Under the pieces are notes generated by a model. That model was not told where the DNA came from. It searched no databases and saw only the letters and a list, made by a program, of their open reading frames with translations. A program made the translations under genes and the position numbers. Below, in pieces: positions 1 to 64,000 of a DNA stretch of 64,000 bases. Source of the stretch: Shimia thalassica (GTDB taxonomy: Bacteria; Pseudomonadota; Alphaproteobacteria; Rhodobacterales; Rhodobacteraceae). The stretch lies in assembly GCF_001458215.1 (NCBI RefSeq), contig NZ_CYTW01000003.1:310001-374000 (forward strand), read 5' to 3'. The stretch's first letter is position 1. Each line of letters opens with the position of its first letter.

Positions 1-172
1 ATATATCCTGCGCGAGCGGCGCCTGAATGAAGAACCGCGCACATTGGCAAGCATCGGTGACGAAATGGCGCTCTCCAAAGAGCGCGTGCGCCAACTCGAG
101 GTCAGCGCGTTCACAAAGATGCGTTCGGCCCTTGAGCGGCAGGGGGTAGGGGTGCATGACTTGGTGTCATGA
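1..172 (+). CDS. rpoH: RNA polymerase sigma factor RpoH (sigma-32), 3' end only
   Basis: The frame is open from base 2 to a TGA at 170-172 and encodes the last 56 residues of a sigma-70 family protein. It ends in a region 4.2 helix-turn-helix: TLASIGDEMALSKERVRQLE is the -35 recognition helix pair. The wording resembles the heat-shock sigma factors of Rhodobacteraceae, which often have two RpoH paralogues; which one this is cannot be told from the fragment. The role known for the family is directing RNA polymerase to heat or oxidative stress promoters. The stop codon overlaps the ATG of the next gene, so the two are probably translated in tandem. Confidence 0.82.
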   Translation, partial: YILRERRLNEEPRTLASIGDEMALSKERVRQLEVSAFTKMRSALERQGVGVHDLVS

Positions 173-969
173 GACACCTGATTCTTGCGATCGCCCTTAC
201 CTGTGCCCCAGCATGGGCAGATGAGATCACGCCCGATCTGATCGCCGACATGCCCCCTGTAGATATTTTGTACCTCGGAGAGTTGCACGACAATCCTTGG
301 CATCATGAAACACAGGCCGAAGTGGTCTCTGCTTTGGCTCCGTCTGCCATGGTGTTCGAAATGGTGACGCCCGAAGTAGCAGAGGGCGTGACCGGCGACC
401 TTTTGACGGACAAAGCTGCCCTGCGAACGGCGCTCGACTGGGACAACAGCGGCTGGCCCAGCTTTGATATGTATTACCCGATCTTTGCCGCCTCGGCCGG
501 TGCCAAGGTGTACGGCGCTCAGGTTCCACGCGCGGATGTGCGTGCCGCGATCATGGGCGAAGACATCGCCAAAGGCTTTGGTGACGGCGCGGCGCAATTT
601 GGTCTGCTCGATGATTTGCCGATGGAAGAACAGCAAGCGCGGGAATCAAAACAGTTCGAGGCACATTGCAACGCGCTTCCTGAATCGATGCTGCCCGGCA
701 TGGTTTTAGGTCAACGGTTGCGCGACGCAACGCTGGCGCGGGAAATCACCCGTGCCCACATGGAAACCGGCGGTCCTGTGATCGTGATTACAGGAAACGG
801 CCATGCTCGATTGGACTGGGGCGCGCCTCGTCTGGTGTCTGCGGATCTGTCACAGCGCAGCATTGCACAGTTGGAACACCAACCCGACGAGAGTGTTCCG
901 TATGACTTTTTCGTCGTGACACAGGCGGCAGAGCGGGAAGACCCCTGCAACGCCTTCAAAAAGAACTAG
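169..969 (+). CDS. ChaN family (Tiki-superfamily) exported protein
   Basis: This 266-residue protein begins with a hydrophobic signal sequence, cut probably after MRHLILAIALTCAPAWA, so it should act in the periplasm or as an envelope protein. No lipobox cysteine is evident. The GELHDNPWHH motif at residues 37-46 and a late ITGNGHARLDWG motif match the ChaN/heme-binding uptake family, whose members bind cofacial heme in Campylobacter. Family function elsewhere is unproven. The ATG overlaps the rpoH stop codon, so expression is likely tied to the sigma factor message. Two cysteines (near residues 167 and 260) may form a disulfide. Confidence 0.78.
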   Translation: MRHLILAIALTCAPAWADEITPDLIADMPPVDILYLGELHDNPWHHETQAEVVSALAPSAMVFEMVTPEVAEGVTGDLLTDKAALRTALDWDNSGWPSFDMYYPIFAASAGAKVYGAQVPRADVRAAIMGEDIAKGFGDGAAQFGLLDDLPMEEQQARESKQFEAHCNALPESMLPGMVLGQRLRDATLAREITRAHMETGGPVIVITGNGHARLDWGAPRLVSADLSQRSIAQLEHQPDESVPYDFFVVTQAAEREDPCNAFKKN

Positions 970-1049
970 GCCCCCGCGTCATTGCATTGCTTGTTTGTGG
1001 GGCGTCCTGCGCATAAGTTCGGATCATCTTTTCTCAGACGGGCGCCAAG

Positions 1050-2243
1050 ATGCTGACAGATAAACGCATTCTTCTGATCATCGGAGGTGGCATTGCCGCC
1101 TTTAAATCCCTTGACCTGATCCGTCGGTTGCGCGAGCGCGGCGCTTGGGTGACACCCGTTTTGACAAAGGCGGGCGCGGAATTCGTCACCCCCTTGTCTG
1201 TCTCTGCATTGGCAGGAGAAAAGGTATATCGTGATCTTTTCGACCTGATGGACGAAGCAGAAATGGGGCATATCCAGTTGTCCCGATCGGCTGATCTGAT
1301 TGTGGTTGCGCCGGGAACCGCCGATTTCATGGCAAAAATGGCAACTGGAAGCGCCAATGATCTGGCATCGACGCTTGTTCTTGCCACGGATACGCCTGTG
1401 TTGGTGGCGCCGGCAATGAACGTCCGTATGTGGGATCATCCGGCCACGCGCCGGAATGTGTCGACCCTGCGTGGTGATGGCATCATGTTTGTCGGCCCGA
1501 ACGAGGGCGATATGGCCTGTGGGGAATATGGTCCGGGTCGGATGTCCGAGCCTCTTGAAATCGTCGCGGCCATTGAAACGGCATTGGCAGAAGGCCCGTT
1601 AACAGGACGCCGTATTCTCGTGACGTCGGGACCGACCCATGAACCCATTGATCCCGTGCGCTATATTGCGAACCGGTCTTCAGGTGCCCAAGGCACGGCG
1701 CTTGCGCGTGCGCTGACCTCGATGGGCGCGGATGTAGTGTTTGTAACGGGGCCGGCTGATGCGGATCGCCCTGTGGGGGCCCATGTTGTCGAAGTTGAAA
1801 CCGCGGCAGAAATGCTCGAAGCGGTTCAGGTTGTTCTGCCTGTCGATGCGGCGATTTTCGCGGCTGCGGTTGCGGACTGGCGCGTGGCAACGGCCTCTGA
1901 CAGCAAGATCAAAAAACAGGCTGGCGCGCTGCCATCGCTCGATTTCGCCGAAAACCCTGACATTCTGGCGACAGTGAGTCAGATGACAGAAGGGCGCCCG
2001 CCACTGGTTGTGGGCTTTGCCGCGGAAACTGACGACGTCATCGCGAATGCGACAGCAAAACGGCTGCGCAAGGGCTGTGACTGGATCGTGGCAAACGACG
2101 TTCGCCCCGAAACCGGCATCATGGGGGGAAGCGAGAACACCGTGACCCTGATTTCGGATGAAGGTGCCGAACATTGGCCGCGTATGGGCAAAAGTGAAGT
2201 TGCCCATCACCTGGCCGAACGTATCGCCAAACAACTGGGCTAA
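1050..2243 (+). CDS. coaBC: Bifunctional phosphopantothenoylcysteine decarboxylase / phosphopantothenate-cysteine ligase
   Basis: This 397-residue fusion carries out two consecutive cytoplasmic steps of coenzyme A synthesis: ligation of cysteine to 4'-phosphopantothenate, then decarboxylation to 4'-phosphopantetheine. The N-terminal flavoprotein CoaC half (about 1-185) shows the FMN-site PAMN motif and the catalytic-loop motif ACGEYGPGRM near residue 158. The CoaB half starts at SGPTHEPIDPVRYIANRSSG and contains SKIKKQ and a late VANDV motif. Length is normal for the family. It sits just upstream of dut, an order common in alphaproteobacteria. The ribosome binding site is weak, so the exact start is less certain than the identity. 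Confidence 0.95.
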   Translation: MLTDKRILLIIGGGIAAFKSLDLIRRLRERGAWVTPVLTKAGAEFVTPLSVSALAGEKVYRDLFDLMDEAEMGHIQLSRSADLIVVAPGTADFMAKMATGSANDLASTLVLATDTPVLVAPAMNVRMWDHPATRRNVSTLRGDGIMFVGPNEGDMACGEYGPGRMSEPLEIVAAIETALAEGPLTGRRILVTSGPTHEPIDPVRYIANRSSGAQGTALARALTSMGADVVFVTGPADADRPVGAHVVEVETAAEMLEAVQVVLPVDAAIFAAAVADWRVATASDSKIKKQAGALPSLDFAENPDILATVSQMTEGRPPLVVGFAAETDDVIANATAKRLRKGCDWIVANDVRPETGIMGGSENTVTLISDEGAEHWPRMGKSEVAHHLAERIAKQLG

Positions 2244-2292
2244 GCTCGGGCGCGCGTGGCGCGGTCGCGGGGCAAATCGAAAGGAACGGGTC

Positions 2293-2754
2293 TTGGTGGA
2301 TATTCGGCTAAGCTGGCTTGAGGATGCGGATCGTCAAATCGCGCTGCCCTCTTATGAAACCCGTGGTGCGGCAGGCGCTGATGTACGGGCAAACTTTCCT
2401 GAAGAAGGTCGTGGCGGGATGATCCTTGCGTCCGGAGAGCGGTCTTTGGTGCCCACCGGTTTGCGCATCGAGATTCCGGAAGGCTATGAGGTGCAGGTCA
2501 GGCCCAGATCGGGACTTGCCCTGAAGCACGGGATCACATTGCCGAATACCCCCGGCACCATCGACAGCGATTATCGCGGGCCATTGGGCATCATTGTGAT
2601 GAACGCCGGAACCGAGCCGTTTCTCATTGAACATGGTGCCCGCATTGCCCAATTGATCGTGGCCCCTGTTTTGCAAGCCTCTTTCACCATTGCCCAAGAC
2701 CTGAGCGACACCGAACGCGGCAGTGGCGGGTTCGGGTCAACCGGAGTGGGCTGA
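2293..2754 (+). CDS. dut: dUTP diphosphatase
   Basis: Deoxyuridine triphosphatase hydrolyses dUTP to dUMP and pyrophosphate, keeping uracil out of DNA and supplying dUMP for thymidylate synthesis. The roughly 153-residue protein has the trimeric dUTPase motifs: AAGADVRA, RPRSGLALKHG, TIDSDYRGPLGIIVMN and the C-terminal arm RGSGGFGSTG. The frame is open further upstream into coaBC, but the AAGGA at 2281-2285 supports TTG at 2293 (7-nt spacing) or GTG at 2296 (10-nt spacing). The choice between these two is not settled. The stop overlaps the ATG of the next gene. Confidence 0.93.
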   Translation: MVDIRLSWLEDADRQIALPSYETRGAAGADVRANFPEEGRGGMILASGERSLVPTGLRIEIPEGYEVQVRPRSGLALKHGITLPNTPGTIDSDYRGPLGIIVMNAGTEPFLIEHGARIAQLIVAPVLQASFTIAQDLSDTERGSGGFGSTGVG

Positions 2755-3815
2755 TGCTTCTGGTATTTGCGATTGCAGCAGCTCTCTATGGTCTTGGCGC
2801 CGTGATGCGTGCGCCAAAGCAAGCGCGCTGGACCATGATTTTCATCCTGTATGTTGCTGTGCTGGGCGAACAGCTTTTGTTGCCTGACGGCCATTCCTTG
2901 CGCATGGCAACCGGAGAAAGCCCGGTTCTGTGGTTGATGTTTGGCGGCTTTGTCCTGATCGCGCTTGTCTATCGCGCGGGGTTGAACTGGTTGCGCAAAA
3001 AGGCCCGGCCCGACACTGAGGCGGCCACAGATGATGCCATTTTCACCGATACGGAACTGAACCGCTATGCCCGTCATATCGTGATGCGCGAAATCGGCGG
3101 TTTGGGTCAGAAAAAGATGAAAGACGCCAAAGTTCTGGTGATCGGGGCAGGGGGGCTTGGGTCGCCGGCCCTGTTGTACCTCGCGGCCGCAGGTGTCGGA
3201 ACGATTGGTGTTGTGGATGACGATGTCGTGGACAATTCGAACCTGCAACGACAGGTGATTCACAAGGATGCCGCGATTGGCACGGCCAAAGTGTTTTCCG
3301 CGCAAGACGCCATGCAGGCGCAGAACCCGTTTGTGAAGGTGCTTCCCTACCAGCGGCGGCTTTCCGAAGACGATGCGCAAGCCTTGATTGCCGAGTATGA
3401 TCTCGTTTTGGATGGCACGGATAATTTCGAGACACGCTATCTTGTGAATGCCGCTTGCATTGCTGCGCGAAAGCCATTGATCTCGGGGGCTCTGTCCCAG
3501 TGGGAAGGGCAGTTGAGCGTGTTTGATCCGGCCAACGGCACACCCTGTTATGCGTGCGTTTTCCCCAAGGCGCCGGCCGCTGAACTGGCGCCAAGTTGCG
3601 CCGAGGCCGGTGTCATCGGCCCCCTGCCGGGCGTTATCGGAACAATGATGGCGGTTGAGGCGATCAAGCTGATCACTGGCGCGGGCATGCCTTTGCGCGG
3701 CGAGATGCTGATCTATGACGCGCTCTACAGCGAGACCCGCAAGATCGCTCTCAAGCCCCGGATCGGGTGTTCGGTTTGTGGTCACACGGCCCCGGACGAG
3801 GCGGCGCATCTCTAG
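2754..3815 (+). CDS. moeB: HesA/MoeB/ThiF family adenylyltransferase with N-terminal membrane segments
   Basis: The C-terminal part (from about residue 105) is an E1-like domain: nucleotide loop GAGGLGSPALLYLAAAGVG near residue 130, the NLQRQVIH motif, and two CxxC pairs (CYAC near 263, CSVC near 338) that should bind structural zinc. The PSCAEAGVIGPLPGVIG segment carries the conserved cysteine of MoeB/ThiF proteins. Such enzymes adenylate the C-terminal glycine of MoaD or ThiS. The first 80 or so residues contain two or three hydrophobic helices, so the enzyme is probably membrane-tethered. Its ATG overlaps the dut stop. MoeB is the likeliest assignment, but ThiF-like activity cannot be excluded. 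Confidence 0.82.
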   Translation: MLLVFAIAAALYGLGAVMRAPKQARWTMIFILYVAVLGEQLLLPDGHSLRMATGESPVLWLMFGGFVLIALVYRAGLNWLRKKARPDTEAATDDAIFTDTELNRYARHIVMREIGGLGQKKMKDAKVLVIGAGGLGSPALLYLAAAGVGTIGVVDDDVVDNSNLQRQVIHKDAAIGTAKVFSAQDAMQAQNPFVKVLPYQRRLSEDDAQALIAEYDLVLDGTDNFETRYLVNAACIAARKPLISGALSQWEGQLSVFDPANGTPCYACVFPKAPAAELAPSCAEAGVIGPLPGVIGTMMAVEAIKLITGAGMPLRGEMLIYDALYSETRKIALKPRIGCSVCGHTAPDEAAHL

Positions 3816-3893
3816 CGACCGGGGAATTTTCCACGTTCAGACATTGCGCATCCCTGCGGGGTGCTTAGGTTGTTCTGCAAAGGAGATACCCGC

Positions 3894-5906
3894 ATGACCA
3901 ACCCGCTTTTGTCCGACTGGAATACGCCGTTTTCGTTGGCCCCCTTTGATGCCATTTCGGATGATGATTTTGCCCCCGCATTGGACGAAGCTTTGGTAGC
4001 GCACAATGCCGAGATTGACAGCATTGCCGCCAATCCAGAGCACCCCAGCTTTGCCAATACCATCGAAGCCATGGAGGCCGCAGGGGAAGGGTTGGACAAG
4101 GTTCTTTCCGTGTTTTTCACAATCGCGGGCGCAGATAGCAACCCCGCAAGAGAAGCACTTCAACGGGATTTTTCTCCAAAGCTGGCCGCACATTTTTCCG
4201 CGATTTCGTCGAACAAGGCCCTGTTTCGTCGCGTTGCAGCCGTATGGGACGCGCGCGGCTCTGCGGATTTGACCGAGGAACAACAGCGCGTGTTGATGTT
4301 GACCCATCGCGGGTTTGTTCGCGCGGGCGCGTCTCTGGAAGGGCAGGACGATGCCCGCATGCAGGCCATCATGGGCCGTTTGGCCGAGTTGGGAACTGCG
4401 TTTACACAGAACCTTCTTTCGGATGAACGCGACTGGTTTATGCCGCTGCAAGAGGACGACCTCGAAGGGTTGCCAGCCTTTGTTGTCGACGCCGCACGGG
4501 CTGCGGGGGCCGAAAAGAACGCCGGCGGGCCGGTTGTGACCCTGTCGCGGTCGTTGATCGTACCGTTCCTGCAGTTTTCCCCCCGTCGGGATTTGCGTGA
4601 AGCGGCGTTCAACGCGTGGGCCGCGCGCGGTGCCAATGATGGCGAGACAGACAACCGGGCAATCACAGCCGAAATCCTTGCCTTGCGGGCAGAGCGCGCA
4701 ACGCTTTTGGGCTATGACAGTTTTGCGGACTACAAGCTGGAAACAGAGATGGCTGGCACACCGGCGGCGGTGCGTGATCTCTTGATGGCTGTTTGGGAGC
4801 CCGCCAAAGCACGCGCCGAGGCCGATGCGAAGATTTTGACCGACATGATGCACGCAGATGGCGTCAACGGCAATCTGGCCCCGTGGGATTGGCGGTATTA
4901 TGCGGAAAAGCGGCGCAAGGCCGAGCATGATCTGGATGAGGCCGCGTTAAAGCCATACCTGCAATTGGACCGGATGATCGAAGCGTCCTTTGCCTGTGCA
5001 AACCGCCTGTTCAACCTCGAGTTCAAGGCGCTGGATGTGCCGCTGTATCATGACGATTGCCGCGCGTGGGAAGTAACACGAAACGGCAAACACGTTGCGG
5101 TCTTTATCGGCGACTACTTTGCGCGAGGTTCCAAGCGGTCTGGCGCATGGTGTTCCGCGATGCACTCGCAAGCCAAGTTCCCGCAAGAGCAGACGCCCGT
5201 GGTGATCAACGTGTGCAACTTTGCCAAGGGGGATCCGGCGCTGTTGTCCTATGATGATGCGCGGACATTGTTCCATGAATTTGGGCACGCGTTGCACCAG
5301 ATGCTGTCCAATGTGACCTATGACTCGATCTCGGGGACCTCTGTGGCGCGTGATTTTGTCGAGTTGCCTTCACAGCTTTACGAGCACTGGCTTGAAGTGC
5401 CCGAAGTGCTTGCCGAATTTGCAACTCATGCCGAAACCGGAGAAGCGATGCCACAGGACATGCTGGACAAGGTTCTGGGCGCGGCAAATTTCGACATGGG
5501 CTTTCAAACGGTCGAATATGTTGCGTCGGCGCTGGTTGATCTGGCCTTCCATGAAGGCGCCGCACCTGCCGACACAATGGCAAAACAGTCCGAAGTTCTG
5601 GAAGAGTTGGGCATGCCTTCCGCGATCACAATGCGCCACGCCACGCCGCAGTTCGCGCATGTGTTCTCGGGCGACGGTTATAGCGCCGCTTACTATAGTT
5701 ATATGTGGTCCGAGGTCATGGATGCCGACGCGTTCGAAGCCTTCGAAGAAGCCGGAAGTGCCTTTGATCAGGCGACGGCAAAATCCCTTGAGGAAAACAT
5801 CCTGTCGACCGGCGGCTCGGTCGATGCAGAAGACCTTTATAAACGGTTCCGGGGCAGATTGCCGGGCGTTGAAGCCTTGCTCAAGGGGCGCGGTCTGGCG
5901 GCCTGA
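3894..5906 (+). CDS. M3 family zinc oligopeptidase (oligopeptidase A / dipeptidyl carboxypeptidase type)
   Basis: This 670-residue cytoplasmic metallopeptidase has the zinc motif HEFGH at about residues 461-465, inside LFHEFGHALHQML, followed by a glutamate-containing DFVELPSQLYEHW segment typical of the thimet oligopeptidase family. Members degrade short peptides released by proteases or cleaved from signal peptides. The open frame extends 11 codons upstream, but an AAAGGAGAT ribosome site at 3879-3887 fixes the start at ATG 3894. No signal peptide is visible. The sequence does not decide between PrlC and Dcp subgroups. A bidirectional terminator follows. Confidence 0.9.
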   Translation: MTNPLLSDWNTPFSLAPFDAISDDDFAPALDEALVAHNAEIDSIAANPEHPSFANTIEAMEAAGEGLDKVLSVFFTIAGADSNPAREALQRDFSPKLAAHFSAISSNKALFRRVAAVWDARGSADLTEEQQRVLMLTHRGFVRAGASLEGQDDARMQAIMGRLAELGTAFTQNLLSDERDWFMPLQEDDLEGLPAFVVDAARAAGAEKNAGGPVVTLSRSLIVPFLQFSPRRDLREAAFNAWAARGANDGETDNRAITAEILALRAERATLLGYDSFADYKLETEMAGTPAAVRDLLMAVWEPAKARAEADAKILTDMMHADGVNGNLAPWDWRYYAEKRRKAEHDLDEAALKPYLQLDRMIEASFACANRLFNLEFKALDVPLYHDDCRAWEVTRNGKHVAVFIGDYFARGSKRSGAWCSAMHSQAKFPQEQTPVVINVCNFAKGDPALLSYDDARTLFHEFGHALHQMLSNVTYDSISGTSVARDFVELPSQLYEHWLEVPEVLAEFATHAETGEAMPQDMLDKVLGAANFDMGFQTVEYVASALVDLAFHEGAAPADTMAKQSEVLEELGMPSAITMRHATPQFAHVFSGDGYSAAYYSYMWSEVMDADAFEAFEEAGSAFDQATAKSLEENILSTGGSVDAEDLYKRFRGRLPGVEALLKGRGLAA

Positions 5907-5929
5907 ACAATTTAAGGTTCCCAAAAAGA

Positions 5930-5957
5930 AATCGCCCCCGATTGGGGGCGATTTTTT
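5930..5957. terminator. Bidirectional intrinsic terminator
   Basis: A perfect 10-bp stem (AATCGCCCCC with GGGGGCGATT) and a 4-nt loop are flanked by T-rich sequence on the plus side and A-rich sequence on the other. It lies between convergent genes and can end both the M3 peptidase and the phosphohexomutase transcripts. Confidence 0.88.
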
Positions 5958-5975
5958 GCATTTTAGAGGCTGGGG

Positions 5976-7472
5976 TTAGATCGTCTGATCGTACTCGCCA
6001 ACCGAAGGTTCGGTCCGGATCACGGCGTCGATATCCGCAAAGATCGCGCGCAGCTCTTCGTCGCTGTTCGAGCTTTCGCAAACCACAACAAGGTTCGGCG
6101 TGTTGGACGATGCACGCACGAGACCCCAGCTGCCATTGTCAAGGATCACGCGGGCGCCGTTGACGGTCACGACCTCTTTGATGGGGCGCCCGGCAAGAGT
6201 TTCGCCTGCTTCGTGTTTCGCAACCAGTTTCGCAACCAAACGCTCGAGAACATCGTATTTCTCGGTGTCGGCGCAATAGGGCGACATTGTTGGTGTGCTG
6301 TGTGTTTTGGGCAGTGCTTTGCGCAGGTCCGACATGGACATGTCTGGGTTGCGGTCCATCAGTTTGCAGATTTCCACCGCAACGCGCATGCCACAGTCAT
6401 ATCCACGGCCAATTGGTTCAGCGAGGAAATAGTGACCGGATTTTTCGAAACCGGCCAACGCGCCGATTTCTTTCACACGGCGTTTCATGTGGCTGTGGCC
6501 GGTCTTCCAATAGTCGGCGGTCACACCGTTTTTGATCAGCTCGGGATCAGAAGCAAACAGGCCGGTGGATTTCACGTCTGCCACGAAGGTTGAGTTCGGG
6601 TAAATCTTTGACAGGTCACGGGCCATGATGACGCCCACCTTGTCGGCAAAAATCTCTTCGCCTTCATCGTCCACAACGCCGCAGCGGTCGCCGTCACCGT
6701 CAAACCCGAGCGCCATATCAGCCCCCGATGCTTTGACGCTGTCGGACATGTCGTGCAACATTTCCATCGCTTCGGGGTTGGGGTTGTAGTTCGGGAAAGT
6801 ATAATCCAGCTCGGTGTGGCTGGGCACTACTTCGACGCCGATACGTTCGAACAGCTCGGGGGCAAATGCCGCCGCGGTTCCGTTGCCGGTGGCGCAGACC
6901 ACCTTCAAAGGACGAGACATTTTGAAGTCGCCCACGAGGTCGTCAAGATAGGCTTCTTTGACGCCATCGACGAATTCGTATTTGCCGCCGTCAACTTCTT
7001 CCCAGTCGCCATTCAGCACGATGTCGCGCAATTCACCCATTTCGTCAGGGCCGTGGGTCAACGGGCGGTCAAAGCCCATTTTCACGCCGGTCCAGCCATT
7101 GGGGTTATGCGACGCGGTGATCATTGCAACAGCAGGCACATCCAGATAAAACTGCGAGAAATATGCCATGGGCGACACGGCCGGACCGATGTCTTTGACG
7201 TGGATACCCGCGCGCATCAGGCCTTGGATCACGGCCAGCTTGATCGAGAGCGAATAGTCACGATAGTCGTTGCCGACGGCGATGACAGGTTCAATGCCAC
7301 GGCGACGCATCTGTGTGCCAAGACCAAGACCAAGGGCGGTCATACCGGGTAGGTTAATCTCTTCAGGAAATCTCCAGCGGGCATCGTATTCACGAAAACC
7401 GGTTGGTTTAATCATTGGATCGCGCAAAAATTCCCAGGTGTTCGGTGTCACCGTCGCGGCAGGTTTAGTCAT
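5976..7472 (-). CDS. Phosphomannomutase/phosphoglucomutase
   Basis: A 498-residue alpha-D-phosphohexomutase that interconverts hexose 6- and 1-phosphates, supplying sugar nucleotides for capsule or lipopolysaccharide. The phosphoserine loop TASHNPNGW lies near residue 119, the metal loop DGDGDR near 258, the sugar-binding FEKSGHYF later, and the phosphate-binding RASSNTPNL near the C-terminus. The frame has a TTG five codons upstream, but ATG at 7472 with AAGAG 8 nt before it is the better start. It is the last gene of the kpsT-kpsE-kdsA operon, which suggests its role is capsular sugar supply. Substrate preference for mannose versus glucose cannot be read from sequence. Confidence 0.93.
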   Translation of the reverse strand: MTKPAATVTPNTWEFLRDPMIKPTGFREYDARWRFPEEINLPGMTALGLGLGTQMRRRGIEPVIAVGNDYRDYSLSIKLAVIQGLMRAGIHVKDIGPAVSPMAYFSQFYLDVPAVAMITASHNPNGWTGVKMGFDRPLTHGPDEMGELRDIVLNGDWEEVDGGKYEFVDGVKEAYLDDLVGDFKMSRPLKVVCATGNGTAAAFAPELFERIGVEVVPSHTELDYTFPNYNPNPEAMEMLHDMSDSVKASGADMALGFDGDGDRCGVVDDEGEEIFADKVGVIMARDLSKIYPNSTFVADVKSTGLFASDPELIKNGVTADYWKTGHSHMKRRVKEIGALAGFEKSGHYFLAEPIGRGYDCGMRVAVEICKLMDRNPDMSMSDLRKALPKTHSTPTMSPYCADTEKYDVLERLVAKLVAKHEAGETLAGRPIKEVVTVNGARVILDNGSWGLVRASSNTPNLVVVCESSNSDEELRAIFADIDAVIRTEPSVGEYDQTI

Positions 7473-7492
7473 AAGTTTACTCTTCAATTGAA

Positions 7493-8326
7493 TCAGATGT
7501 GAATCGGGTTCGATTTAGCTAGCTTGTCAAAAGCCATCAACGTGTCAATTAGCGCAGGCATATGATGTAAATGTATCATATTCGGCCCATCTGACGGTGC
7601 ATTGTCGGGATCTTGGTGGGTTTCGATGAAAACTCCGGCAATTCCGAGCGAAACGGCAGCACGCGCCATAACAGGTGCAAACTCGCGTTGACCGCCGGAA
7701 GATCCGCCTTGGCCGCCTGGCTGTTGTACAGAATGCGTCGCATCCATGATCACGGGATAACCCGTCTTGGCCATTCTGGGCAGGCCCCGCATGTCGGTGA
7801 CAAGGGTGTTGTATCCGAACGATGTGCCACGTTCGGTGAGCATGATTTTTTCGTTGCCCGTGCTTTCGACTTTGGACACCACGTTGTCCATGTCCCAAGG
7901 CGCGAGGAACTGCCCCTTTTTGACATTTACAACCGCTCCGGATTTTCCGGCCGCCAACAACAGATCGGTCTGGCGGCACAAAAATGCGGGGATTTGAAGG
8001 ATGTCACAAACTTCGGCAGCGGGGGCGCATTGTGCTTCGGTGTGCACGTCAGTCAGCACCGGCACGCCGATCGCCGTTTTCACGCCCTGAAGAACTTTAA
8101 GGCCCTCATCAATGCCTAGACCGCGTATGCCAGAAGCGCTTGTGCGGTTCGCTTTGTCATAGGACGCCTTAAAGACGAACTGGGCGCCTGCAGCATCGCA
8201 GGCTTCTTTCATGGTGCCGGCAATCATCTGTGCGTGATCCGCACTTTCGAGTTGGCACGGGCCGGCGATGACCAGCAACGGTCGGTCGTTTCCGACGTTC
8301 AGGTTGGCAATTTCGATATGTTTCAT
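7493..8326 (-). CDS. kdsA: 3-deoxy-8-phosphooctulonate synthase (KDO-8-P synthase)
   Basis: KdsA condenses phosphoenolpyruvate with arabinose 5-phosphate to form KDO 8-phosphate, the precursor of KDO in lipid A-core and in many group 2 type capsules. The 277-residue length is standard. Family motifs include VIAGPCQLES at the start, FKASYDKANRTS, the DVHTEAQ segment, and the conserved MDATHSVQQPGGQGG stretch. The ATG comes three bases after the stop of the kpsE-like gene, so it should be translationally coupled. The setting between capsule-export genes and a phosphohexomutase suggests KDO production for capsule. Confidence 0.96.
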   Translation of the reverse strand: MKHIEIANLNVGNDRPLLVIAGPCQLESADHAQMIAGTMKEACDAAGAQFVFKASYDKANRTSASGIRGLGIDEGLKVLQGVKTAIGVPVLTDVHTEAQCAPAAEVCDILQIPAFLCRQTDLLLAAGKSGAVVNVKKGQFLAPWDMDNVVSKVESTGNEKIMLTERGTSFGYNTLVTDMRGLPRMAKTGYPVIMDATHSVQQPGGQGGSSGGQREFAPVMARAAVSLGIAGVFIETHQDPDNAPSDGPNMIHLHHMPALIDTLMAFDKLAKSNPIHI

Positions 8327-8329
8327 GAG

Positions 8330-10075
8330 TTAGGAAGAAACCTGTTCGCGAAGGATGGAGGCCGTCAAAGAAATCATCAGGTAGATGCCCGAAAAAATCA
8401 GGAAAGCCAAAATTGTGTTTTCGAAGGCCCGTGGATAACTCGGATCTTCCGAGGCCACAGGTTCGACACTGATGGTCAGGTAGCGCACTTGGCGGTTCGC
8501 CTCCAGTTCCGTTTGTTTCAACGTCTGCAACGAGGTCTGCATCATCATGTCGGCTGTGGCAAGGTCTGCCTGCAGCATTTGAATCTGAGCTGTCTTTTGC
8601 GCAAGCGAAGACTCGCCGGCGGTGGCATCCGTCATTTTGTCTTCAAGCTTGTAAAGCAGCTTGCTCAGACGTCCGATGTCGCCACGAACCCCATCAACAC
8701 GGGCCTTGTTCGGGCGCGGGTTGTCCTGCAGCGCGGCGAGTTGCAGTTCTTTTTCCTGCAACTGGATCTGGATGTTGTTGATTTGCGAGCGCAGGCTGGA
8801 AATCACCCCTTCAGGGTCAATGATCGTACCTTCCTGAAGCGTGACAAGTCGCTGTTGGGCCTCGCGGCGTTCGTCGCGCGCTTCATCAAGGCTTTTGCGG
8901 GCATCGCGAAGCTGGTCTTCACGTTTACGCTGGGACAGATCGTCAACGCGTTCTTCCGCATATGAGATCAGTTTGCGGGAAAACTGGGCCGCGATATCCG
9001 GGTCCGGTGCCGCGACTTCCATCCGGATCACGCCTTCGGTTGGGTCGTACCCCAGCTTTACGTATTTCTTGTAAAGCTTATAGGCTTGTTCATTCGAGGG
9101 GGCCTCGGGAAGGCGTTGAATGGGATCGATGGTCGGGTCGGAAAAGACCGCCTTGAACCCTTTGTCCTGATCCAGCCGCGTCATCGCGTCTTTGGACTGA
9201 AGATACGATTGTGTGGCGATGGAATCCTGATTGGTGGCAAACTGTGTGCCGGACAACAACGAGCTAAAGCCCGAAGCCGTGGCCGTGTCGGCCTGCAAGA
9301 TCAGGAATTCCGACTTGGTCGAATACATCGGTGTGGCGATGGCATAGAAATACCAGCCGGTCAAAAGCGTTGGCAAGAACACGAAAACGGACAGACGTGC
9401 CAACAGCAAAAGCATTTTGCGACGGCGACGGCGGGCCATATCCCGTTGAATATCACCAATCTCGCGCGCACGGCGGTCCATCGGAGAAATCATATCTGCC
9501 GAGGGCAGGGTCTCTTTGTGCATCGCCATGGTCTGGGGAAGCTGGACACGGCCTTGGCTTTCGGCCTGTTGACCTTGCGCGGGTGTGTCCATGGACACGA
9601 GTTCAAGCATGTTCTTGCGTTGGAACGGGTCAATTCCATTGGCCCGCAACAGACGTACGGCGTCATAGTCTGACGTCGCCGCCAAACCGTTTTTCTGGGC
9701 AACGCGCCGTGCCATGCGCAATTGGCGGCCTGTCAAACCTTCTCGTTTGATGGCGTCAACTTCTTGTTCAGGTGTAATGGCCACATCTGTCTGTGGGGCA
9801 GCGGCGGGCGCCGGTTGTGGCTGCACCGGTGGCTGCGACTGCACAGGTTGTTGCGGCTTTGCCTGAGGGCGCGGCTGGCGGGCTTCGGGGGCTGCAACCG
9901 CAGCAGGAGGCGGTGTCTGTCGTGGAACATCCGCCGCGTCAGTCGTCTGACCGGTGAAACGGTGACTTGGAAGGTCGCGGGACTGGTTCGCGGCCGGACG
10001 GACCTCTTCTGGCGCGGCACCTGCCTGAGGGCTGCGACGGATCCTGAACTTTTTAGCCTTGGGTTTGGTAGTCAT
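8330..10075 (-). CDS. Capsule polysaccharide export protein, KpsE/BexC/CtrB-like inner-membrane adaptor
   Basis: This 581-residue protein has a low-complexity proline/glutamine-rich N-terminus (about 30-95), a positively charged stretch, a first membrane helix at about 220-243, a long coiled-coil-rich periplasmic region, and a second helix near 553-575. That is the topology of polysaccharide co-polymerase-type adaptors which link the ABC exporter to the outer-membrane channel. The start is ATG 10075, which overlaps the kpsT-like stop by 23 bases. The long N-terminal extension is much larger than in E. coli KpsE and is a feature I associate with Rhodobacteraceae versions. Exact polysaccharide unknown. 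Confidence 0.82.
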   Translation of the reverse strand: MTTKPKAKKFRIRRSPQAGAAPEEVRPAANQSRDLPSHRFTGQTTDAADVPRQTPPPAAVAAPEARQPRPQAKPQQPVQSQPPVQPQPAPAAAPQTDVAITPEQEVDAIKREGLTGRQLRMARRVAQKNGLAATSDYDAVRLLRANGIDPFQRKNMLELVSMDTPAQGQQAESQGRVQLPQTMAMHKETLPSADMISPMDRRAREIGDIQRDMARRRRRKMLLLLARLSVFVFLPTLLTGWYFYAIATPMYSTKSEFLILQADTATASGFSSLLSGTQFATNQDSIATQSYLQSKDAMTRLDQDKGFKAVFSDPTIDPIQRLPEAPSNEQAYKLYKKYVKLGYDPTEGVIRMEVAAPDPDIAAQFSRKLISYAEERVDDLSQRKREDQLRDARKSLDEARDERREAQQRLVTLQEGTIIDPEGVISSLRSQINNIQIQLQEKELQLAALQDNPRPNKARVDGVRGDIGRLSKLLYKLEDKMTDATAGESSLAQKTAQIQMLQADLATADMMMQTSLQTLKQTELEANRQVRYLTISVEPVASEDPSYPRAFENTILAFLIFSGIYLMISLTASILREQVSS

Positions 10076-10712
10076 AAAGCTGCTTCGCCTCTTCCAAGCT
10101 GTCAAACATATACAATTGCCCATTCAGCAAAACCGCAGCTGAGCGTGCGAACTTTTCGAGCACGTCGGGCTTGTGCGATACTATGATAATCGTTGTGGTG
10201 CGCAGCCGCTCTTTGAGGATGGCACCGGCCTTTTGGTTAAAGTCGACATCGGTCGAGGCAGGCATGCCTTCGTCGATGAGATACATATCGAAGTCCAGCG
10301 CCAGCATCAGCGCAAAGGTGAAACGCGCCCGCATCCCCGTCGAATACGTGCCGAGGGGCTGTTCAAAGTATTCGCCAAGGTTACAAAGCCAGCGACAGAA
10401 GGCTTCGACATAATCCGGATCAAGCCCGTAAAGACGCGCGATAAAGCGGCTGTTGTCGACGGCAGAGTGGCGGTTCACAACGCCCCCCATAAAGCCCAGC
10501 GGAAACGAAATGCGGCAACTGCGCCGAATCTCGCCCTCATCGGGCTTTTCCAATCCGGCGATCATATTGACCAAAGTGGTCTTGCCCGTGCCGTTTGGCG
10601 CGAGAATCCCGAGAGAATTCCCGAGTTCCACACGGAAAGACGCACGATCAAGGATGATCTTGCGCTGGGTACCTGTCCAAAAGGACTTACTGACGTTCTC
10701 AAATTCGAGCAT
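10053..10712 (-). CDS. kpsT: Capsule polysaccharide ABC exporter, ATP-binding subunit
   Basis: The 219-residue ATPase has a Walker A loop (APNGTGKTT, near residue 40), the degenerate signature YSTGMRARF typical of KpsT/BexA-type exporters, and a Walker B LIDEGMP. It should energise export of capsular polysaccharide across the inner membrane together with a KpsM-type permease. No permease gene lies next to it: the 236 bases upstream are non-coding and then nhaA begins on the same strand. A GGAG 6 nt upstream supports the ATG. Transcription continues through kpsE-like, kdsA and the hexomutase. Confidence 0.88.
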   Translation of the reverse strand: MLEFENVSKSFWTGTQRKIILDRASFRVELGNSLGILAPNGTGKTTLVNMIAGLEKPDEGEIRRSCRISFPLGFMGGVVNRHSAVDNSRFIARLYGLDPDYVEAFCRWLCNLGEYFEQPLGTYSTGMRARFTFALMLALDFDMYLIDEGMPASTDVDFNQKAGAILKERLRTTTIIIVSHKPDVLEKFARSAAVLLNGQLYMFDSLEEAKQLYDYQTQG

Positions 10713-10948
10713 TTATCGCTCCGGCTCTGCTCTGCCCCTCCTGGTTACAGGAGTTTTGTTAACGCTCTGTTCGGCGTCTTTGGGCGTAATATGTCGGATT
10801 GCACCTATCAATAGCAACGCCTTGCGGCGATAATTTGACGATGCATGGCAAAAAACCGACGCAATTGCATCGGTTTTTGTTTTATTGAAAGAATTGTCGC
10901 GACTTTACTCGCCCCTGCGTTGTGCGAGGGCTGGCAGGTTGCGCAACA
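10713..10948. other. Intergenic stretch without a gene, promoter region of the kps operon
   Basis: This 236-base gap holds the nhaA terminator and, nearer kpsT, a short CTCCTG/CAGGAG inverted repeat at about 10737-10752. I see no open frame with a ribosome site and no convincing promoter consensus, although the kps operon promoter should lie here. Confidence 0.5.
10851..10878 (-). terminator. Intrinsic terminator of nhaA
   Basis: Arms AAAAACCGA and TCGGTTTTT at 10851-10859 and 10870-10878 form a hairpin. Its minus-strand 3' side ends in a run of T. It sits 71 bases past the nhaA stop. Confidence 0.72.
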
Positions 10949-12196
10949 TTAGAGATCCCGTTTCTCAACCCGGAACACTTTTCCTGCGATAATTGAAACG
11001 ATTGCCGCAGCAAAAGAAAACAGCGCACCCATTTTTGCGGCGTCTTGAACCGGACCGGCATCGAAGGCGACCGAGGCCACAAAAAGAGACACGGTAAAGC
11101 CAATCGCCGCGACACATCCGATCACCACAAGGTCAATGATCCGCATACCTTCAGGAAGGCCAAGCCGCAAAGGAACGGCGGCAAGCCACCCCATCGCCAA
11201 GATACCAACTGGTTTGCCGATCAGCAGACCCGCCAGAACAAGCCATGTCGCATCGCCAATGGCGGACATCTGCACACCGGCATTGCACAGCCCAAAAAAG
11301 AACAGGACGATCTCAACCGGATGTTTGAGCGCATGTTCAATCACGTTCAGCAAATCGTGCAGGTGACGTTCCGCTTCGGAAAAGATGCCAAATGCGCGGT
11401 CCGCATGCGGTATGGTCGGAACCACCGGCAAAAGCCCAAGCGCAGGATGAAGACCCGAACGCATAAAGGCATACCAGCTGATCGCAGCCCCCAACAGGTA
11501 CGGGAGGAAATGCAAATTCTTGCGCATCCATGTCGAGTTCGGACGCGCCTGATTGCCACGGTCAAGCCGTCTCGGAAGCCAGTTGAACAGCACAAACACT
11601 GCAATACAGGCCCCAAAAGAGACCAAGAGCCATTCTGGTGCTAGTTCGCCCGAAGGATAGAAAATCGCCAGAATGATCAGCCCGGCCGCATCGTCTGCAA
11701 TGGCCAGCAACAAGAGGAACCGCACCGCAGGGTGTCCGGCACCAAAGACCAGACGCCCGACAAGATAGGAAAAGGCAATGTCGGTTGCTGTCGGGATCGC
11801 CCAACCATTCGCAACCGCGCTATAGGTGTCAGAGCCCAACAGGAATGCGAGACCAAGGTACACGCCAATCGGGCCAAACATGCCGCCCGCTGTGGCAAAC
11901 AGCGGTGTCGCGGCCTTTGATCCCCGCAGGGACCCGTTTTTGAGAATAACGGCTTCCCATACCTCTTTTGCAGCGATTGCAAAGAAGAAAGCCATCAACA
12001 GATCATTGACCAGATAGTGTAGGGTCAGGGTGCGGTGACCATCGTGATAGTGACCAATCGGAGCATGATCCCAGATTTTGAATTCTACAAAATGATGGTA
12101 GCTCTCATAGTCAATATTCGCCCAGACGAGCGCGATAAGCGCGCCCAAAATCAAAAGAAGCGAATAGTTCGTCAGAAAATTCCAGACGCGATACAT
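10949..12196 (-). CDS. nhaA: Na+/H+ antiporter NhaA
   Basis: This 415-residue polytopic inner-membrane protein exchanges cytoplasmic sodium for external protons, which fits a marine host. It is recognised by the NhaA block ATDIAFSYLVGR followed by LLLAIADDAAGLI, where the paired aspartates are the ion-binding residues (Asp163/Asp164 of E. coli). About eleven hydrophobic helices can be traced. The first 70 residues contain an extended, histidine-rich, probably periplasmic loop (GHYHDGHR) longer than in the E. coli protein. It stands alone, with a terminator downstream. Confidence 0.95.
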   Translation of the reverse strand: MYRVWNFLTNYSLLLILGALIALVWANIDYESYHHFVEFKIWDHAPIGHYHDGHRTLTLHYLVNDLLMAFFFAIAAKEVWEAVILKNGSLRGSKAATPLFATAGGMFGPIGVYLGLAFLLGSDTYSAVANGWAIPTATDIAFSYLVGRLVFGAGHPAVRFLLLLAIADDAAGLIILAIFYPSGELAPEWLLVSFGACIAVFVLFNWLPRRLDRGNQARPNSTWMRKNLHFLPYLLGAAISWYAFMRSGLHPALGLLPVVPTIPHADRAFGIFSEAERHLHDLLNVIEHALKHPVEIVLFFFGLCNAGVQMSAIGDATWLVLAGLLIGKPVGILAMGWLAAVPLRLGLPEGMRIIDLVVIGCVAAIGFTVSLFVASVAFDAGPVQDAAKMGALFSFAAAIVSIIAGKVFRVEKRDL

Positions 12197-12310
12197 CCCG
12201 TCAATATCCCCACTGTTAGCGCGTTTTCCCTAGGGGTAACCGAAAACAGATAGGCGGGCAACGCAAGAGGGGGTACGAAAGATCGCGCCCCCTCCTTTGT
12301 GTTTCTGACC

Positions 12311-13345
12311 TCAGGCAACGAATTGCCAGGTGAGTCCGGCCAGAAACGCCCCTAACAAGGCAAAGCCAAGATAGGCTGCAAATATGCGGGGCTTGACCAA
12401 GGCCCATACGGCGATGGCCGCCGGGATGCTGCTTACACCGCCCGCAATCATAAAGCTCATGGCCGCGCCGTTGGACATGCCTTGTGCCAAAAGGGCGTCC
12501 ACAAGAGGCACAGCGGCATAGCCGTTGAGATAGGCCGGTGCACCAACCAGCGCGCCCAGAAGAATTGTGCCAAGACCCTCCCCACCCAAGACATTCGCGA
12601 TCAGGCTGGCCGGGATATAGTGGATCATCAGGGCTTCGATGGTATAGGCCAGTGCCAGCCACTTCAGCAGGAACACACCGTTTTCAATGGTTGCCTCCTT
12701 GAAGGTTTCACGACGATCCGCTTCTTTCCAGAAGGCCCAGACAGGTTGCCCGGAAAAGGGTTGTTTGACGCCGCAGCATCCGCCGATCTGGGGTTTTTCG
12801 CGCAAAGGGTCGACGAAAACGGCGCTTTTGGCGAACAACATGGTCAGACCACCACCCAACAGACCCAGACCCACAGCCGAGAAGGTTTTCGCAATTGCGA
12901 AATCAAACCCCAATGTGCCCGAGGTGATCGCGAACATCGCCGGGTCCATCAAGGGGGAAGCCAGCCAAAATGCCATAACCGCCGACAACGGGGCACCCAC
13001 GGCCAGAAGCGCGGCAATAAACGGGATCACTTCGCAGGAACAGAATGGGGATAGCCCACCCAGCAACGCCGCAAACAAAATCATATGGGTTTCGCGCCCC
13101 ACAAAAGCCTTTGCCAGCAGGTTCTCTGCGCCCGTTGCCTTGAGATAGCCAATCGCAAACACGGCAAAAAGAATGAAAGGTGCGGTGCCCTGCAAGGCAC
13201 CCCAGGCAAAATCCACCGTCGGGATGAATTGCGGCGTATCAAATACGGCGACCGCGATCAAAATGAGCACAAGTGCCGCCCATGCCTTGTCGATTTTGGC
13301 CAGCCGCGATGACAGCGGGGTCGGGGATTGCGAGAGTTCAGCCAT
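12311..13345 (-). CDS. Predicted permease of the ArsP/DUF318 (YraQ) type
   Basis: This 344-residue membrane protein has about eight hydrophobic helices and the hallmark SPFCSCEVIPF motif, with a cytoplasmic GGCCGVKQ loop containing a cysteine pair. Relatives export organoarsenicals or are uncharacterised metal/metalloid permeases. The frame is open 44 codons further upstream, but AGGA 8 nt before ATG 13345 and the overlap with the ArsR stop codon favour this start. Cotranscription with an ArsR-family repressor bearing its own CC pair supports a thiophilic ligand. The actual substrate cannot be read from sequence. Confidence 0.8.
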   Translation of the reverse strand: MAELSQSPTPLSSRLAKIDKAWAALVLILIAVAVFDTPQFIPTVDFAWGALQGTAPFILFAVFAIGYLKATGAENLLAKAFVGRETHMILFAALLGGLSPFCSCEVIPFIAALLAVGAPLSAVMAFWLASPLMDPAMFAITSGTLGFDFAIAKTFSAVGLGLLGGGLTMLFAKSAVFVDPLREKPQIGGCCGVKQPFSGQPVWAFWKEADRRETFKEATIENGVFLLKWLALAYTIEALMIHYIPASLIANVLGGEGLGTILLGALVGAPAYLNGYAAVPLVDALLAQGMSNGAAMSFMIAGGVSSIPAAIAVWALVKPRIFAAYLGFALLGAFLAGLTWQFVA

Positions 13346-13682
13346 TGTTTTGATCCTCATTGGCATCCGCACTGTCTGCACAGCATTCCTTGAGCAGGAA
13401 ATTCGAGAGATTGCGGATCTCGTCATAAGCCACGGCCGCACAAATGATCGAACGGCCCTGTTTTTGTTGAACGACAAGGCCCGCCTGGGCCAAAATCTTC
13501 ATATGATGTGTCAGGGTTGATCCGGTTACGCCTGTGCGTTGGCCCAGTTCCCCGATGCTCAGCCCGTCATGTCCGGCGCGCACAAGGCACCGCAGAACAG
13601 AAAGGCGTTGTTCCGAACCAAGAGCCGCGAAGGTCGAGGCTGCAATGGTCAAAGAGATGTCGTCTGTCGAATCATGTTTCAT
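13338..13682 (-). CDS. ArsR/SmtB family winged-helix repressor
   Basis: The 114-residue protein has an ArsR winged helix with recognition helix TGVTGSTLTHHMKILAQAGL. It lacks the classical ELCVCDL arsenic motif in helix 3, but carries an adjacent cysteine pair near the C-terminus (KECCADS) and another cysteine in the wing (IICAAV). These are candidate metal or metalloid ligands. It overlaps the downstream permease gene by 8 bases and starts inside a perfect palindrome, so autoregulation of the pair is likely. Inducer unknown. Confidence 0.88.
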   Translation of the reverse strand: MKHDSTDDISLTIAASTFAALGSEQRLSVLRCLVRAGHDGLSIGELGQRTGVTGSTLTHHMKILAQAGLVVQQKQGRSIICAAVAYDEIRNLSNFLLKECCADSADANEDQNNG

Positions 13683-13743
13683 ATTTCTAGAAATATCGAA
13701 TTATTTGCGTCACGCAAGTTTTATTTCGATAAATGTCGAAATA
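13681..13743. promoter_or_regulatory. Candidate ArsR operator region with two inverted repeats
   Basis: A perfect 16-bp palindrome, ATATTTCTAGAAATAT, lies at 13681-13696 and overlaps the arsR start codon. A second repeat at 13722-13743 has 8-bp arms TATTTCGA and TCGAAATA separated by 6 bases. The two share the ATATTTC/GAAATA core and lie in the divergent interval, as expected for an autoregulating ArsR dimer. Confidence 0.7.
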
Positions 13744-13791
13744 TAGGTCCATGTGCTTTTCAGACGTGCGTCTTTGCCCCAATGTGGGGGC

Positions 13792-14373
13792 ATGTCCCTT
13801 TTGCAAGACATACAGGCCTGTCGGCTGTGCGCGGACCGGTTTGCAGCGACGGCAACGTCGCATGACCCGCGCCCTGTGGTGTGGTTCCAGCCATCCGCAC
13901 GGGTGCTGATCGTTGGTCAGGCACCCGGAGCAAAGGTGCACAAAAGCGGACGCCCCTTCACCGACCCGTCAGGGGACCGGTTGCGCGACTGGATGGGGCT
14001 GGATGAGGTTGCCTTTTACGATCAGGCGCGGATCGGCATTCTGCCAATGGCGTTTTGTTTTCCGGGCTATAACGCAAAGGGCAGCGATCTGCCCCCACCG
14101 CCAATCTGTGCCCATACGTGGCGCGACCGCGCCATGGCCTCCATGACGCAAGTCAGGTTGACGCTGTTGGTGGGCGGATATGCGCAAAAATGGCATTTGG
14201 GGCAGAAAAAGACCGTTACAGACACGGTCAAGGCATGGCGCGACCATGCGCCCGACGTCTTTCCCTTGCCACATCCGTCGTGGCGCAATACGGCATGGTT
14301 GAAGAAAAACCCTTGGTTCGAAGCGGAATTGCTGCCCGACCTGAGGACACGGATCAAGGACATTCTGCGATGA
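13792..14373 (+). CDS. Uracil-DNA glycosylase family protein
   Basis: The 193-residue protein has the fold-specific motifs VLIVGQAPGAKVHKSGRPF (motif A), GILPMAFCFPGYN and a late PLPHPSWRN motif corresponding to the HPSP box. An N-terminal CRLCADRF cysteine pair might be part of an iron-sulfur or structural site, but the usual four cluster cysteines of family 4/5 enzymes are not all evident. It is probably a base-excision repair enzyme or a non-catalytic relative. The upstream in-frame ATG at 13753 is less likely; ATG 13792 follows a G-rich stretch. The stop overlaps the next ATG. Confidence 0.78.
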   Translation: MSLLQDIQACRLCADRFAATATSHDPRPVVWFQPSARVLIVGQAPGAKVHKSGRPFTDPSGDRLRDWMGLDEVAFYDQARIGILPMAFCFPGYNAKGSDLPPPPICAHTWRDRAMASMTQVRLTLLVGGYAQKWHLGQKKTVTDTVKAWRDHAPDVFPLPHPSWRNTAWLKKNPWFEAELLPDLRTRIKDILR

Positions 14374-15164
14374 GCGATACTGCAACGCCTTTGGACATCA
14401 GCCATGCTGCGATGGAGGCCAACCCTGCCGATGACGCTGCCCGTTTGCGGTTCTACGAAAGACTTGCGGATGCCGAGCTTTTCTTGCTGTTAAGCAAAGA
14501 AGCAGAAGACGATCGCATCGCACCGGAAATGTTTGACCTGTCGGACCATTCGTTTGTGTTGGTGTTCGACACGGAAGAGCGGTTGTCAGCGTTTGTCGGA
14601 AAAGCGGCACCATACGCGGCCCTTTCGGGGCGCGTGATTGCATCGATGCTGGACGGGCAGGGGATTGGCCTTGGTGTGAACCTCGAGGTGGCGCCATCTT
14701 CGATCCTGATCCCGCCAGAAGCGGTCAGCTGGCTCGCAGAAACGCTGACACACGCCCCCGACGAAGTGGAAGCCCGCCCCGAGGAATTCACCGCGCCCGC
14801 CGGATTGCCGGAAATGCTGGTGACGGCGCTGGATCAAAAGCTGTCGACGGCTGTCGGGCTTGCGCAAATGGCGTTTCTGGTCGGTGTTGTCTATGACACC
14901 GGCGCCCGCAGCCACATGCTGGGCTTCGTCGGGGCGATCCCCGAAGCCCATGGCGCTCTGGCCAAGGCCGTTTCCGAGGCCCTGACGTTTTCCGGAGTAG
15001 AGGCTGGGGCGCTGGATGTGGGGTTCTTTGATGCGTCCGATCCCGTTTCGGCCCAACTGGCACGGGCTGGATTGCGGTTTGATCTGCCCGAGGCGCCCAA
15101 GCCGTCCGAATATGTGCCTGTCGCACCGGGCAGCGACCCGGATAACCCACCCAAACTGCGCTAG
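14370..15164 (+). CDS. SseB family protein
   Basis: A 264-residue soluble protein that starts at ATG 14370, overlapping the glycosylase stop codon. It contains the SseB N-terminal pattern FYERLADAELFLLL, then FVLVFDTEERLSAF, followed by a second half with LPEMLVTALDQKL and VGVVYDTGARSHMLGFVG. SseB-type proteins are enhancers of serine sensitivity or secreted-effector regulators in enterics; the function in this lineage is unknown. No signal peptide or membrane helix is seen. It is likely cotranscribed with the glycosylase gene. Confidence 0.8.
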   Translation: MSDTATPLDISHAAMEANPADDAARLRFYERLADAELFLLLSKEAEDDRIAPEMFDLSDHSFVLVFDTEERLSAFVGKAAPYAALSGRVIASMLDGQGIGLGVNLEVAPSSILIPPEAVSWLAETLTHAPDEVEARPEEFTAPAGLPEMLVTALDQKLSTAVGLAQMAFLVGVVYDTGARSHMLGFVGAIPEAHGALAKAVSEALTFSGVEAGALDVGFFDASDPVSAQLARAGLRFDLPEAPKPSEYVPVAPGSDPDNPPKLR

Positions 15165-15175
15165 GGATCTCGCGG

Positions 15176-15244
15176 GCTTCCGCCCTTTTAGGTCCGCATC
15201 AAGATGCGTTCAAAAAGGTTGGGCCAAGCCTCGCTGCGCTCGGC
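15176..15244 (+). repeat. 69-bp intergenic repeat, copy A
   Basis: This segment matches the reverse complement of 16360-16428 at about 62 of 69 positions, by eye. It contains the small palindrome CGCATCAAGATGCG and lies just past the sseB-like gene. Together with copy B it flanks ghrA in inverted orientation. Confidence 0.85.
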
Positions 15245-15303
15245 CGCGTCCGCCCCGTCAAACCGCGTAGAGGGTGTTGCGCGGGGCTTCAAAGACGTCT
15301 GGA

Positions 15304-16233
15304 TTAGTAGCCAGCACCGCGATCCACCAGATGCAGGAAGGGCTCGCCACTCTGACCGCGCCGGATATTCTCTGCAATCACCCGTGATGCCGAACTGGGG
15401 CGCGTTTCCGAGGCAATATGCGGGGTGACTGTCACCCTCGGATGGCTCCAATAGGGGTGATCTGCGGGCAACGGCTCGATCCGGAAAACATCCAGTGTGG
15501 CATGGGCAATATGCCCGCTGTCTAGCGCCATGAGCAACGCGTCATCGTCAATCAGGGGACCACGTCCGGGGTTGATGATAAAGGCCCCTTCGGGCATGTC
15601 GGCCAAGGCCTGTGAATCCACTGTGTTTTCCGTGGCGGCCGTATTGGGCAACAGCAAAATCAGAACATCCGCCGTCGAAACCGCTTCCCTGAGCCCGTCA
15701 GGACCGTTTAAACAGGTGATCCCTTCAATGTCCTTTGCGGTTCTGCTCCACCCTGTCACGGGAAAGCCCAGTCCAATAAGCGCTTTGGCGCAGGCCAGCC
15801 CCAACGTGCCCAGCCCCAGAATGGTCACGCGCCGGTCTTCTGCCAAGGGTGGTACAAACGAACGCCATTCGCCGTCTTGGCCCAAAATGTGCTGATCCAT
15901 GCCAAGATGGTGGCGCAACGTATGCCCTGTGACCCATTCGACCATGCCCTGCGTCAGACCATAGTCAACCATCCGCGCAAGAGGCTGGCTCAGCGTCTGG
16001 TTCCCCACGACATCTTCCACACCAGCCCACAGGTTCAACACGGCCTTGCAGCGTGTAAACGGCGTGAAGTCGTGCAAATCCCCATTGGGCGCATAGACGA
16101 TATAATCCACGTCTTCCGGCGGAAATTCGGTGCGCAGATCTACCTCAAGATCCTGTTCTGCAAACGCTGTGCGCAACGGGGTTTCATAGGTGTTCCACCG
16201 TTCGGTTTTGGCGGCAAACAGAACATTGATCAT
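15304..16233 (-). CDS. ghrA: Glyoxylate/hydroxypyruvate reductase A (D-2-hydroxyacid dehydrogenase)
   Basis: The 309-residue NAD(P)H-dependent enzyme reduces glyoxylate or hydroxypyruvate to glycolate or glycerate. The nucleotide fold shows GLGTLGLACAKAL near residue 139. The catalytic arginine and glutamate lie in FIINPGRGPLIDDDAL and LDVFRIEPLPADHPYW, and the catalytic histidine in VTVTPHIASET. The GhrA subgroup is suggested by the short length and the N-terminal FAAKTERWNTYETPL pattern. It is monocistronic and bracketed by two inverted copies of a 69-bp repeat. Confidence 0.88.
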   Translation of the reverse strand: MINVLFAAKTERWNTYETPLRTAFAEQDLEVDLRTEFPPEDVDYIVYAPNGDLHDFTPFTRCKAVLNLWAGVEDVVGNQTLSQPLARMVDYGLTQGMVEWVTGHTLRHHLGMDQHILGQDGEWRSFVPPLAEDRRVTILGLGTLGLACAKALIGLGFPVTGWSRTAKDIEGITCLNGPDGLREAVSTADVLILLLPNTAATENTVDSQALADMPEGAFIINPGRGPLIDDDALLMALDSGHIAHATLDVFRIEPLPADHPYWSHPRVTVTPHIASETRPSSASRVIAENIRRGQSGEPFLHLVDRGAGY

Positions 16234-16359
16234 GGTGAGAAAATCTCCAAGTCTGGGAAAGACACAAGGCGGCTACGAGGGCAAGTGAGGCCACAAAAGG
16301 GCCCACACTTCAAGTACGCCTTGCCCTTTTCGCGTGATCTTTTCCGGATCTATGCACCC

Positions 16360-16428
16360 GCCGAGCGGAGCGAGGCACGGCCCAACGTTTTTGAACGCAT
16401 CTTGATGCGGTCCCAAAAGGGCGGGAGC
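16360..16428 (-). repeat. 69-bp intergenic repeat, copy B (inverted relative to copy A)
   Basis: The reverse complement of this segment aligns without gaps to 15176-15244, with roughly seven mismatches. It sits between ghrA and rodA and ends eight bases before the rodA stop codon. The conserved core includes CGCATCTTGATGCG. Confidence 0.85.
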
Positions 16429-16435
16429 CGTTTCG

Positions 16436-17575
16436 TTATCGCGGGCGGTGCACGGATGCGCTTTGGATCAGACCAAAAGCCAGCATCAAAACCAGCATCG
16501 CCGATCCCCCGTAAGACACCAATGGCAAGGGCACACCCACAACAGGGGCCATGCCCATGACCATCGACATGTTCACAGCGTAAAACAGGAAGAACGTTGA
16601 AATAATGCCGTAGGTGAGCAGTGACGAAAAGCGGTCCTTGTTCGCCACCGCTGCAACAAGGCCAAAGACGATGATCAACCCGTAAAGCGCCAGCAACGAA
16701 ACCCCGCCGATAAACCCGAACTCTTCTGCGAGTGTCGTAAAGATAAAGTCGGTGTGCTTCTCGGGCAAAAAGTTCAGCCGGGACTGGGTGCCCTGCATAA
16801 AGCCGCGTCCGGTCCAGCCACCAGAGCCCAAGGCGATTTTGGACTGCGTGATGTGATACCCTGCGCCCAGCGGATCACTGGACGGATCAAGAAAGGTGTC
16901 GATCCGGCGATACTGATAGTCTTTCAGCAATTGCCATGTGCTGCCACGTGACTGGAAAACCGCAAAGACCAGACCGGCGGCCATCCCGCCAACAGCTGCG
17001 AAATAGGCCCAATGCACGCCTGCCATAAACATCACCATGGCCCCTCCGATCAGCAAAAGAAGGGATGTGCCAAGGTCGGGCTGGCGCAAAACCAGCGCCG
17101 TCGGGAACAGGACCAAAATAACAGGTAACAAAACCCACAACGGGCGCGAGGTTTTTTCCGTAGGCAGCCAGTCGTAATAGGCCGCCAGGGCCATCACCAA
17201 GGTGATCTTCATAAGCTCTGACGGCTGCAACCGCATAAAGCCCAGATCAATCCAGCGCTGTGCGCCCATGCCGACGCTGCCCATGACTTCGACCAGTACC
17301 AACAAAAGGATCGTCCCGAGATAGGCCGCTCCGGAAATGCTGCGCCAGAACCAGATCGGCACCATGGCGATCCCCACCATCACCGCAAATCCAACCAAAA
17401 AGCGTTTGATCTGTGGCTCGGCCCAAGGCGAAAAAGACCCCCCTGCAACGGAATAGAGCATGGTGAAACCCACGCCACAAACAGCGGCAAGCAGCAAGAG
17501 CAACGGATAGTTCAGAAACAGGATTTTGCGCAGACCCGTCGGGGCGGATTTGACGGTATACTCAAGATAACTCAT
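16436..17575 (-). CDS. rodA: Rod-shape-determining peptidoglycan polymerase RodA
   Basis: This 379-residue SEDS glycosyltransferase has about ten membrane helices. It shows characteristic segments RWIDLGFMRLQPSELMKI, RQPDLGTSLLLL and, near the C-terminus, GVPLPLVSYGGSAML. It polymerises lipid II glycan strands during lateral wall growth, working with PBP2. The ATG overlaps the mrdA stop by four bases. It is the last gene of the mreB-mreC-mreD-mrdA-rodA operon. No clear intrinsic terminator follows; the 69-bp repeat lies immediately downstream. Confidence 0.96.
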   Translation of the reverse strand: MSYLEYTVKSAPTGLRKILFLNYPLLLLLAAVCGVGFTMLYSVAGGSFSPWAEPQIKRFLVGFAVMVGIAMVPIWFWRSISGAAYLGTILLLVLVEVMGSVGMGAQRWIDLGFMRLQPSELMKITLVMALAAYYDWLPTEKTSRPLWVLLPVILVLFPTALVLRQPDLGTSLLLLIGGAMVMFMAGVHWAYFAAVGGMAAGLVFAVFQSRGSTWQLLKDYQYRRIDTFLDPSSDPLGAGYHITQSKIALGSGGWTGRGFMQGTQSRLNFLPEKHTDFIFTTLAEEFGFIGGVSLLALYGLIIVFGLVAAVANKDRFSSLLTYGIISTFFLFYAVNMSMVMGMAPVVGVPLPLVSYGGSAMLVLMLAFGLIQSASVHRPR

Positions 17576-19518
17576 GCTCGGTCTCCGCTGCGCTTGCCCT
17601 GCCGGTCCGGCATCATCTCTCTGATGCGTTTCTGCTGTGCTTCGATACGCGTTCGGTCCTTGGTCGGATAGGCGGACAGGGGCGGGTCGCCTTCATAGAG
17701 GGCCTGCAAGGTGATATCGCGCGCCACTGGCGCGGCAGCTGTTGAGCCGCCTCCGCCATGTTCAACGATGACAGCCACGGCAATCTTTGGATCATCATAG
17801 GGGGCGAAGTTGACAAACAACGCGTGGTCGCGCCGCTCCCAAGGCAGATCCTTGTTGCGGAAAACACCCTTGGCCCGTTCCGCGGCCGAAATATTACGCA
17901 CCTGGCTTGTTCCGGTTTTTCCGGCCATCCGATAGGCATCTTCGATGACGCGGCTGCCATAGGCCGTGCCGCGCCGGTTGTTCGACACCGAGAACATGGC
18001 ACGCCGGATATGGCGCAGGTTGTTTTCGTTCAGCCCAAGAGAGGCGGAGTCCGCGATGCCCTGTTCGACCCCGTTGACCGATTTCACGATCCGCGGCATG
18101 AGTTCCAATCCGGAAGCGAGACGCGCTGTCATCACGGCAAGCTGCAAAGGCGAGGCCAGAACAAACCCTTGCCCAATCGAGGCGTTCACCGTATCACCGA
18201 TCACCCAGGACGCGCCACGCACGCTTTGCTTCCAGTCTTTGGTGGGGTTCAATCCGCGTGCCACACCTGACATCGGCAAATCAAACCGCTCGCCCAGTCC
18301 AAGCTTGCTGGACATTGCCGAAATCTTGTCGATGCCCAGCTCAAGCGCAATCTCGTAGAAATAGACGTCACAGCTTTCGCGCAGGGCGGTTTGCAGGTTC
18401 ATGTGCCCGTGTCCGGCACGTTTCCAGCAGTGAAACCGCCGGTTCGCCACTTCAAGATGGCCCGGGCAATACACGGTGTCTTCGGCAGAGACCAATCCGG
18501 CCTCAAGCGCGGCCAAAGCGGTCACCATTTTGAAGGTCGATCCGGGGGGATAGGTGCCCTGAACCGACTTGGCAGCCAGAGGGCGGTATTTATTTTCGGT
18601 CAGCGACCGGTAATCGGCAACCGAGATACCACTGACAAACAGGTTGGGATCAAATGTCGGAGACGAGTTAACGGCCAGAAGATCCCCGTTCCGGCAATCC
18701 ATGACAACCGCTGCGGCGCTTTCTTCGCCAAGGCGCAGCTGGATATAGGATTGCAAACGCTGATCGATGGTCAGTTGCAAGTCGTCGCCCGCTTCGCCCT
18801 CGCGACGGTCCAATTCGCGCATCACGCGCCCGACAGCGTTCACCTCGACCCGCTTTGTGCCGGCCTTGCCGCGCAACTCGGTTTCACGCTTGGCTTCGAT
18901 GCCGACCTTGCCGATCTGGAAACGCGGAATGCGCAACAGCTGGTCGGGGTTTTCGATCTTGGACAGGTCATAATCGCTGACAGGGCCGACATAGCCAACA
19001 ACATGCGCCAGATCCCCCGCCAAGGGATAGGTGCGCGACAGGCCGACTTCTGGAGTGATCCCCGGAAGGGCAGGGCTGTTCACAGCGACGCGGCTCATCT
19101 CGTCCCAACTGACGCGATCAGCGATGGTCACAGGCAGAAACGGCGCCGACCGCTTCATCTCGGTCACCGCGCGGTTCACATCGTCTTCGTCCAGTTCAAC
19201 AAGCGACGAAAGCCGCGTCAGGGCCGAGTCGATATCACCGGCATCTTCCCGCACAATTGTGATGCGGTAAGACTGGACATTGCGCGCCACAGGCACGCCG
19301 TTCCGGTCATAGATTTCACCGCGCGCCGGAGGGATCAGACGGATGTTGATACGGTTTTCTTCTGCCAGCAGACGGTACTGATCGGCCTGATCCACCTGCA
19401 AATGGCGCATGCGCAGACCCAGCAGGGCCATAAATCCGATCTGGGCACCGCCCAGCAAAAGCGCCCGCCGGGTAAAGCGTTTTTGTGTCTCGGCAACATC
19501 CGTGGGGGCGCGTCTCAT
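17572..19518 (-). CDS. mrdA: Penicillin-binding protein 2 (peptidoglycan transpeptidase)
   Basis: A 648-residue bitopic membrane protein with one N-terminal helix (about 19-38), a dimerisation domain and a transpeptidase domain. The active-site SxxK motif is STFK near residue 325, in TYPPGSTFKMVTAL. An SCD triad follows (RESCDVYFYE), and the KTG motif is in AGKTGTSQV near 534. It cross-links side-wall peptidoglycan with RodA in the elongasome and is a beta-lactam target. The ATG overlaps the mreD stop. Confidence 0.96.
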   Translation of the reverse strand: MRRAPTDVAETQKRFTRRALLLGGAQIGFMALLGLRMRHLQVDQADQYRLLAEENRINIRLIPPARGEIYDRNGVPVARNVQSYRITIVREDAGDIDSALTRLSSLVELDEDDVNRAVTEMKRSAPFLPVTIADRVSWDEMSRVAVNSPALPGITPEVGLSRTYPLAGDLAHVVGYVGPVSDYDLSKIENPDQLLRIPRFQIGKVGIEAKRETELRGKAGTKRVEVNAVGRVMRELDRREGEAGDDLQLTIDQRLQSYIQLRLGEESAAAVVMDCRNGDLLAVNSSPTFDPNLFVSGISVADYRSLTENKYRPLAAKSVQGTYPPGSTFKMVTALAALEAGLVSAEDTVYCPGHLEVANRRFHCWKRAGHGHMNLQTALRESCDVYFYEIALELGIDKISAMSSKLGLGERFDLPMSGVARGLNPTKDWKQSVRGASWVIGDTVNASIGQGFVLASPLQLAVMTARLASGLELMPRIVKSVNGVEQGIADSASLGLNENNLRHIRRAMFSVSNNRRGTAYGSRVIEDAYRMAGKTGTSQVRNISAAERAKGVFRNKDLPWERRDHALFVNFAPYDDPKIAVAVIVEHGGGGSTAAAPVARDITLQALYEGDPPLSAYPTKDRTRIEAQQKRIREMMPDRQGKRSGDRA

Positions 19519-20054
19519 GTGGCACCTGCCAATGTGTCATCGTCACCGGGGCTGAGCTTGCGCACATTCACCAGCACTTGTGACAGGATCGCGACCAAAG
19601 GATACACAGCGACATTCATGAAGGCCTGCATTACACTCAGGCCCAATGGCGCCTGATCAACCAGAAACACTGCCAGAACCAGCCTGTATAAAACGGCAAT
19701 CCCAATCAGAATGGCACTCGCGGTCAGCCATTCGTTGGCAAAGGTGCTGTCACGCAGGCCGTGTGACTGGCGTCGCATCATCTGCCGCGCCACAACCATG
19801 ATGGCGGCCATCAACCCCGGTGGGCGCATCAGTACAAAGTCAGCTAGCAAAACAACGCCCGCGACAGCAACTACCGGAACAAACTCGGGGCGTCGTGCGG
19901 CCCAGACGATGGTCAGAACAACAATGAAATCCGGTCCGGCCCAGCCTTGCGGCACATGGCTAAGCGGCAGCAACTGCAAAAACAGTATCCCGACGCCAAG
20001 CAGGACATAGAGAAAGCGCATTCGCCATTTGCGCGAGGCGCTGGCGCTACCCAT
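19515..20054 (-). CDS. mreD: Rod shape-determining protein MreD
   Basis: A small, about 179-residue inner-membrane protein with five or six hydrophobic helices and little else conserved, placed as expected between mreC and mrdA. The frame is open far upstream into mreC, but ATG 20054 overlaps the mreC stop by eight bases and is the most economical start. ATG 20021 (MRFLYVLL) is an alternative. MreD is part of the MreBCD scaffold that positions wall synthesis. Identification relies on both position and membrane profile. Confidence 0.85.
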   Translation of the reverse strand: MGSASASRKWRMRFLYVLLGVGILFLQLLPLSHVPQGWAGPDFIVVLTIVWAARRPEFVPVVAVAGVVLLADFVLMRPPGLMAAIMVVARQMMRRQSHGLRDSTFANEWLTASAILIGIAVLYRLVLAVFLVDQAPLGLSVMQAFMNVAVYPLVAILSQVLVNVRKLSPGDDDTLAGAT

Positions 20055-20979
20055 CCTGAGCCTCGGATGGGGTGGGCGGTTCTTCTGGTAAAGGGTCCGA
20101 AGGCAGGTTTGACGGGCGTACAATGCCGCCGTGGTTTTGTGGCCTGTCCTGACCATGATCCCGCAACACTCGCAGGAATTCGAGCCGCTCGTAATCCGCA
20201 GCCAGACGCACGCGCAACCGCCCGCCGGGGTCTGTTGCAACCTGACCGATCAAAAGACCGCTCGGAAAGACACCGCCGTCTCCGGAACTGACAACGCGGT
20301 CACCGGGACGCACCTTGTCGTCGTTTTCCAGAAAATCGATGTAGGGCGCAATCGTGTTGTCGCCCACGATCAATGCTGTCTGACCCGAGGGCTGGATCAG
20401 GGCAGGAATGCGGCTTGAGCTGTCCGACAAAAGGATCACGCGGCTGGTGGACTGGCCCACGCCCGCGATCCGCCCGACAAGACCAATGCCATCCATTGCG
20501 GCCCAGCCATCAACGATGCCGTCACGCGCCCCGATATTCAACAGAACGGACTGCCGGAACGGAGATCCGCTGTCGGCCAGAACAACGCCCGTCACAAAGG
20601 TCAGGCGGGGATCAAGGCGCACGTTATTAAGGTCAAGAAGGCGGGCGTTCTCTTGTTCGAGCTGCAAAGCCGCCTCTTTCCATGCCTTCATTTGCTGAAG
20701 TTCACGGCGCAATTCGGCGTTTTGCTCAAGAATACGTTGATAGCTTTGAAAGTCGCGGAACAAATCCACAGCGCCCGTCGCCGGTGCCATGGCCCAATCG
20801 AACGAGGGCACCACCTTGTCGACCACCTGTGCGCGGAACCGTTCTACCCGTGGGCTATCGATGCGCCAAACAAGAAAAATACCAAGCAGACACAGCAGAA
20901 GAATGGCCAGCAAAAGACGTTTTAGCGGGCCAATAAAGTCTTCGCCTTGTGTCCGGTCTTTGGCCACACCGCCCCCCAT
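20047..20979 (-). CDS. mreC: Rod shape-determining protein MreC
   Basis: The protein (up to 310 residues) has an N-terminal membrane helix (LLLAILLLCLLGIFLVW), a coiled coil (QRILEQNAELRRELQQM) and a beta-rich periplasmic domain with SGDGGVFPSGLLIGQV, all MreC hallmarks. It forms periplasmic filaments linking MreB to PBP2. The C-terminus is proline/glutamate-rich. ATG 20979 lacks a ribosome site; GTG at 20967 follows a G-run and gives a start more like relatives, so the first four residues are uncertain. Confidence 0.93.
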   Translation of the reverse strand: MGGGVAKDRTQGEDFIGPLKRLLLAILLLCLLGIFLVWRIDSPRVERFRAQVVDKVVPSFDWAMAPATGAVDLFRDFQSYQRILEQNAELRRELQQMKAWKEAALQLEQENARLLDLNNVRLDPRLTFVTGVVLADSGSPFRQSVLLNIGARDGIVDGWAAMDGIGLVGRIAGVGQSTSRVILLSDSSSRIPALIQPSGQTALIVGDNTIAPYIDFLENDDKVRPGDRVVSSGDGGVFPSGLLIGQVATDPGGRLRVRLAADYERLEFLRVLRDHGQDRPQNHGGIVRPSNLPSDPLPEEPPTPSEAQDG

Positions 20980-21033
20980 TCAGGAAAGATAACATCAGCC
21001 TAGCACGAGCTCTTTGCCCGCGCCAATCACGGC

Positions 21034-22137
<1,104 letters not shown>

Positions 22138-22284
22138 TTATATGGGCGGGCGCACGGTTGTGGAAGCCCCGGATCAGTACAAATGCGCGTGAATCCGCCA
22201 TGTTCAAAGGTGGAAGTTGGCTGAATGCCCGAACAGCATGCGCCATTGCCTTGAAATTCGTCCGATCTGTGGTGTGCGCCAACG

Positions 22285-22314
22285 AAAAAGGGCACCAGAA
22301 TCGGCGCCCTTTTT
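22285..22314. terminator. Intrinsic terminator past the sulfatase gene
   Basis: Arms AAAAAGGGC and GCCCTTTTT enclose a 12-base loop. On the minus strand the hairpin ends in a T-run 24 bases after the sulfatase stop. On the plus strand T-rich sequence also follows. Confidence 0.8.
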
Positions 22315-22337
22315 GTGTTTTTACCGCGTCGGGGGCC

Positions 22338-23879
22338 TTAGCCGCCCTGATTGCGCTGCAGTCCTTCGAGAACCTGATCAATCGAGAAGCTGGCTGGCTT
22401 CTGACGAGGGGGGTATTTCACGAAAGTCTCGAGGAATTCCCCGACAAAGACCTGTGCCGGCACCAGAAGATAGAGCCGCTCAAAGCGCCAGTTGGTGTAT
22501 CCGGAAGCTTCTTCCTGCGCGCGCTCGAAAGGATCGCTGTAAAGATCGATCAGCTTGGGAACACGAAGGGGAACAAAGGGTTCTTCCCAAACATCAAAAC
22601 CTTCCGCGCGCTGTTCGGCGAACACCAGTTTCCAGCGGTCATAGCGCAGGTTCACGAGATCACCACCGTCAGAGAAATAGAAGAACTCTCTGCGAGGGCC
22701 TTCTTCGGCTTCACCCTTGAAGTAGGACATGAAGTCATAGCCATCGAGATGAACCGGCTCGTTGCCTTCGCCAAAGGGTGCCTCGGTGAGCATCCGCTCT
22801 TTCATGTCAGTGTCGCCAAGGGCGGACATGAATGTCGGGAACCAGTCAAGGTGGCTGATGATCTCGTTGGACTTGCGTCCGGGCTCGATCACGCCGGGCC
22901 ATTTGATCATCATGGGCACGCGGTATCCGCCTTCCCAGTTGTCGTTCTTTTCACCTTTGAAGGGGGTTGTGCCCCCATCAGGCCAGCTGAACACTTCGGC
23001 GCCGTTGTCCGTGGAATACATCACAACGGTGTTGTCCGCGATCCCAAGCTCGTCAAGACGGTCAAGCATTTGGCCAACCATTTTGTCGTGCTCGACCATG
23101 CCATCCGGATAAATGCCGAGACCCGTCACGCCTTGGCTTTCGGGTTTCAGGTGGGTGTTAATGTGCATCCGTGTGGTGTTGTACCATAGAAAGAACGGCT
23201 TATCCTGCTCAACCGCACGGTTCATAAAGTCGATGGCACCTGCGGTGACTTCTTCGTCAATCGTCTCCATGCGTTTGCGGGTCAGCGGGCCGGTGTCTTC
23301 GACAGTGCCGTCAGACGAGGATTTGATCACACCACGCGGGCCGAACTTTTCGCGAAACTCCGGATCCTTGGGATAGTCCACGCTTTCCGGCTCTTCTTCG
23401 GCATTCAGGTGGTAGAGGTTGCCAAAGAACTCATCAAACCCGTGGTTGGTCGGAAGGTGCTCGTCGCGGTCGCCAAGGTGGTTCTTGCCGTATTGCCCCG
23501 TCATATAGCCTTTCGACTTCATATACTCGGCAATGGTGGGGTCTTTTTCCGACATGCCTTCTTTGGCACCGGGAAGACCCACCTTGAGCAATCCGGTCCG
23601 GAACCCGGACTGGCCTGTCACAAAGGATGCGCGCCCCGCAGTACAGGACTGTTCACCATAAGAGTGCGTGAACAGCATGCCTTCGTTTGCAATCCGGTCA
23701 ATGTTGGGGGTTTCGTACCCCATCATGCCTTGGTTATAGGCGCTGACGTTCCAATAGCCGACGTCATCCCCCCATATCACCAAAAAGTTGGGTGTATCCG
23801 CTGCGAGCGCCATTGAGGATGTCATCATCCCCATGGACAGCGTTGCGGCAAATGCCGCTCGTTTCATTAAACCTATCAT
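22338..23879 (-). CDS. Exported sulfatase (arylsulfatase, formylglycine type)
   Basis: The 513-residue enzyme starts with a signal peptide ending near SSMALAA, so it is exported to the periplasm or beyond. The FGly motif CxAGR (SCTAGRASFVTGQ, about residue 81) supplies the cysteine that a formylglycine-generating enzyme must oxidise. The metal-binding WGDDVGYWN motif precedes it, and YSTDNGAEVFSWPDGG follows. Length and motifs fit type I sulfatases of the arylsulfatase A group; the sulfated substrate is unknown. GGAGG nine bases before ATG 23879 supports the start over ATG 23867. It is monocistronic. Confidence 0.9.
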   Translation of the reverse strand: MIGLMKRAAFAATLSMGMMTSSMALAADTPNFLVIWGDDVGYWNVSAYNQGMMGYETPNIDRIANEGMLFTHSYGEQSCTAGRASFVTGQSGFRTGLLKVGLPGAKEGMSEKDPTIAEYMKSKGYMTGQYGKNHLGDRDEHLPTNHGFDEFFGNLYHLNAEEEPESVDYPKDPEFREKFGPRGVIKSSSDGTVEDTGPLTRKRMETIDEEVTAGAIDFMNRAVEQDKPFFLWYNTTRMHINTHLKPESQGVTGLGIYPDGMVEHDKMVGQMLDRLDELGIADNTVVMYSTDNGAEVFSWPDGGTTPFKGEKNDNWEGGYRVPMMIKWPGVIEPGRKSNEIISHLDWFPTFMSALGDTDMKERMLTEAPFGEGNEPVHLDGYDFMSYFKGEAEEGPRREFFYFSDGGDLVNLRYDRWKLVFAEQRAEGFDVWEEPFVPLRVPKLIDLYSDPFERAQEEASGYTNWRFERLYLLVPAQVFVGEFLETFVKYPPRQKPASFSIDQVLEGLQRNQGG

Positions 23880-24065
23880 ACGCGCTTTCCTCCAATCACT
23901 CCCGAAAATGTTAGAAGCGGCACAAAATAGACCGCCCTGTTCACAGTCTGCGCGGAGAATCTGTTTCGATCAAACTTTTTAAACTCAATATGGTTAGCAA
24001 GGGGGCGCGACCTGCCGCCGAATACCGCGCCAGCCGGATCACCTGCGCAGGGTTTGGCTGTCCGG

Positions 24066-24096
24066 AAAACAAAACGGGCCACCCGAAGGCAGCCCG
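24066..24096 (-). terminator. Intrinsic terminator of leuA
   Basis: On the minus strand, CGGGCTGCC and GGTGGCCCG form a 9-bp stem capped by a TTCG tetraloop, followed by TTTTGTTTT. It lies 26 bases after the leuA stop. Confidence 0.85.
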
Positions 24097-24121
24097 AAAA
24101 TCTTTTGGAATATGGCGTTGA

Positions 24122-25696
24122 TCAGGTCACGTCGCGATACGAGATTTCTTTTGCATCGACACCTTCGCCCATTTTGGCGCGTCGCACGACCAGACGGTTC
24201 AGCGCATTGATATAGGCTTTGGCCGACGACACCACGGTATCTGTATCTGCCGATTGACCGGTCACGACCATGCCGTCCTCTTCGACCCGAACCGAAACGG
24301 TGGCCTGTGCATCCATGCCTTCGGTGACGGCATGAACCTGATACAATTGCAGGCGTGCCTGGTTTGGATGCAGATCACGAATGGCTTTGAACGTGGCATC
24401 AACCGGCCCATCCCCAAACGCAGTCGCCGAGATGTCCTTGCCATCGATTTCCATTTCAACGGTGGCTTCCGCCTGACCGCCCGTGCCGCAGACAACTTTC
24501 ATCGAGACCAGCTTTAGGGCATCGTTTTCATCGTCGCCGCCGACACGCATCAGCGCGATCAGGTCATCGTCCAGAACCTCTTTCTTGCGGTCGGCAAGAT
24601 CCTTGAACCGGACAAATACGTCTTTCAGCTGGTTGTCGCCAACCTCAAAGCCCAAATGCTCGAGTTTGTCACGCAGCGCCGCCCGTCCCGAGTGTTTGCC
24701 CAAGGGCAGGGAAGTGCCGGACAGGCCCACATCTTCGGGGCGCATGATCTCGAAGGTTTCCTTGTTCTTCAGCATGCCGTCCTGATGGATGCCCGACTCG
24801 TGGGCAAAGGCGTTTTTACCGACGATGGCCTTGTTGAATTGCACCGGAAAGCCCGACACAGTCGCCACACGACGCGAGATTTGCATCAGCTTTCTGGTGT
24901 CGATCCCTGTGTGCCAAGGCATGATGTCATTGCGCACCTTCAGGGCCATGACCACTTCTTCAAGGGCGGTGTTGCCTGCGCGTTCGCCCAGACCGTTGAT
25001 GGTGCACTCGATCTGACGCGCGCCCCCTTCAACAGCAGCCAGCGAGTTCGCCGTCGCCATGCCAAGGTCATTGTGACAATGCGTGGCAAAGATCACCTCA
25101 TCGGCACCGGGCACAGTTTCGATCAGCCGTTTGATCAGATCAGCGCTTTCAACTGGCGCCGTATACCCAACCGTATCAGGAATGTTGATCGTAGTCGCGC
25201 CGGCTTTGATGGCAATTTCGATCACGCGACACAGGTAATCCCATTCGGTCCGTGTGGCATCCATCGGGGACCATTGCACGTTTTCACACAGGTTACGCGC
25301 GTGGCTGACGGTTTCGTGGATCTTGTCCGCCATTTCGTCCATGGTCAGGTTCGGGATCGCACGGTGCAGTTCCGAGGTGCCGATAAACGTGTGGATGCGG
25401 TTTTTCTCGGCGTGTTTCACAGCCTCCCAGCATCGATCAATATCGGCAAAGTTCGCACGCGCCAGCCCGCAAATGCGGCTGTTTTTCGCGTTTTTGGCAA
25501 TCTCGCTGACGGCTCTGAAGTCCCCTTCCGAAGCAATCGGGAACCCGGCTTCGATGATGTCCACGCCCATCTCGTCCAGCATGCCTGCTATTTCGAGTTT
25601 CTCGTCATGGGTCATGGTCGCGCCGGGCGACTGTTCGCCGTCACGCAGGGTCGTGTCAAAGATCAAGACGCGGTCTTGTTGGGCAGTATCGTTCAT
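24122..25696 (-). CDS. leuA: 2-isopropylmalate synthase
   Basis: This 524-residue enzyme condenses acetyl-CoA with 2-oxoisovalerate, the committed step of leucine synthesis. The N-terminal TIM barrel shows DTTLRDGEQSPGA, the metal-binding HCHNDLGMA and the signature GLGERAGNTALEEVVM. The C-terminal third is the LeuA regulatory domain that gives leucine feedback inhibition. AAGAGAG about eight bases before the ATG is a plausible ribosome site. A leucine-rich short frame and alternative hairpins occupy the upstream 165 bases, suggesting leader-peptide control. A tetraloop terminator ends the transcript. Confidence 0.97.
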   Translation of the reverse strand: MNDTAQQDRVLIFDTTLRDGEQSPGATMTHDEKLEIAGMLDEMGVDIIEAGFPIASEGDFRAVSEIAKNAKNSRICGLARANFADIDRCWEAVKHAEKNRIHTFIGTSELHRAIPNLTMDEMADKIHETVSHARNLCENVQWSPMDATRTEWDYLCRVIEIAIKAGATTINIPDTVGYTAPVESADLIKRLIETVPGADEVIFATHCHNDLGMATANSLAAVEGGARQIECTINGLGERAGNTALEEVVMALKVRNDIMPWHTGIDTRKLMQISRRVATVSGFPVQFNKAIVGKNAFAHESGIHQDGMLKNKETFEIMRPEDVGLSGTSLPLGKHSGRAALRDKLEHLGFEVGDNQLKDVFVRFKDLADRKKEVLDDDLIALMRVGGDDENDALKLVSMKVVCGTGGQAEATVEMEIDGKDISATAFGDGPVDATFKAIRDLHPNQARLQLYQVHAVTEGMDAQATVSVRVEEDGMVVTGQSADTDTVVSSAKAYINALNRLVVRRAKMGEGVDAKEISYRDVT

Positions 25697-25728
25697 TTGG
25701 AAATCTCTCTTTTTTCTCCTGATGCCTT

Positions 25729-25782
25729 GGCGCGAAGCGACGATCCTCTGAGCGGTCGCGCCTATAACGGCACGCTCAGAGG
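25729..25782 (-). promoter_or_regulatory. Competing hairpins between the leucine leader and leuA
   Basis: Hairpin A pairs CCTCTGAGCG with CGCTCAGAGG (25773-25782 with 25745-25754), and its first arm contains the leader stop codon. Hairpin B pairs GGCGCGA with TCGCGCC (25756-25762 with 25729-25735). The two interleave, so a simple secondary structure can hold only one. That arrangement is expected of an attenuation-type switch, although neither hairpin is followed by a T-run. Confidence 0.5.
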
Positions 25783-25859
25783 CGGGCTAGGAGAAGAAGG
25801 TCGGCCAGAATCGCAGCGCGAATGCGCTGTGCGGGTGCTGCGATATGTGCCTTGGTCAT
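25776..25859 (-). CDS. Putative leucine leader peptide upstream of leuA
   Basis: This 27-codon frame ends in LADLLLLARL, with four consecutive leucine codons CTT CTT CTC CTA seven codons before the stop; CTA is rare in GC-rich genomes. It lies 79 bases upstream of leuA and overlaps one arm of a strong hairpin. Such an arrangement is typical of ribosome-mediated attenuation, where leucine starvation stalls the ribosome in the leucine run. No Shine-Dalgarno is visible. A second ATG lies immediately before this one in frame. A TATATT box 7 bases upstream of that first ATG could allow a leaderless start. The peptide itself need have no function. Confidence 0.5.
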   Translation of the reverse strand: MTKAHIAAPAQRIRAAILADLLLLARL

Positions 25860-26040
25860 CATGCTGTGAAATATACATGCCTTTGGGTAAATGAAAACCC
25901 TCAAATCGGGCTTTTTGCGCGCGACGGAAATCGTCCGGAACCGGTGAAAATTGGTATGCTCAAATTAATCCTTTCCGGACCTTAATGATCTTCCAGTGGC
26001 GGCCTATCTGTTGCCCCAGGCCAGCAGAAGGAGAATGAAG

Positions 26041-26697
26041 ATGGCACCTGACGTCCTGGAGCAAACAGAACGGACCCGCCTGCGCAGACTGCGCGAGAAG
26101 GGGTCTTATGAACGTGACACAATCAATGCCGTTCTGGATGCCATGCCGCTGGCCCATATTGGCTATGTCATGAATGGCACGCCGTCTGTTTTGCCCACCT
26201 TGCAATGGCGCGAGGGGGGTCATGTCTATTGGCACGGTTCATCCGCCAGCCGCGCCTTGCGCGCCATGAAGGGGCAACAGGTCTGTATGACCGTGTCGAT
26301 TCTGGATGGGTTTGTTCTGGCGCGCTCCGCGCTGCATCATTCGGTCAATCAACGATCCGTCATGATCTTTGGCGAAGCCGAACAGATCACTGATACGGAT
26401 GCCAAAAACGCCCGTATGAAGGCCATGTTCGATCACATGTTCCCAGGACGGTGGGACATCCTGCGCCCCATGCAGTCTCAGGAATCCAAGGCCACCGCCG
26501 TGTTTCGGATGCCATTGACCGAAGCCTCGGCCAAGCTGCGCGATGCACAGCCCGCCGATGACGAGGCCGACTATGCCTTGCCGATCTGGGCAGGGGTTGT
26601 ACCTGTGTCGCTTCAACTTGGTGCGCCGGTGTCCGACCCGCGCAATCTGGCGCAGGTCACGCCTCCCTCTCACCTCGGGCATATCCGCATCGGATAA
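26041..26697 (+). CDS. Pyridoxamine 5'-phosphate oxidase-like FMN-binding protein
   Basis: A 218-residue protein with the split-barrel flavin-binding pattern of the NimA/PNPOx-like family: LDAMPLAHIGYVMNGTPSVL, then VYWHGSSASRALRAM and VCMTVSILDGFVLARS, followed by SVMIFGEAE. Relatives bind FMN and may reduce nitro compounds or act as heme-utilisation type proteins; the substrate here is unknown. AAGGAG placed 7 bases before ATG 26041 fixes the start over two upstream in-frame ATGs. It stands close to an SDR gene on the same strand. Confidence 0.82.
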   Translation: MAPDVLEQTERTRLRRLREKGSYERDTINAVLDAMPLAHIGYVMNGTPSVLPTLQWREGGHVYWHGSSASRALRAMKGQQVCMTVSILDGFVLARSALHHSVNQRSVMIFGEAEQITDTDAKNARMKAMFDHMFPGRWDILRPMQSQESKATAVFRMPLTEASAKLRDAQPADDEADYALPIWAGVVPVSLQLGAPVSDPRNLAQVTPPSHLGHIRIG

Positions 26698-26735
26698 GGC
26701 TTGTCATTCCCAAGGCGCGTTCTAGCTTTCCTGTC

Positions 26736-27398
26736 ATGAAACGCGCTTTGATTATTGGTGACACCGGCGGGATTGGCGCAGCTCTGTCAAAAGAGCTGCG
26801 CTCGCAGGATGTGTCGGTCACGGGTCTGTCCCGTGGTCGCGACGGATTTGATTTTGCCGACCCCGAAGGTGTGGATGCCTTGCTTGGCAACCTCTCGGGG
26901 CCGTTTGACATGATACTGGTCGCGACGGGGGCACTCACTTCAACCCGTCAGACGCCTGAAAAATCGCTAAGAGAGTTGAGCGCCGCCGAGTTGGCACAGC
27001 AATTTACGCTGAACACGATCGGGCCTGCGTTGGTGATGCGGCACGCCGCGCGTTTGATGCCACGTGATCGCCGTGCCGTGTTTGCCGCGTTGTCTGCACG
27101 GGTGGGATCAATCGGGGACAACCGTCTGGGGGGCTGGTATTCCTATCGCGCCTCCAAGGCCGCGTTGAACCAGCTGGTGCACAGCGTCGCGATTGAACTT
27201 TCGCGCAGTCACAAGCAATCGATCTGTGTCGCGTTGCATCCCGGTACCGTGGCCACGCGTTTTACCGCCGCCTTTGAAGCGCCCAACAAGCTGTTGCCAA
27301 GCGAAAGTGCGGCGTGCCTTTTGTCTGTATTGCAGCGCCTTGACGTGAAAGAGACCGGCGGCTTTTTCGCGTGGGATGGCACACCGATCGAATGGTAA
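26736..27398 (+). CDS. Short-chain dehydrogenase/reductase, C-factor-like
   Basis: A 220-residue NAD(P)-dependent oxidoreductase with the nucleotide loop GDTGGIGAAL near residue 9, the NTIGPALVM segment, a catalytic serine in ALSARVGSIGDN, and the YxxxK pair in WYSYRASKAALNQ. It resembles CsgA/C-factor type SDRs. The substrate is not predictable. It follows the flavin-binding gene by 38 bases without a clear ribosome site, and may be in the same transcript. Confidence 0.87.
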   Translation: MKRALIIGDTGGIGAALSKELRSQDVSVTGLSRGRDGFDFADPEGVDALLGNLSGPFDMILVATGALTSTRQTPEKSLRELSAAELAQQFTLNTIGPALVMRHAARLMPRDRRAVFAALSARVGSIGDNRLGGWYSYRASKAALNQLVHSVAIELSRSHKQSICVALHPGTVATRFTAAFEAPNKLLPSESAACLLSVLQRLDVKETGGFFAWDGTPIEW

Positions 27399-27417
27399 TG
27401 GCGCCTGCGCAAACAAA

Positions 27418-27444
27418 AAGGGGCGAGACCTGATCTCACCCCTT
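27418..27444. terminator. Terminator between convergent genes
   Basis: AAGGGGCGAGA pairs with TCTCACCCCTT, with one C-A mismatch and a 5-base loop. It lies between the SDR and MORN genes and could serve either. The flanking T-tracts are modest. Confidence 0.65.
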
Positions 27445-27473
27445 CATTTCTGTCCAACCTTGCCGGTTGCGCG

Positions 27474-28877
27474 TTAGCCGTCTGTTTTCAAAGCGCCATC
27501 TTCCCAGTCGCCCGTGGCCTCTTCGCCTGTTGCATAGCGCATCGTGCCTTCGCCCTGACGTTTGCCGGCTTTGAACATGCCCTCATAGACATCTCCGTTG
27601 GCATAGGTCGCAACACCTTTGCCGCTGATTTCGCCACTTGCCCACGCACCTGCATATTTGAACCCGTCGGGCATGCGGATTTCACCAGTGCCGTGGCGTT
27701 GACCGTCAGCAAACTGGCCTTCGTAGACCGTTCCGTCCGGATAGGTGGCCATGCCGTTGCCGTGACGCTGGCCGTCTTGCCAGTCTCCCTCATAGCGATA
27801 GCCGTCTGCATAGGTCATCACACCTTTGCCGTGGTTGCGCGCGTTCAGGAAAGACCCCGTATAGACAAGCCCGTTGGCATAGGTGGCCGTTCCTTCGCCT
27901 TCGATAACGCCGTTTTTCCAACCGCCGTCATAGGCCGACCCGTCAGGATAGGTGATTTTCCCCGTGCCATCGGCCAGATCATTGCGGAACTGGCCCACAT
28001 AGATCGATCCGTCCGGATAGGTCACCTGACCATCGCCTTCGATATGGCCGGACACCCAGCTGCCGACATAGGTATATCCGTCAGAGCCGGTAAATGTGCC
28101 CTGACCATCGCGTTTGTCCGCCTGGAACGTGCCTTCATAGATATCGCCATTGGCGTAAATCACTTTGCCGGTGCCTTCGCGTTGTCCCGCAACCAGCTGG
28201 CCTTCGTAGACATCGCCGTTGGGTTGGGTCAAAACACCCGTCCCTTCGATTTGTCCGGCACGCCACAGACCTTCATAGATCAATCCGTCCGGCATGGTCA
28301 GCTTGCCGTCACCTTCGCGTTCGCCGGCAACAATCTGGCCCGCATAGATCGCGCCATCCGGATAGGTGATCCGCCCCATGCCTTCTTTGACACCATTGAC
28401 CCAGTCACCGTCATAGACATAGCCGCCGGGGCTGGTCATGACACCTTTGCCGTGGTGCATCGCGTTCAGGAAACCGCCCTCGAAACGCACACCGTTGGCA
28501 TAGATCGCAACGCCGGTGCCGTTGATCTTGCCGTCTTTCCATTCGCCTTCATAGGTGCCGCCATCGGTAAAGGTGATCTTGCCGATGCCTTCGGGTTTGC
28601 CTTTGGCAAACTGGCCCTCGTAAATGGATCCGTTCGGAAACCGCGCCTGACCCTTGCCTTTGATATCGCCGTCGACCCATTCGCCAACGTACTCATAGCC
28701 GTTCGGCAGGCGATACGTGCCGATTCCGTGCTGCAATCCGCCCTTGAACGTGCCTTCGTAAACGCCACCGTCATCATACTGCTTGGTCAGGATATCCCCG
28801 TCCTGCGCCGAAACAGCTGTAGCCGTACCAAGTAACAGCGTCATTGCTGCAATCTTCATTGCCTGTCTGTTTTTCAT
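27474..28877 (-). CDS. Exported MORN-repeat protein
   Basis: After an N-terminal signal sequence (MKNRQAMKIAAMTLLLGTAT, cut near VSAQ) the 467-residue protein is almost entirely tandem 23-residue MORN repeats of the form YEGxFxxGxxxGxGxxxxxxG, roughly eighteen copies. Repeats such as YDGDWVNGVKEGMGRITYPD are clearly recognisable. The repeats form an elongated beta sheet; in other bacteria they occur in membrane-associated or secreted scaffolds. Molecular function is unknown. The frame continues 12 codons upstream, but ATG 28877 gives the best signal peptide; ATG 28859 is an alternative. Confidence 0.85.
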   Translation of the reverse strand: MKNRQAMKIAAMTLLLGTATAVSAQDGDILTKQYDDGGVYEGTFKGGLQHGIGTYRLPNGYEYVGEWVDGDIKGKGQARFPNGSIYEGQFAKGKPEGIGKITFTDGGTYEGEWKDGKINGTGVAIYANGVRFEGGFLNAMHHGKGVMTSPGGYVYDGDWVNGVKEGMGRITYPDGAIYAGQIVAGEREGDGKLTMPDGLIYEGLWRAGQIEGTGVLTQPNGDVYEGQLVAGQREGTGKVIYANGDIYEGTFQADKRDGQGTFTGSDGYTYVGSWVSGHIEGDGQVTYPDGSIYVGQFRNDLADGTGKITYPDGSAYDGGWKNGVIEGEGTATYANGLVYTGSFLNARNHGKGVMTYADGYRYEGDWQDGQRHGNGMATYPDGTVYEGQFADGQRHGTGEIRMPDGFKYAGAWASGEISGKGVATYANGDVYEGMFKAGKRQGEGTMRYATGEEATGDWEDGALKTDG

Positions 28878-29033
28878 TCTTCTTGCCCCCGAGGGTCCAT
28901 CCCATGCTGGCATGCAGCCTTGGGAGAAACCTAAATCAGCGCGCGGCTCTGGGCAACGTCTTTTGGCTGTTTACACTTTTCCTCGCGCTGGGTTCTGTTA
29001 AATCTGCTGCAAGAGACGCGACAGGAGGACCAC

Positions 29034-30692
29034 ATGTCCGACAGATTCCGCCTGACCATGGCGCAGGCCAACCCCACGATGGGGGACCTCGAAGGCAATG
29101 CTGCCAAGGCCTTTGCCGCTTGGCAAGAAGGCAAAAAAGCTGGCGCAGATCTCGTGGCGCTGCCCGAGATGTTCATTGTGGGGTACAACGCTCAAGACCT
29201 GATCAAAAAGCCGGCTTTGCAGGCTGCGGCTATGGCCGAGGTTGAAAAACTGGCCGAATCTTGCGCCGATGGTCCGGCCCTTGCCATTGGCGGCCCCTTC
29301 GCCGAAGGCGACAAGCTCTATAATGCATACTTTATTCTGAACAAGGGTCGCATCGTCAGCCGGCAACTCAAGCACCACCTGCCGAACTATACCGTGTTCG
29401 ACGAGGTGCGTTTGTTTGACTCTGGTCCTCTCGGGGGGCCGTATGCCGTGGGCAATACCCGCATAGGCAGCCCGATTTGCGAAGACGCCTGGTTTGAAGA
29501 TGTCGCCGAAACCCTTGAGGAAAGCGGCGCAGAGTTTCTCTTGGTGCCCAACGGGTCGCCCTATTACCGGGATAAATTCGACCGGCGCATGAACCATATG
29601 GTGGCACGTGTTGTCGAAACGGGGCTGCCTCTTGTTTATCTGAACATGGTGGGTGGTCAGGACGATCAGGTCTTTGACGGTGGCTCATTTGTGCTGAACC
29701 CCGGCGGAGAGCTGGCGGTGCAACTGCCCGTGTTTGACGAAATGACGGTGCATGTTGATTTCGAACGCACCGATGACGGCTGGCGCGCACTGCCCGGTGA
29801 CAAGGCTTTGCTGCCTTCGGGGGAAGAACAGGACTATCGCGTCTGTGTCGAGGCATTGCGCGACTATATGGGCAAAACCGGTTTCAAGAAGGTGCTGCTT
29901 GGTCTGTCCGGTGGTATCGACTCGGCGCTTGTTGCGACGATTGCAGTGGATGCGCTGGGCGCGGAAAATGTCCGTTGCGTCATGCTGCCGTCTGAATACA
30001 CCTCTCAGGCATCTTTGGATGACGCCAAAGACATCGCCGAGCGTCTGGGTTGTCGCTATGACTACGTGCCGATCGCCGAAGGGCGTCAGGCCATCACCAA
30101 CACCTTGGCACCGCTGTTTGCAGGCACCGAAGAAGGGCTGACCGAGGAAAACATCCAATCCCGCCTGCGTGGACTTTTGTTGATGGCCCTGTCGAACAAA
30201 TTTGGCGAGATGCTGCTGACGACTGGCAACAAATCCGAAGTCGCGGTCGGCTATGCCACGATCTATGGCGACATGGCGGGCGGCTATAACCCGATCAAGG
30301 ACATGTACAAAACGCGCGTTTTTGAAACCTCACGGTGGCGGAATTGTACAAAACGCGATTGGATGATGGGCCCTGCGGGCGAAGTCATTCCGGTATCGAT
30401 CATCGACAAGCCGCCCTCTGCGGAGTTGCGACCCGATCAAAAAGACGAAGACAGCCTGCCGCCCTATGACGTGCTGGACGCTATCCTGACAATGCTGGTG
30501 GATGAAGAGCGCTCGGTGGCCGATTGCGTTGCGGCCGGCTTTGAACGGGACACCGTAAAGCGCGTCGAGCATCTGCTTTATATCAGTGAATACAAACGGT
30601 TCCAGTCTGCTCCGGGCGCACGTTTGTCGAAAAAGGCCTTCTGGCTGGACCGGCGTTATCCGATTGTGAACAGGTTTCGCGACAAGTCCTGA
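29034..30692 (+). CDS. nadE: NAD+ synthase, glutamine-hydrolysing
   Basis: The 552-residue two-domain enzyme amidates nicotinic acid adenine dinucleotide to NAD+. The N-terminal nitrilase-like glutaminase domain has its triad in LVALPEMFIVGY (Glu), LKHHLPNY (Lys) and GSPICEDAWF (Cys, near residue 148). The synthetase domain starts near 285 with the ATP-binding LSGGIDSALVAT loop and later has KPPSAELRPDQKDEDSLPPY. GGAGG six bases upstream gives a clear start. It is divergently placed from the MORN gene. Confidence 0.97.
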   Translation: MSDRFRLTMAQANPTMGDLEGNAAKAFAAWQEGKKAGADLVALPEMFIVGYNAQDLIKKPALQAAAMAEVEKLAESCADGPALAIGGPFAEGDKLYNAYFILNKGRIVSRQLKHHLPNYTVFDEVRLFDSGPLGGPYAVGNTRIGSPICEDAWFEDVAETLEESGAEFLLVPNGSPYYRDKFDRRMNHMVARVVETGLPLVYLNMVGGQDDQVFDGGSFVLNPGGELAVQLPVFDEMTVHVDFERTDDGWRALPGDKALLPSGEEQDYRVCVEALRDYMGKTGFKKVLLGLSGGIDSALVATIAVDALGAENVRCVMLPSEYTSQASLDDAKDIAERLGCRYDYVPIAEGRQAITNTLAPLFAGTEEGLTEENIQSRLRGLLLMALSNKFGEMLLTTGNKSEVAVGYATIYGDMAGGYNPIKDMYKTRVFETSRWRNCTKRDWMMGPAGEVIPVSIIDKPPSAELRPDQKDEDSLPPYDVLDAILTMLVDEERSVADCVAAGFERDTVKRVEHLLYISEYKRFQSAPGARLSKKAFWLDRRYPIVNRFRDKS

Positions 30693-30737
30693 CTAGAGCG
30701 GGTTGCGTGGCGGGGTGTCCCCTTGTCGCGCAACCTG

Positions 30738-31703
30738 TCACTCGTCAAAGCAGCCGTAAATCGGGGTTATTTTACAATCACTTGTCAATCTGTCGACGTC
30801 TTCACGACGACAGAGTTCGGTTGCTTCCGTCATCACGGCGGCACTGGCCGCCGCTGCTCCACGCTGCATGGCGTTTGCAAGGGGGCTCCCTTGCGCCAAT
30901 GCAAGTGTGAAGGCGCCGACAAAGCTGTCACCGGCACCGACTTTGCTTTTGACCGGAACGTCCGCTGCGGCCACATGCAGGGCGGTGTCGCTGGTTGCCA
31001 GAACCGAGCCATCTGCCCCTCTGGCAACAATCACCAACGTCGCCGCACCCTTGTGGATCAGGCTTTGTGCAAAGTCCGCCGTTTCGGCACGACTGGGCAA
31101 AGGCGCGCCATTGAGGGTCTCGGCCTCGTGTTGATCCATCCGAAGGATATGTGCCCTCACAGTTTTGTCCGTGACCAATCGCGTAAGCGGGTCGCCGGAC
31201 AGGTCCGCAACAAGGTCGGCGCCATTCGTATGAACCGTGTCACAAAGTTTTGCCAGAAAACCGTTGGGCATTCCGGGGGGCAGGCTGCCGCTCAGGATCA
31301 CCAGTGAGCCTTCCTGCACATGCTCCGACAGGGTCTCAAGCAACGCCTCGGCCTGCGGTTGCGACCATTCAGGGCCGGGCATCACAAAGCGGAATTGTTC
31401 ATTGGTGGTCGTATCCGTCACGGCAAGGCTTTGGCGTGTTTCACCCGGACCTTTGAATGACAAACAGAATATGCCTTCCATTGCCAAAAGCTCGGCCAGC
31501 TTGTCACCAGTATGTCCGGCCAGAGCGACAAAGGTCCGGCTGTTGCCCCCAAGCTCGCGGATGGCGCGCGACACATTGATACCACCCCCACCGGGGTCTG
31601 TGCGTGGACGGGCACATCGCAATTTTGGTCCGGCGGTTACAACGTCAACGGCGGTGGACAGGTCCACCGCCGGATTTAGCGTAATTGTCAGAATGTCGCG
31701 CAT
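30738..31703 (-). CDS. pfkB: PfkB-family 6-phosphofructokinase / hexose phosphate kinase
   Basis: A 321-residue ribokinase-fold sugar kinase. The PfkB signature regions are KLRCARPRTDPGGGGINVSR near the N-terminus and VGAGDSFVGAFTLAL with the catalytic aspartate near the C-terminus; RFVMPGP and SGSLPPGMP also match E. coli PfkB closely. It should phosphorylate fructose 6-phosphate or a related hexose phosphate, though 1-phosphofructokinase and tagatose kinases share these motifs. The ATG comes one base after the stop of the metallo-hydrolase gene, so the pair is cotranscribed. Confidence 0.85.
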   Translation of the reverse strand: MRDILTITLNPAVDLSTAVDVVTAGPKLRCARPRTDPGGGGINVSRAIRELGGNSRTFVALAGHTGDKLAELLAMEGIFCLSFKGPGETRQSLAVTDTTTNEQFRFVMPGPEWSQPQAEALLETLSEHVQEGSLVILSGSLPPGMPNGFLAKLCDTVHTNGADLVADLSGDPLTRLVTDKTVRAHILRMDQHEAETLNGAPLPSRAETADFAQSLIHKGAATLVIVARGADGSVLATSDTALHVAAADVPVKSKVGAGDSFVGAFTLALAQGSPLANAMQRGAAAASAAVMTEATELCRREDVDRLTSDCKITPIYGCFDE

Positions 31704-31704
31704 T

Positions 31705-32637
31705 TTACATCATCAATTGGTAACTCGCGGGAACATACTGGAAAGCATCGTCCTTTGTCTCGACATATCCAACCGCTGGCCATGGCATGTGGTATCCAAC
31801 AAAAGGAATTTTGTCGGCTGCCATCATATCCAGCATCTTGCGGCGTGTTTGAGCCGCAGCAGATTTATCCATGTCGAATTTGACTTCCCAATCGGGACGC
31901 GCAAGCGACCAGACATAGTGGTTGGCAAAGTCAGCTGCGAGGTGAAGCTGCTTGCCTTCGCTTTCCAGTCTGTATGTCATGTGACCGGGTGTGTGACCAA
32001 AGGCGGCAACCGCCGTGATACCGGACGCAACCGAGGCACCATCGTCAATCATGTCGAAACGCTCTGCATTGGGGCGCAGCTTGGCTTCAAAGGCTTTGTT
32101 GCCGTCTGTTTTGCTCCATGCATCAAATTCAACAGCGCCGGTCACGTGACGGGCGTTCGGGAAGGTCACCCCGTTTTCGCCGGCAACACCACCAATATGG
32201 TCGCCATGCATGTGGGTGATGACGACCGTGTCGATTTGATCCGGGGAATATCCCGCGGCCTTCAGCGCGCCGGTGATCGAGTCGGGGTTCAGGCCAGTGT
32301 CAAACAGGACAAGCTCCGAACCGGTGTTTACGACGGTCGGCGTAAAGAAGAACTGGGCTTTGTCGGTTGGAATGTTGGCTTGGGCAGAGGCCGAAGCAAA
32401 GTCTTCGTCTGATGCATTGAGGCCAAAGATATTGTGCGGGCCTTCAACTGTTCGTGTTCCAACGAGAAGTGTGGTGACTTCGAAGTTTCCCAGCTTCATA
32501 CGGTTAAAGCGGGTCGATCCGACGCCCATCATGTCCGCGGCCGCCAAAGCAGGTGAGGCGAGCGCCGCTGACAGGGGTAGGGCAGATGCTCCGAGCAGAA
32601 CAGAGCGACGATTGATGTGAGGTGTCTTCAGTTTCAT
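31705..32637 (-). CDS. Tat-exported MBL-fold metallo-hydrolase
   Basis: The 310-residue protein begins with a twin-arginine signal (INRRSVLLGASALPLSAALA), so it is probably folded in the cytoplasm and exported. The metallo-beta-lactamase zinc motif THMHGDHIGG lies near residue 150, with further histidines in AFGHTPGHMTY and GYHMPWP. Relatives include quorum-quenching lactonases and other hydrolases; the substrate is unknown. It precedes pfkB with a one-base gap, an unexpected pairing of a periplasmic hydrolase with a cytoplasmic kinase. Confidence 0.85.
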   Translation of the reverse strand: MKLKTPHINRRSVLLGASALPLSAALASPALAAADMMGVGSTRFNRMKLGNFEVTTLLVGTRTVEGPHNIFGLNASDEDFASASAQANIPTDKAQFFFTPTVVNTGSELVLFDTGLNPDSITGALKAAGYSPDQIDTVVITHMHGDHIGGVAGENGVTFPNARHVTGAVEFDAWSKTDGNKAFEAKLRPNAERFDMIDDGASVASGITAVAAFGHTPGHMTYRLESEGKQLHLAADFANHYVWSLARPDWEVKFDMDKSAAAQTRRKMLDMMAADKIPFVGYHMPWPAVGYVETKDDAFQYVPASYQLMM

Positions 32638-32660
32638 GGTGAGGCTCCCAGAATAATTGG

Positions 32661-32685
32661 TAAAATCGATAATAGTCCGATTTTA
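32661..32685. promoter_or_regulatory. Inverted repeat in the divergent MBL/DUF1801 promoter region
   Basis: TAAAATCG and CGATTTTA form perfect 8-bp arms around a 9-base spacer in the 105-base interval between divergent genes. It may be an operator. A second, smaller AT-rich palindrome (ATTTTGCAAAA, around 32700-32710) follows. No regulator gene is adjacent. Confidence 0.45.
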
Positions 32686-32742
32686 AGAATTGCACAGATA
32701 TTTTGCAAAAATGTGTCGCATTATAGGTAAAAAAGGCGTGAT

Positions 32743-33171
32743 ATGTCGAGTAATAAGACAGTTCCGACCAAAATGGACCCATCTGCCTTTCTGGAAGGCA
32801 TTGTTCCGGACCGCCGAAAAGCCGATGCGCTGGAGTTGCTTGCGTTGTTTCAGGATGAGACCGGATTTGATCCAGTGATGTGGGGGCCTTCCATTGTGGG
32901 TTTCGGGCGCTATCACTATCGATATGCATCCGGGCGGGAAGGCGATTTTCTTGCCACGGGTTTCAGCCCCAGAAAGGCGAATTTTTCGATCTATATCATG
33001 CCGGGGTATCAGGATTATGCCGATTTTCTGGGTGATCTCGGGAAACACAAATGCGGGAAAAGCTGTCTCTATGTGAACAAGCTGAGCGATATTGATCTGA
33101 CGGTGCTGCGCCATCTGATCCGTACCGGTTTGTCTGATCTGAACAAGATCTGGCCCGTGACGCCGCACTAA
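32743..33171 (+). CDS. DUF1801 domain protein
   Basis: A 142-residue soluble protein of the YdhG-like DUF1801 family, recognised by DETGFDPVMWGPSIVGFGRY and NFSIYIMPGYQDY, plus the late KSCLYVNKLSDIDLTVLRHL. Structures in the family resemble a small alpha-beta barrel, but no biochemical role is established. It lacks a signal peptide. It is divergent from the MBL-pfkB pair and followed by gltX after about 75 bases. Confidence 0.82.
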   Translation: MSSNKTVPTKMDPSAFLEGIVPDRRKADALELLALFQDETGFDPVMWGPSIVGFGRYHYRYASGREGDFLATGFSPRKANFSIYIMPGYQDYADFLGDLGKHKCGKSCLYVNKLSDIDLTVLRHLIRTGLSDLNKIWPVTPH

Positions 33172-33246
33172 CCCCGGCCTGTGGCCTGTCCTTTGCTGGA
33201 CAAATGCAGCCACTTGTGGAAAGGGGAGACCCAACAGGAGAACACC

Positions 33247-34572
33247 ATGACCACCACCCGTTTTGCGCCCTCTCCCACGGGCTATATCCACGTTGGCAAC
33301 CTGCGCACCGCGCTGATGAACTATCTCATCGCGCGCAAGGCAGGCGGCACGTTTATTCTTCGTATCGATGATACCGATCCCGAGCGGTCCAAGCAGGAAT
33401 ACGTGGATGCGATCCAGCAGGACCTCGAGTGGCTGGGCCTTACGTGGGATCGTATCGAACGCCAATCCGCACGGTTGGACCGCTATGAAGACGCGGCGCA
33501 AAAGTTGCGGGAGATGGGCCGGTTCTATGAGTGTTTCGAAACACCGACCGAGTTGGACCTGAAGCGCAAAAAGCAGCTGAACATGGGAAAACCGCCGGTT
33601 TATGACCGCGCCATGCACACGATGTCTGCGGCGGAAAAGGATGCTTTGCGCACCGAGCGTGGACAGGGCCACTGGCGTTTTCTGCTCGATCAGGAACGGA
33701 TCGAATGGAACGACGGTATTCTGGGCGATCTGTCGATTGATGCGGCATCGGTTTCCGATCCCGTGTTGATCCGTGGCGACGGTCAGATGCTCTATACCTT
33801 GGCGTCGGTTGTGGATGACACGGAAATGGGCGTGACGCATGTTGTGCGCGGGTCGGACCACGTCACCAACACGGCAACCCAGATTCAGATCATCGAGGCG
33901 CTTGGCGGCACCGTGCCGAATTTTGCGCACCACTCGCTGTTGACCGGACCACAGGGCGAGGCATTGTCAAAACGTCTGGGCACCCTGTCGTTGCGCGACC
34001 TGCGCGAAGCCGGTGTCGAGCCGATGGCGCTGTTGTCACTGATGGCGCGTCTTGGATCGTCCGACCCTGTCGAGCTGCGCAGCTCGATGGAGGAGTTGGC
34101 AGAAGGGTTCGACCTGACCCACTTTGGTGCGGCGCCAACCAAGTTTGACGAACAGGACCTCTATCCTTTGACGGGGCGTGTGCTGCATGACCAGCCTTTG
34201 GAAGCTATGGCTGACGATATTGCGGCTGCTGGTGTTCCGGCAGAGCTGGCCCAGCAGTTTTGGGATGTGACCCGCGAAAACATCATCACCCGCAAGGATA
34301 TTGCCACGTGGTGGGCGTTGTTCTCGGAAGGCGCCGACCCGGTGATTGACGAGGAAGACGTCGCATTTGTTGCCGAAGCGATGGCGATGCTGCCCGAGGG
34401 GCCTTTTGATGGTGACACGTGGGGAACATGGACCAAAGCCGTGAAAGAGGCGACAGGACGCAAGGGGCGTGGTTTGTTCATGCCGTTGCGCAAAGCCTTG
34501 ACCGGACAAAGCCACGGACCCGACATGAGCGCGGTTATGCCGTTGCTTCAGGTGGTCAAAGCGCGCGGATAA
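33247..34572 (+). CDS. gltX: Glutamyl-tRNA synthetase
   Basis: A 441-residue class I aminoacyl-tRNA synthetase with the HIGH-equivalent in SPTGYIHVGNLRTAL and the KMSKS-equivalent ALSKRLG. AGGAG 7 bases before ATG 33247 fixes the start although the frame is open 22 codons further up. Alphaproteobacteria often carry two GltX paralogues, one of which may act on tRNA-Gln before amidotransfer; which one this is cannot be told here. A strong terminator follows at once. Confidence 0.95.
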   Translation: MTTTRFAPSPTGYIHVGNLRTALMNYLIARKAGGTFILRIDDTDPERSKQEYVDAIQQDLEWLGLTWDRIERQSARLDRYEDAAQKLREMGRFYECFETPTELDLKRKKQLNMGKPPVYDRAMHTMSAAEKDALRTERGQGHWRFLLDQERIEWNDGILGDLSIDAASVSDPVLIRGDGQMLYTLASVVDDTEMGVTHVVRGSDHVTNTATQIQIIEALGGTVPNFAHHSLLTGPQGEALSKRLGTLSLRDLREAGVEPMALLSLMARLGSSDPVELRSSMEELAEGFDLTHFGAAPTKFDEQDLYPLTGRVLHDQPLEAMADDIAAAGVPAELAQQFWDVTRENIITRKDIATWWALFSEGADPVIDEEDVAFVAEAMAMLPEGPFDGDTWGTWTKAVKEATGRKGRGLFMPLRKALTGQSHGPDMSAVMPLLQVVKARG

Positions 34573-34592
34573 GAGTTTTACAGACCTTACGG

Positions 34593-34621
34593 AAAAGCCC
34601 CGCCAAATGGCGGGGCTTTTT
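34593..34621. terminator. Bidirectional intrinsic terminator
   Basis: AAAAGCCCCGCC and GGCGGGGCTTTT form a perfect 12-bp stem around AAAT. The structure lies between gltX and the convergent acyl-CoA dehydrogenase gene and can serve both. Confidence 0.92.
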
Positions 34622-34625
34622 GGTT

Positions 34626-35801
34626 TTAGCGCTCGCCGAACCCTTTGGGGATTGGTAGCGGGGCAAGGGTTTTTGCGCGTTTTTGCAAAGAGCGCCCGAT
34701 GACAACGCGGCTGATTTCCGTGGTTCCATCCACAATGCGCAGCATTTGTGACAGGCGCGACAGACGATCCAAACCATAAGGTTGCAACAGCCCCATGCCG
34801 CCCAGAACCTGCGTACAGGTGTTGGCCGCACGCACGGCGCAATCCGGTACAAACCGTTTGGCATGTGCCGCCATCAAGGGGCCGTCGTCTGTGCCCAGCG
34901 CATGAGCGGCCTTGCGATACAACAGGCGAGAGGCCTCAAGTTCGGTTGCCACGTCGCCAAGCATCCACTGGATGCCATCCAAATCCAGATTGACCCCGTT
35001 GAACATCTTGCGGTTCGACGAATAGGCCAGCGCCGTATCCAGCGCGGCCTGCATCAGGCCACAGCACCCCGAGGCAATCGAGACCCGTGCGATGTCAATC
35101 GCCATGAGCGATCCTTGCAGGCCCTGACCCACCGGCAGAATGATATTATCCTCCGAGACCACCACGTTATCCATGTACATCTCTGACAATGGCAAGAAGT
35201 TGTAAGAGGGCGTGTCGTAGCGGTCCCCGAAGCTGAGGCCCTTTGCATCGGCAGGGATGGCGATCATGGCCATGTCCTTGTGACCGGGCTGATCCGAGGT
35301 TTTGACAACTGTAAAGTAGATATCGGCCTCGCCCGCCAGGGACACCCAAGCCTTGGCGCCGCTGATGGTCCAGGTCCCGTCCTCGTTGATAACGGCACGC
35401 GAATACATATTGCCCGCATCGGACCCAGACTGGGGTTCGGTCAGCGCAAAGTTGGCTAGTTTGCGACCGGATGTCAGATCGCGCGCCCATTTTTCTTTGA
35501 AGGCTTCGGTGCCAAATCCGCAACCGGCATAGGTGCAAATGTTGTGCATCGAGAGGGCAAAGGCATAGGCGCCATCGCCGTATCCAAGTTCTTCGTAAAC
35601 GCGGATGCCATCCCCGAGTGACAGCCCCTGACCACCCCATTCAGGTGGCGCATACAACCCCGTCAGCCCCAGTGCTGCAGCCTTGTCAGACGCGTCACGC
35701 GGCCAGATACCGGCCTTGTTCCATGCGTCGACTTTTGGGGAAATGTCTTCGGCGCAATGTTTGCGCGCGTTTTCCAGAATGGTGTCTAATGTTTGGGTCA
35801 T
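34626..35801 (-). CDS. Acyl-CoA dehydrogenase family protein
   Basis: The 391-residue FAD enzyme has the signature FALTEPQSGSDAGNM and the C-terminal LRIVDGTTEISRVVIGR. It should oxidise an acyl-CoA at the alpha-beta bond and pass electrons to ETF. The catalytic base position that is glutamate in medium-chain enzymes (YEGT) is aspartate here (VDGT), and the isovaleryl-type alternative glutamate also appears absent, so chemistry or substrate may be atypical. GGGAGG precedes the ATG. Two tandem palindromic boxes sit about 30 bases upstream, implying repression by an unlinked regulator. Confidence 0.87.
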   Translation of the reverse strand: MTQTLDTILENARKHCAEDISPKVDAWNKAGIWPRDASDKAAALGLTGLYAPPEWGGQGLSLGDGIRVYEELGYGDGAYAFALSMHNICTYAGCGFGTEAFKEKWARDLTSGRKLANFALTEPQSGSDAGNMYSRAVINEDGTWTISGAKAWVSLAGEADIYFTVVKTSDQPGHKDMAMIAIPADAKGLSFGDRYDTPSYNFLPLSEMYMDNVVVSEDNIILPVGQGLQGSLMAIDIARVSIASGCCGLMQAALDTALAYSSNRKMFNGVNLDLDGIQWMLGDVATELEASRLLYRKAAHALGTDDGPLMAAHAKRFVPDCAVRAANTCTQVLGGMGLLQPYGLDRLSRLSQMLRIVDGTTEISRVVIGRSLQKRAKTLAPLPIPKGFGER

Positions 35802-35826
35802 CTGCGGGCCTCCCGAACCGTTTTAA

Positions 35827-35855
35827 ATGTCTGACAATTAATTGTCTGACAATTG
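35827..35855. promoter_or_regulatory. Tandem palindromic operator upstream of the acyl-CoA dehydrogenase
   Basis: The perfect palindrome AATTGTCTGACAATT occupies 35840-35854, and a near copy with the same GTCTGAC core is centred 15 bases away at 35832. Tandem spaced palindromes in a promoter are typical binding sites for GntR- or TetR-type fatty-acid regulators. The regulator is not encoded nearby. Confidence 0.65.
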
Positions 35856-35905
35856 TGGGTGGCTCAAGAGTTACCCTACGTCACTAATTCAAAAAGGCGC
35901 ATGTA

Positions 35906-36469
35906 TCACCTGTGGATCGAAACTTTTAACGCCCGAAGATGGTCGTCCACGAACCCTGTTTCGTCTTTGCTAAGGCTTTGGTGCCTCGGGTATTTGGGGG
36001 CGTCACGATCATCCAGAATGGGTGCGCTCCAACCTGCTGTGGTGTCAAAGAAACGTGCGGCACCTGCTTCGCCAAACTCGCGAAGATACCCTTGGACCAC
36101 AACGTCGATATAGCTGAGCAAGACGGGGTGTTCGAAGGCGGGCGAGCCATGTTTGCCATCGGGGACAGCGTAAACAGACACGTTGACAGGGGCGTCCTTG
36201 GGGTGGGCAACAGCATCACAGACCAGATGGCGGTCATAGGCGTGTTCACGTTCATCCAGAGCAACCCAGTCGTCATTTGGAACATGTGCGATGAGGCCGT
36301 CAATTTCGGCGCTGTTGTCCTGAACCACGGTCAGAAAGGCGACAGGACGCAGGTCGGTATGCCGCCAAGCCCGCCTCCATCCCTTGAGACGTGCGAGGTG
36401 AATGTCGGCATAGACGTGGGTTTGACGGTTCACAAGGCTGCCATAGCCAAAGAAATAAGGTGTGCTCAT
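35906..36469 (-). CDS. Gamma-glutamylcyclotransferase-like family protein
   Basis: The 187-residue protein begins with the substrate-loop motif FGYGSLVN near residue 8, as in gamma-glutamylcyclotransferase/AIG2-like enzymes, and has the acidic DEREHAYDRHLV segment that could supply the general acid. Such enzymes release 5-oxoproline from gamma-glutamyl amines or glutathione derivatives. An in-frame TTG lies five codons upstream; ATG 36469 is preferred although no clear ribosome site is visible. It is transcribed divergently from an NsrR-type regulator. Confidence 0.78.
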   Translation of the reverse strand: MSTPYFFGYGSLVNRQTHVYADIHLARLKGWRRAWRHTDLRPVAFLTVVQDNSAEIDGLIAHVPNDDWVALDEREHAYDRHLVCDAVAHPKDAPVNVSVYAVPDGKHGSPAFEHPVLLSYIDVVVQGYLREFGEAGAARFFDTTAGWSAPILDDRDAPKYPRHQSLSKDETGFVDDHLRALKVSIHR

Positions 36470-36512
36470 GCGTTTAGGGATCAAATCTGTTGATCCATGT
36501 CAATTCAATAGG

Positions 36513-36532
36513 CCATTAAATGCGCATAATGG
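36513..36532. promoter_or_regulatory. Candidate operator between the cyclotransferase and Rrf2 genes
   Basis: CCATTA and TAATGG form perfect 6-bp arms around an 8-base centre, 33 bases before the nsrR-like start. The symmetry, the AAATGCG-type core and the position suggest an NsrR-like binding site. Confidence 0.45.
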
Positions 36533-36564
36533 GTGTACCTTTGATATACTGATTGGAAGAGCGC

Positions 36565-37011
36565 GTGCGCATCACCAAACGAACCAACATTGCAATTCGC
36601 GTCCTCATGTTTTGTGCGGCGCATCGGGATCGGCTTGTCACCAAGTCCGAAATTGCCCAGGTTTGCAAAGCCTCGGAAAACCATCTTGCACAGGTTATCA
36701 ATCAGTTGGGGCAAATGGGCGTGATCCATACCCAACGCGGGCGCAATGGCGGGCTCGAGCTGGCGCGTGAACCTGCCGAAATCGAGATCGGTCCAATCTT
36801 TCGCGAAATGGAATCTCCTGTGCCCTTGGCAGAGTGTTTCGCCGACGCAGACAGCACATGCCCTCTGGTCTCGGCGTGTCGTCTCAGAACGGCTTTGCAG
36901 GAAGCGGCTGAGGCTTTCTATAACCGTCTGGATGGTGTCACGCTGGATGGGTTGGTGTGTAACAACACGGCATTGTTGAATATTCTCGCGCCGGAGCCTT
37001 GCAAGCATTAA
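36565..37011 (+). CDS. nsrR: Rrf2 family regulator, NsrR type
   Basis: The 148-residue protein has an Rrf2 winged helix starting VRITKRTNIAIRVLMFCAA, and three cysteines at about residues 91, 99 and 105 spaced C-x7-C-x5-C. That spacing matches the cluster-binding cysteines of nitric-oxide-sensing NsrR of Bacillus subtilis. It probably binds a [4Fe-4S] cluster and derepresses targets on NO exposure. GTG 36565 is chosen over TTG 36553 because it gives the usual family N-terminus and follows GGAAGAG. Its targets are not evident nearby, although it is divergent from a cyclotransferase-like gene and upstream of gcvTHP. Confidence 0.83.
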   Translation: MRITKRTNIAIRVLMFCAAHRDRLVTKSEIAQVCKASENHLAQVINQLGQMGVIHTQRGRNGGLELAREPAEIEIGPIFREMESPVPLAECFADADSTCPLVSACRLRTALQEAAEAFYNRLDGVTLDGLVCNNTALLNILAPEPCKH

Positions 37012-37104
37012 CCGGCACCGCGCGTTCTGATCTCCTGAATTGGCAGGCTGTCCTAGGGTGAGCTTTGGGGCTTGCCAGCCAGAATCGGGTACACTACGGT
37101 ATAC

Positions 37105-37266
37105 GGGACGTGAGTCGGGAGAACCGGAAGTATCCGGTGCCGAAGGAGCAACCGCCCCGGAAACTCTCAGGCCGACAGGACCGACTCGCCGTAAAAATGA
37201 ACTCTGGAGAGAGGCGCACAGCGTCCGCCGAAGGGATAACGATCTCAGGCCAAAGGACAGAGGGGG
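37105..37266 (+). promoter_or_regulatory. Tandem glycine riboswitch controlling gcvTHP
   Basis: Two similar aptamers stand in series. The first (about 37112-37187) is closed by GAGTCGG/CCGACTC and contains GCCGAAGG and CTCAGGC blocks. The second (about 37200-37266) contains CCGCCGAAGG and CTCAGGCCAAAGGACAGAGG. These are the conserved boxes of the glycine (gcvT) RNA motif. Position directly ahead of gcvT fits activation of glycine cleavage when glycine is plentiful. The expression platform lies in the 90 bases before the gcvT start. Confidence 0.93.
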
Positions 37267-37355
37267 CATCGCCCGTACGGCGCTAATCCGTGCGAAAGGT
37301 TGATGCCGGACGTTTTCCATTCGTGGACTGCTCCGGGAGGGAAGGAGCAAGAACC

Positions 37356-38480
37356 ATGGGTGAGCTGCACCGCACACCATTGTTCGATCTGCATGTTGCG
37401 TTGGGGGCCAAAATGGTACCGTTCGCCGGCTATGACATGCCCGTGCAATATGGATTGGGTGTGATGAAAGAACATCTTCATACCCGCACTGCTGCAGGGC
37501 TGTTCGATGTCAGCCATATGGGGCAGGTGATTTTACATGGTGACACCTATGAGGATGTCGCCAAAGCGTTTGAGAGACTGGTTCCCATGGATGTTCTCGG
37601 GCTGCCAGAGGGACGCCAGCGATATGGTTTGTTCACAAACGATGCCGGTGGCATTGATGATGACCTGATGTTTGCCAACAGCGGCGATCATTTGTTCGTG
37701 GTCGTCAACGCGGCCTGTAAAGAAGCCGACATAGACCGGATGAAAGCGGCGCTCGAGCCCGAAATCTCGGTCGAGGTTGTAACGGATCGCGCGTTGATTG
37801 CCCTCCAAGGACCGCAAGCAGCCACAGCATTGGCTCGGATCGCGCCTTCGGTAGCGGATATGAAATTCATGGATGTGGCAACCGTTGACATGATGGGCAC
37901 CGAGGCTTGGGTTTCGCGGTCTGGATACACCGGCGAAGACGGATACGAAATTTCCATTGCTGCGAATCATGCCACGGCCTTGTGTCAGGCTTTGCTCGAC
38001 ATGGACGAGGTCGAGGCCATCGGCCTTGGCGCCCGCGACAGCCTGCGGCTTGAGGCGGGTCTGTGTCTTTATGGCAATGACATCGACGCGACCACATCGC
38101 CGGTTGAGGCCGGATTGATCTGGGCCCTTCAAAAGACCCGTCGTGCAGGCGGTGACCGTGAAGGCGGCTTCCCCGGAGCAACACGCATTCTGGGCGATCT
38201 GGCCGAAGGAGTGGCCCGCAAACGCGTCGGGTTGGTTCCGTCTGGCCGCGCACCAATGCGCGCCGGAACCCAGATTTTCGCCGCACCCGAAGGCGGCGAT
38301 CCCATTGGCGAAGTGACCTCGGGCGGCTTTGGCCCAACCTTCGAGGGGCCTGTTGCAATGGGGTATGTCGGCGCGTCCTACGCGATGGCAGATACGGAAC
38401 TTTATGGCGAGGTGCGCGGCAAACGCATGCCTGTAAAAGTGGCGAAGATGCCGCTCGTGCCCGCAAACTTCAAAAGATAA
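37356..38480 (+). CDS. gcvT: Glycine cleavage system aminomethyltransferase (T protein)
   Basis: GcvT takes the aminomethyl group from lipoylated H protein, releases ammonia, and gives 5,10-methylenetetrahydrofolate. The 374-residue protein has MVPFAGYDMPVQYG, GLFDVSHMGQ, the ALIALQGPQA segment, and YTGEDGYEISI. GGAAGGAG shortly upstream selects ATG 37356 although the frame is open 22 codons earlier. It is first in the gcvT-gcvH-gcvP operon behind the glycine riboswitch. Confidence 0.96.
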   Translation: MGELHRTPLFDLHVALGAKMVPFAGYDMPVQYGLGVMKEHLHTRTAAGLFDVSHMGQVILHGDTYEDVAKAFERLVPMDVLGLPEGRQRYGLFTNDAGGIDDDLMFANSGDHLFVVVNAACKEADIDRMKAALEPEISVEVVTDRALIALQGPQAATALARIAPSVADMKFMDVATVDMMGTEAWVSRSGYTGEDGYEISIAANHATALCQALLDMDEVEAIGLGARDSLRLEAGLCLYGNDIDATTSPVEAGLIWALQKTRRAGGDREGGFPGATRILGDLAEGVARKRVGLVPSGRAPMRAGTQIFAAPEGGDPIGEVTSGGFGPTFEGPVAMGYVGASYAMADTELYGEVRGKRMPVKVAKMPLVPANFKR

Positions 38481-38501
38481 AAGACTAGGGAGATCCCAGA
38501 A

Positions 38502-38861
38502 ATGAAATTCACTGAAGAACATGAATGGCTGCGCGTCGAAGACGACCTGATCGTGGTCGGCATTACATCGCATGCTGCGGAACAGCTTGGGGATGTAGTG
38601 TTCGTCGAACTGCCCGATCAAGGCGCAGAAGTCACCAAAGATGAAGACATCTGTGTGATTGAATCGGTCAAGGCAGCGTCCGACATTCTTGCCCCGCTCG
38701 ATGGGGAAATCGTCGAAGTGAACGCCATGCTGGAAGAAGAGCCCGGCAAAGTGAACGACGATCCAATGGGCGAGGCGTGGTTCTTCAAGATGAAGGCCGC
38801 CGATCCATCCCAGATGGACGATTACATGGACGAAGCCGCGTATAACAAATTTATCGGCTAA
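38502..38861 (+). CDS. gcvH: Glycine cleavage system H protein
   Basis: The 119-residue lipoyl carrier shuttles the aminomethyl intermediate among P, T and L proteins. The lipoylated lysine is in ESVKAASDI at about residue 63, following the standard GDVVFVELPDQG segment. GGGAGA precedes the ATG. It lies 21 bases after gcvT. Confidence 0.97.
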   Translation: MKFTEEHEWLRVEDDLIVVGITSHAAEQLGDVVFVELPDQGAEVTKDEDICVIESVKAASDILAPLDGEIVEVNAMLEEEPGKVNDDPMGEAWFFKMKAADPSQMDDYMDEAAYNKFIG

Positions 38862-38983
38862 TGGTCTCTCGCTGCACGCCAATGCGCGCGCAAAGGTGCG
38901 TGCATTGGGGGGCGGCGAGGCCACGACGATGAGGGAGAGGTGCGTTCCAAAGGGCGCGCCACAGAGAGCTATTGGAGGACGAC

Positions 38984-41809
38984 ATGCCGTTCAAGCCAAC
39001 CGACTACCTGCCATATGATTTTGCCAATCGCCGCCATATCGGGCCATCGCCCGAAGAAATGGCCGAAATGCTGAGTGAAGTAGGGGCCTCTGATCTGGAT
39101 GCCCTGATTGAAGACACCGTTCCAGAAAGCATCCGGCAAAAAGAGCCTCTGGATTTTGGACGCCCGATGTCCGAACGCGAGTTGCTGCACTACATGCGGG
39201 TTACAGCCTCGAAAAACAAAGTGCTGACCAGCCTGATCGGGCAGGGGTATCACGGCACCGTTACACCGCCTGCTATCCAGCGGAACATTCTGGAAAATCC
39301 CGCGTGGTATACGGCCTATACGCCCTATCAGCCCGAGATTTCCCAAGGTCGTCTTGAGGCGCTGCTGAACTTTCAAACCATGATCTCGGACCTGACGGGG
39401 CTGGAAGTGGCGAACGCATCGCTTCTGGACGAAGCGACGGCCTGTGCCGAGGCGATGGCGATGGCGCAACGGGTTTCAAAATCCAAGGCCAAAGCGTTTT
39501 TTGTCGACCGTGACAGCCACCCGCAAAACATCGACGTCATTCGCACCCGTGCAAAACCGTTGGGAATCGAAGTGATCGTCGGCAACCCGGACAAGATGGA
39601 TGCCAGCGCCGTGTTCGGTGCGTTGTTCCAATATCCTGGCACTTATGGCCATGTGCGTGACTTTACCGACCACATCAGCGCCTTGCATGAAAACAAGGCC
39701 ATCGCCGTTGTGTCTGCTGATCCGTTGTCTCTTACCCTGTTGAAAGAGCCGGGCGCGATGGGGGCGGATATTGCCGTCGGCACCACCCAGCGTTTCGGCG
39801 TGCCTGTTGGCTATGGTGGTCCACACGCGGCCTATATGGCGACCAAGGACGCCTACAAACGCAACATGCCGGGCCGGATTATCGGTGTGTCCATCGACAG
39901 CCACGGGAACCGTGCCTATCGTTTGTCATTGCAGACCCGCGAACAACACATCCGTCGCGAGAAGGCGACATCGAACGTGTGCACCGCACAGGCTTTGCTG
40001 GCCGTCATGGCATCAATGTATGCAGTGTTCCATGGCCCCAAGGGCCTCAAGGCGATTGCCCAGCGTATTCACCGGAAAACCGTACGTCTGGCCAAGGGTT
40101 TGGAAGCAGCTGGGTTCAAAGTGGACCCGCAGGCGTTCTTTGACACCATCACGGTCGATGTGGGGCCTCTTCAGGCTGCGGTCATCAAATCGGCGGTGGA
40201 CGAGCAGATCAACCTGCGCAAAGTGGGCGAGACCCGTGTGGGCATCACTTTGGACGAAGCCACACGTCCGGCCACGGTCGAGGCTGTCTGGCGCGCATTT
40301 GGGATTGATCTCAAAGATGACGATTTCACGCCGGAATATCGTGTGCCCGACCAGATGCACCGCAGAACCGAGTATCTGACGCACCCGATCTTCCACATGA
40401 ACCGCGCCGAAACCGAAATGATGCGGTACATGCGTCGTCTGGCAGACCGCGATCTGGCGCTGGACCGCGCGATGATCCCTCTTGGGTCTTGCACGATGAA
40501 GCTGAACTCGGCCGCAGAAATGATGCCCGTGAGCTGGCGAGAGTTTTCGCTCATTCACCCGTTTGTGCCCGTCGATCAGGCGGAAGGCTACGGAATCCTG
40601 CTCAAAGATCTGTCGGAAAAGCTCTGCCAGATAACGGGATATGACGACTTTTCTATGATGCCGAATTCGGGCGCGCAGGGTGAGTTTGCAGGTCTTCTGA
40701 CGATTGCGGATTACCACACCAAGCGCGGCGAAGGACATCGTAACGTCTGTCTTATCCCGATGAGCGCACACGGAACCAACCCAGCCTCTGCCCAGATGGT
40801 CGGCTGGAAGGTCGTGCCGGTTCAATCCGCGGACAATGGCGATATTGATCTCGATGATTTCCGGGCCAAAGCCGAAAAACATGCCAACGAACTAGCCGGC
40901 TGTATGATCACGTATCCTTCGACACATGGTGTGTTCGAGGAAACGGTTATCGAGGTGTGCCAGATCACACATGATTTTGGCGGGCAGGTGTATATCGATG
41001 GGGCCAACATGAACGCGATGGTCGGATTGTCACGTCCCGGCGACCTTGGCGGGGATGTCAGCCACCTGAACCTGCACAAGACCTTTGCCATTCCACACGG
41101 CGGCGGGGGCCCCGGCATGGGACCGATCGGCGTCAAGGCGCATCTTGTGCCGCACCTGCCCGAAAAATCCGGCGCAGTCAGCGCCGCGCCCTATGGATCT
41201 GGCTCGATCCTGCCGATTTCATGGGCCTATTGCCTGTTGATGGGGGGCGAAGGCCTGACGCAGGCCACCCGCGTCGCAATCCTGAACGCCAACTATATGG
41301 CCAAGCGTCTCGAAGGGGCTTTCGAGGTACTTTATCGCGGGCCTACGGGCCGTGTTGCACATGAGTGCATCATCGATACGCGGCCCTTTGCTGACTCTGC
41401 CGGGATCACCGTCGAAGATATCGCCAAGCGTTTGATCGATTGCGGCTTCCACGCACCCACGATGAGCTGGCCAGTGGCGGGCACGCTGATGATCGAACCG
41501 ACGGAATCCGAGAACAAGGCCGAGCTGGATCGTTTCTGTGATGCGATGCTGGCGATCCGCGAGGAAATCCGCGAGATCGAAGAAGGCCGCATCGATGCCG
41601 AGAACAATCCATTGAAACATGCACCGCATACGATGGAAGATCTCGTTCGCGATTGGGATCGCCCCTATAGCCGGGAACAGGGATGCTTCCCTCCGGGGTC
41701 GTTCCGTGTTGATAAATACTGGCCTCCGGTCAATCGCGTGGACAACGTGTTTGGGGATCGAAACCTGATCTGCACATGTCCCCCGATGGAAGATTACGAC
41801 GACGCATAA
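38984..41809 (+). CDS. gcvP: Glycine dehydrogenase (decarboxylating), P protein
   Basis: This 941-residue PLP enzyme decarboxylates glycine and transfers the aminomethyl moiety to H protein. The two homologous halves are fused, as in most Proteobacteria. The PLP lysine lies in [18 protein letters not shown] of the C-terminal half, and the N-terminal half shows [11 protein letters not shown] and [24 protein letters not shown] before ATG 38984 sets the start; an in-frame TTG at 38972 is part of that ribosome site. The dihydrolipoyl dehydrogenase L protein is not encoded here. A strong terminator follows. Confidence 0.97.
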
Positions 41810-41811
41810 AG

Positions 41812-41842
41812 AAAGGGCCCCGCAATTTGCGGGGCCCTTTTC
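41812..41842. terminator. Bidirectional intrinsic terminator
   Basis: AAAGGGCCCCGC and GCGGGGCCCTTT form a perfect 12-bp stem with a 5-base loop and a T-run. It ends the gcv operon and faces the convergent ybbP-like gene. Confidence 0.92.
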
Positions 41843-41861
41843 CTATCAGGGATCGCAGGGG

Positions 41862-44387
41862 TTATTCTCGGGCCCTCAGAATACGTGCGGGCCGCGCTGC
41901 CAATGGCGCGGCGGCAAATGCAAGGCTGGCAAGCAGCGTGGCACATATTCCGCCCAGAATGATCGCGATGGCGTTGGGCCAGATGACGCTAAAGCCGGTA
42001 TCAAGCACAAAATACGTAACTGCCCAAGCGCCGCCAATTCCTGCGGCCAGCGCCACGCTTCCGGCCGCGGCGCCGGTCAGGGCGGCGCGCAAGGCAAAGG
42101 ACGTCAGGATACGCAGACGCGGCGCCCCAAGTGTTTTCAGGATGGCCGCTTCGTAAATCCGGCTGGTCTGGCTGGCGGCAGCCGCACCGATCAGCACAAG
42201 GAACCCGGTGACTAGCATGACCGACGCGCCATAAGACGTGGCATCAGCAAGGCCCGACAACAGGTCGGACACGCGCGCAATCGCATCACGCACCCGAATG
42301 GCCGTCACGTTTGGATAGGTGTTCGACAGATCGCGCAAGATGGCGGCTTCCGCGTGTTCCTCGGCATAGACTGTTGCGATGAAGCTGTGCGGGGCGCCTG
42401 CCAGTGACGCGGGGTTCATAACCATGACAAAGCCCATTCCGGCAGTCGAGAAATCCACCTCTCTGAAGCTGGTGATGGTGCCTTTGATGTCCCGTCCCAG
42501 AACGTTGAGCGTAATTGTATCGCCCAGTTCCAAGCCCATTTCTTCGGCTTCTTCTGCGGCAAAACTGATTTGTGGCGGGCCGGTATAATCTTCGGGCCAC
42601 CATGAGCCGGCGACAATTGTGGTGGTGTCGGGAATTGAGGCGGCATAGGTCACGCCGCGATCCCCCTCCACAACCCAATGCCCGCCTGCCACCTCTGTCG
42701 CGGGACGTCCGTTGATCTTTGTGATCAAGCCGCGCAACATCGGTGCCGTTTCGGTGTCTGAGACGGCAGGGTCCGATCCAACCCGTTCCAGAAATCCGTC
42801 GATCTGGGTTTTCTGGATATCGACAAAGAAATACGAGGGCGCCACTTCGGGAAGGTCGCGGGCAATCGCCGTGCGCAGGTTGCCATCAATCTGGCCTACC
42901 GCCGAAAGGACGCTGAGACCCAATCCAAGTGACAGCACCACAGGCAATGCAGGTTCCTGTGACGACGAGATGGCGTTGAGTGCCCAGCGCAAAGGCGGGT
43001 TCTTTCGCGTGCGAGGGGCTGCGAACTTTGCAATGCGGCTGGTCAGGGTTGCAGCCACAGCCAGCAGGACCAGCGCCGCCATGATGCCGACCGCAGCCCA
43101 AATCGTGAGCTGCCATGATCCAGAGAACCATCCGGCAAGAGCCAGCAGAACGCCGAGGAAAAACACCGTCAGAGCAATATAGCGGAAAGCGGGCAGGGTG
43201 CGCGCCGCGCCGTCAGCATCCCGAAACAGCGCCGCCGCGCGCACATCTTCAGTGCGCGCCAAAGGCCACAGCGTAAAGATCAGGGCAGTCAACAAGCCGT
43301 AAAGCGCGGCCTCGATCAGAGGTGTGGGATAGATGGCAAAAATGGCGGGCACGGGCAGGCTCGATTGCAAGAGCGGAGCCAGCAAGAGAGGCAGGCCAGC
43401 CCCCAACAAAAGACCAAGGAACACACCGCAAACCGACAGCACGCCAATCTGGAGGAAATAGGTGAGAAAGATTGTCTGCCGTTCCGCGCCAAGGCTGCGC
43501 AAAATGGCAATGATCGCGGTTTTGCGAGAGAGATAGGCGCGGATCGCAGCCGACACACCAATCCCGCCCACTGCGAGGCCGGACAGCCCGACAAGGATCA
43601 GAAAGGCCCCGAGACGTTCGACAAACTGTGCCACGCCCGGCGCGCCATTGCGCGAATCCCGCCAGCGCAAACCGCTGCTTTCAAACAGGGCCTGCGCTTG
43701 GGTCTTGGCGTCTTCCAGCGCTGTGCCCTCAGGCAGATCAAGACGGTATTTGGTTTCGTAGAGCGTGCCGGGCGTCAACAATCCGGACTCGGCCAGCCCC
43801 CTTGTGGCAACAATCGAACGCGGTGCGAGCCCGAAGCCGCCCGCATTGTCCGGTTCATTTACCAACGCAGCTGTCAGATGAAACTGTTGTGTGCCCAATG
43901 TGAAGGTATCGCCAATCGTCAGGCCAAGCCGGTCAATCAGGATTTTCTGCATCACACCGCCAGGAATTCCGTCTTGGGGCGCCAGGGCTTCGGCAAGCGG
44001 GATGTCGGGATCAAGCGTCACCGTCCCGATCAGCGGATAGGCGTCATCAACGGCTTTGACCTGTGTCAGCCCCCGTTCCGAAACGCCGTCATGAGTGACA
44101 ACGGCCATAGAGCGGAAATCGACAATCTCGGAGGTTTTGGTTGCGTTTTCGGCCATCCACGCCTTTTCCGCATCCGAGGCAAAGCGATAGGTGAACTCCA
44201 TCTCGGCGTCGCCGCCCAGCAGAGAGGCGCCTTCGGCCGCAAGGCCCGCTTCTATACTGGACCGCACGCTGCCAATGGCGGCAATGGTCGCGACACCCAA
44301 GGCAAGGCAGGCCAGGAAAATCCGGAACCCGGCCAGTCCGCCACGCAGCTCTCGTTTGGCGAACTTCCACGCAAGTTGCAGGTTCAT
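41862..44387 (-). CDS. FtsX-like ABC transporter permease, YbbP type
   Basis: The 841-residue membrane protein has one N-terminal helix (FRIFLACLALGVATIAAIG), a large periplasmic domain, then two groups of helices with FtsX domains, giving about ten helices overall as in YbbP. ABC transporters of this mechanotransmission type usually work with periplasmic lipids or proteins rather than small solutes. It overlaps its ATPase partner by four bases. The divergent tesA-like esterase next door reproduces the E. coli tesA/ybbA-ybbP arrangement, suggesting a link to lipids or lipoproteins. Confidence 0.87.
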   Translation of the reverse strand: MNLQLAWKFAKRELRGGLAGFRIFLACLALGVATIAAIGSVRSSIEAGLAAEGASLLGGDAEMEFTYRFASDAEKAWMAENATKTSEIVDFRSMAVVTHDGVSERGLTQVKAVDDAYPLIGTVTLDPDIPLAEALAPQDGIPGGVMQKILIDRLGLTIGDTFTLGTQQFHLTAALVNEPDNAGGFGLAPRSIVATRGLAESGLLTPGTLYETKYRLDLPEGTALEDAKTQAQALFESSGLRWRDSRNGAPGVAQFVERLGAFLILVGLSGLAVGGIGVSAAIRAYLSRKTAIIAILRSLGAERQTIFLTYFLQIGVLSVCGVFLGLLLGAGLPLLLAPLLQSSLPVPAIFAIYPTPLIEAALYGLLTALIFTLWPLARTEDVRAAALFRDADGAARTLPAFRYIALTVFFLGVLLALAGWFSGSWQLTIWAAVGIMAALVLLAVAATLTSRIAKFAAPRTRKNPPLRWALNAISSSQEPALPVVLSLGLGLSVLSAVGQIDGNLRTAIARDLPEVAPSYFFVDIQKTQIDGFLERVGSDPAVSDTETAPMLRGLITKINGRPATEVAGGHWVVEGDRGVTYAASIPDTTTIVAGSWWPEDYTGPPQISFAAEEAEEMGLELGDTITLNVLGRDIKGTITSFREVDFSTAGMGFVMVMNPASLAGAPHSFIATVYAEEHAEAAILRDLSNTYPNVTAIRVRDAIARVSDLLSGLADATSYGASVMLVTGFLVLIGAAAASQTSRIYEAAILKTLGAPRLRILTSFALRAALTGAAAGSVALAAGIGGAWAVTYFVLDTGFSVIWPNAIAIILGGICATLLASLAFAAAPLAARPARILRARE

Positions 44388-45067
44388 GCTGCGGCCTCTT
44401 GCGGCTCGACGCGGCCATCCCGCAGCCGCACGACGCGGTCACACCGTCGGGCAAGCTCATTCGAGTGGGTCACCAGAACCAGTGTCGCCTCATGGCGGTC
44501 GCGTAGCTGGAACAACAAGTCGATGATGGCCTGACCATTGCTTTGATCCAGGTTTCCGGTCGGTTCATCCGCCAAAAGAATATCGGGGCGTGGCGCCACG
44601 GCGCGGGCAAGGGCCACACGTTGTTGTTCGCCGCCTGACATCTGGCGCGGGAAGTGATCGGCACGATGCGCCAGCCCCACCGCCTCAAGCTCGGCCATGG
44701 CGCGTTCAAACGCGTCTTTGTGTCCGGCAAGCTCCATCGGGGTGGCCACATTTTCAAGAGCGGTCATGGTCGGGATAAGGTGAAAGCTTTGAAAGACCAC
44801 ACCCATGTGATCGCGCCGGAAGCGTGCCAGCTGGTCTTCGGTCATGGTGCTGAGGTTTTTTCCCAATGCGGAAATTTCACCACCTGTTGCAAGCTCGAGC
44901 CCGCCCATCAGCATCAAAAGCGAAGATTTGCCCGATCCTGAGGGCCCAACCAGCCCTAAAGTTTCCCCTTTTGCGACGTCTAAAGAGATTCCATGAAGAA
45001 TTTTGATCCGTCCGGCATTGCCATCCAGCGCAAGACGCGCATCTTTAAGAGAAAGAACTGTATTCAT
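44384..45067 (-). CDS. ABC transporter ATP-binding protein, YbbA/LolD type
   Basis: The 227-residue ATPase has Walker [10 protein letters not shown] near residue 41, the signature [14 protein letters not shown], Walker [13 protein letters not shown] and a switch histidine in LVTHSNEL. This is the MacB/LolD-like class paired with FtsX-type permeases. GAGG nine bases before ATG 45067 is the likely ribosome site; an in-frame ATG ten codons upstream is less likely because it would overlap the divergent promoter. The stop overlaps the permease start. Confidence 0.9.
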
Positions 45068-45081
45068 AAAAGGGAACCTCA

Positions 45082-45747
45082 ATGATGTGGTGTTCAAGGC
45101 TATATGGTGGCGTCACGGGATTGAGCAAGGCGTTGACACTGGTTTTCCTGACCTCAGCGCCTCTTGCTGCCGAACAAGTGGCAGTTGTTGCCTTCGGAGA
45201 CAGCCTGACACAGGGCTACGGGCTTATTGAACAAAACGGGCTGGTGCCGCAAATGCGGCGTTGGCTCGAGTCCCAAGAGGTTGATGTGCGACTGGTCAAT
45301 GCGGGTGTCTCGGGGGATACAACGGCAGGAGGACTGGCGCGGATCGACTGGACGCTGAGCGACGATATCGACGCGATGATTGTTACGCTTGGGGGCAATG
45401 ACATGTTGCGTGGCTTTGATCCGGCGCTGTCGCGTCAAAATCTGGCAGGCATCCTTGCCGCCGCGCAAGTCAGAGACGTTGATGTCCTTCTGGTGGGAAT
45501 GACCGCTGCCGGAAACTATGGCCCTGAGTACAAACAGGCCTTTGACGAGATGTATCCCGAGTTGGCAAAAGAATACGGGGCGCTGTTCAGCGAGAATTTC
45601 TTTGCGGGATTAGGATCAGAAGACCCGTCAGAAGTGGCAAACCTCATGCAGCCTGACGGCATCCATCCCAATGCCAAGGGGGTTGCCCTGATTGTCGAGG
45701 CTCTTGGCCCCGATGTTTTGCGTCTGGTGGAAAAAACTCAAAACTGA
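45082..45747 (+). CDS. tesA: Exported GDSL esterase/lysophospholipase, TesA-like
   Basis: The 221-residue protein starts with a signal sequence (cut after about APLAA). It then has the SGNH blocks: FGDSLTQGYG with the nucleophile serine, NAGVSGDTTAGG, TLGGNDMLRG and the late PDGIHPNAKG holding the aspartate-histidine pair. It should be a periplasmic arylesterase, thioesterase or lysophospholipase. AGGGAA precedes two adjacent ATG codons; the first is used here. It is divergent from the ybbA/ybbP-like genes. Confidence 0.9.
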   Translation: MMWCSRLYGGVTGLSKALTLVFLTSAPLAAEQVAVVAFGDSLTQGYGLIEQNGLVPQMRRWLESQEVDVRLVNAGVSGDTTAGGLARIDWTLSDDIDAMIVTLGGNDMLRGFDPALSRQNLAGILAAAQVRDVDVLLVGMTAAGNYGPEYKQAFDEMYPELAKEYGALFSENFFAGLGSEDPSEVANLMQPDGIHPNAKGVALIVEALGPDVLRLVEKTQN

Positions 45748-45797
45748 ACACCCGCCGAGAAGGGCAACCGTGCCGCAAAATGGGATTGGATACAAAA

Positions 45798-45821
45798 AAG
45801 GCGCCTGTCATCAGGCGCCTT
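45798..45821 (-). terminator. Intrinsic terminator of the cold-shock gene
   Basis: AAGGCGCCTG and CAGGCGCCTT pair perfectly with a 4-base loop, and on the minus strand the hairpin runs into TTTTTT. It lies just past the csp stop. Confidence 0.92.
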
Positions 45822-45843
45822 CCTCAAATTCATAAGCGGTATA

Positions 45844-46050
45844 TTAAACCAGCGACAGGTTTGTCGCGGCTTCACGGCCGTTACGGCCGGTTTCCAGCTC
45901 GAATTCTACTTTTTGGTTGTCGGCAAGACCTGTAAGGCCCGAACGCTCAACAGCCGAAATGTGCACAAACACATCTTTGCCGCCATTGTCGGGTGCGATA
46001 AAGCCGTAGCCTTTAGTTGTGTTAAACCATTTGACGGTGCCAGTTGCCAT
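45844..46050 (-). CDS. cspA: Cold-shock domain protein
   Basis: A 68-residue single cold-shock domain with the RNA-binding motifs KWFNTTKGYGFI and DVFVHISAV. Such proteins are RNA chaperones that melt secondary structure at low temperature. The frame is open 28 codons further up, but AGGAG nine bases ahead of ATG 46050 and family length set the start. The region upstream holds a strong hairpin that may belong to a long 5' leader, as in many csp mRNAs. Confidence 0.95.
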   Translation of the reverse strand: MATGTVKWFNTTKGYGFIAPDNGGKDVFVHISAVERSGLTGLADNQKVEFELETGRNGREAATNLSLV

Positions 46051-46107
46051 CGTCGTGTCTCCTGTTAGGTGCCTTCCGCAGATATTTCGGAAAGCGTCGT
46101 AATATAA

Positions 46108-46134
46108 TTGCTGCCCGCAGAATTGCGGCAGCAA
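46108..46134 (-). promoter_or_regulatory. Hairpin in the likely csp 5' leader
   Basis: TTGCTGCC and GGCAGCAA, extended by GCA/TGC with one bulged base and a 4-base loop, form a stable hairpin 58 bases upstream of the csp ATG. Cold-shock mRNAs commonly carry structured leaders, but this link is by position only. The remaining bases to the preT start show nothing else I can support. Confidence 0.4.
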
Positions 46135-46393
46135 GGCAAAGTCAGTGCAAGATCGAGTGACTGAGCCGCAGGGAACAGAGGGTCGATAAAGGTAACGTCG
46201 CAGCGTTGATATGGTTCAGAATCGCGTCAATATCAATAGTTTTTGCCTAAAGAGCCCCTTCTTAGCTGCTGAAAGTGGTTAAATGTTAAGCGGATACAGT
46301 TTTGTGTCTCAAAAAATTATTTTACCAGTTGATAAAAATTTTCCGCCGTGACAGCCTGTTTGCAATAGCCAAACGATGGAATGGGGAGAAACC

Positions 46394-47716
46394 ATGACCA
46401 CATCACCGTTGAGCGAAGGGATCGTTTCGGGCCGACTGGCGTCGGATCAGCTGTCCGAAAACTTCGCGGATTTACACCCGCAACTGGAAGACCACGAGGC
46501 GTTGGTTGCCGCAGACCGCTGTTATTTTTGCCATGACGCGCCCTGTATGACCGCCTGTCCGACAGATATCGACATTCCACTGTTCATTCGCCAAATCGCA
46601 ACCGGCACGCCAGAGGCGGCGGCGAAAACCATTTTCAGCCAGAACATTCTTGGCGGCATGTGCGCGCGCGTTTGCCCGACCGAGACACTGTGCGAAGAGG
46701 TTTGCGTGCGTGAAACCGCCGAGGGCAAGCCGGTCGAAATCGGCCGTTTGCAGCGCTACGCCACCGACATCCTGATGGACAGCGGCGTGCATCCCTTTGA
46801 ACGCGACGCACCGACTGGCAAGAAAATTGCTGTTGTTGGCGCAGGCCCTGCTGGTCTCGCGGCGGCACACAGGCTGGCCATGTATGGCCACGACGTGACG
46901 GTTCTGGATTCGCGCGCCAAAGCCGGTGGCCTGAACGAGTTTGGCATCGCCTCTTACAAATCCGTCGACAATTTCGCAGCGCGCGAAGTTGACTGGTTGT
47001 TGTCGATTGGTGGCATCACCGTTGAGACGGGCAAGGCTCTTGGGGGCGACCTGACGCTGGACGCCCTGACGGCCGACTTTGATGCGGTGTTCCTCGGGAT
47101 TGGTCTTGGCGGTGTAAATGCGCTGGGCGCCGAGGGTGAAGACAAAGACGGTGTGTTGGATGCTGTTGAATTCATTTCTGACCTGCGGCAGGCCTCGGAG
47201 CTGGGCAGCGTCGAGATTGGTCGTGATGTCGTTGTGATCGGTGGCGGTATGACAGCCGTGGATGCGGCGGTTCAAGCCAAGCTTCTGGGCGCTTTGAACG
47301 TCAGCCTTGTCTATCGCCGCGGTCGCGATCGCATGAACGCAAGCCAGTTTGAACAAGATCTGGCTGCCTCGAAAGGGGTGCGTATCATCACCAACGCCTC
47401 ACCCAAAGCGGTGATCGGGAACGGTGCGGTGCGCGAGATCGAGTTCGAATACACCGATGATGATCTGTCTGCGACAGGTCAAACCGTGCGTCTTGCAGCC
47501 GATCAGGTTTTCAAGGCCATTGGCCAGACGCTGGAGGGCAGTGGTCTTCCGGATCTGGACGGTCGGAAAATCGCTGTGGATGGTACGGGCCGCACAAGTG
47601 TGCAGGGCGTTTGGGCCGGTGGTGATTGCGCCGCTGGCGGGGACGATCTGACCGTGACCGCCGTTGCCGAGGGCCGTGACGCGGCCGAAGATATTCACGC
47701 CACGTTGACGGCGTAA
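46394..47716 (+). CDS. preT: NAD-dependent dihydropyrimidine dehydrogenase, PreT/PydX-type flavoprotein subunit
   Basis: The 440-residue subunit has an N-terminal cysteine-rich iron-sulfur region (CYFCHDAPCMTACP, then CARVCPTETLCEEVC), an FAD fold starting VVGAGPAGLAAAHRLA near residue 140, and an NAD(P)H fold with VIGGGMTAVDAAV. This is the glutamate-synthase-small-subunit type flavoprotein that feeds electrons to PreA. Together they reduce uracil and thymine to dihydropyrimidines. GGGGAGA before ATG 46394 sets the start. preA follows after 17 bases. Confidence 0.93.
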   Translation: MTTSPLSEGIVSGRLASDQLSENFADLHPQLEDHEALVAADRCYFCHDAPCMTACPTDIDIPLFIRQIATGTPEAAAKTIFSQNILGGMCARVCPTETLCEEVCVRETAEGKPVEIGRLQRYATDILMDSGVHPFERDAPTGKKIAVVGAGPAGLAAAHRLAMYGHDVTVLDSRAKAGGLNEFGIASYKSVDNFAAREVDWLLSIGGITVETGKALGGDLTLDALTADFDAVFLGIGLGGVNALGAEGEDKDGVLDAVEFISDLRQASELGSVEIGRDVVVIGGGMTAVDAAVQAKLLGALNVSLVYRRGRDRMNASQFEQDLAASKGVRIITNASPKAVIGNGAVREIEFEYTDDDLSATGQTVRLAADQVFKAIGQTLEGSGLPDLDGRKIAVDGTGRTSVQGVWAGGDCAAGGDDLTVTAVAEGRDAAEDIHATLTA

Positions 47717-47733
47717 ACAGGGAGATCAGCAAA

Positions 47734-49038
47734 ATGGCCAATCTCGAAAGTGAATTCGTAGGGATCAAATCCCCAAACCCGTTCTGGCTGGCGTCCGCGC
47801 CTCCGACGGACAAGGAATACAACGTCCGCCGCGCCTTTGAGGCCGGTTGGGGTGGTGTTGTCTGGAAAACTCTGGGCGAGGCCGGTCCCCCGGTCGTGAA
47901 CGTCAACGGACCACGTTACGGCGCCATTTATGGTGCGGACCGTCGTTTGTTGGGGTTGAACAACATCGAGCTCATTACCGACCGCCCGCTTGAGGTGAAC
48001 CTCGAAGAAATGACGAGGGTCAAACGCGACTATCCGGATCATGCTTTGATCGCCTCTGTGATGGTGCCTTGCGAAGAGGACGCGTGGAAAAAGATTCTGC
48101 CGATGATTGCGGAAACCGGGTGTGACGGGTTCGAGCTTAACTTTGGCTGTCCGCATGGCATGGCCGAACGCGGCATGGGGTCGGCTGTTGGGCAGGTGCC
48201 CGAATACATCGAAATGGTGGCGCGCTGGTGTAAAGAAGCGACCGACCTGCCGGTGATTGTCAAGTTGACGCCCAATATCACCAATGTTCTTTATCCGGCC
48301 GAAGCGGCCCTGCGTGGTGGCGCAGACGCGGTGAGCCTGATCAACACGATCAACTCGATCACCTCTGTGAACCTTGATGTCATGTCGCCAGAGCCAATGA
48401 TTGACGGAAAGGGCACCCATGGTGGCTATTGCGGACCTGCAGTCAAACCGATTGCCATGAATATGGTCGCGGAAATTGCCCGTAACCCTGAAACGGCAAA
48501 CCTGCCCATCAGCGGCATTGGGGGTATCACCACATGGCGTGACGCGGCAGAGTTCATGGCGCTGGGCGCAGGCAATGTTCAGGTCTGCACCGCCGCAATG
48601 ACCTATGGCTTCAAGATTGTGCAGGAAATGATCTCTGGTCTGTCCCAGTGGATGGATGAGAAGGGCTATGAAAGCACTGCAGACTTTGTCGGTATGGCAA
48701 CGCCGAACGTGACAGACTGGCAGCATCTGAACCTGAACCACATCACCAAAGCCGAGATCAGTCAGGACGACTGCATCAAATGTGGCCGGTGTTATGCGGC
48801 TTGTGAAGATACCAGCCACCAAGCGATCGAAATGTCCGAAGACCGCGTGTTCACGGTTAAGGATGATGAATGCGTGGCCTGCAATCTGTGCGTCAACGTA
48901 TGTCCGGTGGAAAACTGCATCACAATGCGCACGCTCGAGCCGGGTGAAATGGACGAGCGCACCGGCAAGCCCGTCTCAGATGCCTATGGCAGCTGGTTGT
49001 CACATCCCAACAATCCGTCCGTTCAGGCGGCTGAATAA
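47734..49038 (+). CDS. preA: NAD-dependent dihydropyrimidine dehydrogenase, PreA subunit
   Basis: The 434-residue subunit carries a dihydroorotate-dehydrogenase-like FMN barrel (FELNFGCPHGMAERGMG, GIGGITTWRDAAEF). A C-terminal ferredoxin part has two [4Fe-4S] motifs, CIKCGRCYAACED and CVACNLCVNVCPVENC. It reduces the 5,6 double bond of uracil or thymine, the first step of reductive pyrimidine degradation. GGGAGA precedes the ATG. A terminator lies about 50 bases downstream. Confidence 0.96.
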   Translation: MANLESEFVGIKSPNPFWLASAPPTDKEYNVRRAFEAGWGGVVWKTLGEAGPPVVNVNGPRYGAIYGADRRLLGLNNIELITDRPLEVNLEEMTRVKRDYPDHALIASVMVPCEEDAWKKILPMIAETGCDGFELNFGCPHGMAERGMGSAVGQVPEYIEMVARWCKEATDLPVIVKLTPNITNVLYPAEAALRGGADAVSLINTINSITSVNLDVMSPEPMIDGKGTHGGYCGPAVKPIAMNMVAEIARNPETANLPISGIGGITTWRDAAEFMALGAGNVQVCTAAMTYGFKIVQEMISGLSQWMDEKGYESTADFVGMATPNVTDWQHLNLNHITKAEISQDDCIKCGRCYAACEDTSHQAIEMSEDRVFTVKDDECVACNLCVNVCPVENCITMRTLEPGEMDERTGKPVSDAYGSWLSHPNNPSVQAAE

Positions 49039-49089
49039 CCCCCGCCTTCGGGCGACTTTCCTCCCGTGGGGCACATCGCCCTACTCCTA

Positions 49090-49129
49090 AGCTCGCAGCA
49101 GGACTTGGCCTCCTACTGCGGGCTTTTTT
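49090..49129 (+). terminator. Intrinsic terminator after preA
   Basis: AGCTCGCAGCAGGA pairs with TCCTACTGCGGGCT (one mismatch, one G-T pair, 7-base loop) and is followed by six T. It ends the preT-preA transcript. Confidence 0.85.
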
Positions 49130-49153
49130 CGTATTCAGAGACGGGTAGGCGTT

Positions 49154-49771
49154 TTAGGGCGTCAAAAGCTTGCGGAAAAGCGTATCAAGGTATGCCTCCG
49201 CGCCATCTAGGGCCTTGGTTTCCGGCGCCATCAACACGCGGACCTGCGCATCAAAATCTGCATAATGCTGTGTTGTCGACCATATCGAAAAGATCAGGTG
49301 ACGCGGATCAACCGGTGCCAGTTTGCCTTGATCGATCCAGTTTTGAATCAGCTTGGTCTTGTCATCAAACAAAGGCTTCAACCCGCTTTTCAGGTGAGGC
49401 GCCATGCGTGGCGCGCCTTGCAGGACTTCATTCGCGAACAGGCGGCTTTCGCGTGGAAATTCGCGGGTCATTTCGATTTTGCGATGCACATACCCCATAA
49501 TCTCTTCAAGCGGGTCACCTTGGGGGTTTAGGTGTTCGAGGGGCTCAAGCCAGCTTTCCATCAGTTGGTTCAAAAGCGTGACGTGGATCTCTTCCTTGCC
49601 AGCAAAATAGTAGAGGATATTTGGCTTTGACAGGCCAGCTTCGTCTGCGATTTGATCAAGGGTCGCGCCGCGATAGCCATGGCTCGAGAACACCTCAAGC
49701 GCGGCGTTCAGGATCAATTTGCGGTTTCTGAGCTGGATGCGGCTGGGCTTTTTGGCCGGTGTCGATGCCAT
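49154..49771 (-). CDS. TetR/AcrR family regulator, RutR-like
   Basis: The 205-residue repressor has a TetR helix-turn-helix (ATLDQIADEAGLSKPNILYYF) and a C-terminal domain closely patterned on E. coli RutR, including ESRLFANEVLQGAP, GKLAPVDPRHLIFSIW and TQHYADF. RutR senses uracil and thymine and controls pyrimidine use. Its position between preTA and the hydrolase genes, and the RutR-like boxes upstream of the next operon, suggest the same role. A second paralogue follows on the same strand. Confidence 0.88.
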   Translation of the reverse strand: MASTPAKKPSRIQLRNRKLILNAALEVFSSHGYRGATLDQIADEAGLSKPNILYYFAGKEEIHVTLLNQLMESWLEPLEHLNPQGDPLEEIMGYVHRKIEMTREFPRESRLFANEVLQGAPRMAPHLKSGLKPLFDDKTKLIQNWIDQGKLAPVDPRHLIFSIWSTTQHYADFDAQVRVLMAPETKALDGAEAYLDTLFRKLLTP

Positions 49772-49836
49772 TGGGCAGGGTTCCTGTCAGGTTGAATGCG
49801 AACCTTATGGCATGGGTCTGGCGAGGTCCAGTCGTG

Positions 49837-50472
49837 TCACTTGATCACGCCGATGCCGCGCAGGATAATATCTTTCACGCTTTTCTTGGCCTCTTCCCAC
49901 TGTGCATCCGAGAGCGGGGCGCCCCCGTTTAGCGTTTCGATCTGATGTCCGAAGTCGGCGTAGTGCTGGGTGGTTGCCCAAAGCATATACAACAGGTGAT
50001 GCGGATTGACGGGCGCCATCCGCCCTTCTTCGATCCAGCGCTGCACAATGGCGGCGCGGCCGTCTGTCCATTCCATCAACGTGGTTTCAAGATAGTCCTG
50101 AATGACGGGGGCACGGTGCATCACTTCGCTGGCCCAAACCTTTGAACCGGCGGGATGGCGCCGCGAGATTTCCATCTTGGCATCAATGTATGCGCCGATT
50201 CCCTCGGCAGGTCCTTCGGCCTGATCAAACGTATCTGCGGCCTGAAGCCAAATCTGAAAGATGTTTTGAACCACCTGACGGTACAGAGATTCTTTTGTCG
50301 GGAAATAATAGTGCAGGTTGGCTTTTGGCAGACCGGCAACATCCGCAATCAACTGCATCGTGGCGCCGCCAAACCCCGCTTCTGCAAAGACTTTTTCAGC
50401 TGCTGATAAAATAAGCGCTTCATTCTCTTGGCGGCGTTCTTTTTTGCTGTTCGTGCGCGATGTCTGCGGCAT
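49837..50472 (-). CDS. TetR/AcrR family regulator, second RutR-like paralogue
   Basis: The 211-residue repressor shares the RutR architecture: helix-turn-helix ATMQLIADVAGLPKANLHYYF, then SKVWASEVMHRAP, GRMAPVNPHHLLYMLW and TQHYADF. It is clearly paralogous to its neighbour but diverged. It is transcribed away from the beta-ureidopropionase gene, and its promoter region contains two RutR-box palindromes, so it is the best candidate for their ligand. Which pyrimidine each regulator senses is unknown. Confidence 0.88.
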   Translation of the reverse strand: MPQTSRTNSKKERRQENEALILSAAEKVFAEAGFGGATMQLIADVAGLPKANLHYYFPTKESLYRQVVQNIFQIWLQAADTFDQAEGPAEGIGAYIDAKMEISRRHPAGSKVWASEVMHRAPVIQDYLETTLMEWTDGRAAIVQRWIEEGRMAPVNPHHLLYMLWATTQHYADFGHQIETLNGGAPLSDAQWEEAKKSVKDIILRGIGVIK

Positions 50473-50497
50473 GACAAAAACCTATTTCAAAAAAATC

Positions 50498-50546
50498 TTG
50501 ACCGGTTGGTCAGACTGTGGTGCGTTGAACTTGACCATACGGTCAG
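50498..50546. promoter_or_regulatory. Two RutR-type operator boxes
   Basis: TTGACCGGTTGGTCAG (50498-50513) and TTGACCATACGGTCAG (50531-50546) both match the published E. coli RutR consensus TTGACCAnnTGGTCAA with few differences. They lie in the 139-base divergent promoter between a RutR-like gene and the hydrolase-transporter operon, spaced 33 bases centre to centre, about three helical turns. Confidence 0.85.
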
Positions 50547-50611
50547 GAATGATCCGATGGCAAGAGGCCCGAACAAAAGGCCCGTAACACGAACGATAAT
50601 GGAGTGCTGAG

Positions 50612-51862
50612 ATGGCCGCACCTGGCGAGAACCTCAAGATCAATGGCGATCGACTGTGGGACAGTCTGATGGAGATGGCCAAGATCGGCCCCGGTGTTGC
50701 AGGTGGCAACAATCGTCAAACGGTCACGGATGAAGACGGCGAAGGTCGTGCCCTGTTCCAGTCATGGTGCGAAGCAGTCGGGTGTACCATGGGTCTAGAT
50801 ACGATGGGCAACATGTTTGCCGAATACCCCGGCACCGACCCCGATGCGCTGCCTGTCTATATCGGCTCGCATCTCGACACCCAGCCGACAGGCGGAAAAT
50901 ACGACGGTGTGCTTGGTGTGCTCGGCGGTCTCGAAGTTCTGCGCACCATCAAGGATCTTGGCATCAAGACCAAACACCCCATCGTTGTGACCAACTGGAC
51001 CAACGAAGAGGGCACACGTTACGCACCTGCGATGCTGTCGTCCGGCGTGTTCGCAGGAATTCACACCCAGGACTGGGCCTATGACCGCGAAGATGCCGAA
51101 GGTCTGAAGTTCGGTGACGAGCTGAAGCGGATCGGCTGGTGTGGCGACGAAGAAGTTGGCGCCCGCAAGATGCACGCGATGTTCGAGTTGCATATCGAAC
51201 AGGGCCCGATCCTCGAAGCGGAAGGCAAGGACATTGGCGTCGTCACCCACGGTCAGGGCCTGTCGTGGACCCAAGTCACCATCGAAGGCAAAGACAGCCA
51301 TACAGGATCGACCCCGATGCCAATGCGCAAGAATGCCGGTCTGGGCATGGCGCGCGTGTTGGAAAAGGTTGACGAGATCGCATGGAGCCACGCGCCGCAT
51401 GCGGTTGGCGCGGCAGGTCACATCGATGTCTATCCAAACTCGCGCAACGTGATCCCCGGCAAAGTGGTGTTTACCGTTGATTTCCGCAGTCCGGACCTGT
51501 CGGTGATTGAGGACATGGAAGCGCGTCTGCGTGTCGAAGGGCAAAAGATTGCAGACGACATGGGGCTGACGATTGCGTTTGAAAAGGTCGGCGGATTTGA
51601 CCCCGTCGCATTTGACGAAACCTGTGTCAGCGCAGTGCGCAATGCAGCCGAGCGTTTGGGCTATAGCCACCGCGATCTGATTTCAGGCGCAGGGCATGAT
51701 GCCTGCTGGATCAATCAGGTGGCCCCGACAGCAATGATCATGTGCCCTTGCGTGGATGGCCTGTCACATAACGAAGCCGAAGAGATTTCCAAAGAATGGG
51801 CTGCGGCGGGCACAGACGTATTGATGCATGCGGTTCTTGAAACAGCCGAGATCGTCGAGTGA
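50612..51862 (+). CDS. pydC: Beta-ureidopropionase / N-carbamoyl amidohydrolase (M20 family)
   Basis: The 416-residue zinc-dependent amidohydrolase has metal-binding motifs GSHLDTQPTGGKYDG, NWTNEEGTRY and ELHIEQGPILE, as in allantoate amidohydrolase/hydantoinase-carbamoylase enzymes. In this context the substrate should be N-carbamoyl-beta-alanine, the last step of reductive pyrimidine degradation, giving beta-alanine, CO2 and ammonia. GGAG seven bases before the ATG supports the start. It heads the operon that continues into dihydropyrimidinase. Confidence 0.9.
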   Translation: MAAPGENLKINGDRLWDSLMEMAKIGPGVAGGNNRQTVTDEDGEGRALFQSWCEAVGCTMGLDTMGNMFAEYPGTDPDALPVYIGSHLDTQPTGGKYDGVLGVLGGLEVLRTIKDLGIKTKHPIVVTNWTNEEGTRYAPAMLSSGVFAGIHTQDWAYDREDAEGLKFGDELKRIGWCGDEEVGARKMHAMFELHIEQGPILEAEGKDIGVVTHGQGLSWTQVTIEGKDSHTGSTPMPMRKNAGLGMARVLEKVDEIAWSHAPHAVGAAGHIDVYPNSRNVIPGKVVFTVDFRSPDLSVIEDMEARLRVEGQKIADDMGLTIAFEKVGGFDPVAFDETCVSAVRNAAERLGYSHRDLISGAGHDACWINQVAPTAMIMCPCVDGLSHNEAEEISKEWAAAGTDVLMHAVLETAEIVE

Positions 51863-51873
51863 AAACCGTGTGA

Positions 51874-51900
51874 AGCGGCCAACACTCGGGTTTGGCCGCT
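51874..51900 (+). other. Intercistronic hairpin between pydC and hydA
   Basis: AGCGGCCAA and TTGGCCGCT form a perfect 9-bp stem with a 9-base loop 12 bases after the stop. There is no T-run, so mRNA processing or protection is likelier than termination. Confidence 0.65.
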
Positions 51901-51959
51901 CTAAGGGATCTCGTGAAAGATAAAGCAGGGACACTGTCCCGCGCCTAGGGAGAAAGCAA

Positions 51960-53423
51960 ATGGGTACCAAAGTTATCAAAGGCGGCATGGTGTGTACTGC
52001 CGATCGCACTTGGAAAGCAGACGTCCTGATTGAGGGCGAGATCATCAAACAGATCGGCGAGGATCTGGTTGGCGATGAATACATTGATGCCGAAGGCGCA
52101 TATGTGATCCCCGGCGGGATTGATCCGCACACGCACCTCGAGATGCCATTTATGGGCACCACCGCCGCGGAAACATTCGAATCCGGCACTTGGGCCGCCG
52201 CGGTTGGCGGTACAACCATGGTGGTGGATTTCTGCCTGCCGGGCGAAGACGGGTCGATCAAAAACGCGATCAATGAATGGCATCGCAAATCCGCGCCGCA
52301 GATCTGTTCCGATGTGGGCTATCACATGGCTATCACAGGCTGGAACGAGACTGTTTTCGACGAAATGAAAGACGCCGTGGATATGGGCGTGAACTCGTTC
52401 AAGCACTTCATGGCCTACAAGGGCGCCCTGATGATCGAGGACGACGAGATGTTCGCCTCGTTCAAGCGGTGCAAGGAATTGGGCGCATTGCCCATGGTCC
52501 ATGCCGAAAACGGCGATCTGGTTGCCGATATGCAGCAACAAATGCTGGAACAGGGGATCACCGGACCCGAAGGCCACGCCTATTCCCGCCCGCCAGAGTT
52601 TGAAGGCGAAGCCGCCAACCGCGCCATTACCATTGCCGATGCCGCCGGTGTGCCTCTCTATATTGTGCACGTCAGCTGCGAACAGACACACGAAGCGATC
52701 CGCCGCGCCCGCCAAAAGGGCATGCGCGTCTACGGCGAGCCTTTGATCCAGTTTCTGACACTGGACGAAAGCGAATACTTCAAAGGCGACTGGATGCATT
52801 CGGCACGGCGCGTGATGTCGCCACCGTTCCGGGACAAAAGCCATCAGGACAGCCTCTGGGCGGGTCTGCAGGCGGGCAGCCTACAGGTTGTGGCCACCGA
52901 CCACGCGGCCTTTACCAGCGAGCAAAAGCTGATGGGCAAAGACAACTTCTGCCTAATCCCGAACGGCTCGAATGGCCTTGAAGAGCGCCTTGCCGTACTG
53001 TGGACCGAAGGTGTGGAAACCGGTCGCCTGACACCTAACGAGTTTGTGGCCGCGACCTCGACCAATGTCGCGAAAATCCTCAATATCTACCCCAAGAAAG
53101 GGGCGATTGTCGAAGGCGCCGATGCAGATATCGTAGTTTGGGACCCGAAGATCAGCAAAACCATCAGCCAGGCCAACCATCACTCCGTGCTGGACTACAA
53201 CGTGTTCGAAGGCTTCGAGGTCAAGGCGCAATCACGCTACACTCTGAGCCGCGGCGAAGTGATCTGGGCGTGGGGGCAGAACTCGCAGCCCAATCCCGGA
53301 CGTGGCCGCTTTGTACCGCGCCCTGCCTTTCCGAGTGCGAATGTCGCCCTGTCCAAGTGGAAAGAACTGACCGCACCCAAACAAATCAACCGAGACCCGA
53401 TGAATATTCCCGCCGGGATATAA
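51960..53423 (+). CDS. hydA: Dihydropyrimidinase (D-hydantoinase family)
   Basis: The 487-residue cyclic amidohydrolase opens dihydrouracil or dihydrothymine to the N-carbamoyl beta-amino acid. The metal motif GGIDPHTHLEMPFMGT is near residue 58. The carbamylated bridging lysine is in FKHFMAYKGAL near 156, and further ligands lie in MVHAENGD, VHVSCEQTH and ATDHAAF. AGGGAGAAA precedes the ATG. It sits between the ureidopropionase and an ABC importer, completing the pathway PreTA-HydA-PydC in this window. Confidence 0.95.
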   Translation: MGTKVIKGGMVCTADRTWKADVLIEGEIIKQIGEDLVGDEYIDAEGAYVIPGGIDPHTHLEMPFMGTTAAETFESGTWAAAVGGTTMVVDFCLPGEDGSIKNAINEWHRKSAPQICSDVGYHMAITGWNETVFDEMKDAVDMGVNSFKHFMAYKGALMIEDDEMFASFKRCKELGALPMVHAENGDLVADMQQQMLEQGITGPEGHAYSRPPEFEGEAANRAITIADAAGVPLYIVHVSCEQTHEAIRRARQKGMRVYGEPLIQFLTLDESEYFKGDWMHSARRVMSPPFRDKSHQDSLWAGLQAGSLQVVATDHAAFTSEQKLMGKDNFCLIPNGSNGLEERLAVLWTEGVETGRLTPNEFVAATSTNVAKILNIYPKKGAIVEGADADIVVWDPKISKTISQANHHSVLDYNVFEGFEVKAQSRYTLSRGEVIWAWGQNSQPNPGRGRFVPRPAFPSANVALSKWKELTAPKQINRDPMNIPAGI

Positions 53424-53432
53424 TGAAATTCT

Positions 53433-53457
53433 GTGACCTCGCCTTTGGCGGGGTCAC
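53433..53457 (+). other. Intercistronic hairpin between hydA and the ABC importer
   Basis: GTGACCTCGCC and GGCGGGGTCAC form an 11-bp stem (one G-T pair) with a 3-base loop, starting 10 bases after the hydA stop. No T-run follows, so it may be an mRNA stability or processing element rather than a terminator. Confidence 0.7.
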
Positions 53458-53496
53458 ACCAAATGCAAGCCAGCCAAGGCAAGCGGAGCAACGACT

Positions 53497-54279
53497 TTGA
53501 CAACCGATCCCGTGATCAGCGCAAAAAACCTGTCGCTGACTTTCCAAACGAATGACGGTCCTGTTCACGCCCTAAAAGACGTGAATCTTGAGATCAACAA
53601 AGGTGATTTCGTAAGTTTCATCGGCCCTTCGGGCTGTGGCAAAACCACGTTCTTACGGGTCATGGCTGATCTCGAGAAACCGACCGCGGGTGAAATCACG
53701 GTGAACGGTGTGAGTGCCGAAGACGCGCGTCGCGCCCGTGCCTATGGTTATGTATTTCAACATGCAGGGCTCTACCCTTGGCGCACAATTGGCGGCAACA
53801 TCCGTCTGCCGCTCGAGATTATGGGGGTCAGCAAATCTGAACAGGACGCTGCGGTCAAAGAAGTGCTGGAAATGGTGCATCTGGACGGTTTTGAAAAAAA
53901 GTATCCATGGCAATTGTCAGGGGGCATGCAGCAACGTGCCTCCATCGCTCGGGCACTCGCGTTTCATGCGGATATTCTGTTGATGGATGAACCTTTTGGT
54001 GCCCTCGACGAAATTGTACGCGACCATTTGAACGAGCAACTGCTTGAACTGTGGGCACGCACCAACAAAACCATTGGCTTTGTCACCCATTCGATCCCCG
54101 AAGCGGTCTACCTTTCGACCAAAATCGTGGTGATGTCCCCAAGGCCGGGCCGGATCACGGATGTCATTGAAAGCACTTTGCCAAAAGAACGTCCCTTGGA
54201 AATCCGCGACTCACCCGAGTTCATCGAAATCGCACATCGGGTACGGGATGGACTAAGAGCGGGACATGCGCATGACTGA
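53497..54279 (+). CDS. ABC importer ATP-binding protein, nitrate/taurine/pyrimidine (SsuB) type
   Basis: The 260-residue ATPase has Walker A GPSGCGKTTFLR near residue 49, Q-loop YVFQHAGLYPW, signature LSGGMQQRASIARALA, Walker B LLMDEPFGALD and switch FVTHSIPEAVYLS. This is the SsuB/TauB/ThiZ class that partners NMT1-type binding proteins. It begins with TTG at 53497, nine bases after GGAG; GTG 53512 is an alternative. It is the first of four importer genes directly following the pyrimidine-degradation enzymes. Confidence 0.9.
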   Translation: MTTDPVISAKNLSLTFQTNDGPVHALKDVNLEINKGDFVSFIGPSGCGKTTFLRVMADLEKPTAGEITVNGVSAEDARRARAYGYVFQHAGLYPWRTIGGNIRLPLEIMGVSKSEQDAAVKEVLEMVHLDGFEKKYPWQLSGGMQQRASIARALAFHADILLMDEPFGALDEIVRDHLNEQLLELWARTNKTIGFVTHSIPEAVYLSTKIVVMSPRPGRITDVIESTLPKERPLEIRDSPEFIEIAHRVRDGLRAGHAHD

Positions 54280-54305
54280 TGCATGCGCATATCCCACCGG
54301 AGCCG

Positions 54306-54461
54306 CCCTTACCAAGGGTACGCAACCTTTCACTGTTCACGGTCATCGGCTCTCCAGCCTGTACCGTGCACAAAACCAAACAGCGAAACCTTTCGTTGTT
54401 CTTAAAATACTCATCAATTTTGACCTCGTTTCTTTGGGAAACGGAGTCATTGCGAGTATTT
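54306..54461 (+). other. Structured non-coding gap inside the importer operon
   Basis: Three successive foldable elements fill most of the 213-base interval between the ATPase and permease genes. The first is CCCTT/AAGGG (54306-54318). The second, at 54338-54368, has CACGGT/ACCGTG closing GGCT/AGCC. The third, at 54405-54461, has AAATACTC/GAGTATTT enclosing TGAC/GTCA and CGTTTC/GAAACG. The last ends 19 bases before the permease GGAGG. No T-run follows and no known riboswitch pattern is recognised. Confidence 0.55.
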
Positions 54462-54492
54462 GTGGAACAATGAAAAGCATGGAGGCGCTTTG

Positions 54493-55368
54493 ATGCGGAA
54501 TGTGCTTCCTGTTTTGACAGTTGTCATCGCAATTTTCGTGCTTTGGTATGCTGGGGCCGTTGCCCTGAACGCGGCTTGGGCACATGACAAAGCCAAACGT
54601 GCGGGTGTTGAGCTGACGACGTCTGAGTTGATTGCAGATACAATGAGCCAGAAAAAACCGAAACTTCCTCCGCCGCATCAAGTGGGCGCCGAGATTTGGA
54701 AAACAACCGGTGCAATGGTGATCAAGGGCAAGGCTTTTTCGAAGCGGTCCCTTTTATATCACACCGGGATTACTCTCAGCTCGACTTTGCTTGGTTTTGC
54801 GATGGGAACGGCGTTGGGAATCGCCCTTGCTGTGGGGATTGTCTATAATCGCACGATGGACATGAGTGTGATGCCTTGGGTGATCGCGTCTCAGACCATT
54901 CCAATTCTGGCAATTGCACCGATGATTATTGTGGTTCTCAACGCGGTTGGCATATCGGGTCTGCTGCCCAAGGCCGTGATCTCGATGTATTTGTCGTTTT
55001 TCCCTGTGGTCGTAGGCATGGTGAAGGGGCTTCGCAGTCCGGACCATATGCAGCTTGACCAGATGAAAACCTGGAATGCCAATTCCAATCAGGAGTTCTG
55101 GAAACTGCGCTTGCCATCTTCGATGCCGTATTTGTTCACATCATTGAAAATCGCGATGGCGGCGTCGCTTGTCGGGGCCATTGTTGGTGAATTGCCAACC
55201 GGTGCGGTTGCCGGTCTGGGCGCGCGGTTGCTCGGGGGCAGTTATTATGGACAGACCATTCAAATCTGGAGTGCCCTTTTGGTTGCGGCGGCGCTTGCTG
55301 CCGGGCTTGTCGGGTTGATCGGGCTTTTTCAGAAGATTGTTCTGAAACGTATGGGGATGGCGCGATGA
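54493..55368 (+). CDS. ABC importer permease subunit 1
   Basis: The 291-residue protein starts with a hydrophobic helix (LPVLTVVIAIFVLWYAGA), followed by a roughly 60-residue hydrophilic stretch and then five helices of a binding-protein-dependent permease. The EAA-like loop is EFWKLRLPSSMPYLFTSLKI, the contact site for the ATPase. GGAGG seven bases before ATG 54493 fixes the start. It overlaps the second permease gene by four bases, so a heterodimeric channel is expected. Confidence 0.88.
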   Translation: MRNVLPVLTVVIAIFVLWYAGAVALNAAWAHDKAKRAGVELTTSELIADTMSQKKPKLPPPHQVGAEIWKTTGAMVIKGKAFSKRSLLYHTGITLSSTLLGFAMGTALGIALAVGIVYNRTMDMSVMPWVIASQTIPILAIAPMIIVVLNAVGISGLLPKAVISMYLSFFPVVVGMVKGLRSPDHMQLDQMKTWNANSNQEFWKLRLPSSMPYLFTSLKIAMAASLVGAIVGELPTGAVAGLGARLLGGSYYGQTIQIWSALLVAAALAAGLVGLIGLFQKIVLKRMGMAR

Positions 55369-56204
55369 TCTGGATCCTTTCAGGCTTTGTCATTTGGGGT
55401 GTCGGCTGGCGGTTGAACATCTGGCTTTCACACAAGCCCAAGACATCGTTCACACGTTTGGCGGTTCCTATCATTTTCGGGATCACACTGATTGCGATGT
55501 GGGAGTGTTTTGTGCGGGGGCTCGAGATTTCTCCGGTACTTTTGCCGCCTCCCTCGATGATCGCGGTCGCCTTTGCCGAGTCGACCAACATTCTTTGGGA
55601 AGACTTCGTTCAGACTGTGATCAAGGGCGCCTTGTCCGGCTATATCATTGGCTGCGGCGCGGCGTTCCTGACGGCCATAGCAATTGATCGCTTTCCCTTT
55701 TTGCAGCGTGGGCTTTTGCCGGTTGGTAACTTTGTGGCCGCCTTGCCGATCATTGGTATGGCACCGATCCTTGTGATGTGGTTCGGTTTTGACTGGCAAT
55801 CCAAGGCTGCGGTTGTTGTGGTGATGGTGTTCTTCCCGATGCTTGTGAATACCGTTCAGGGGCTTCAGGCCTCGGATCATATGCAGCGCGATTTGATGCG
55901 GACCTATGCCGCGAGCTATGCTCAAACTTTGATCAAACTCCGGCTGCCCGCCGCAATGCCATTTATATTTAACGGCCTCAAAATCGCGACAACGCTTGCG
56001 TTGATCGGGGCAATCGTGGCTGAATTCTTTGGGTCACCAATCAAAGGCATGGGATTTCGGATTTCGACGTCTGTGGGTCAGCTCGCACTCGATTTGGTCT
56101 GGGCCGAAATTGTTGTCGCCGCGGTCGTCGGATCGGCATTCTACGGGGGCGTTGCATTGCTCGAGAAAGCGGTAACATCCTGGCATCCATCACAAAGAGG
56201 CTGA
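55365..56204 (+). CDS. ABC importer permease subunit 2
   Basis: The 279-residue permease has about six membrane helices and an EAA-like loop QTLIKLRLPAAMPFIFNGLK near residue 185. It is paralogous to the preceding permease; both match the SsuC/TauC/ThiX class. The four-base ATGA overlap indicates translational coupling. It should form the membrane channel with subunit 1. Confidence 0.9.
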   Translation: MIWILSGFVIWGVGWRLNIWLSHKPKTSFTRLAVPIIFGITLIAMWECFVRGLEISPVLLPPPSMIAVAFAESTNILWEDFVQTVIKGALSGYIIGCGAAFLTAIAIDRFPFLQRGLLPVGNFVAALPIIGMAPILVMWFGFDWQSKAAVVVVMVFFPMLVNTVQGLQASDHMQRDLMRTYAASYAQTLIKLRLPAAMPFIFNGLKIATTLALIGAIVAEFFGSPIKGMGFRISTSVGQLALDLVWAEIVVAAVVGSAFYGGVALLEKAVTSWHPSQRG

Positions 56205-56250
56205 AAGCAGCCCGCATTAAACAGATAAAGTTCAACAAGGAGAGACGAAG

Positions 56251-57240
56251 ATGAAAACTCTAGCAAAAACACTTGGCGCTGCCGCGCTTGGGTTTGCCGC
56301 CAGCATGGCACATGCCGCAGACGACGTAACCCTACAGCTCAAGTGGGTCACGCAAGCGCAATTCGCAGGGTACTATGTTGCGGCTGACAAAGGATTTTAC
56401 GAAGAAGAGGGCCTTAACGTCACAATCAAGCCCGGTGGTCCGGATATTGCGCCGGCTCAGGTGATTGCGGGTGGCGGTGCAGACGTTGTTCTGGACTGGA
56501 TGCCATCGGCGCTTGCGTCACGCGAAAAGGGTCTGGCGCTGGTCAACATTGCGCAGCCCTTCAAATCTTCGGGCATGATGCTGACGTGCCGCAAGGACGC
56601 AGGCATTGCTTCGCCAGCTGACTTTGCAGGCAAAACACTGGGTGTTTGGTTCTTTGGCAACGAATATCCGTTCCTGAGCTGGATGAACAAACTTGGTCTT
56701 TCAACAGAAGGTGGCGCTGATGGCGTGACTGTTCTCAAGCAAGGCTTCAACGTTGATCCGATTCTGCAAGGTCAGGCGGCTTGTGTGTCGACCATGACCT
56801 ATAACGAATACTGGCAGATCATTGATGCGGGCCTGACACCGGATGATCTGGTTGTGTTCAAGTATGAAGATCAGGGCGTCGCTACGCTGGAAGACGGCAT
56901 GTATGTGCTGGAAGACAACCTGAAAGATCCGGCGTTCGAAGACAAGATGGTCCGTTTCGTACGTGCATCCATGAAAGGCTGGAAGTGGGCGGAAGCCAAC
57001 CCAACCGACGCTGCCATGATCGTTCTGGACAACGACGCATCGGGTGCCCAGACAGAAGAGCACCAGATCCGCATGATGGGCGAAATCGCCAAGCTGACCG
57101 CAGCCTCGAATGGTGCGCTTGACCCTGCAGATTACGAGCGCACGGTTGCAAGCCTGATGTCGGGCGGTTCTGACCCTGTCATCACAGCCAAGCCAGAAGG
57201 CGCTTGGACACATGCCATCACAGACAAGGCGCTGAAGTAA
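56251..57240 (+). CDS. NMT1/THI5-like periplasmic substrate-binding protein
   Basis: The 329-residue protein has a signal peptide (cut after ASMAHA). It continues with VTLQLKWVTQAQFAGYYVAA, the standard opening of NMT1/THI5-like binding proteins that recognise pyrimidine-type ligands, and has the GGGADVVLDWMPSALASREKG segment. Genomic context, directly after dihydropyrimidinase and ureidopropionase and under RutR-type control, points to uracil, thymine or a dihydro- or ureido- derivative as ligand. AAGGAG precedes the ATG. A strong terminator follows. Confidence 0.88.
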   Translation: MKTLAKTLGAAALGFAASMAHAADDVTLQLKWVTQAQFAGYYVAADKGFYEEEGLNVTIKPGGPDIAPAQVIAGGGADVVLDWMPSALASREKGLALVNIAQPFKSSGMMLTCRKDAGIASPADFAGKTLGVWFFGNEYPFLSWMNKLGLSTEGGADGVTVLKQGFNVDPILQGQAACVSTMTYNEYWQIIDAGLTPDDLVVFKYEDQGVATLEDGMYVLEDNLKDPAFEDKMVRFVRASMKGWKWAEANPTDAAMIVLDNDASGAQTEEHQIRMMGEIAKLTAASNGALDPADYERTVASLMSGGSDPVITAKPEGAWTHAITDKALK

Positions 57241-57269
57241 GCGTTTTACCGCGGGGAGCAACGCGGACG

Positions 57270-57299
57270 AAGGGCCAGAGGGAAACCTCTGGCCCTTTT
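57270..57299 (+). terminator. Intrinsic terminator of the pyrimidine operon
   Basis: AAGGGCCAGAGG and CCTCTGGCCCTT form a perfect 12-bp stem capped by GAAA and followed by T residues, 29 bases after the binding-protein stop. Confidence 0.93.
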
Positions 57300-57372
57300 G
57301 CGTGGGTGGGGTTCCAATTGTGAAGCGAAGTCATATATATCTCGAAATCTGAACATGTTTGGAGCAGAAACA

Positions 57373-57804
57373 ATGAGCGGTAAGAAGCTGACCTGTCTGG
57401 GGTGTGGCCAAGTCAACAGGGTTCCTGTCGACAAGCTAGCCTCTGGCCCAAAGTGCGGCACATGTGGTGCAAAGCTGATTTCGTCAAAGGTGATCGAGGT
57501 CGATCTTGCGACTTTGCAAAAGGCCGCCCGCAACGATGACTTGCCTTTGGTGGTGGATTTCTGGGCGCCTTGGTGCGGTCCTTGTCGCCAGATGGCGCCG
57601 CAATTTCAACAAGCCGCGCAAGATTTGAATGGGCAGGTGCGTCTTGTGAAGCTGAATACTGAGGATCATCCACAAGCCAGCAGGACCTATGGCATTCGCG
57701 GCATCCCGACGATGGCAACCTTTGCAGGGGGGCGTGAAAAGGCCCGTCAATCCGGTGCCATGCCCGCCTCGGCCATTGTGAATTGGGTGCGCAAGAGCAT
57801 CTAG
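57373..57804 (+). CDS. trxC: Thioredoxin 2 (TrxC)
   Basis: The 143-residue protein has an N-terminal zinc module with CLGC and CGTC pairs (about residues 8-11 and 28-31), followed by a thioredoxin domain with active site WAPWCGPCRQM near 67 and the cis-proline in RGIPTMATF. Zinc-bearing thioredoxin 2 reduces disulfides under oxidative stress and is redox-sensitive. The frame is open further up, but ATG 57373 follows GGAG and gives the usual MSGKKLTCLGCGQ start. It stands alone, convergent with the next gene. Confidence 0.93.
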   Translation: MSGKKLTCLGCGQVNRVPVDKLASGPKCGTCGAKLISSKVIEVDLATLQKAARNDDLPLVVDFWAPWCGPCRQMAPQFQQAAQDLNGQVRLVKLNTEDHPQASRTYGIRGIPTMATFAGGREKARQSGAMPASAIVNWVRKSI

Positions 57805-57817
57805 CGCAGCAGGGTGT

Positions 57818-58969
57818 CTAGCGCCGAAACCTGTTAAGAACATAGCGGGGCAGGCGGCGCACAACCGCGCGCGCCAGCTCGGGGTACTCCATCTCGCCAG
57901 CCAGCAGCTGCATGTACATCATGCGCACCGTACCCGAACGGCGAAACGTGCCTGTGAAGGCGGACTGCCATTTGGGGGCAAAAATGATGCGGCGGAGATT
58001 GCGCGCAATCCAAAGAGAGCGGTGCATCTCTTTCAGCGAGGTCTGATAGAGTGCCAGCGCCTTGTCAGGGGAGTCTTGCGACAGGGCCTTGATTGCGGAT
58101 TGCGCCGCCAGTTGTCCGCTTTTCATGGCGAATGCGATGCCTTCGCCGGTGATCGGGTCCACAAGACCCGCAGCATCACCAGCCAACAGGATATTCTTGC
58201 GGCCGGGGATGGCGCGAAAATCCCCAAAGGGCAGGTGGTGCCCCTTGAAACGTTTTGTGTCGCCGTCCAGACCAAGCGAAGTCAGATAGCTCGACATCTT
58301 GTCTTTCATGTCCGGATTGGCGGAACGTAGTCCGCCAACCCCCACAGTGGTGGAGCCCTGTTTGGGGAATGACCATCCATAGCCCCAGGTCGCGGAAGCG
58401 AAATCGATCCGCAATGGCTGGTCTTGTAGGGATTGTTCTGCCGGTGACGCCTCGATCTCGAGGCCAAACCCAATTGTGCTTGTGTCGAAAGCTTTGCCAT
58501 ACAGGTATTTGGCGGCAATCGAATTGACCCCGTCCGCGCCGATTATGATGCTTGCGCCCAGCCGCGCGCCATCTTTGAGGGTAACGCTGCCACCATCGAT
58601 TTCGGCGATGGCATGGCCGGTCCGATCCTCGGCACCAGCTGCCAAGGCATGTTGAAACAATGTATTGTCCAACTCGACCCGCATGGTGAGATTAAAGGGC
58701 GGAACGTCTTCCAGCCGTGCAAGGCGGCTGCCTTCATGCCAGAACTCAATGGCATCCCGCGTGACCGCGCCGGTGGTGTCAAAGTCCTCGCCAAAGATTT
58801 CGCGATAATATGACCTGCTGCGACCGGTAAACAGCCCGCCACAAAGCTTGTTGCGTGGAAAGCTTGCCTTGTCGAGCAGAGCAACGCGATACCCCGCAGC
58901 CGCGGCTGTTGTGGCTGCGGCGCTTCCGGCAGGGCCGGCGCCGATGACAAGGATGTCATAATTGGTCAT
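57818..58969 (-). CDS. Geranylgeranyl reductase family FAD-dependent oxidoreductase
   Basis: The 383-residue flavoprotein begins with the Rossmann motif VIGAGPAGSAAATTAAAAG. It has the FPRNKLCGGLFT motif of the family and the FAD-binding NILLAGDAAGLVDPITGEGI near residue 270. Family members reduce isoprenoid chains of bacteriochlorophyll, archaeal lipids or quinones; related proteins are widespread with unknown substrates. No photosynthesis genes are nearby, so a role in bacteriochlorophyll synthesis is not supported here. No membrane helix is obvious. Confidence 0.88.
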   Translation of the reverse strand: MTNYDILVIGAGPAGSAAATTAAAAGYRVALLDKASFPRNKLCGGLFTGRSRSYYREIFGEDFDTTGAVTRDAIEFWHEGSRLARLEDVPPFNLTMRVELDNTLFQHALAAGAEDRTGHAIAEIDGGSVTLKDGARLGASIIIGADGVNSIAAKYLYGKAFDTSTIGFGLEIEASPAEQSLQDQPLRIDFASATWGYGWSFPKQGSTTVGVGGLRSANPDMKDKMSSYLTSLGLDGDTKRFKGHHLPFGDFRAIPGRKNILLAGDAAGLVDPITGEGIAFAMKSGQLAAQSAIKALSQDSPDKALALYQTSLKEMHRSLWIARNLRRIIFAPKWQSAFTGTFRRSGTVRMMYMQLLAGEMEYPELARAVVRRLPRYVLNRFRR

Positions 58970-59059
58970 AGGGTTCTCAAGTTGCGCCCCGTGGTTCTAC
59001 CAGCTTTTCCGCAGCAATCCAGCGGGTTAGGATGGCGATAAGCAACAAGGAGCCAAGAT

Positions 59060-59449
59060 ATGAGCGAAGAGATCTATCCCAGCGGTGAAGCCACGCTGCG
59101 AACCGTGGCGATGCCTTCGGATGTGAACGTGAATGGCGACATATTTGGCGGTTGGGTTTTGGCGCAGATGGATGTTGCCAGTGGCATTGTCGCGGCGCAA
59201 AGAGGTCAGGGGCGCGTGACCACCGTTGCGGTGGATGCCATGAAGTTCATTCGCCCTGTGGCTGTCGGAGATATTCTGTGTGTGTGGGCTTGGGTCGAAC
59301 GGATCGGGCGCAGCTCAATGGGGATCCGTATCGAGGCCTGGGTTGTACGGCATCAGGGACGTGCCAAGGAAAAGGTCACCGAAGCGGTTTTTACCTATGT
59401 CGCAATTGACGAACATGGAAAACCCAGACCTGTTCCGGACGAAGCGTAA
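59060..59449 (+). CDS. yciA: Acyl-CoA thioesterase, YciA type
   Basis: A 129-residue hotdog-fold thioesterase with MPSDVNVNGDIFGGWVLAQM, which contains the catalytic aspartate, and the MKFIRPVAVGDIL segment. YciA enzymes hydrolyse short- to medium-chain acyl-CoAs in the cytoplasm. AAGGAG precedes the ATG. It is divergent from the reductase gene. Confidence 0.9.
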   Translation: MSEEIYPSGEATLRTVAMPSDVNVNGDIFGGWVLAQMDVASGIVAAQRGQGRVTTVAVDAMKFIRPVAVGDILCVWAWVERIGRSSMGIRIEAWVVRHQGRAKEKVTEAVFTYVAIDEHGKPRPVPDEA

Positions 59450-59524
59450 GGATTTTAATGGAAGCAACGCTGTGGCAGCGGGACAGCGACCGCCACAGCG
59501 TTTCTTTTCACAAAGTCCGGCAGA

Positions 59525-59761
59525 TCAGTGTGTCGTCACCGGATGATGTGCGTCAGCGTGTTCCTGGTCGTCCGCTGGGGAAAGCCGGTGACGCAGGACG
59601 TCCAAAAGCCATAGGAAAAGGAAAAATGCGATTGGATAGCCGATTGCGAACCCCATATACGTGGTAAATGCCTGCCAAAGACCGTTTTCAAGAACGACAA
59701 TCTGAACAGCGGCCAAGAACAGGCCGATCATGCTGCAGATTAGGATCATTACTAAGGCCAT
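59525..59761 (-). CDS. Small membrane protein of unknown function
   Basis: The 78-residue protein has two hydrophobic helices (MALVMILICSMIGLFLAAVQ and MGFAIGYPIAFFLFLWLLDV) and a hydrophilic, histidine- and aspartate-rich tail (DDQEHADAHHP). AGGAG seven bases before ATG 59761 supports this start, although the frame continues 21 codons upstream. I do not recognise the family. It is convergent with yciA. Confidence 0.65.
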   Translation of the reverse strand: MALVMILICSMIGLFLAAVQIVVLENGLWQAFTTYMGFAIGYPIAFFLFLWLLDVLRHRLSPADDQEHADAHHPVTTH

Positions 59762-59824
59762 GGGATTCTCCTGCCTGTGGCGCGGGGACAAATAGGCGCC
59801 ATTCCTCGTAATATAAGGCACCAA

Positions 59825-60054
59825 GAGAATGCGTCAAAAATACGGCATCTCAGGGGCACACATGCGTCAAACACCAAAAAAGGCGGATTTTCGCAGATTA
59901 TGCCAGTTGAGTTAATGAGCGGTTAATCTGCACTCCGTCCTCGTGACTCTACCCGATTTCACCGCAAAAAGCAGTAAGAACCGGTCGCGTTCACGCGTTT
60001 AGGTCAGAGATGTCTTGAAGTGCAGGAGGTAGGCGCCTTTAAGAGACGGAAATC
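59825..60054. other. Non-coding interval of about 230 bases
   Basis: I find no open frame with a usable start, no tRNA-like fold and no clear terminator. A strong AGGAGG at about 60023-60028 is not followed by a start codon at a suitable distance. Short inverted repeats such as CGCGTTCACGCG (about 59987-59998) are present, but nothing can be assigned. Confidence 0.5.
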
Positions 60055-60450
60055 TCAGTCGGATTTCACAGGCGATTTGTCGAGCATGGTTTGAAACAGT
60101 GTTACCAACCACGCAGCAACCGCAGCAGATGTTGCAATCCAGCCAAAGAACCAAAGTTTACCGGCAAAGGCGTCCTCTGCATAGGAGGCGGCAAATTGCT
60201 CTCCACCGTATTTGGCCACACCAAAGGCTGCGACCACGGCAACGGCAAAGGTAATGCGCCGGACCATCGCAGAGATCGTAAGGCGTGTGGCCAAGACCGC
60301 GATGACAATACCAATCGGCGCACCGATCAATACGGACTTCGTCGACCACCACGGGTGTGCCCCAAAGCTTGTCGGGACATCAAACACCACGACCAGTGCC
60401 ATGACGATTGCAGCAAGGATAACGGGCAGGGCTGGCTTCAAGGCTTGCAT
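60055..60450 (-). CDS. Membrane protein of unknown function, four helices
   Basis: The 131-residue protein has four hydrophobic helices beginning LPVILAAIVMALVVVFDVP, IGIVIAVLATRL, ITFAVAVVAAFGVA and WIATSAAVAAWLVTLFQ, with a short GAHPWWSTKS loop. A GGAGA close upstream of the ATG supports the start. It is not an obvious transporter or enzyme and I do not recognise a family. Its nearest same-strand neighbours are another small membrane protein and ettA. Confidence 0.65.
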   Translation of the reverse strand: MQALKPALPVILAAIVMALVVVFDVPTSFGAHPWWSTKSVLIGAPIGIVIAVLATRLTISAMVRRITFAVAVVAAFGVAKYGGEQFAASYAEDAFAGKLWFFGWIATSAAVAAWLVTLFQTMLDKSPVKSD

Positions 60451-60605
60451 GGGATCTCCGAGGTGGATGGTTTGTCATTGGTTAACGAAGTGAGGTCCTG
60501 CCGCCAAGAGGTGTTTCAAGAGGCTGGCGAGGATGTGACGACATGGAAGGCGCTGGAGGCGGGTATAGGCCTGACCCCAGAAACGGGATGATCTGGGCCA
60601 AAAGA

Positions 60606-60631
60606 AAGGGCGGCCTGAAAGCCGCCCTTTG
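60606..60631 (-). terminator. Intrinsic terminator of ettA
   Basis: AAAGGGCGGC and GCCGCCCTTT pair with a 6-base loop, three bases beyond the ettA stop; on the minus strand T-rich sequence follows. Confidence 0.85.
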
Positions 60632-60633
60632 CA

Positions 60634-62301
60634 TTAACGCGAGAACTTTTTGTGCTTCAGGCGCTTGGGTTCAAGCGCATCGGCGCCAAGACGGCGTTTC
60701 TTGTCTTCTTCGTAGTCTTCGAAGTTGCCTTCAAACCATTCCACATGGGCATCACCTTCGAAGGCGAGCATGTGGGTACAGATCCGGTCGAGGAAAAAGC
60801 GGTCGTGCGAGATGACCACGGCGCAACCTGCAAAGTCGACAAGGGCGTCTTCGAGGGCCCGCAGGGTTTCGACGTCCAGATCGTTGGTCGGTTCGTCGAG
60901 CAACAGCACGTTGCCGCCTTCTTTGAGCAAGCGCGCCATGTGGACGCGGTTACGCTCACCACCGGACAAGAGGTTCAGCGGCTTTTGCTGGTCACCGCCT
61001 TTAAAGTTGAAGGACGAACAATAGGCACGGGAATTGACCTGTGCGTCACCCAGTTCGATGATTTCGGCACCGCCGGAAATCGCTTCCCAAACGGTTTCGC
61101 TGTCTTTGAGATCATCGCGCGACTGATCCACATAGGACAGCTTTACTGTGTCGCCGTATTCAACGGTGCCTTCATCGGGCTGTTCCTGACCTGTCAGCAT
61201 TTTGAACAGGGTTGATTTACCTGCACCGTTGGGGCCGATCACGCCGACGATACCACCGGGGGGCAGCGAGAATTCGAGGTTCTCGATCAGTTGTTTGTCG
61301 CCGAAGTGCTTCGATATACCGTTAACCTCGATCACTTTAGAGCCAAGACGCGGACCGTTTGGAATAACGATCTGGGCGCGGCCGACTTTTTCGCGCTCGG
61401 ACTGGTTGGCCATCTCGTTATAGGCCGAGATACGCGCTTTGGATTTTGCCTGACGGGCTTTCTGGCCCTGACGCATCCATTCAAGTTCGCGTTCCAGCGT
61501 TTTCTGTTTGGATTTGTCTTCTTTGGCTTCGTGCTCAAGACGTTTGGCTTTTTGCTCGAGCCAGGCAGAGTAGTTGCCTTCGTAGGGAATGCCCTTGCCG
61601 CGGTCCAGTTCGAGAATCCAGCTGGTGATATCATCGAGGAAATACCGGTCGTGCGTTACGCAGAGGATGGTGCCCTTGTAGTCGATCAGGTGCTGTTGCA
61701 GCCAAGCGATGGTTTCGGCGTCAAGGTGGTTGGTCGGTTCGTCAAGCAGAAGCATATCGGGTGCTTCCAGCAGCAGTTTGCACAATGCAACACGACGTGC
61801 TTCACCGCCCGACAGATCCGAAATCTTGGCGTCATCAGGAGGGCAGCGCAGGGCCTCCATCGAGATGTCGACCTGACTGTCCAGATCCCAGAGGTTTTCG
61901 GAATCGATGGCGTCTTGCAGGACGGTCATCTCTTCCATCAACTCGTCGGAATAATTCTCGGCCATTTCCATCGCGATTGCGTTGAAGCGGTCCACTTTGG
62001 CTTTTTTCTCGGAAACACCCAGCATGACGTTTTCGCGCACGGTCAGGGTTTCGTCGAGTTTGGGTTCCTGAGGCAGGTAGCCCACTTTGGCGCCTTCTGC
62101 GGCCCAGGCTTCCCCTGTGAACTCTTTGTCCATGCCGGCCATGATTTTCATCAGGGTTGATTTACCGGCGCCGTTGACGCCAACCACGCCGATTTTCACA
62201 CCGGGCAGGAAGCTGAGGTGAATGTTCTCGAAGCATTTCTTGCCACCAGGATAGGTCTTGGAGACCCCCTGCATGTGGTAGACGTATTGATAGGATGCCA
62301 T
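60634..62301 (-). CDS. ettA: Energy-dependent translational throttle protein EttA (ABC-F)
   Basis: The 555-residue soluble protein has two ABC ATPase domains: first Walker A GVNGAGKSTLMK with signature LSGGEARRVALCK, second GPNGAGKSTLFK with LSGGERNRVHMAR. An arm and P-site tRNA-interaction linker lie between them (KRLEHEAKEDKSKQKTLERE). ABC-F EttA binds the ribosomal E site and gates the first elongation step according to ADP/ATP ratio. Length matches E. coli EttA exactly. The frame is open far upstream, but homology begins at ATG 62301 with MASYQYVYHMQGVSKTY. Confidence 0.96.
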   Translation of the reverse strand: MASYQYVYHMQGVSKTYPGGKKCFENIHLSFLPGVKIGVVGVNGAGKSTLMKIMAGMDKEFTGEAWAAEGAKVGYLPQEPKLDETLTVRENVMLGVSEKKAKVDRFNAIAMEMAENYSDELMEEMTVLQDAIDSENLWDLDSQVDISMEALRCPPDDAKISDLSGGEARRVALCKLLLEAPDMLLLDEPTNHLDAETIAWLQQHLIDYKGTILCVTHDRYFLDDITSWILELDRGKGIPYEGNYSAWLEQKAKRLEHEAKEDKSKQKTLERELEWMRQGQKARQAKSKARISAYNEMANQSEREKVGRAQIVIPNGPRLGSKVIEVNGISKHFGDKQLIENLEFSLPPGGIVGVIGPNGAGKSTLFKMLTGQEQPDEGTVEYGDTVKLSYVDQSRDDLKDSETVWEAISGGAEIIELGDAQVNSRAYCSSFNFKGGDQQKPLNLLSGGERNRVHMARLLKEGGNVLLLDEPTNDLDVETLRALEDALVDFAGCAVVISHDRFFLDRICTHMLAFEGDAHVEWFEGNFEDYEEDKKRRLGADALEPKRLKHKKFSR

Positions 62302-62498
62302 TGGTGCCGACTCCGGTTGGAAATAAGGTGTTGCAGGGTGTGATAACGAATGGGCGGACGAGGAGCAATGCGAGGATGTGCAAAAGCCGAGGGCAAAAGG
62401 TGGTTGGCGGTGGCTGAATGGGCGCTGGTTGATTGACATCGCGTAGTTGGCAAGCCAAACCTTCGAGCAGAGACGATTTTGCGAGACAGATTTCGAGT

Positions 62499-63455
62499 AT
62501 GCGCCGACTTTGGATCCACATTGGACATGACAAGACAGGCTCATCCTATTTGCAGGCATTGTTCGCCAGAAATCTGGATGTTCTCGCTTCTCATGGGATC
62601 GGGTATCCCATTCGCACCGGTTTGAAAGACCTCGCCACGCGCGGGATCACGACATCTGGCACGGAGCATGACGACGGGCTTGAAGCGCGGATAGAGTCGT
62701 TGCCGGCAAATCAGGACGTTTTGTTAAGCTACGAGGGCTTTTTCAACAGCCTTGCCGAGCAGTTTGATACCGAAATGGAGCGTTGGCGGTCGTGGTGTAC
62801 CCGATTTGGGTTTGATGAAATCCACGTCCTGTTGTTTATCCGCAATCCGATCGGGCATGCGACGTCGTCTTACATGCAAATCGTGCGGGCGCATGGCGGT
62901 GTTAATCCGCTGGATGCATATGTCCGCAAATACAACCGCCCCTTGATCACCATGCGTGTGCTCAAGCGGTTGCAGAGTCAGAAAGAGATCGCATCAATAA
63001 CGGTGCGCAACTACTCGCGGGTGCGCAACGCGGTTGCCGATGAAGTTCTGGCCTGGTTGCCGGTTGAGCCCGATGTTGCGTTTCATGAAAGTAAGGATGA
63101 AGTCATCAATCGGGGTCTGACGGATGCCGAAATGATTGTGACGCGTTGGGTAAACGGGTGGTCTCCTGCCTTTGGTCGGAAACTGGCCATACAAGCACAG
63201 CGGTCCTATCCCGATCTGCAGGCATCCCGCATTTGGCCCTCGTTTGATGCGCAACAGAACATGTTGCGGCGTAACAAGGATGCCATGGGGGTTGTGAACC
63301 AAATGGCAGGCCCGTTGGGCAGTTACGAAATCGACACCCAGCCCCCCCATGAAGAAAAGACCAGCCGCGCCAAGGTCTGGGGCACAGGGCTGCGTATGTT
63401 TGTGTCGTTAGGGCGCGCGCGTGTCACCGCATTGGCACGCAAAATCCTACCCTAA
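62499..63455 (+). CDS. Sulfotransferase-like protein
   Basis: The 318-residue protein starts with RLWIHIGHDKTGSSYLQALF, resembling the 5'-phosphosulfate-binding loop of PAPS-dependent sulfotransferases. It later has VLLFIRNPIGHATSSYMQ, resembling the 3'-phosphate-binding motif. Together these support a sulfotransferase fold acting perhaps on a polysaccharide or other surface molecule; the acceptor is unknown. The start is ATG 62499; no strong ribosome site is seen and the frame extends 22 codons further up. It is divergent from ettA. Confidence 0.68.
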   Translation: MRRLWIHIGHDKTGSSYLQALFARNLDVLASHGIGYPIRTGLKDLATRGITTSGTEHDDGLEARIESLPANQDVLLSYEGFFNSLAEQFDTEMERWRSWCTRFGFDEIHVLLFIRNPIGHATSSYMQIVRAHGGVNPLDAYVRKYNRPLITMRVLKRLQSQKEIASITVRNYSRVRNAVADEVLAWLPVEPDVAFHESKDEVINRGLTDAEMIVTRWVNGWSPAFGRKLAIQAQRSYPDLQASRIWPSFDAQQNMLRRNKDAMGVVNQMAGPLGSYEIDTQPPHEEKTSRAKVWGTGLRMFVSLGRARVTALARKILP

Positions 63456-63482
63456 CAGTATCAGGCCGGAAACGGGCCGCTT

Positions 63483-64000
63483 TCAGAGGTGCTTTTCGAA
63501 GAAAACGTCCGGATACGGATCGTCATTGAACCGGTCAATTTCGGTCCATCCCGATTTCTGATAGAGCGCAACCGCTTCGGGCAGTGCCGAATTCGTGTCG
63601 AGGCGCAGCGTTTTGATCCCGAGTTTCTGTGCGGTTTCTTCGACTTGCCCCATCAGGCGGCGGGCAAGCCCAAGACCGCGAGAGGCAGGAGATATCCAAA
63701 GGCGTTTGATTTCCGCATACCCTTTGTCAGTACCTTTGAGACCCACACAGCCAAGGGGCAGCCCGTCTGACAGGGCGACAAGAAACGATCCGCGCGGGGG
63801 CAGCATATCTGCGGCGTCGGGATCGCAGCTTAGGTTCACATCAAAACCGGTTTCGAGGCGTCGCGCCAGTTCGCCATAGTATTCTTGCAGGCAATAGAGC
63901 GCATCCGGCGTCGTGGGGGAAACTTCAATCACCGAGATATCATCACGACCAAGCGCAGTTGCAACCAGATCCATTGCTGCCAGCAGGGTTTCCGAGGACA
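63483..64000 (-). CDS. GNAT N-acetyltransferase, running off the right edge (probable MarR-GNAT fusion)
   Basis: The acetyl-CoA-binding core is IKRLWISPASRGLGLARRLM, followed by TLRLDTNSALPEAVALYQKS and the GNAT C-terminal beta strand. An internal ATG at 63974 would give a 163-residue protein, but the frame stays open to the window edge and reads ETLLAAMDLVATAL before it, like the end of the winged-helix domain in MarR-GNAT two-domain proteins. The true start is probably outside the window. Substrate unknown. It is convergent with the sulfotransferase-like gene. Confidence 0.75.
   Translation of the reverse strand, partial: SSETLLAAMDLVATALGRDDISVIEVSPTTPDALYCLQEYYGELARRLETGFDVNLSCDPDAADMLPPRGSFLVALSDGLPLGCVGLKGTDKGYAEIKRLWISPASRGLGLARRLMGQVEETAQKLGIKTLRLDTNSALPEAVALYQKSGWTEIDRFNDDPYPDVFFEKHL

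Follow-up and report, generated by a model that had tools for sequence, protein, structure and literature searches.

The leuA gene of Shimia thalassica is preceded by a real, conserved RNA element. Judged by sequence comparison, this is a member of a known and poorly understood kind of leader, the LEU element of actinobacterial leuA, in another phylum, and the comparisons bring new evidence on its possible mode of action. Covariation and codon statistics suggest that translation of a short leader open reading frame (ORF) gates the ribosome-binding region of leuA, and the leucine codons seem to serve two ends, sensing the amino acid and, as one strand of a stem, masking the start of the next gene. 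We consider it probable that this alphaproteobacterial LEU element subjects leuA to translational control by the leader ribosome, where we infer the stalling as well as the direction and level of control.

A leucine-rich leader upstream of leuA

All positions refer to the window, i.e. the whole 64,000-nt stretch of S. thalassica DNA that was analyzed, and those of the leader region are collected in Table 1. The leader ORF encodes MMTKAHIAAPAQRIRAAILADLLLLARL and ends in ...LADLLLLARL before its stop; counted from the first ATG it has 28 codons, from the second 27. An earlier note on this DNA had described such a frame, with the codons CTT CTT CTC CTA and one further leucine codon, 79 bases upstream of leuA, and its coordinates were verified. 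The gene under leader control is presumed to be leuA. A sulfatase-family gene (22338-23879, PF00884, E 3.1e-52) follows leuA in the same orientation. Elsewhere, the window holds a gene for a MORN-repeat protein (27474-28913, minus strand; 11 stretches above threshold, PF02493) and a tandem pair of glycine riboswitch aptamers (37106-37270, plus strand; Rfam RF00504, 59.5 and 47.1 bits).

Table 1. Positions of the leader, its predicted pairings and leuA in the window
Feature	Position	Strand	Details
Promoter-like site	25897-25870	minus	TTTTCA (25897-25892), 16-nt spacer, TATATT (25875-25870)
Leucine-rich leader ORF	25862-25776	minus	28 codons plus TGA
Leader leucine run	25799-25788	minus	CTT CTT CTC CTA
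P1 5' strand	25799-25785	minus	Leucine codons plus the one that follows; core TTCTCCT (25795-25789)
P2 5' arm	25782-25773	minus	CCTCTGAGCG; holds the leader stop codon
Further leader leucine codon	25781-25779	minus	CTC
Leader stop codon	25778-25776	minus	TGA
Spacer, leader stop to leuA ATG (25696)	25775-25697	minus	79 nt
P3 5' strand	25762-25756	minus	GGCGCGA; within the P2 loop
P2 3' arm	25754-25745	minus	CGCTCAGAGG; perfect 10-bp helix with the 5' arm
P3 3' strand	25735-25729	minus	TCGCGCC; 7-bp pairing interleaved with P2
P1 3' strand	25726-25709	minus	Purine-rich stretch before leuA; core AGGAGAA (25720-25714)
leuA, 2-isopropylmalate synthase	24122-25696	minus	NCBIfam TIGR00973 leuA_bact, 667.7 bits (cut-off 598.7)

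Conservation was assessed in 80 leuA loci, the best 80 of the matches listed, from named genomes that by title are mostly Rhodobacteraceae sensu lato. The element lies before leuA, or before a cupin gene preceding leuA, in 78 of the 80; the exceptions are L069, which lacks it, and L076, for which just 21 nt of upstream sequence are available. Both the leucine run and the hairpins are thus kept in close relatives, the point on which the earlier note had staked its reading, and that reading was not refuted. The 78-row set used below (the Rhodobacteraceae set) leaves out L069, L076 and L016 (a repeat of L014) and includes the window as one row.

Before the window leader, one promoter-like site was found (shuffle mean 0.3); its -10 box TATATT ends 7 nt 5' of the leader ATG, and transcription likely starts at or near this ATG. 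Inspection by eye revealed no Shine-Dalgarno (SD) sequence before the leader. Across the Rhodobacteraceae set, 46 of 78 leaders have an ATG 6-8 nt downstream of the end of a strict -10 box (TAnnnT), and in all 46 this ATG is in frame with the leader, while shuffled regions showed this box and ATG spacing in a mean of 3 and a maximum of 8 rows. Several of the other 32 leaders carry, by eye, a TATAAA- or TATAAC-type box at the same place. Because of this -10 box so close to an in-frame ATG, we infer that the leader is probably leaderless, as the earlier note had suspected from the lack of a visible SD, and the kept spacing argues against a transcription start downstream of 25776.

We further searched genomes with covariance models. 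The first, R1, with P2 as its sole helix, gave a single match in its own genome, before leuA, and matched 193 of 198 Rhodobacteraceae genomes (presence was counted here, whatever the place relative to leuA) and 26 of 385 Alphaproteobacteria genomes, in all 26 of which leuA follows. The second, R2, was built from the R1 set plus 21 of the newly matched loci, all from outside Rhodobacteraceae, and used at E up to 0.1. It matched 95 of the 385 genomes, once each and with leuA following in 95 of 95; 74 of these matches are outside the 21 scan loci in its training. The remaining 290 gave no R2 match at this threshold, and as the scans score only the best first-look candidates (12-24 per genome), such absences are weak evidence. 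In a phylum scan of 299 genomes, with the share of other classes among them not stated, 44 matched, all of them Alphaproteobacteria. Chance or artefact as the origin of the element was rejected on the basis of the 78 of 80 loci, the 193 of 198 Rhodobacteraceae genomes and the 95 of 385 genomes of the class.

The surroundings of the element vary. A single gene separates it from leuA in L004, L011, L020 and L033; this intervening gene encodes ∼118 aa in these four as well as in L086 and L089, and its product in L011 is a cupin (Cupin_2, E 1.3e-11). The LeuA proteins encoded after the element in L183, L195 and L206 are only 25-28% identical to that of the window. LeuA of L195 is of the TIGR00970 type (716.1 bits, cut-off 697.4) and that of the window of the TIGR00973 type, i.e. 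the same leader precedes two types of LeuA. L067, a Planktomarina metagenome-assembled genome, has a shortened, AT-rich version whose leader ends in QNLLLALSSN and which keeps short forms of P2 and P3. L218 (Sinorhizobium meliloti pSymB) carries a leucine-rich frame ending in SLLLLGLIRGCRVR before its stop, ∼160 nt upstream of a leuA copy, and gave no R2 match.

Leucine codons and conserved pairings

The leader bears the mark of coding sequence. Counted back from the stop, codons -7, -6, -5 and -4 specify leucine in 64, 74, 71 and 78 of 78 Rhodobacteraceae rows, respectively. The entropy of these leucine codons is 0 to 0.77 bits at positions 1 and 2 and 1.23 to 1.94 bits at the third, and all 78 rows use TGA as the stop. 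For the most part, the pairing P1 (see below) begins downstream of codons -7 and -6. Of the 138 leucine codons at -7 and -6, 18% are CTA and 27% CTT, compared with 1.3% and 8.8% in leuA genes. In 46 long window ORFs (chosen mechanically), CTA makes up 2.0% and CTT 19.5%; for S. thalassica, only CTA stands out because the window ORFs already carry CTT at the latter frequency. In many other families, leaders have only the last leucine codons before the stop, often as Leu-Arg-Leu.

These leucine codons can also pair. In the minimum-energy fold of the window element (169 nt), P1 consists of 13 pairs in three runs and encloses P2, with its core ending 17 nt 5' of the leuA ATG. The single-sequence signal is mild (z -1.92 against shuffles, 9 of 200 of which fold equally well). 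Since MAFFT left the P1 3' strand unaligned in A1, the alignment of the 78 Rhodobacteraceae sequences, P1 was assessed by a duplex search comparing each leader's own with permuted partner regions. In the Rhodobacteraceae rows, the score was 16.09 with the own partner and 12.71 ± 0.29 with permuted ones (0/2000), and a contiguous P1 of at least 7 bp is present in 38 of 78 rows and absent from 40.

Outside this family, 98 loci could be evaluated, namely 119 loci minus 13 Rhodobacteraceae, 4 repeats, L136 and L141 (of uncertain position) and 2 without a clear start. Here, the score was 16.82 with the own partner, 14.23 ± 0.26 with permuted partners (0/2000) and 13.82 ± 0.29 for shuffled regions, and a contiguous P1 of at least 6 bp was found in 77 of the 98. 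Matched changes of both strands include GGTCCTTC/GAAGGACC, CTTTCGCT/AGCGAAAG, GCTGCTCCT/AGGAGCAGC and AGATTCTTCG/CGAAGAATCT. Comparative sequence analysis thus shows a conserved stem between the leucine codons and the purine-rich stretch that precedes leuA. This base stem and the wide distribution of the element were both absent from the earlier note.

The position of P1 relative to leuA differs between lineages. Of the 77 non-family duplexes, 48 have the end of the 3' strand 4-14 nt and 20 have it 24-34 nt upstream of the chosen leuA start; as an SD, where present, helped in picking these starts, P1 is biased toward the start, which leaves the own-partner comparison unaffected. In the 38 Rhodobacteraceae rows with at least 7 bp, the distance to the start is 5-11 nt in 11 and 16-23 nt in 22, the other 5 being different or unclear, i.e. 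in most of them the 3' strand is placed further upstream than an SD usually is. In L004, L011, L020 and L033, P1 ends 5-8 nt before the start of the intervening gene.

Within P1 lie the two pairings that the earlier note had reported from the window, a perfect 10-bp hairpin with the leader stop in its first arm and an interleaved 7-bp pairing. Both are present and conserved in relatives: in A1, 97.8% of cells are paired in P2 and 79.3% in P3 with two extension pairs, with 3 and 4 pairs, respectively, changed on both sides. Cells changed on both sides number 61, as opposed to 19.8 ± 6.7 in shuffles (0/500), and the covariation score drops when partners are slid. The P3 score in Rhodobacteraceae was 19.87 versus 17.69 ± 0.30 upon permutation (0/1000). 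Conservation of P2 and, within Rhodobacteraceae, of P3 is thereby shown by comparative sequence analysis. The same is not true of the simple mutual exclusion of the two hairpins put forward in the earlier note: both are kept with compensatory changes in Rhodobacteraceae, and their order is compatible with a pseudoknot. The arrangement would fit one of the H-type, as proposed for the actinobacterial LEU element. In 100 loci outside Rhodobacteraceae, P3 gave no signal (14.2 versus 14.5 ± 0.27), and P3 as a universal part of the element was rejected.

A folded RNA of this sort might be bound by a protein or another ligand, the leader peptide then not being the sensor, which was the view of the 2005 authors for Actinobacteria. 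The pseudoknot-like structure in Rhodobacteraceae agrees with it, as do Streptomyces coelicolor mutant data cited in PMC1262725. However, a ligand-bound RNA would leave unexplained why the leucine codons are kept at positions 1 and 2 and free at the third, why CTA is enriched and why an in-frame ATG follows at a fixed promoter distance in 46 of 46 cases; P3, moreover, is unsupported outside Rhodobacteraceae. We therefore regard this explanation as improbable.

Probable translational control of leuA and its alternatives

The reading that we favour is control of leuA translation by the leader ribosome. With ample leucine, ribosomes would complete the leader and depart, and the RNA would refold such that the leucine codons, being the 5' strand of P1, capture the purine-rich region where ribosomes bind before leuA. 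P1 would then sit over the P2 hairpin holding the leader stop codon, to which Rhodobacteraceae would add the pseudoknot-like P3, and initiation at leuA would be hindered. When charged tRNA-Leu is scarce, a ribosome would stall on the leucine codons, covering the 5' strand of P1 and not P2, and the leuA region would be left free.

A classical leucine attenuator with an intrinsic terminator and a T-run was ruled out, as none occurs in the window and T-runs are rare in relatives. In line with the earlier note, which had seen no T-run, no terminator-like site was found in the window leader region (shuffle mean 0.4), and TTTT follows P2 or P3 in just 3 of 78 Rhodobacteraceae loci and P2 in 6 of 100 others. 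That note had proposed a Rho-dependent or translational mechanism in place of the classical one. Its translational branch is the one we hold to be probable, and ribosome-mediated transcriptional attenuation before leuA, through its Rho branch or through pausing without a T-run, strikes us as unlikely. The latter would account for the attenuator-type layout of leader ORF and interleaved hairpins, and rare T-runs are what a Rho-type case predicts. On the other hand, termination gives no obvious reason for P1 and its partner stretch beside the leuA start, which are nonetheless matched species by species, and in 48 of the 77 non-Rhodobacteraceae duplexes the 3' strand stops 4-14 nt short of the start, at the place of an SD.

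We simulated stalling by pseudoknot-free folding with a ribosome mask and scored the openness of the region from -16 to -5 before the leuA start. In the 98 non-Rhodobacteraceae loci, a mask on the leucine codons raised openness from 0.338 to 0.465 (69 up, 16 down), while a control mask further upstream gave 0.363 (27 up, 22 down). In Rhodobacteraceae (75 of 78 rows), the change was from 0.541 to 0.609 (38 up, 19 down; control 23 up, 31 down). The effect in this family is small because the P1 3' strand mostly lies 16-23 nt before the start (17 in the window). For the window alone, simulated stalling lifted openness just from 0.724 to 0.765. That its P1 core lies 17 nt from the ATG and that stalling barely alters accessibility in this model speak against the favoured reading in the window. 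Further points against this reading are the small simulated effect across Rhodobacteraceae, the 40 of 78 rows lacking a contiguous 7-bp P1, the missing P3 signal elsewhere, the 290 class genomes that gave no match, the shortened leucine runs of many other families and the cited S. coelicolor mutants. With the ribosome-binding region mostly open already (0.724), translational masking alone looks weak there, which is a point for the Rho-type alternative. If translational control holds in this lineage as well, P1 might act where the 30S footprint ends, via a standby site, or weakly.

The simulation also touches on a third alternative. In the case of TnaC, tryptophan alters release at the leader stop codon; likewise, the leader peptide might be an arrest peptide that senses leucine, with leucine altering release at the leader stop. 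The last leader residue is proline in 96 of 100 leaders outside Rhodobacteraceae, and most of the non-Rhodobacteraceae Alphaproteobacteria leaders examined show LxLxxP before the stop. The stop codon itself lies within P2 and is TGA in 78 of 78 Rhodobacteraceae rows, and a mask placed on it opens the leuA region in simulation, too (0.338 to 0.419 in non-Rhodobacteraceae loci). Yet the proline codon CCC falls within the P2 5' arm and is explicable by pairing, and Rhodobacteraceae leaders end in leucine in 60 and in proline in 6 of 78 rows. Besides, holding the ribosome while leucine abounds would free leuA, the opposite of what end-product control requires. An arrest peptide is hence very improbable in our view, and we give hardly any credence to its extension, in which the LxLxxP C-terminus and the stop inside P2 would form one ancient switch gating leuA in both Alphaproteobacteria and Actinobacteria. 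Taken together, translational control is favoured over Rho-type termination, a ligand-bound element and an arrest peptide because T-runs are rare, P1 is species-matched and simulated stalling opens the leuA region in most loci outside Rhodobacteraceae.

Relation to known leaders

The leader of the enterobacterial leu operon has tandem leucine codons, including the rare CUA, responds to leucine and ends in a classical terminator with a T-run. The window leader shares the run of leucine codons, whereas it lacks the terminator and is unmatched by the Rfam family: at gathering scores, Rfam yielded no leader-family match here, and at E up to 10 one unrelated weak match. In Sinorhizobium meliloti, rnTrpL likewise is an alphaproteobacterial leaderless leader ORF before an amino acid biosynthesis gene, but one concerned with tryptophan and described as a transcription attenuator (PMC10117765). 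Streptomyces lividans leuL1 is reported to be a leaderless leader, MRFGLLLLSCRGEGL, before leuA with no typical Rho-independent terminator (PMC8079986); it differs in belonging to another phylum and in that its leaderless nature was seen by RNA-seq, as opposed to being deduced from the sequence here.

The closest known system is the LEU element described for actinobacterial leuA (Seliverstov et al. 2005, PMC1262725). In that publication, attenuation via the leader peptide was judged unlikely owing to cited S. coelicolor mutants, a bound protein was proposed instead, and co-occurrence of the element with an ML1624-like helicase was put forward. Our literature search found no description of the LEU element in Alphaproteobacteria, although an earlier one may exist. 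The alphaproteobacterial R2 model, built without Actinobacteria, matched the actinobacterial leuA leaders of Nonomuraea (E 0.00039), Microbacterium (0.0024) and Nocardia (0.018), these E-values being rough, and each match spans the leucine-rich leader; the leader of Tsukamurella, one of the four actinobacterial loci, gave no R2 match. When arms picked by eye in these four loci were compared with shuffles, P1 stood out in one (Microbacterium, 0.005) and P3 weakly in two (0.043 and 0.049).

The two elements have in common the position before leuA, a leader ORF with a run of leucine codons and the lack of a terminator. Both contain two interleaved helices, a proposed pseudoknot in the LEU element and covarying here within Rhodobacteraceae, as well as a base stem formed by the leucine codons. 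The partner of this stem is the leuA SD itself in the LEU element; here, the SD is a candidate partner in 11 of 38 Rhodobacteraceae rows, where 5-11 nt separate the 3' strand from the start, and in 48 of 77 duplexes elsewhere (4-14 nt), and the distance is 16-23 nt in 22 of the 38 rows, the window among them. A difference concerns the stop codon, which lies inside the P2 5' arm in Alphaproteobacteria and, by eye, further downstream in the actinobacterial loci. The likeness may reflect common descent, transfer or convergence. Either way, the LEU element has been an orphan since 2005, known from one phylum, with no Rfam model matching the window copy and no agreed mechanism in the literature examined. 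Its occurrence in many families of Alphaproteobacteria, always before leuA where checked, now provides many independent examples of it, in bacteria that are easy to handle.
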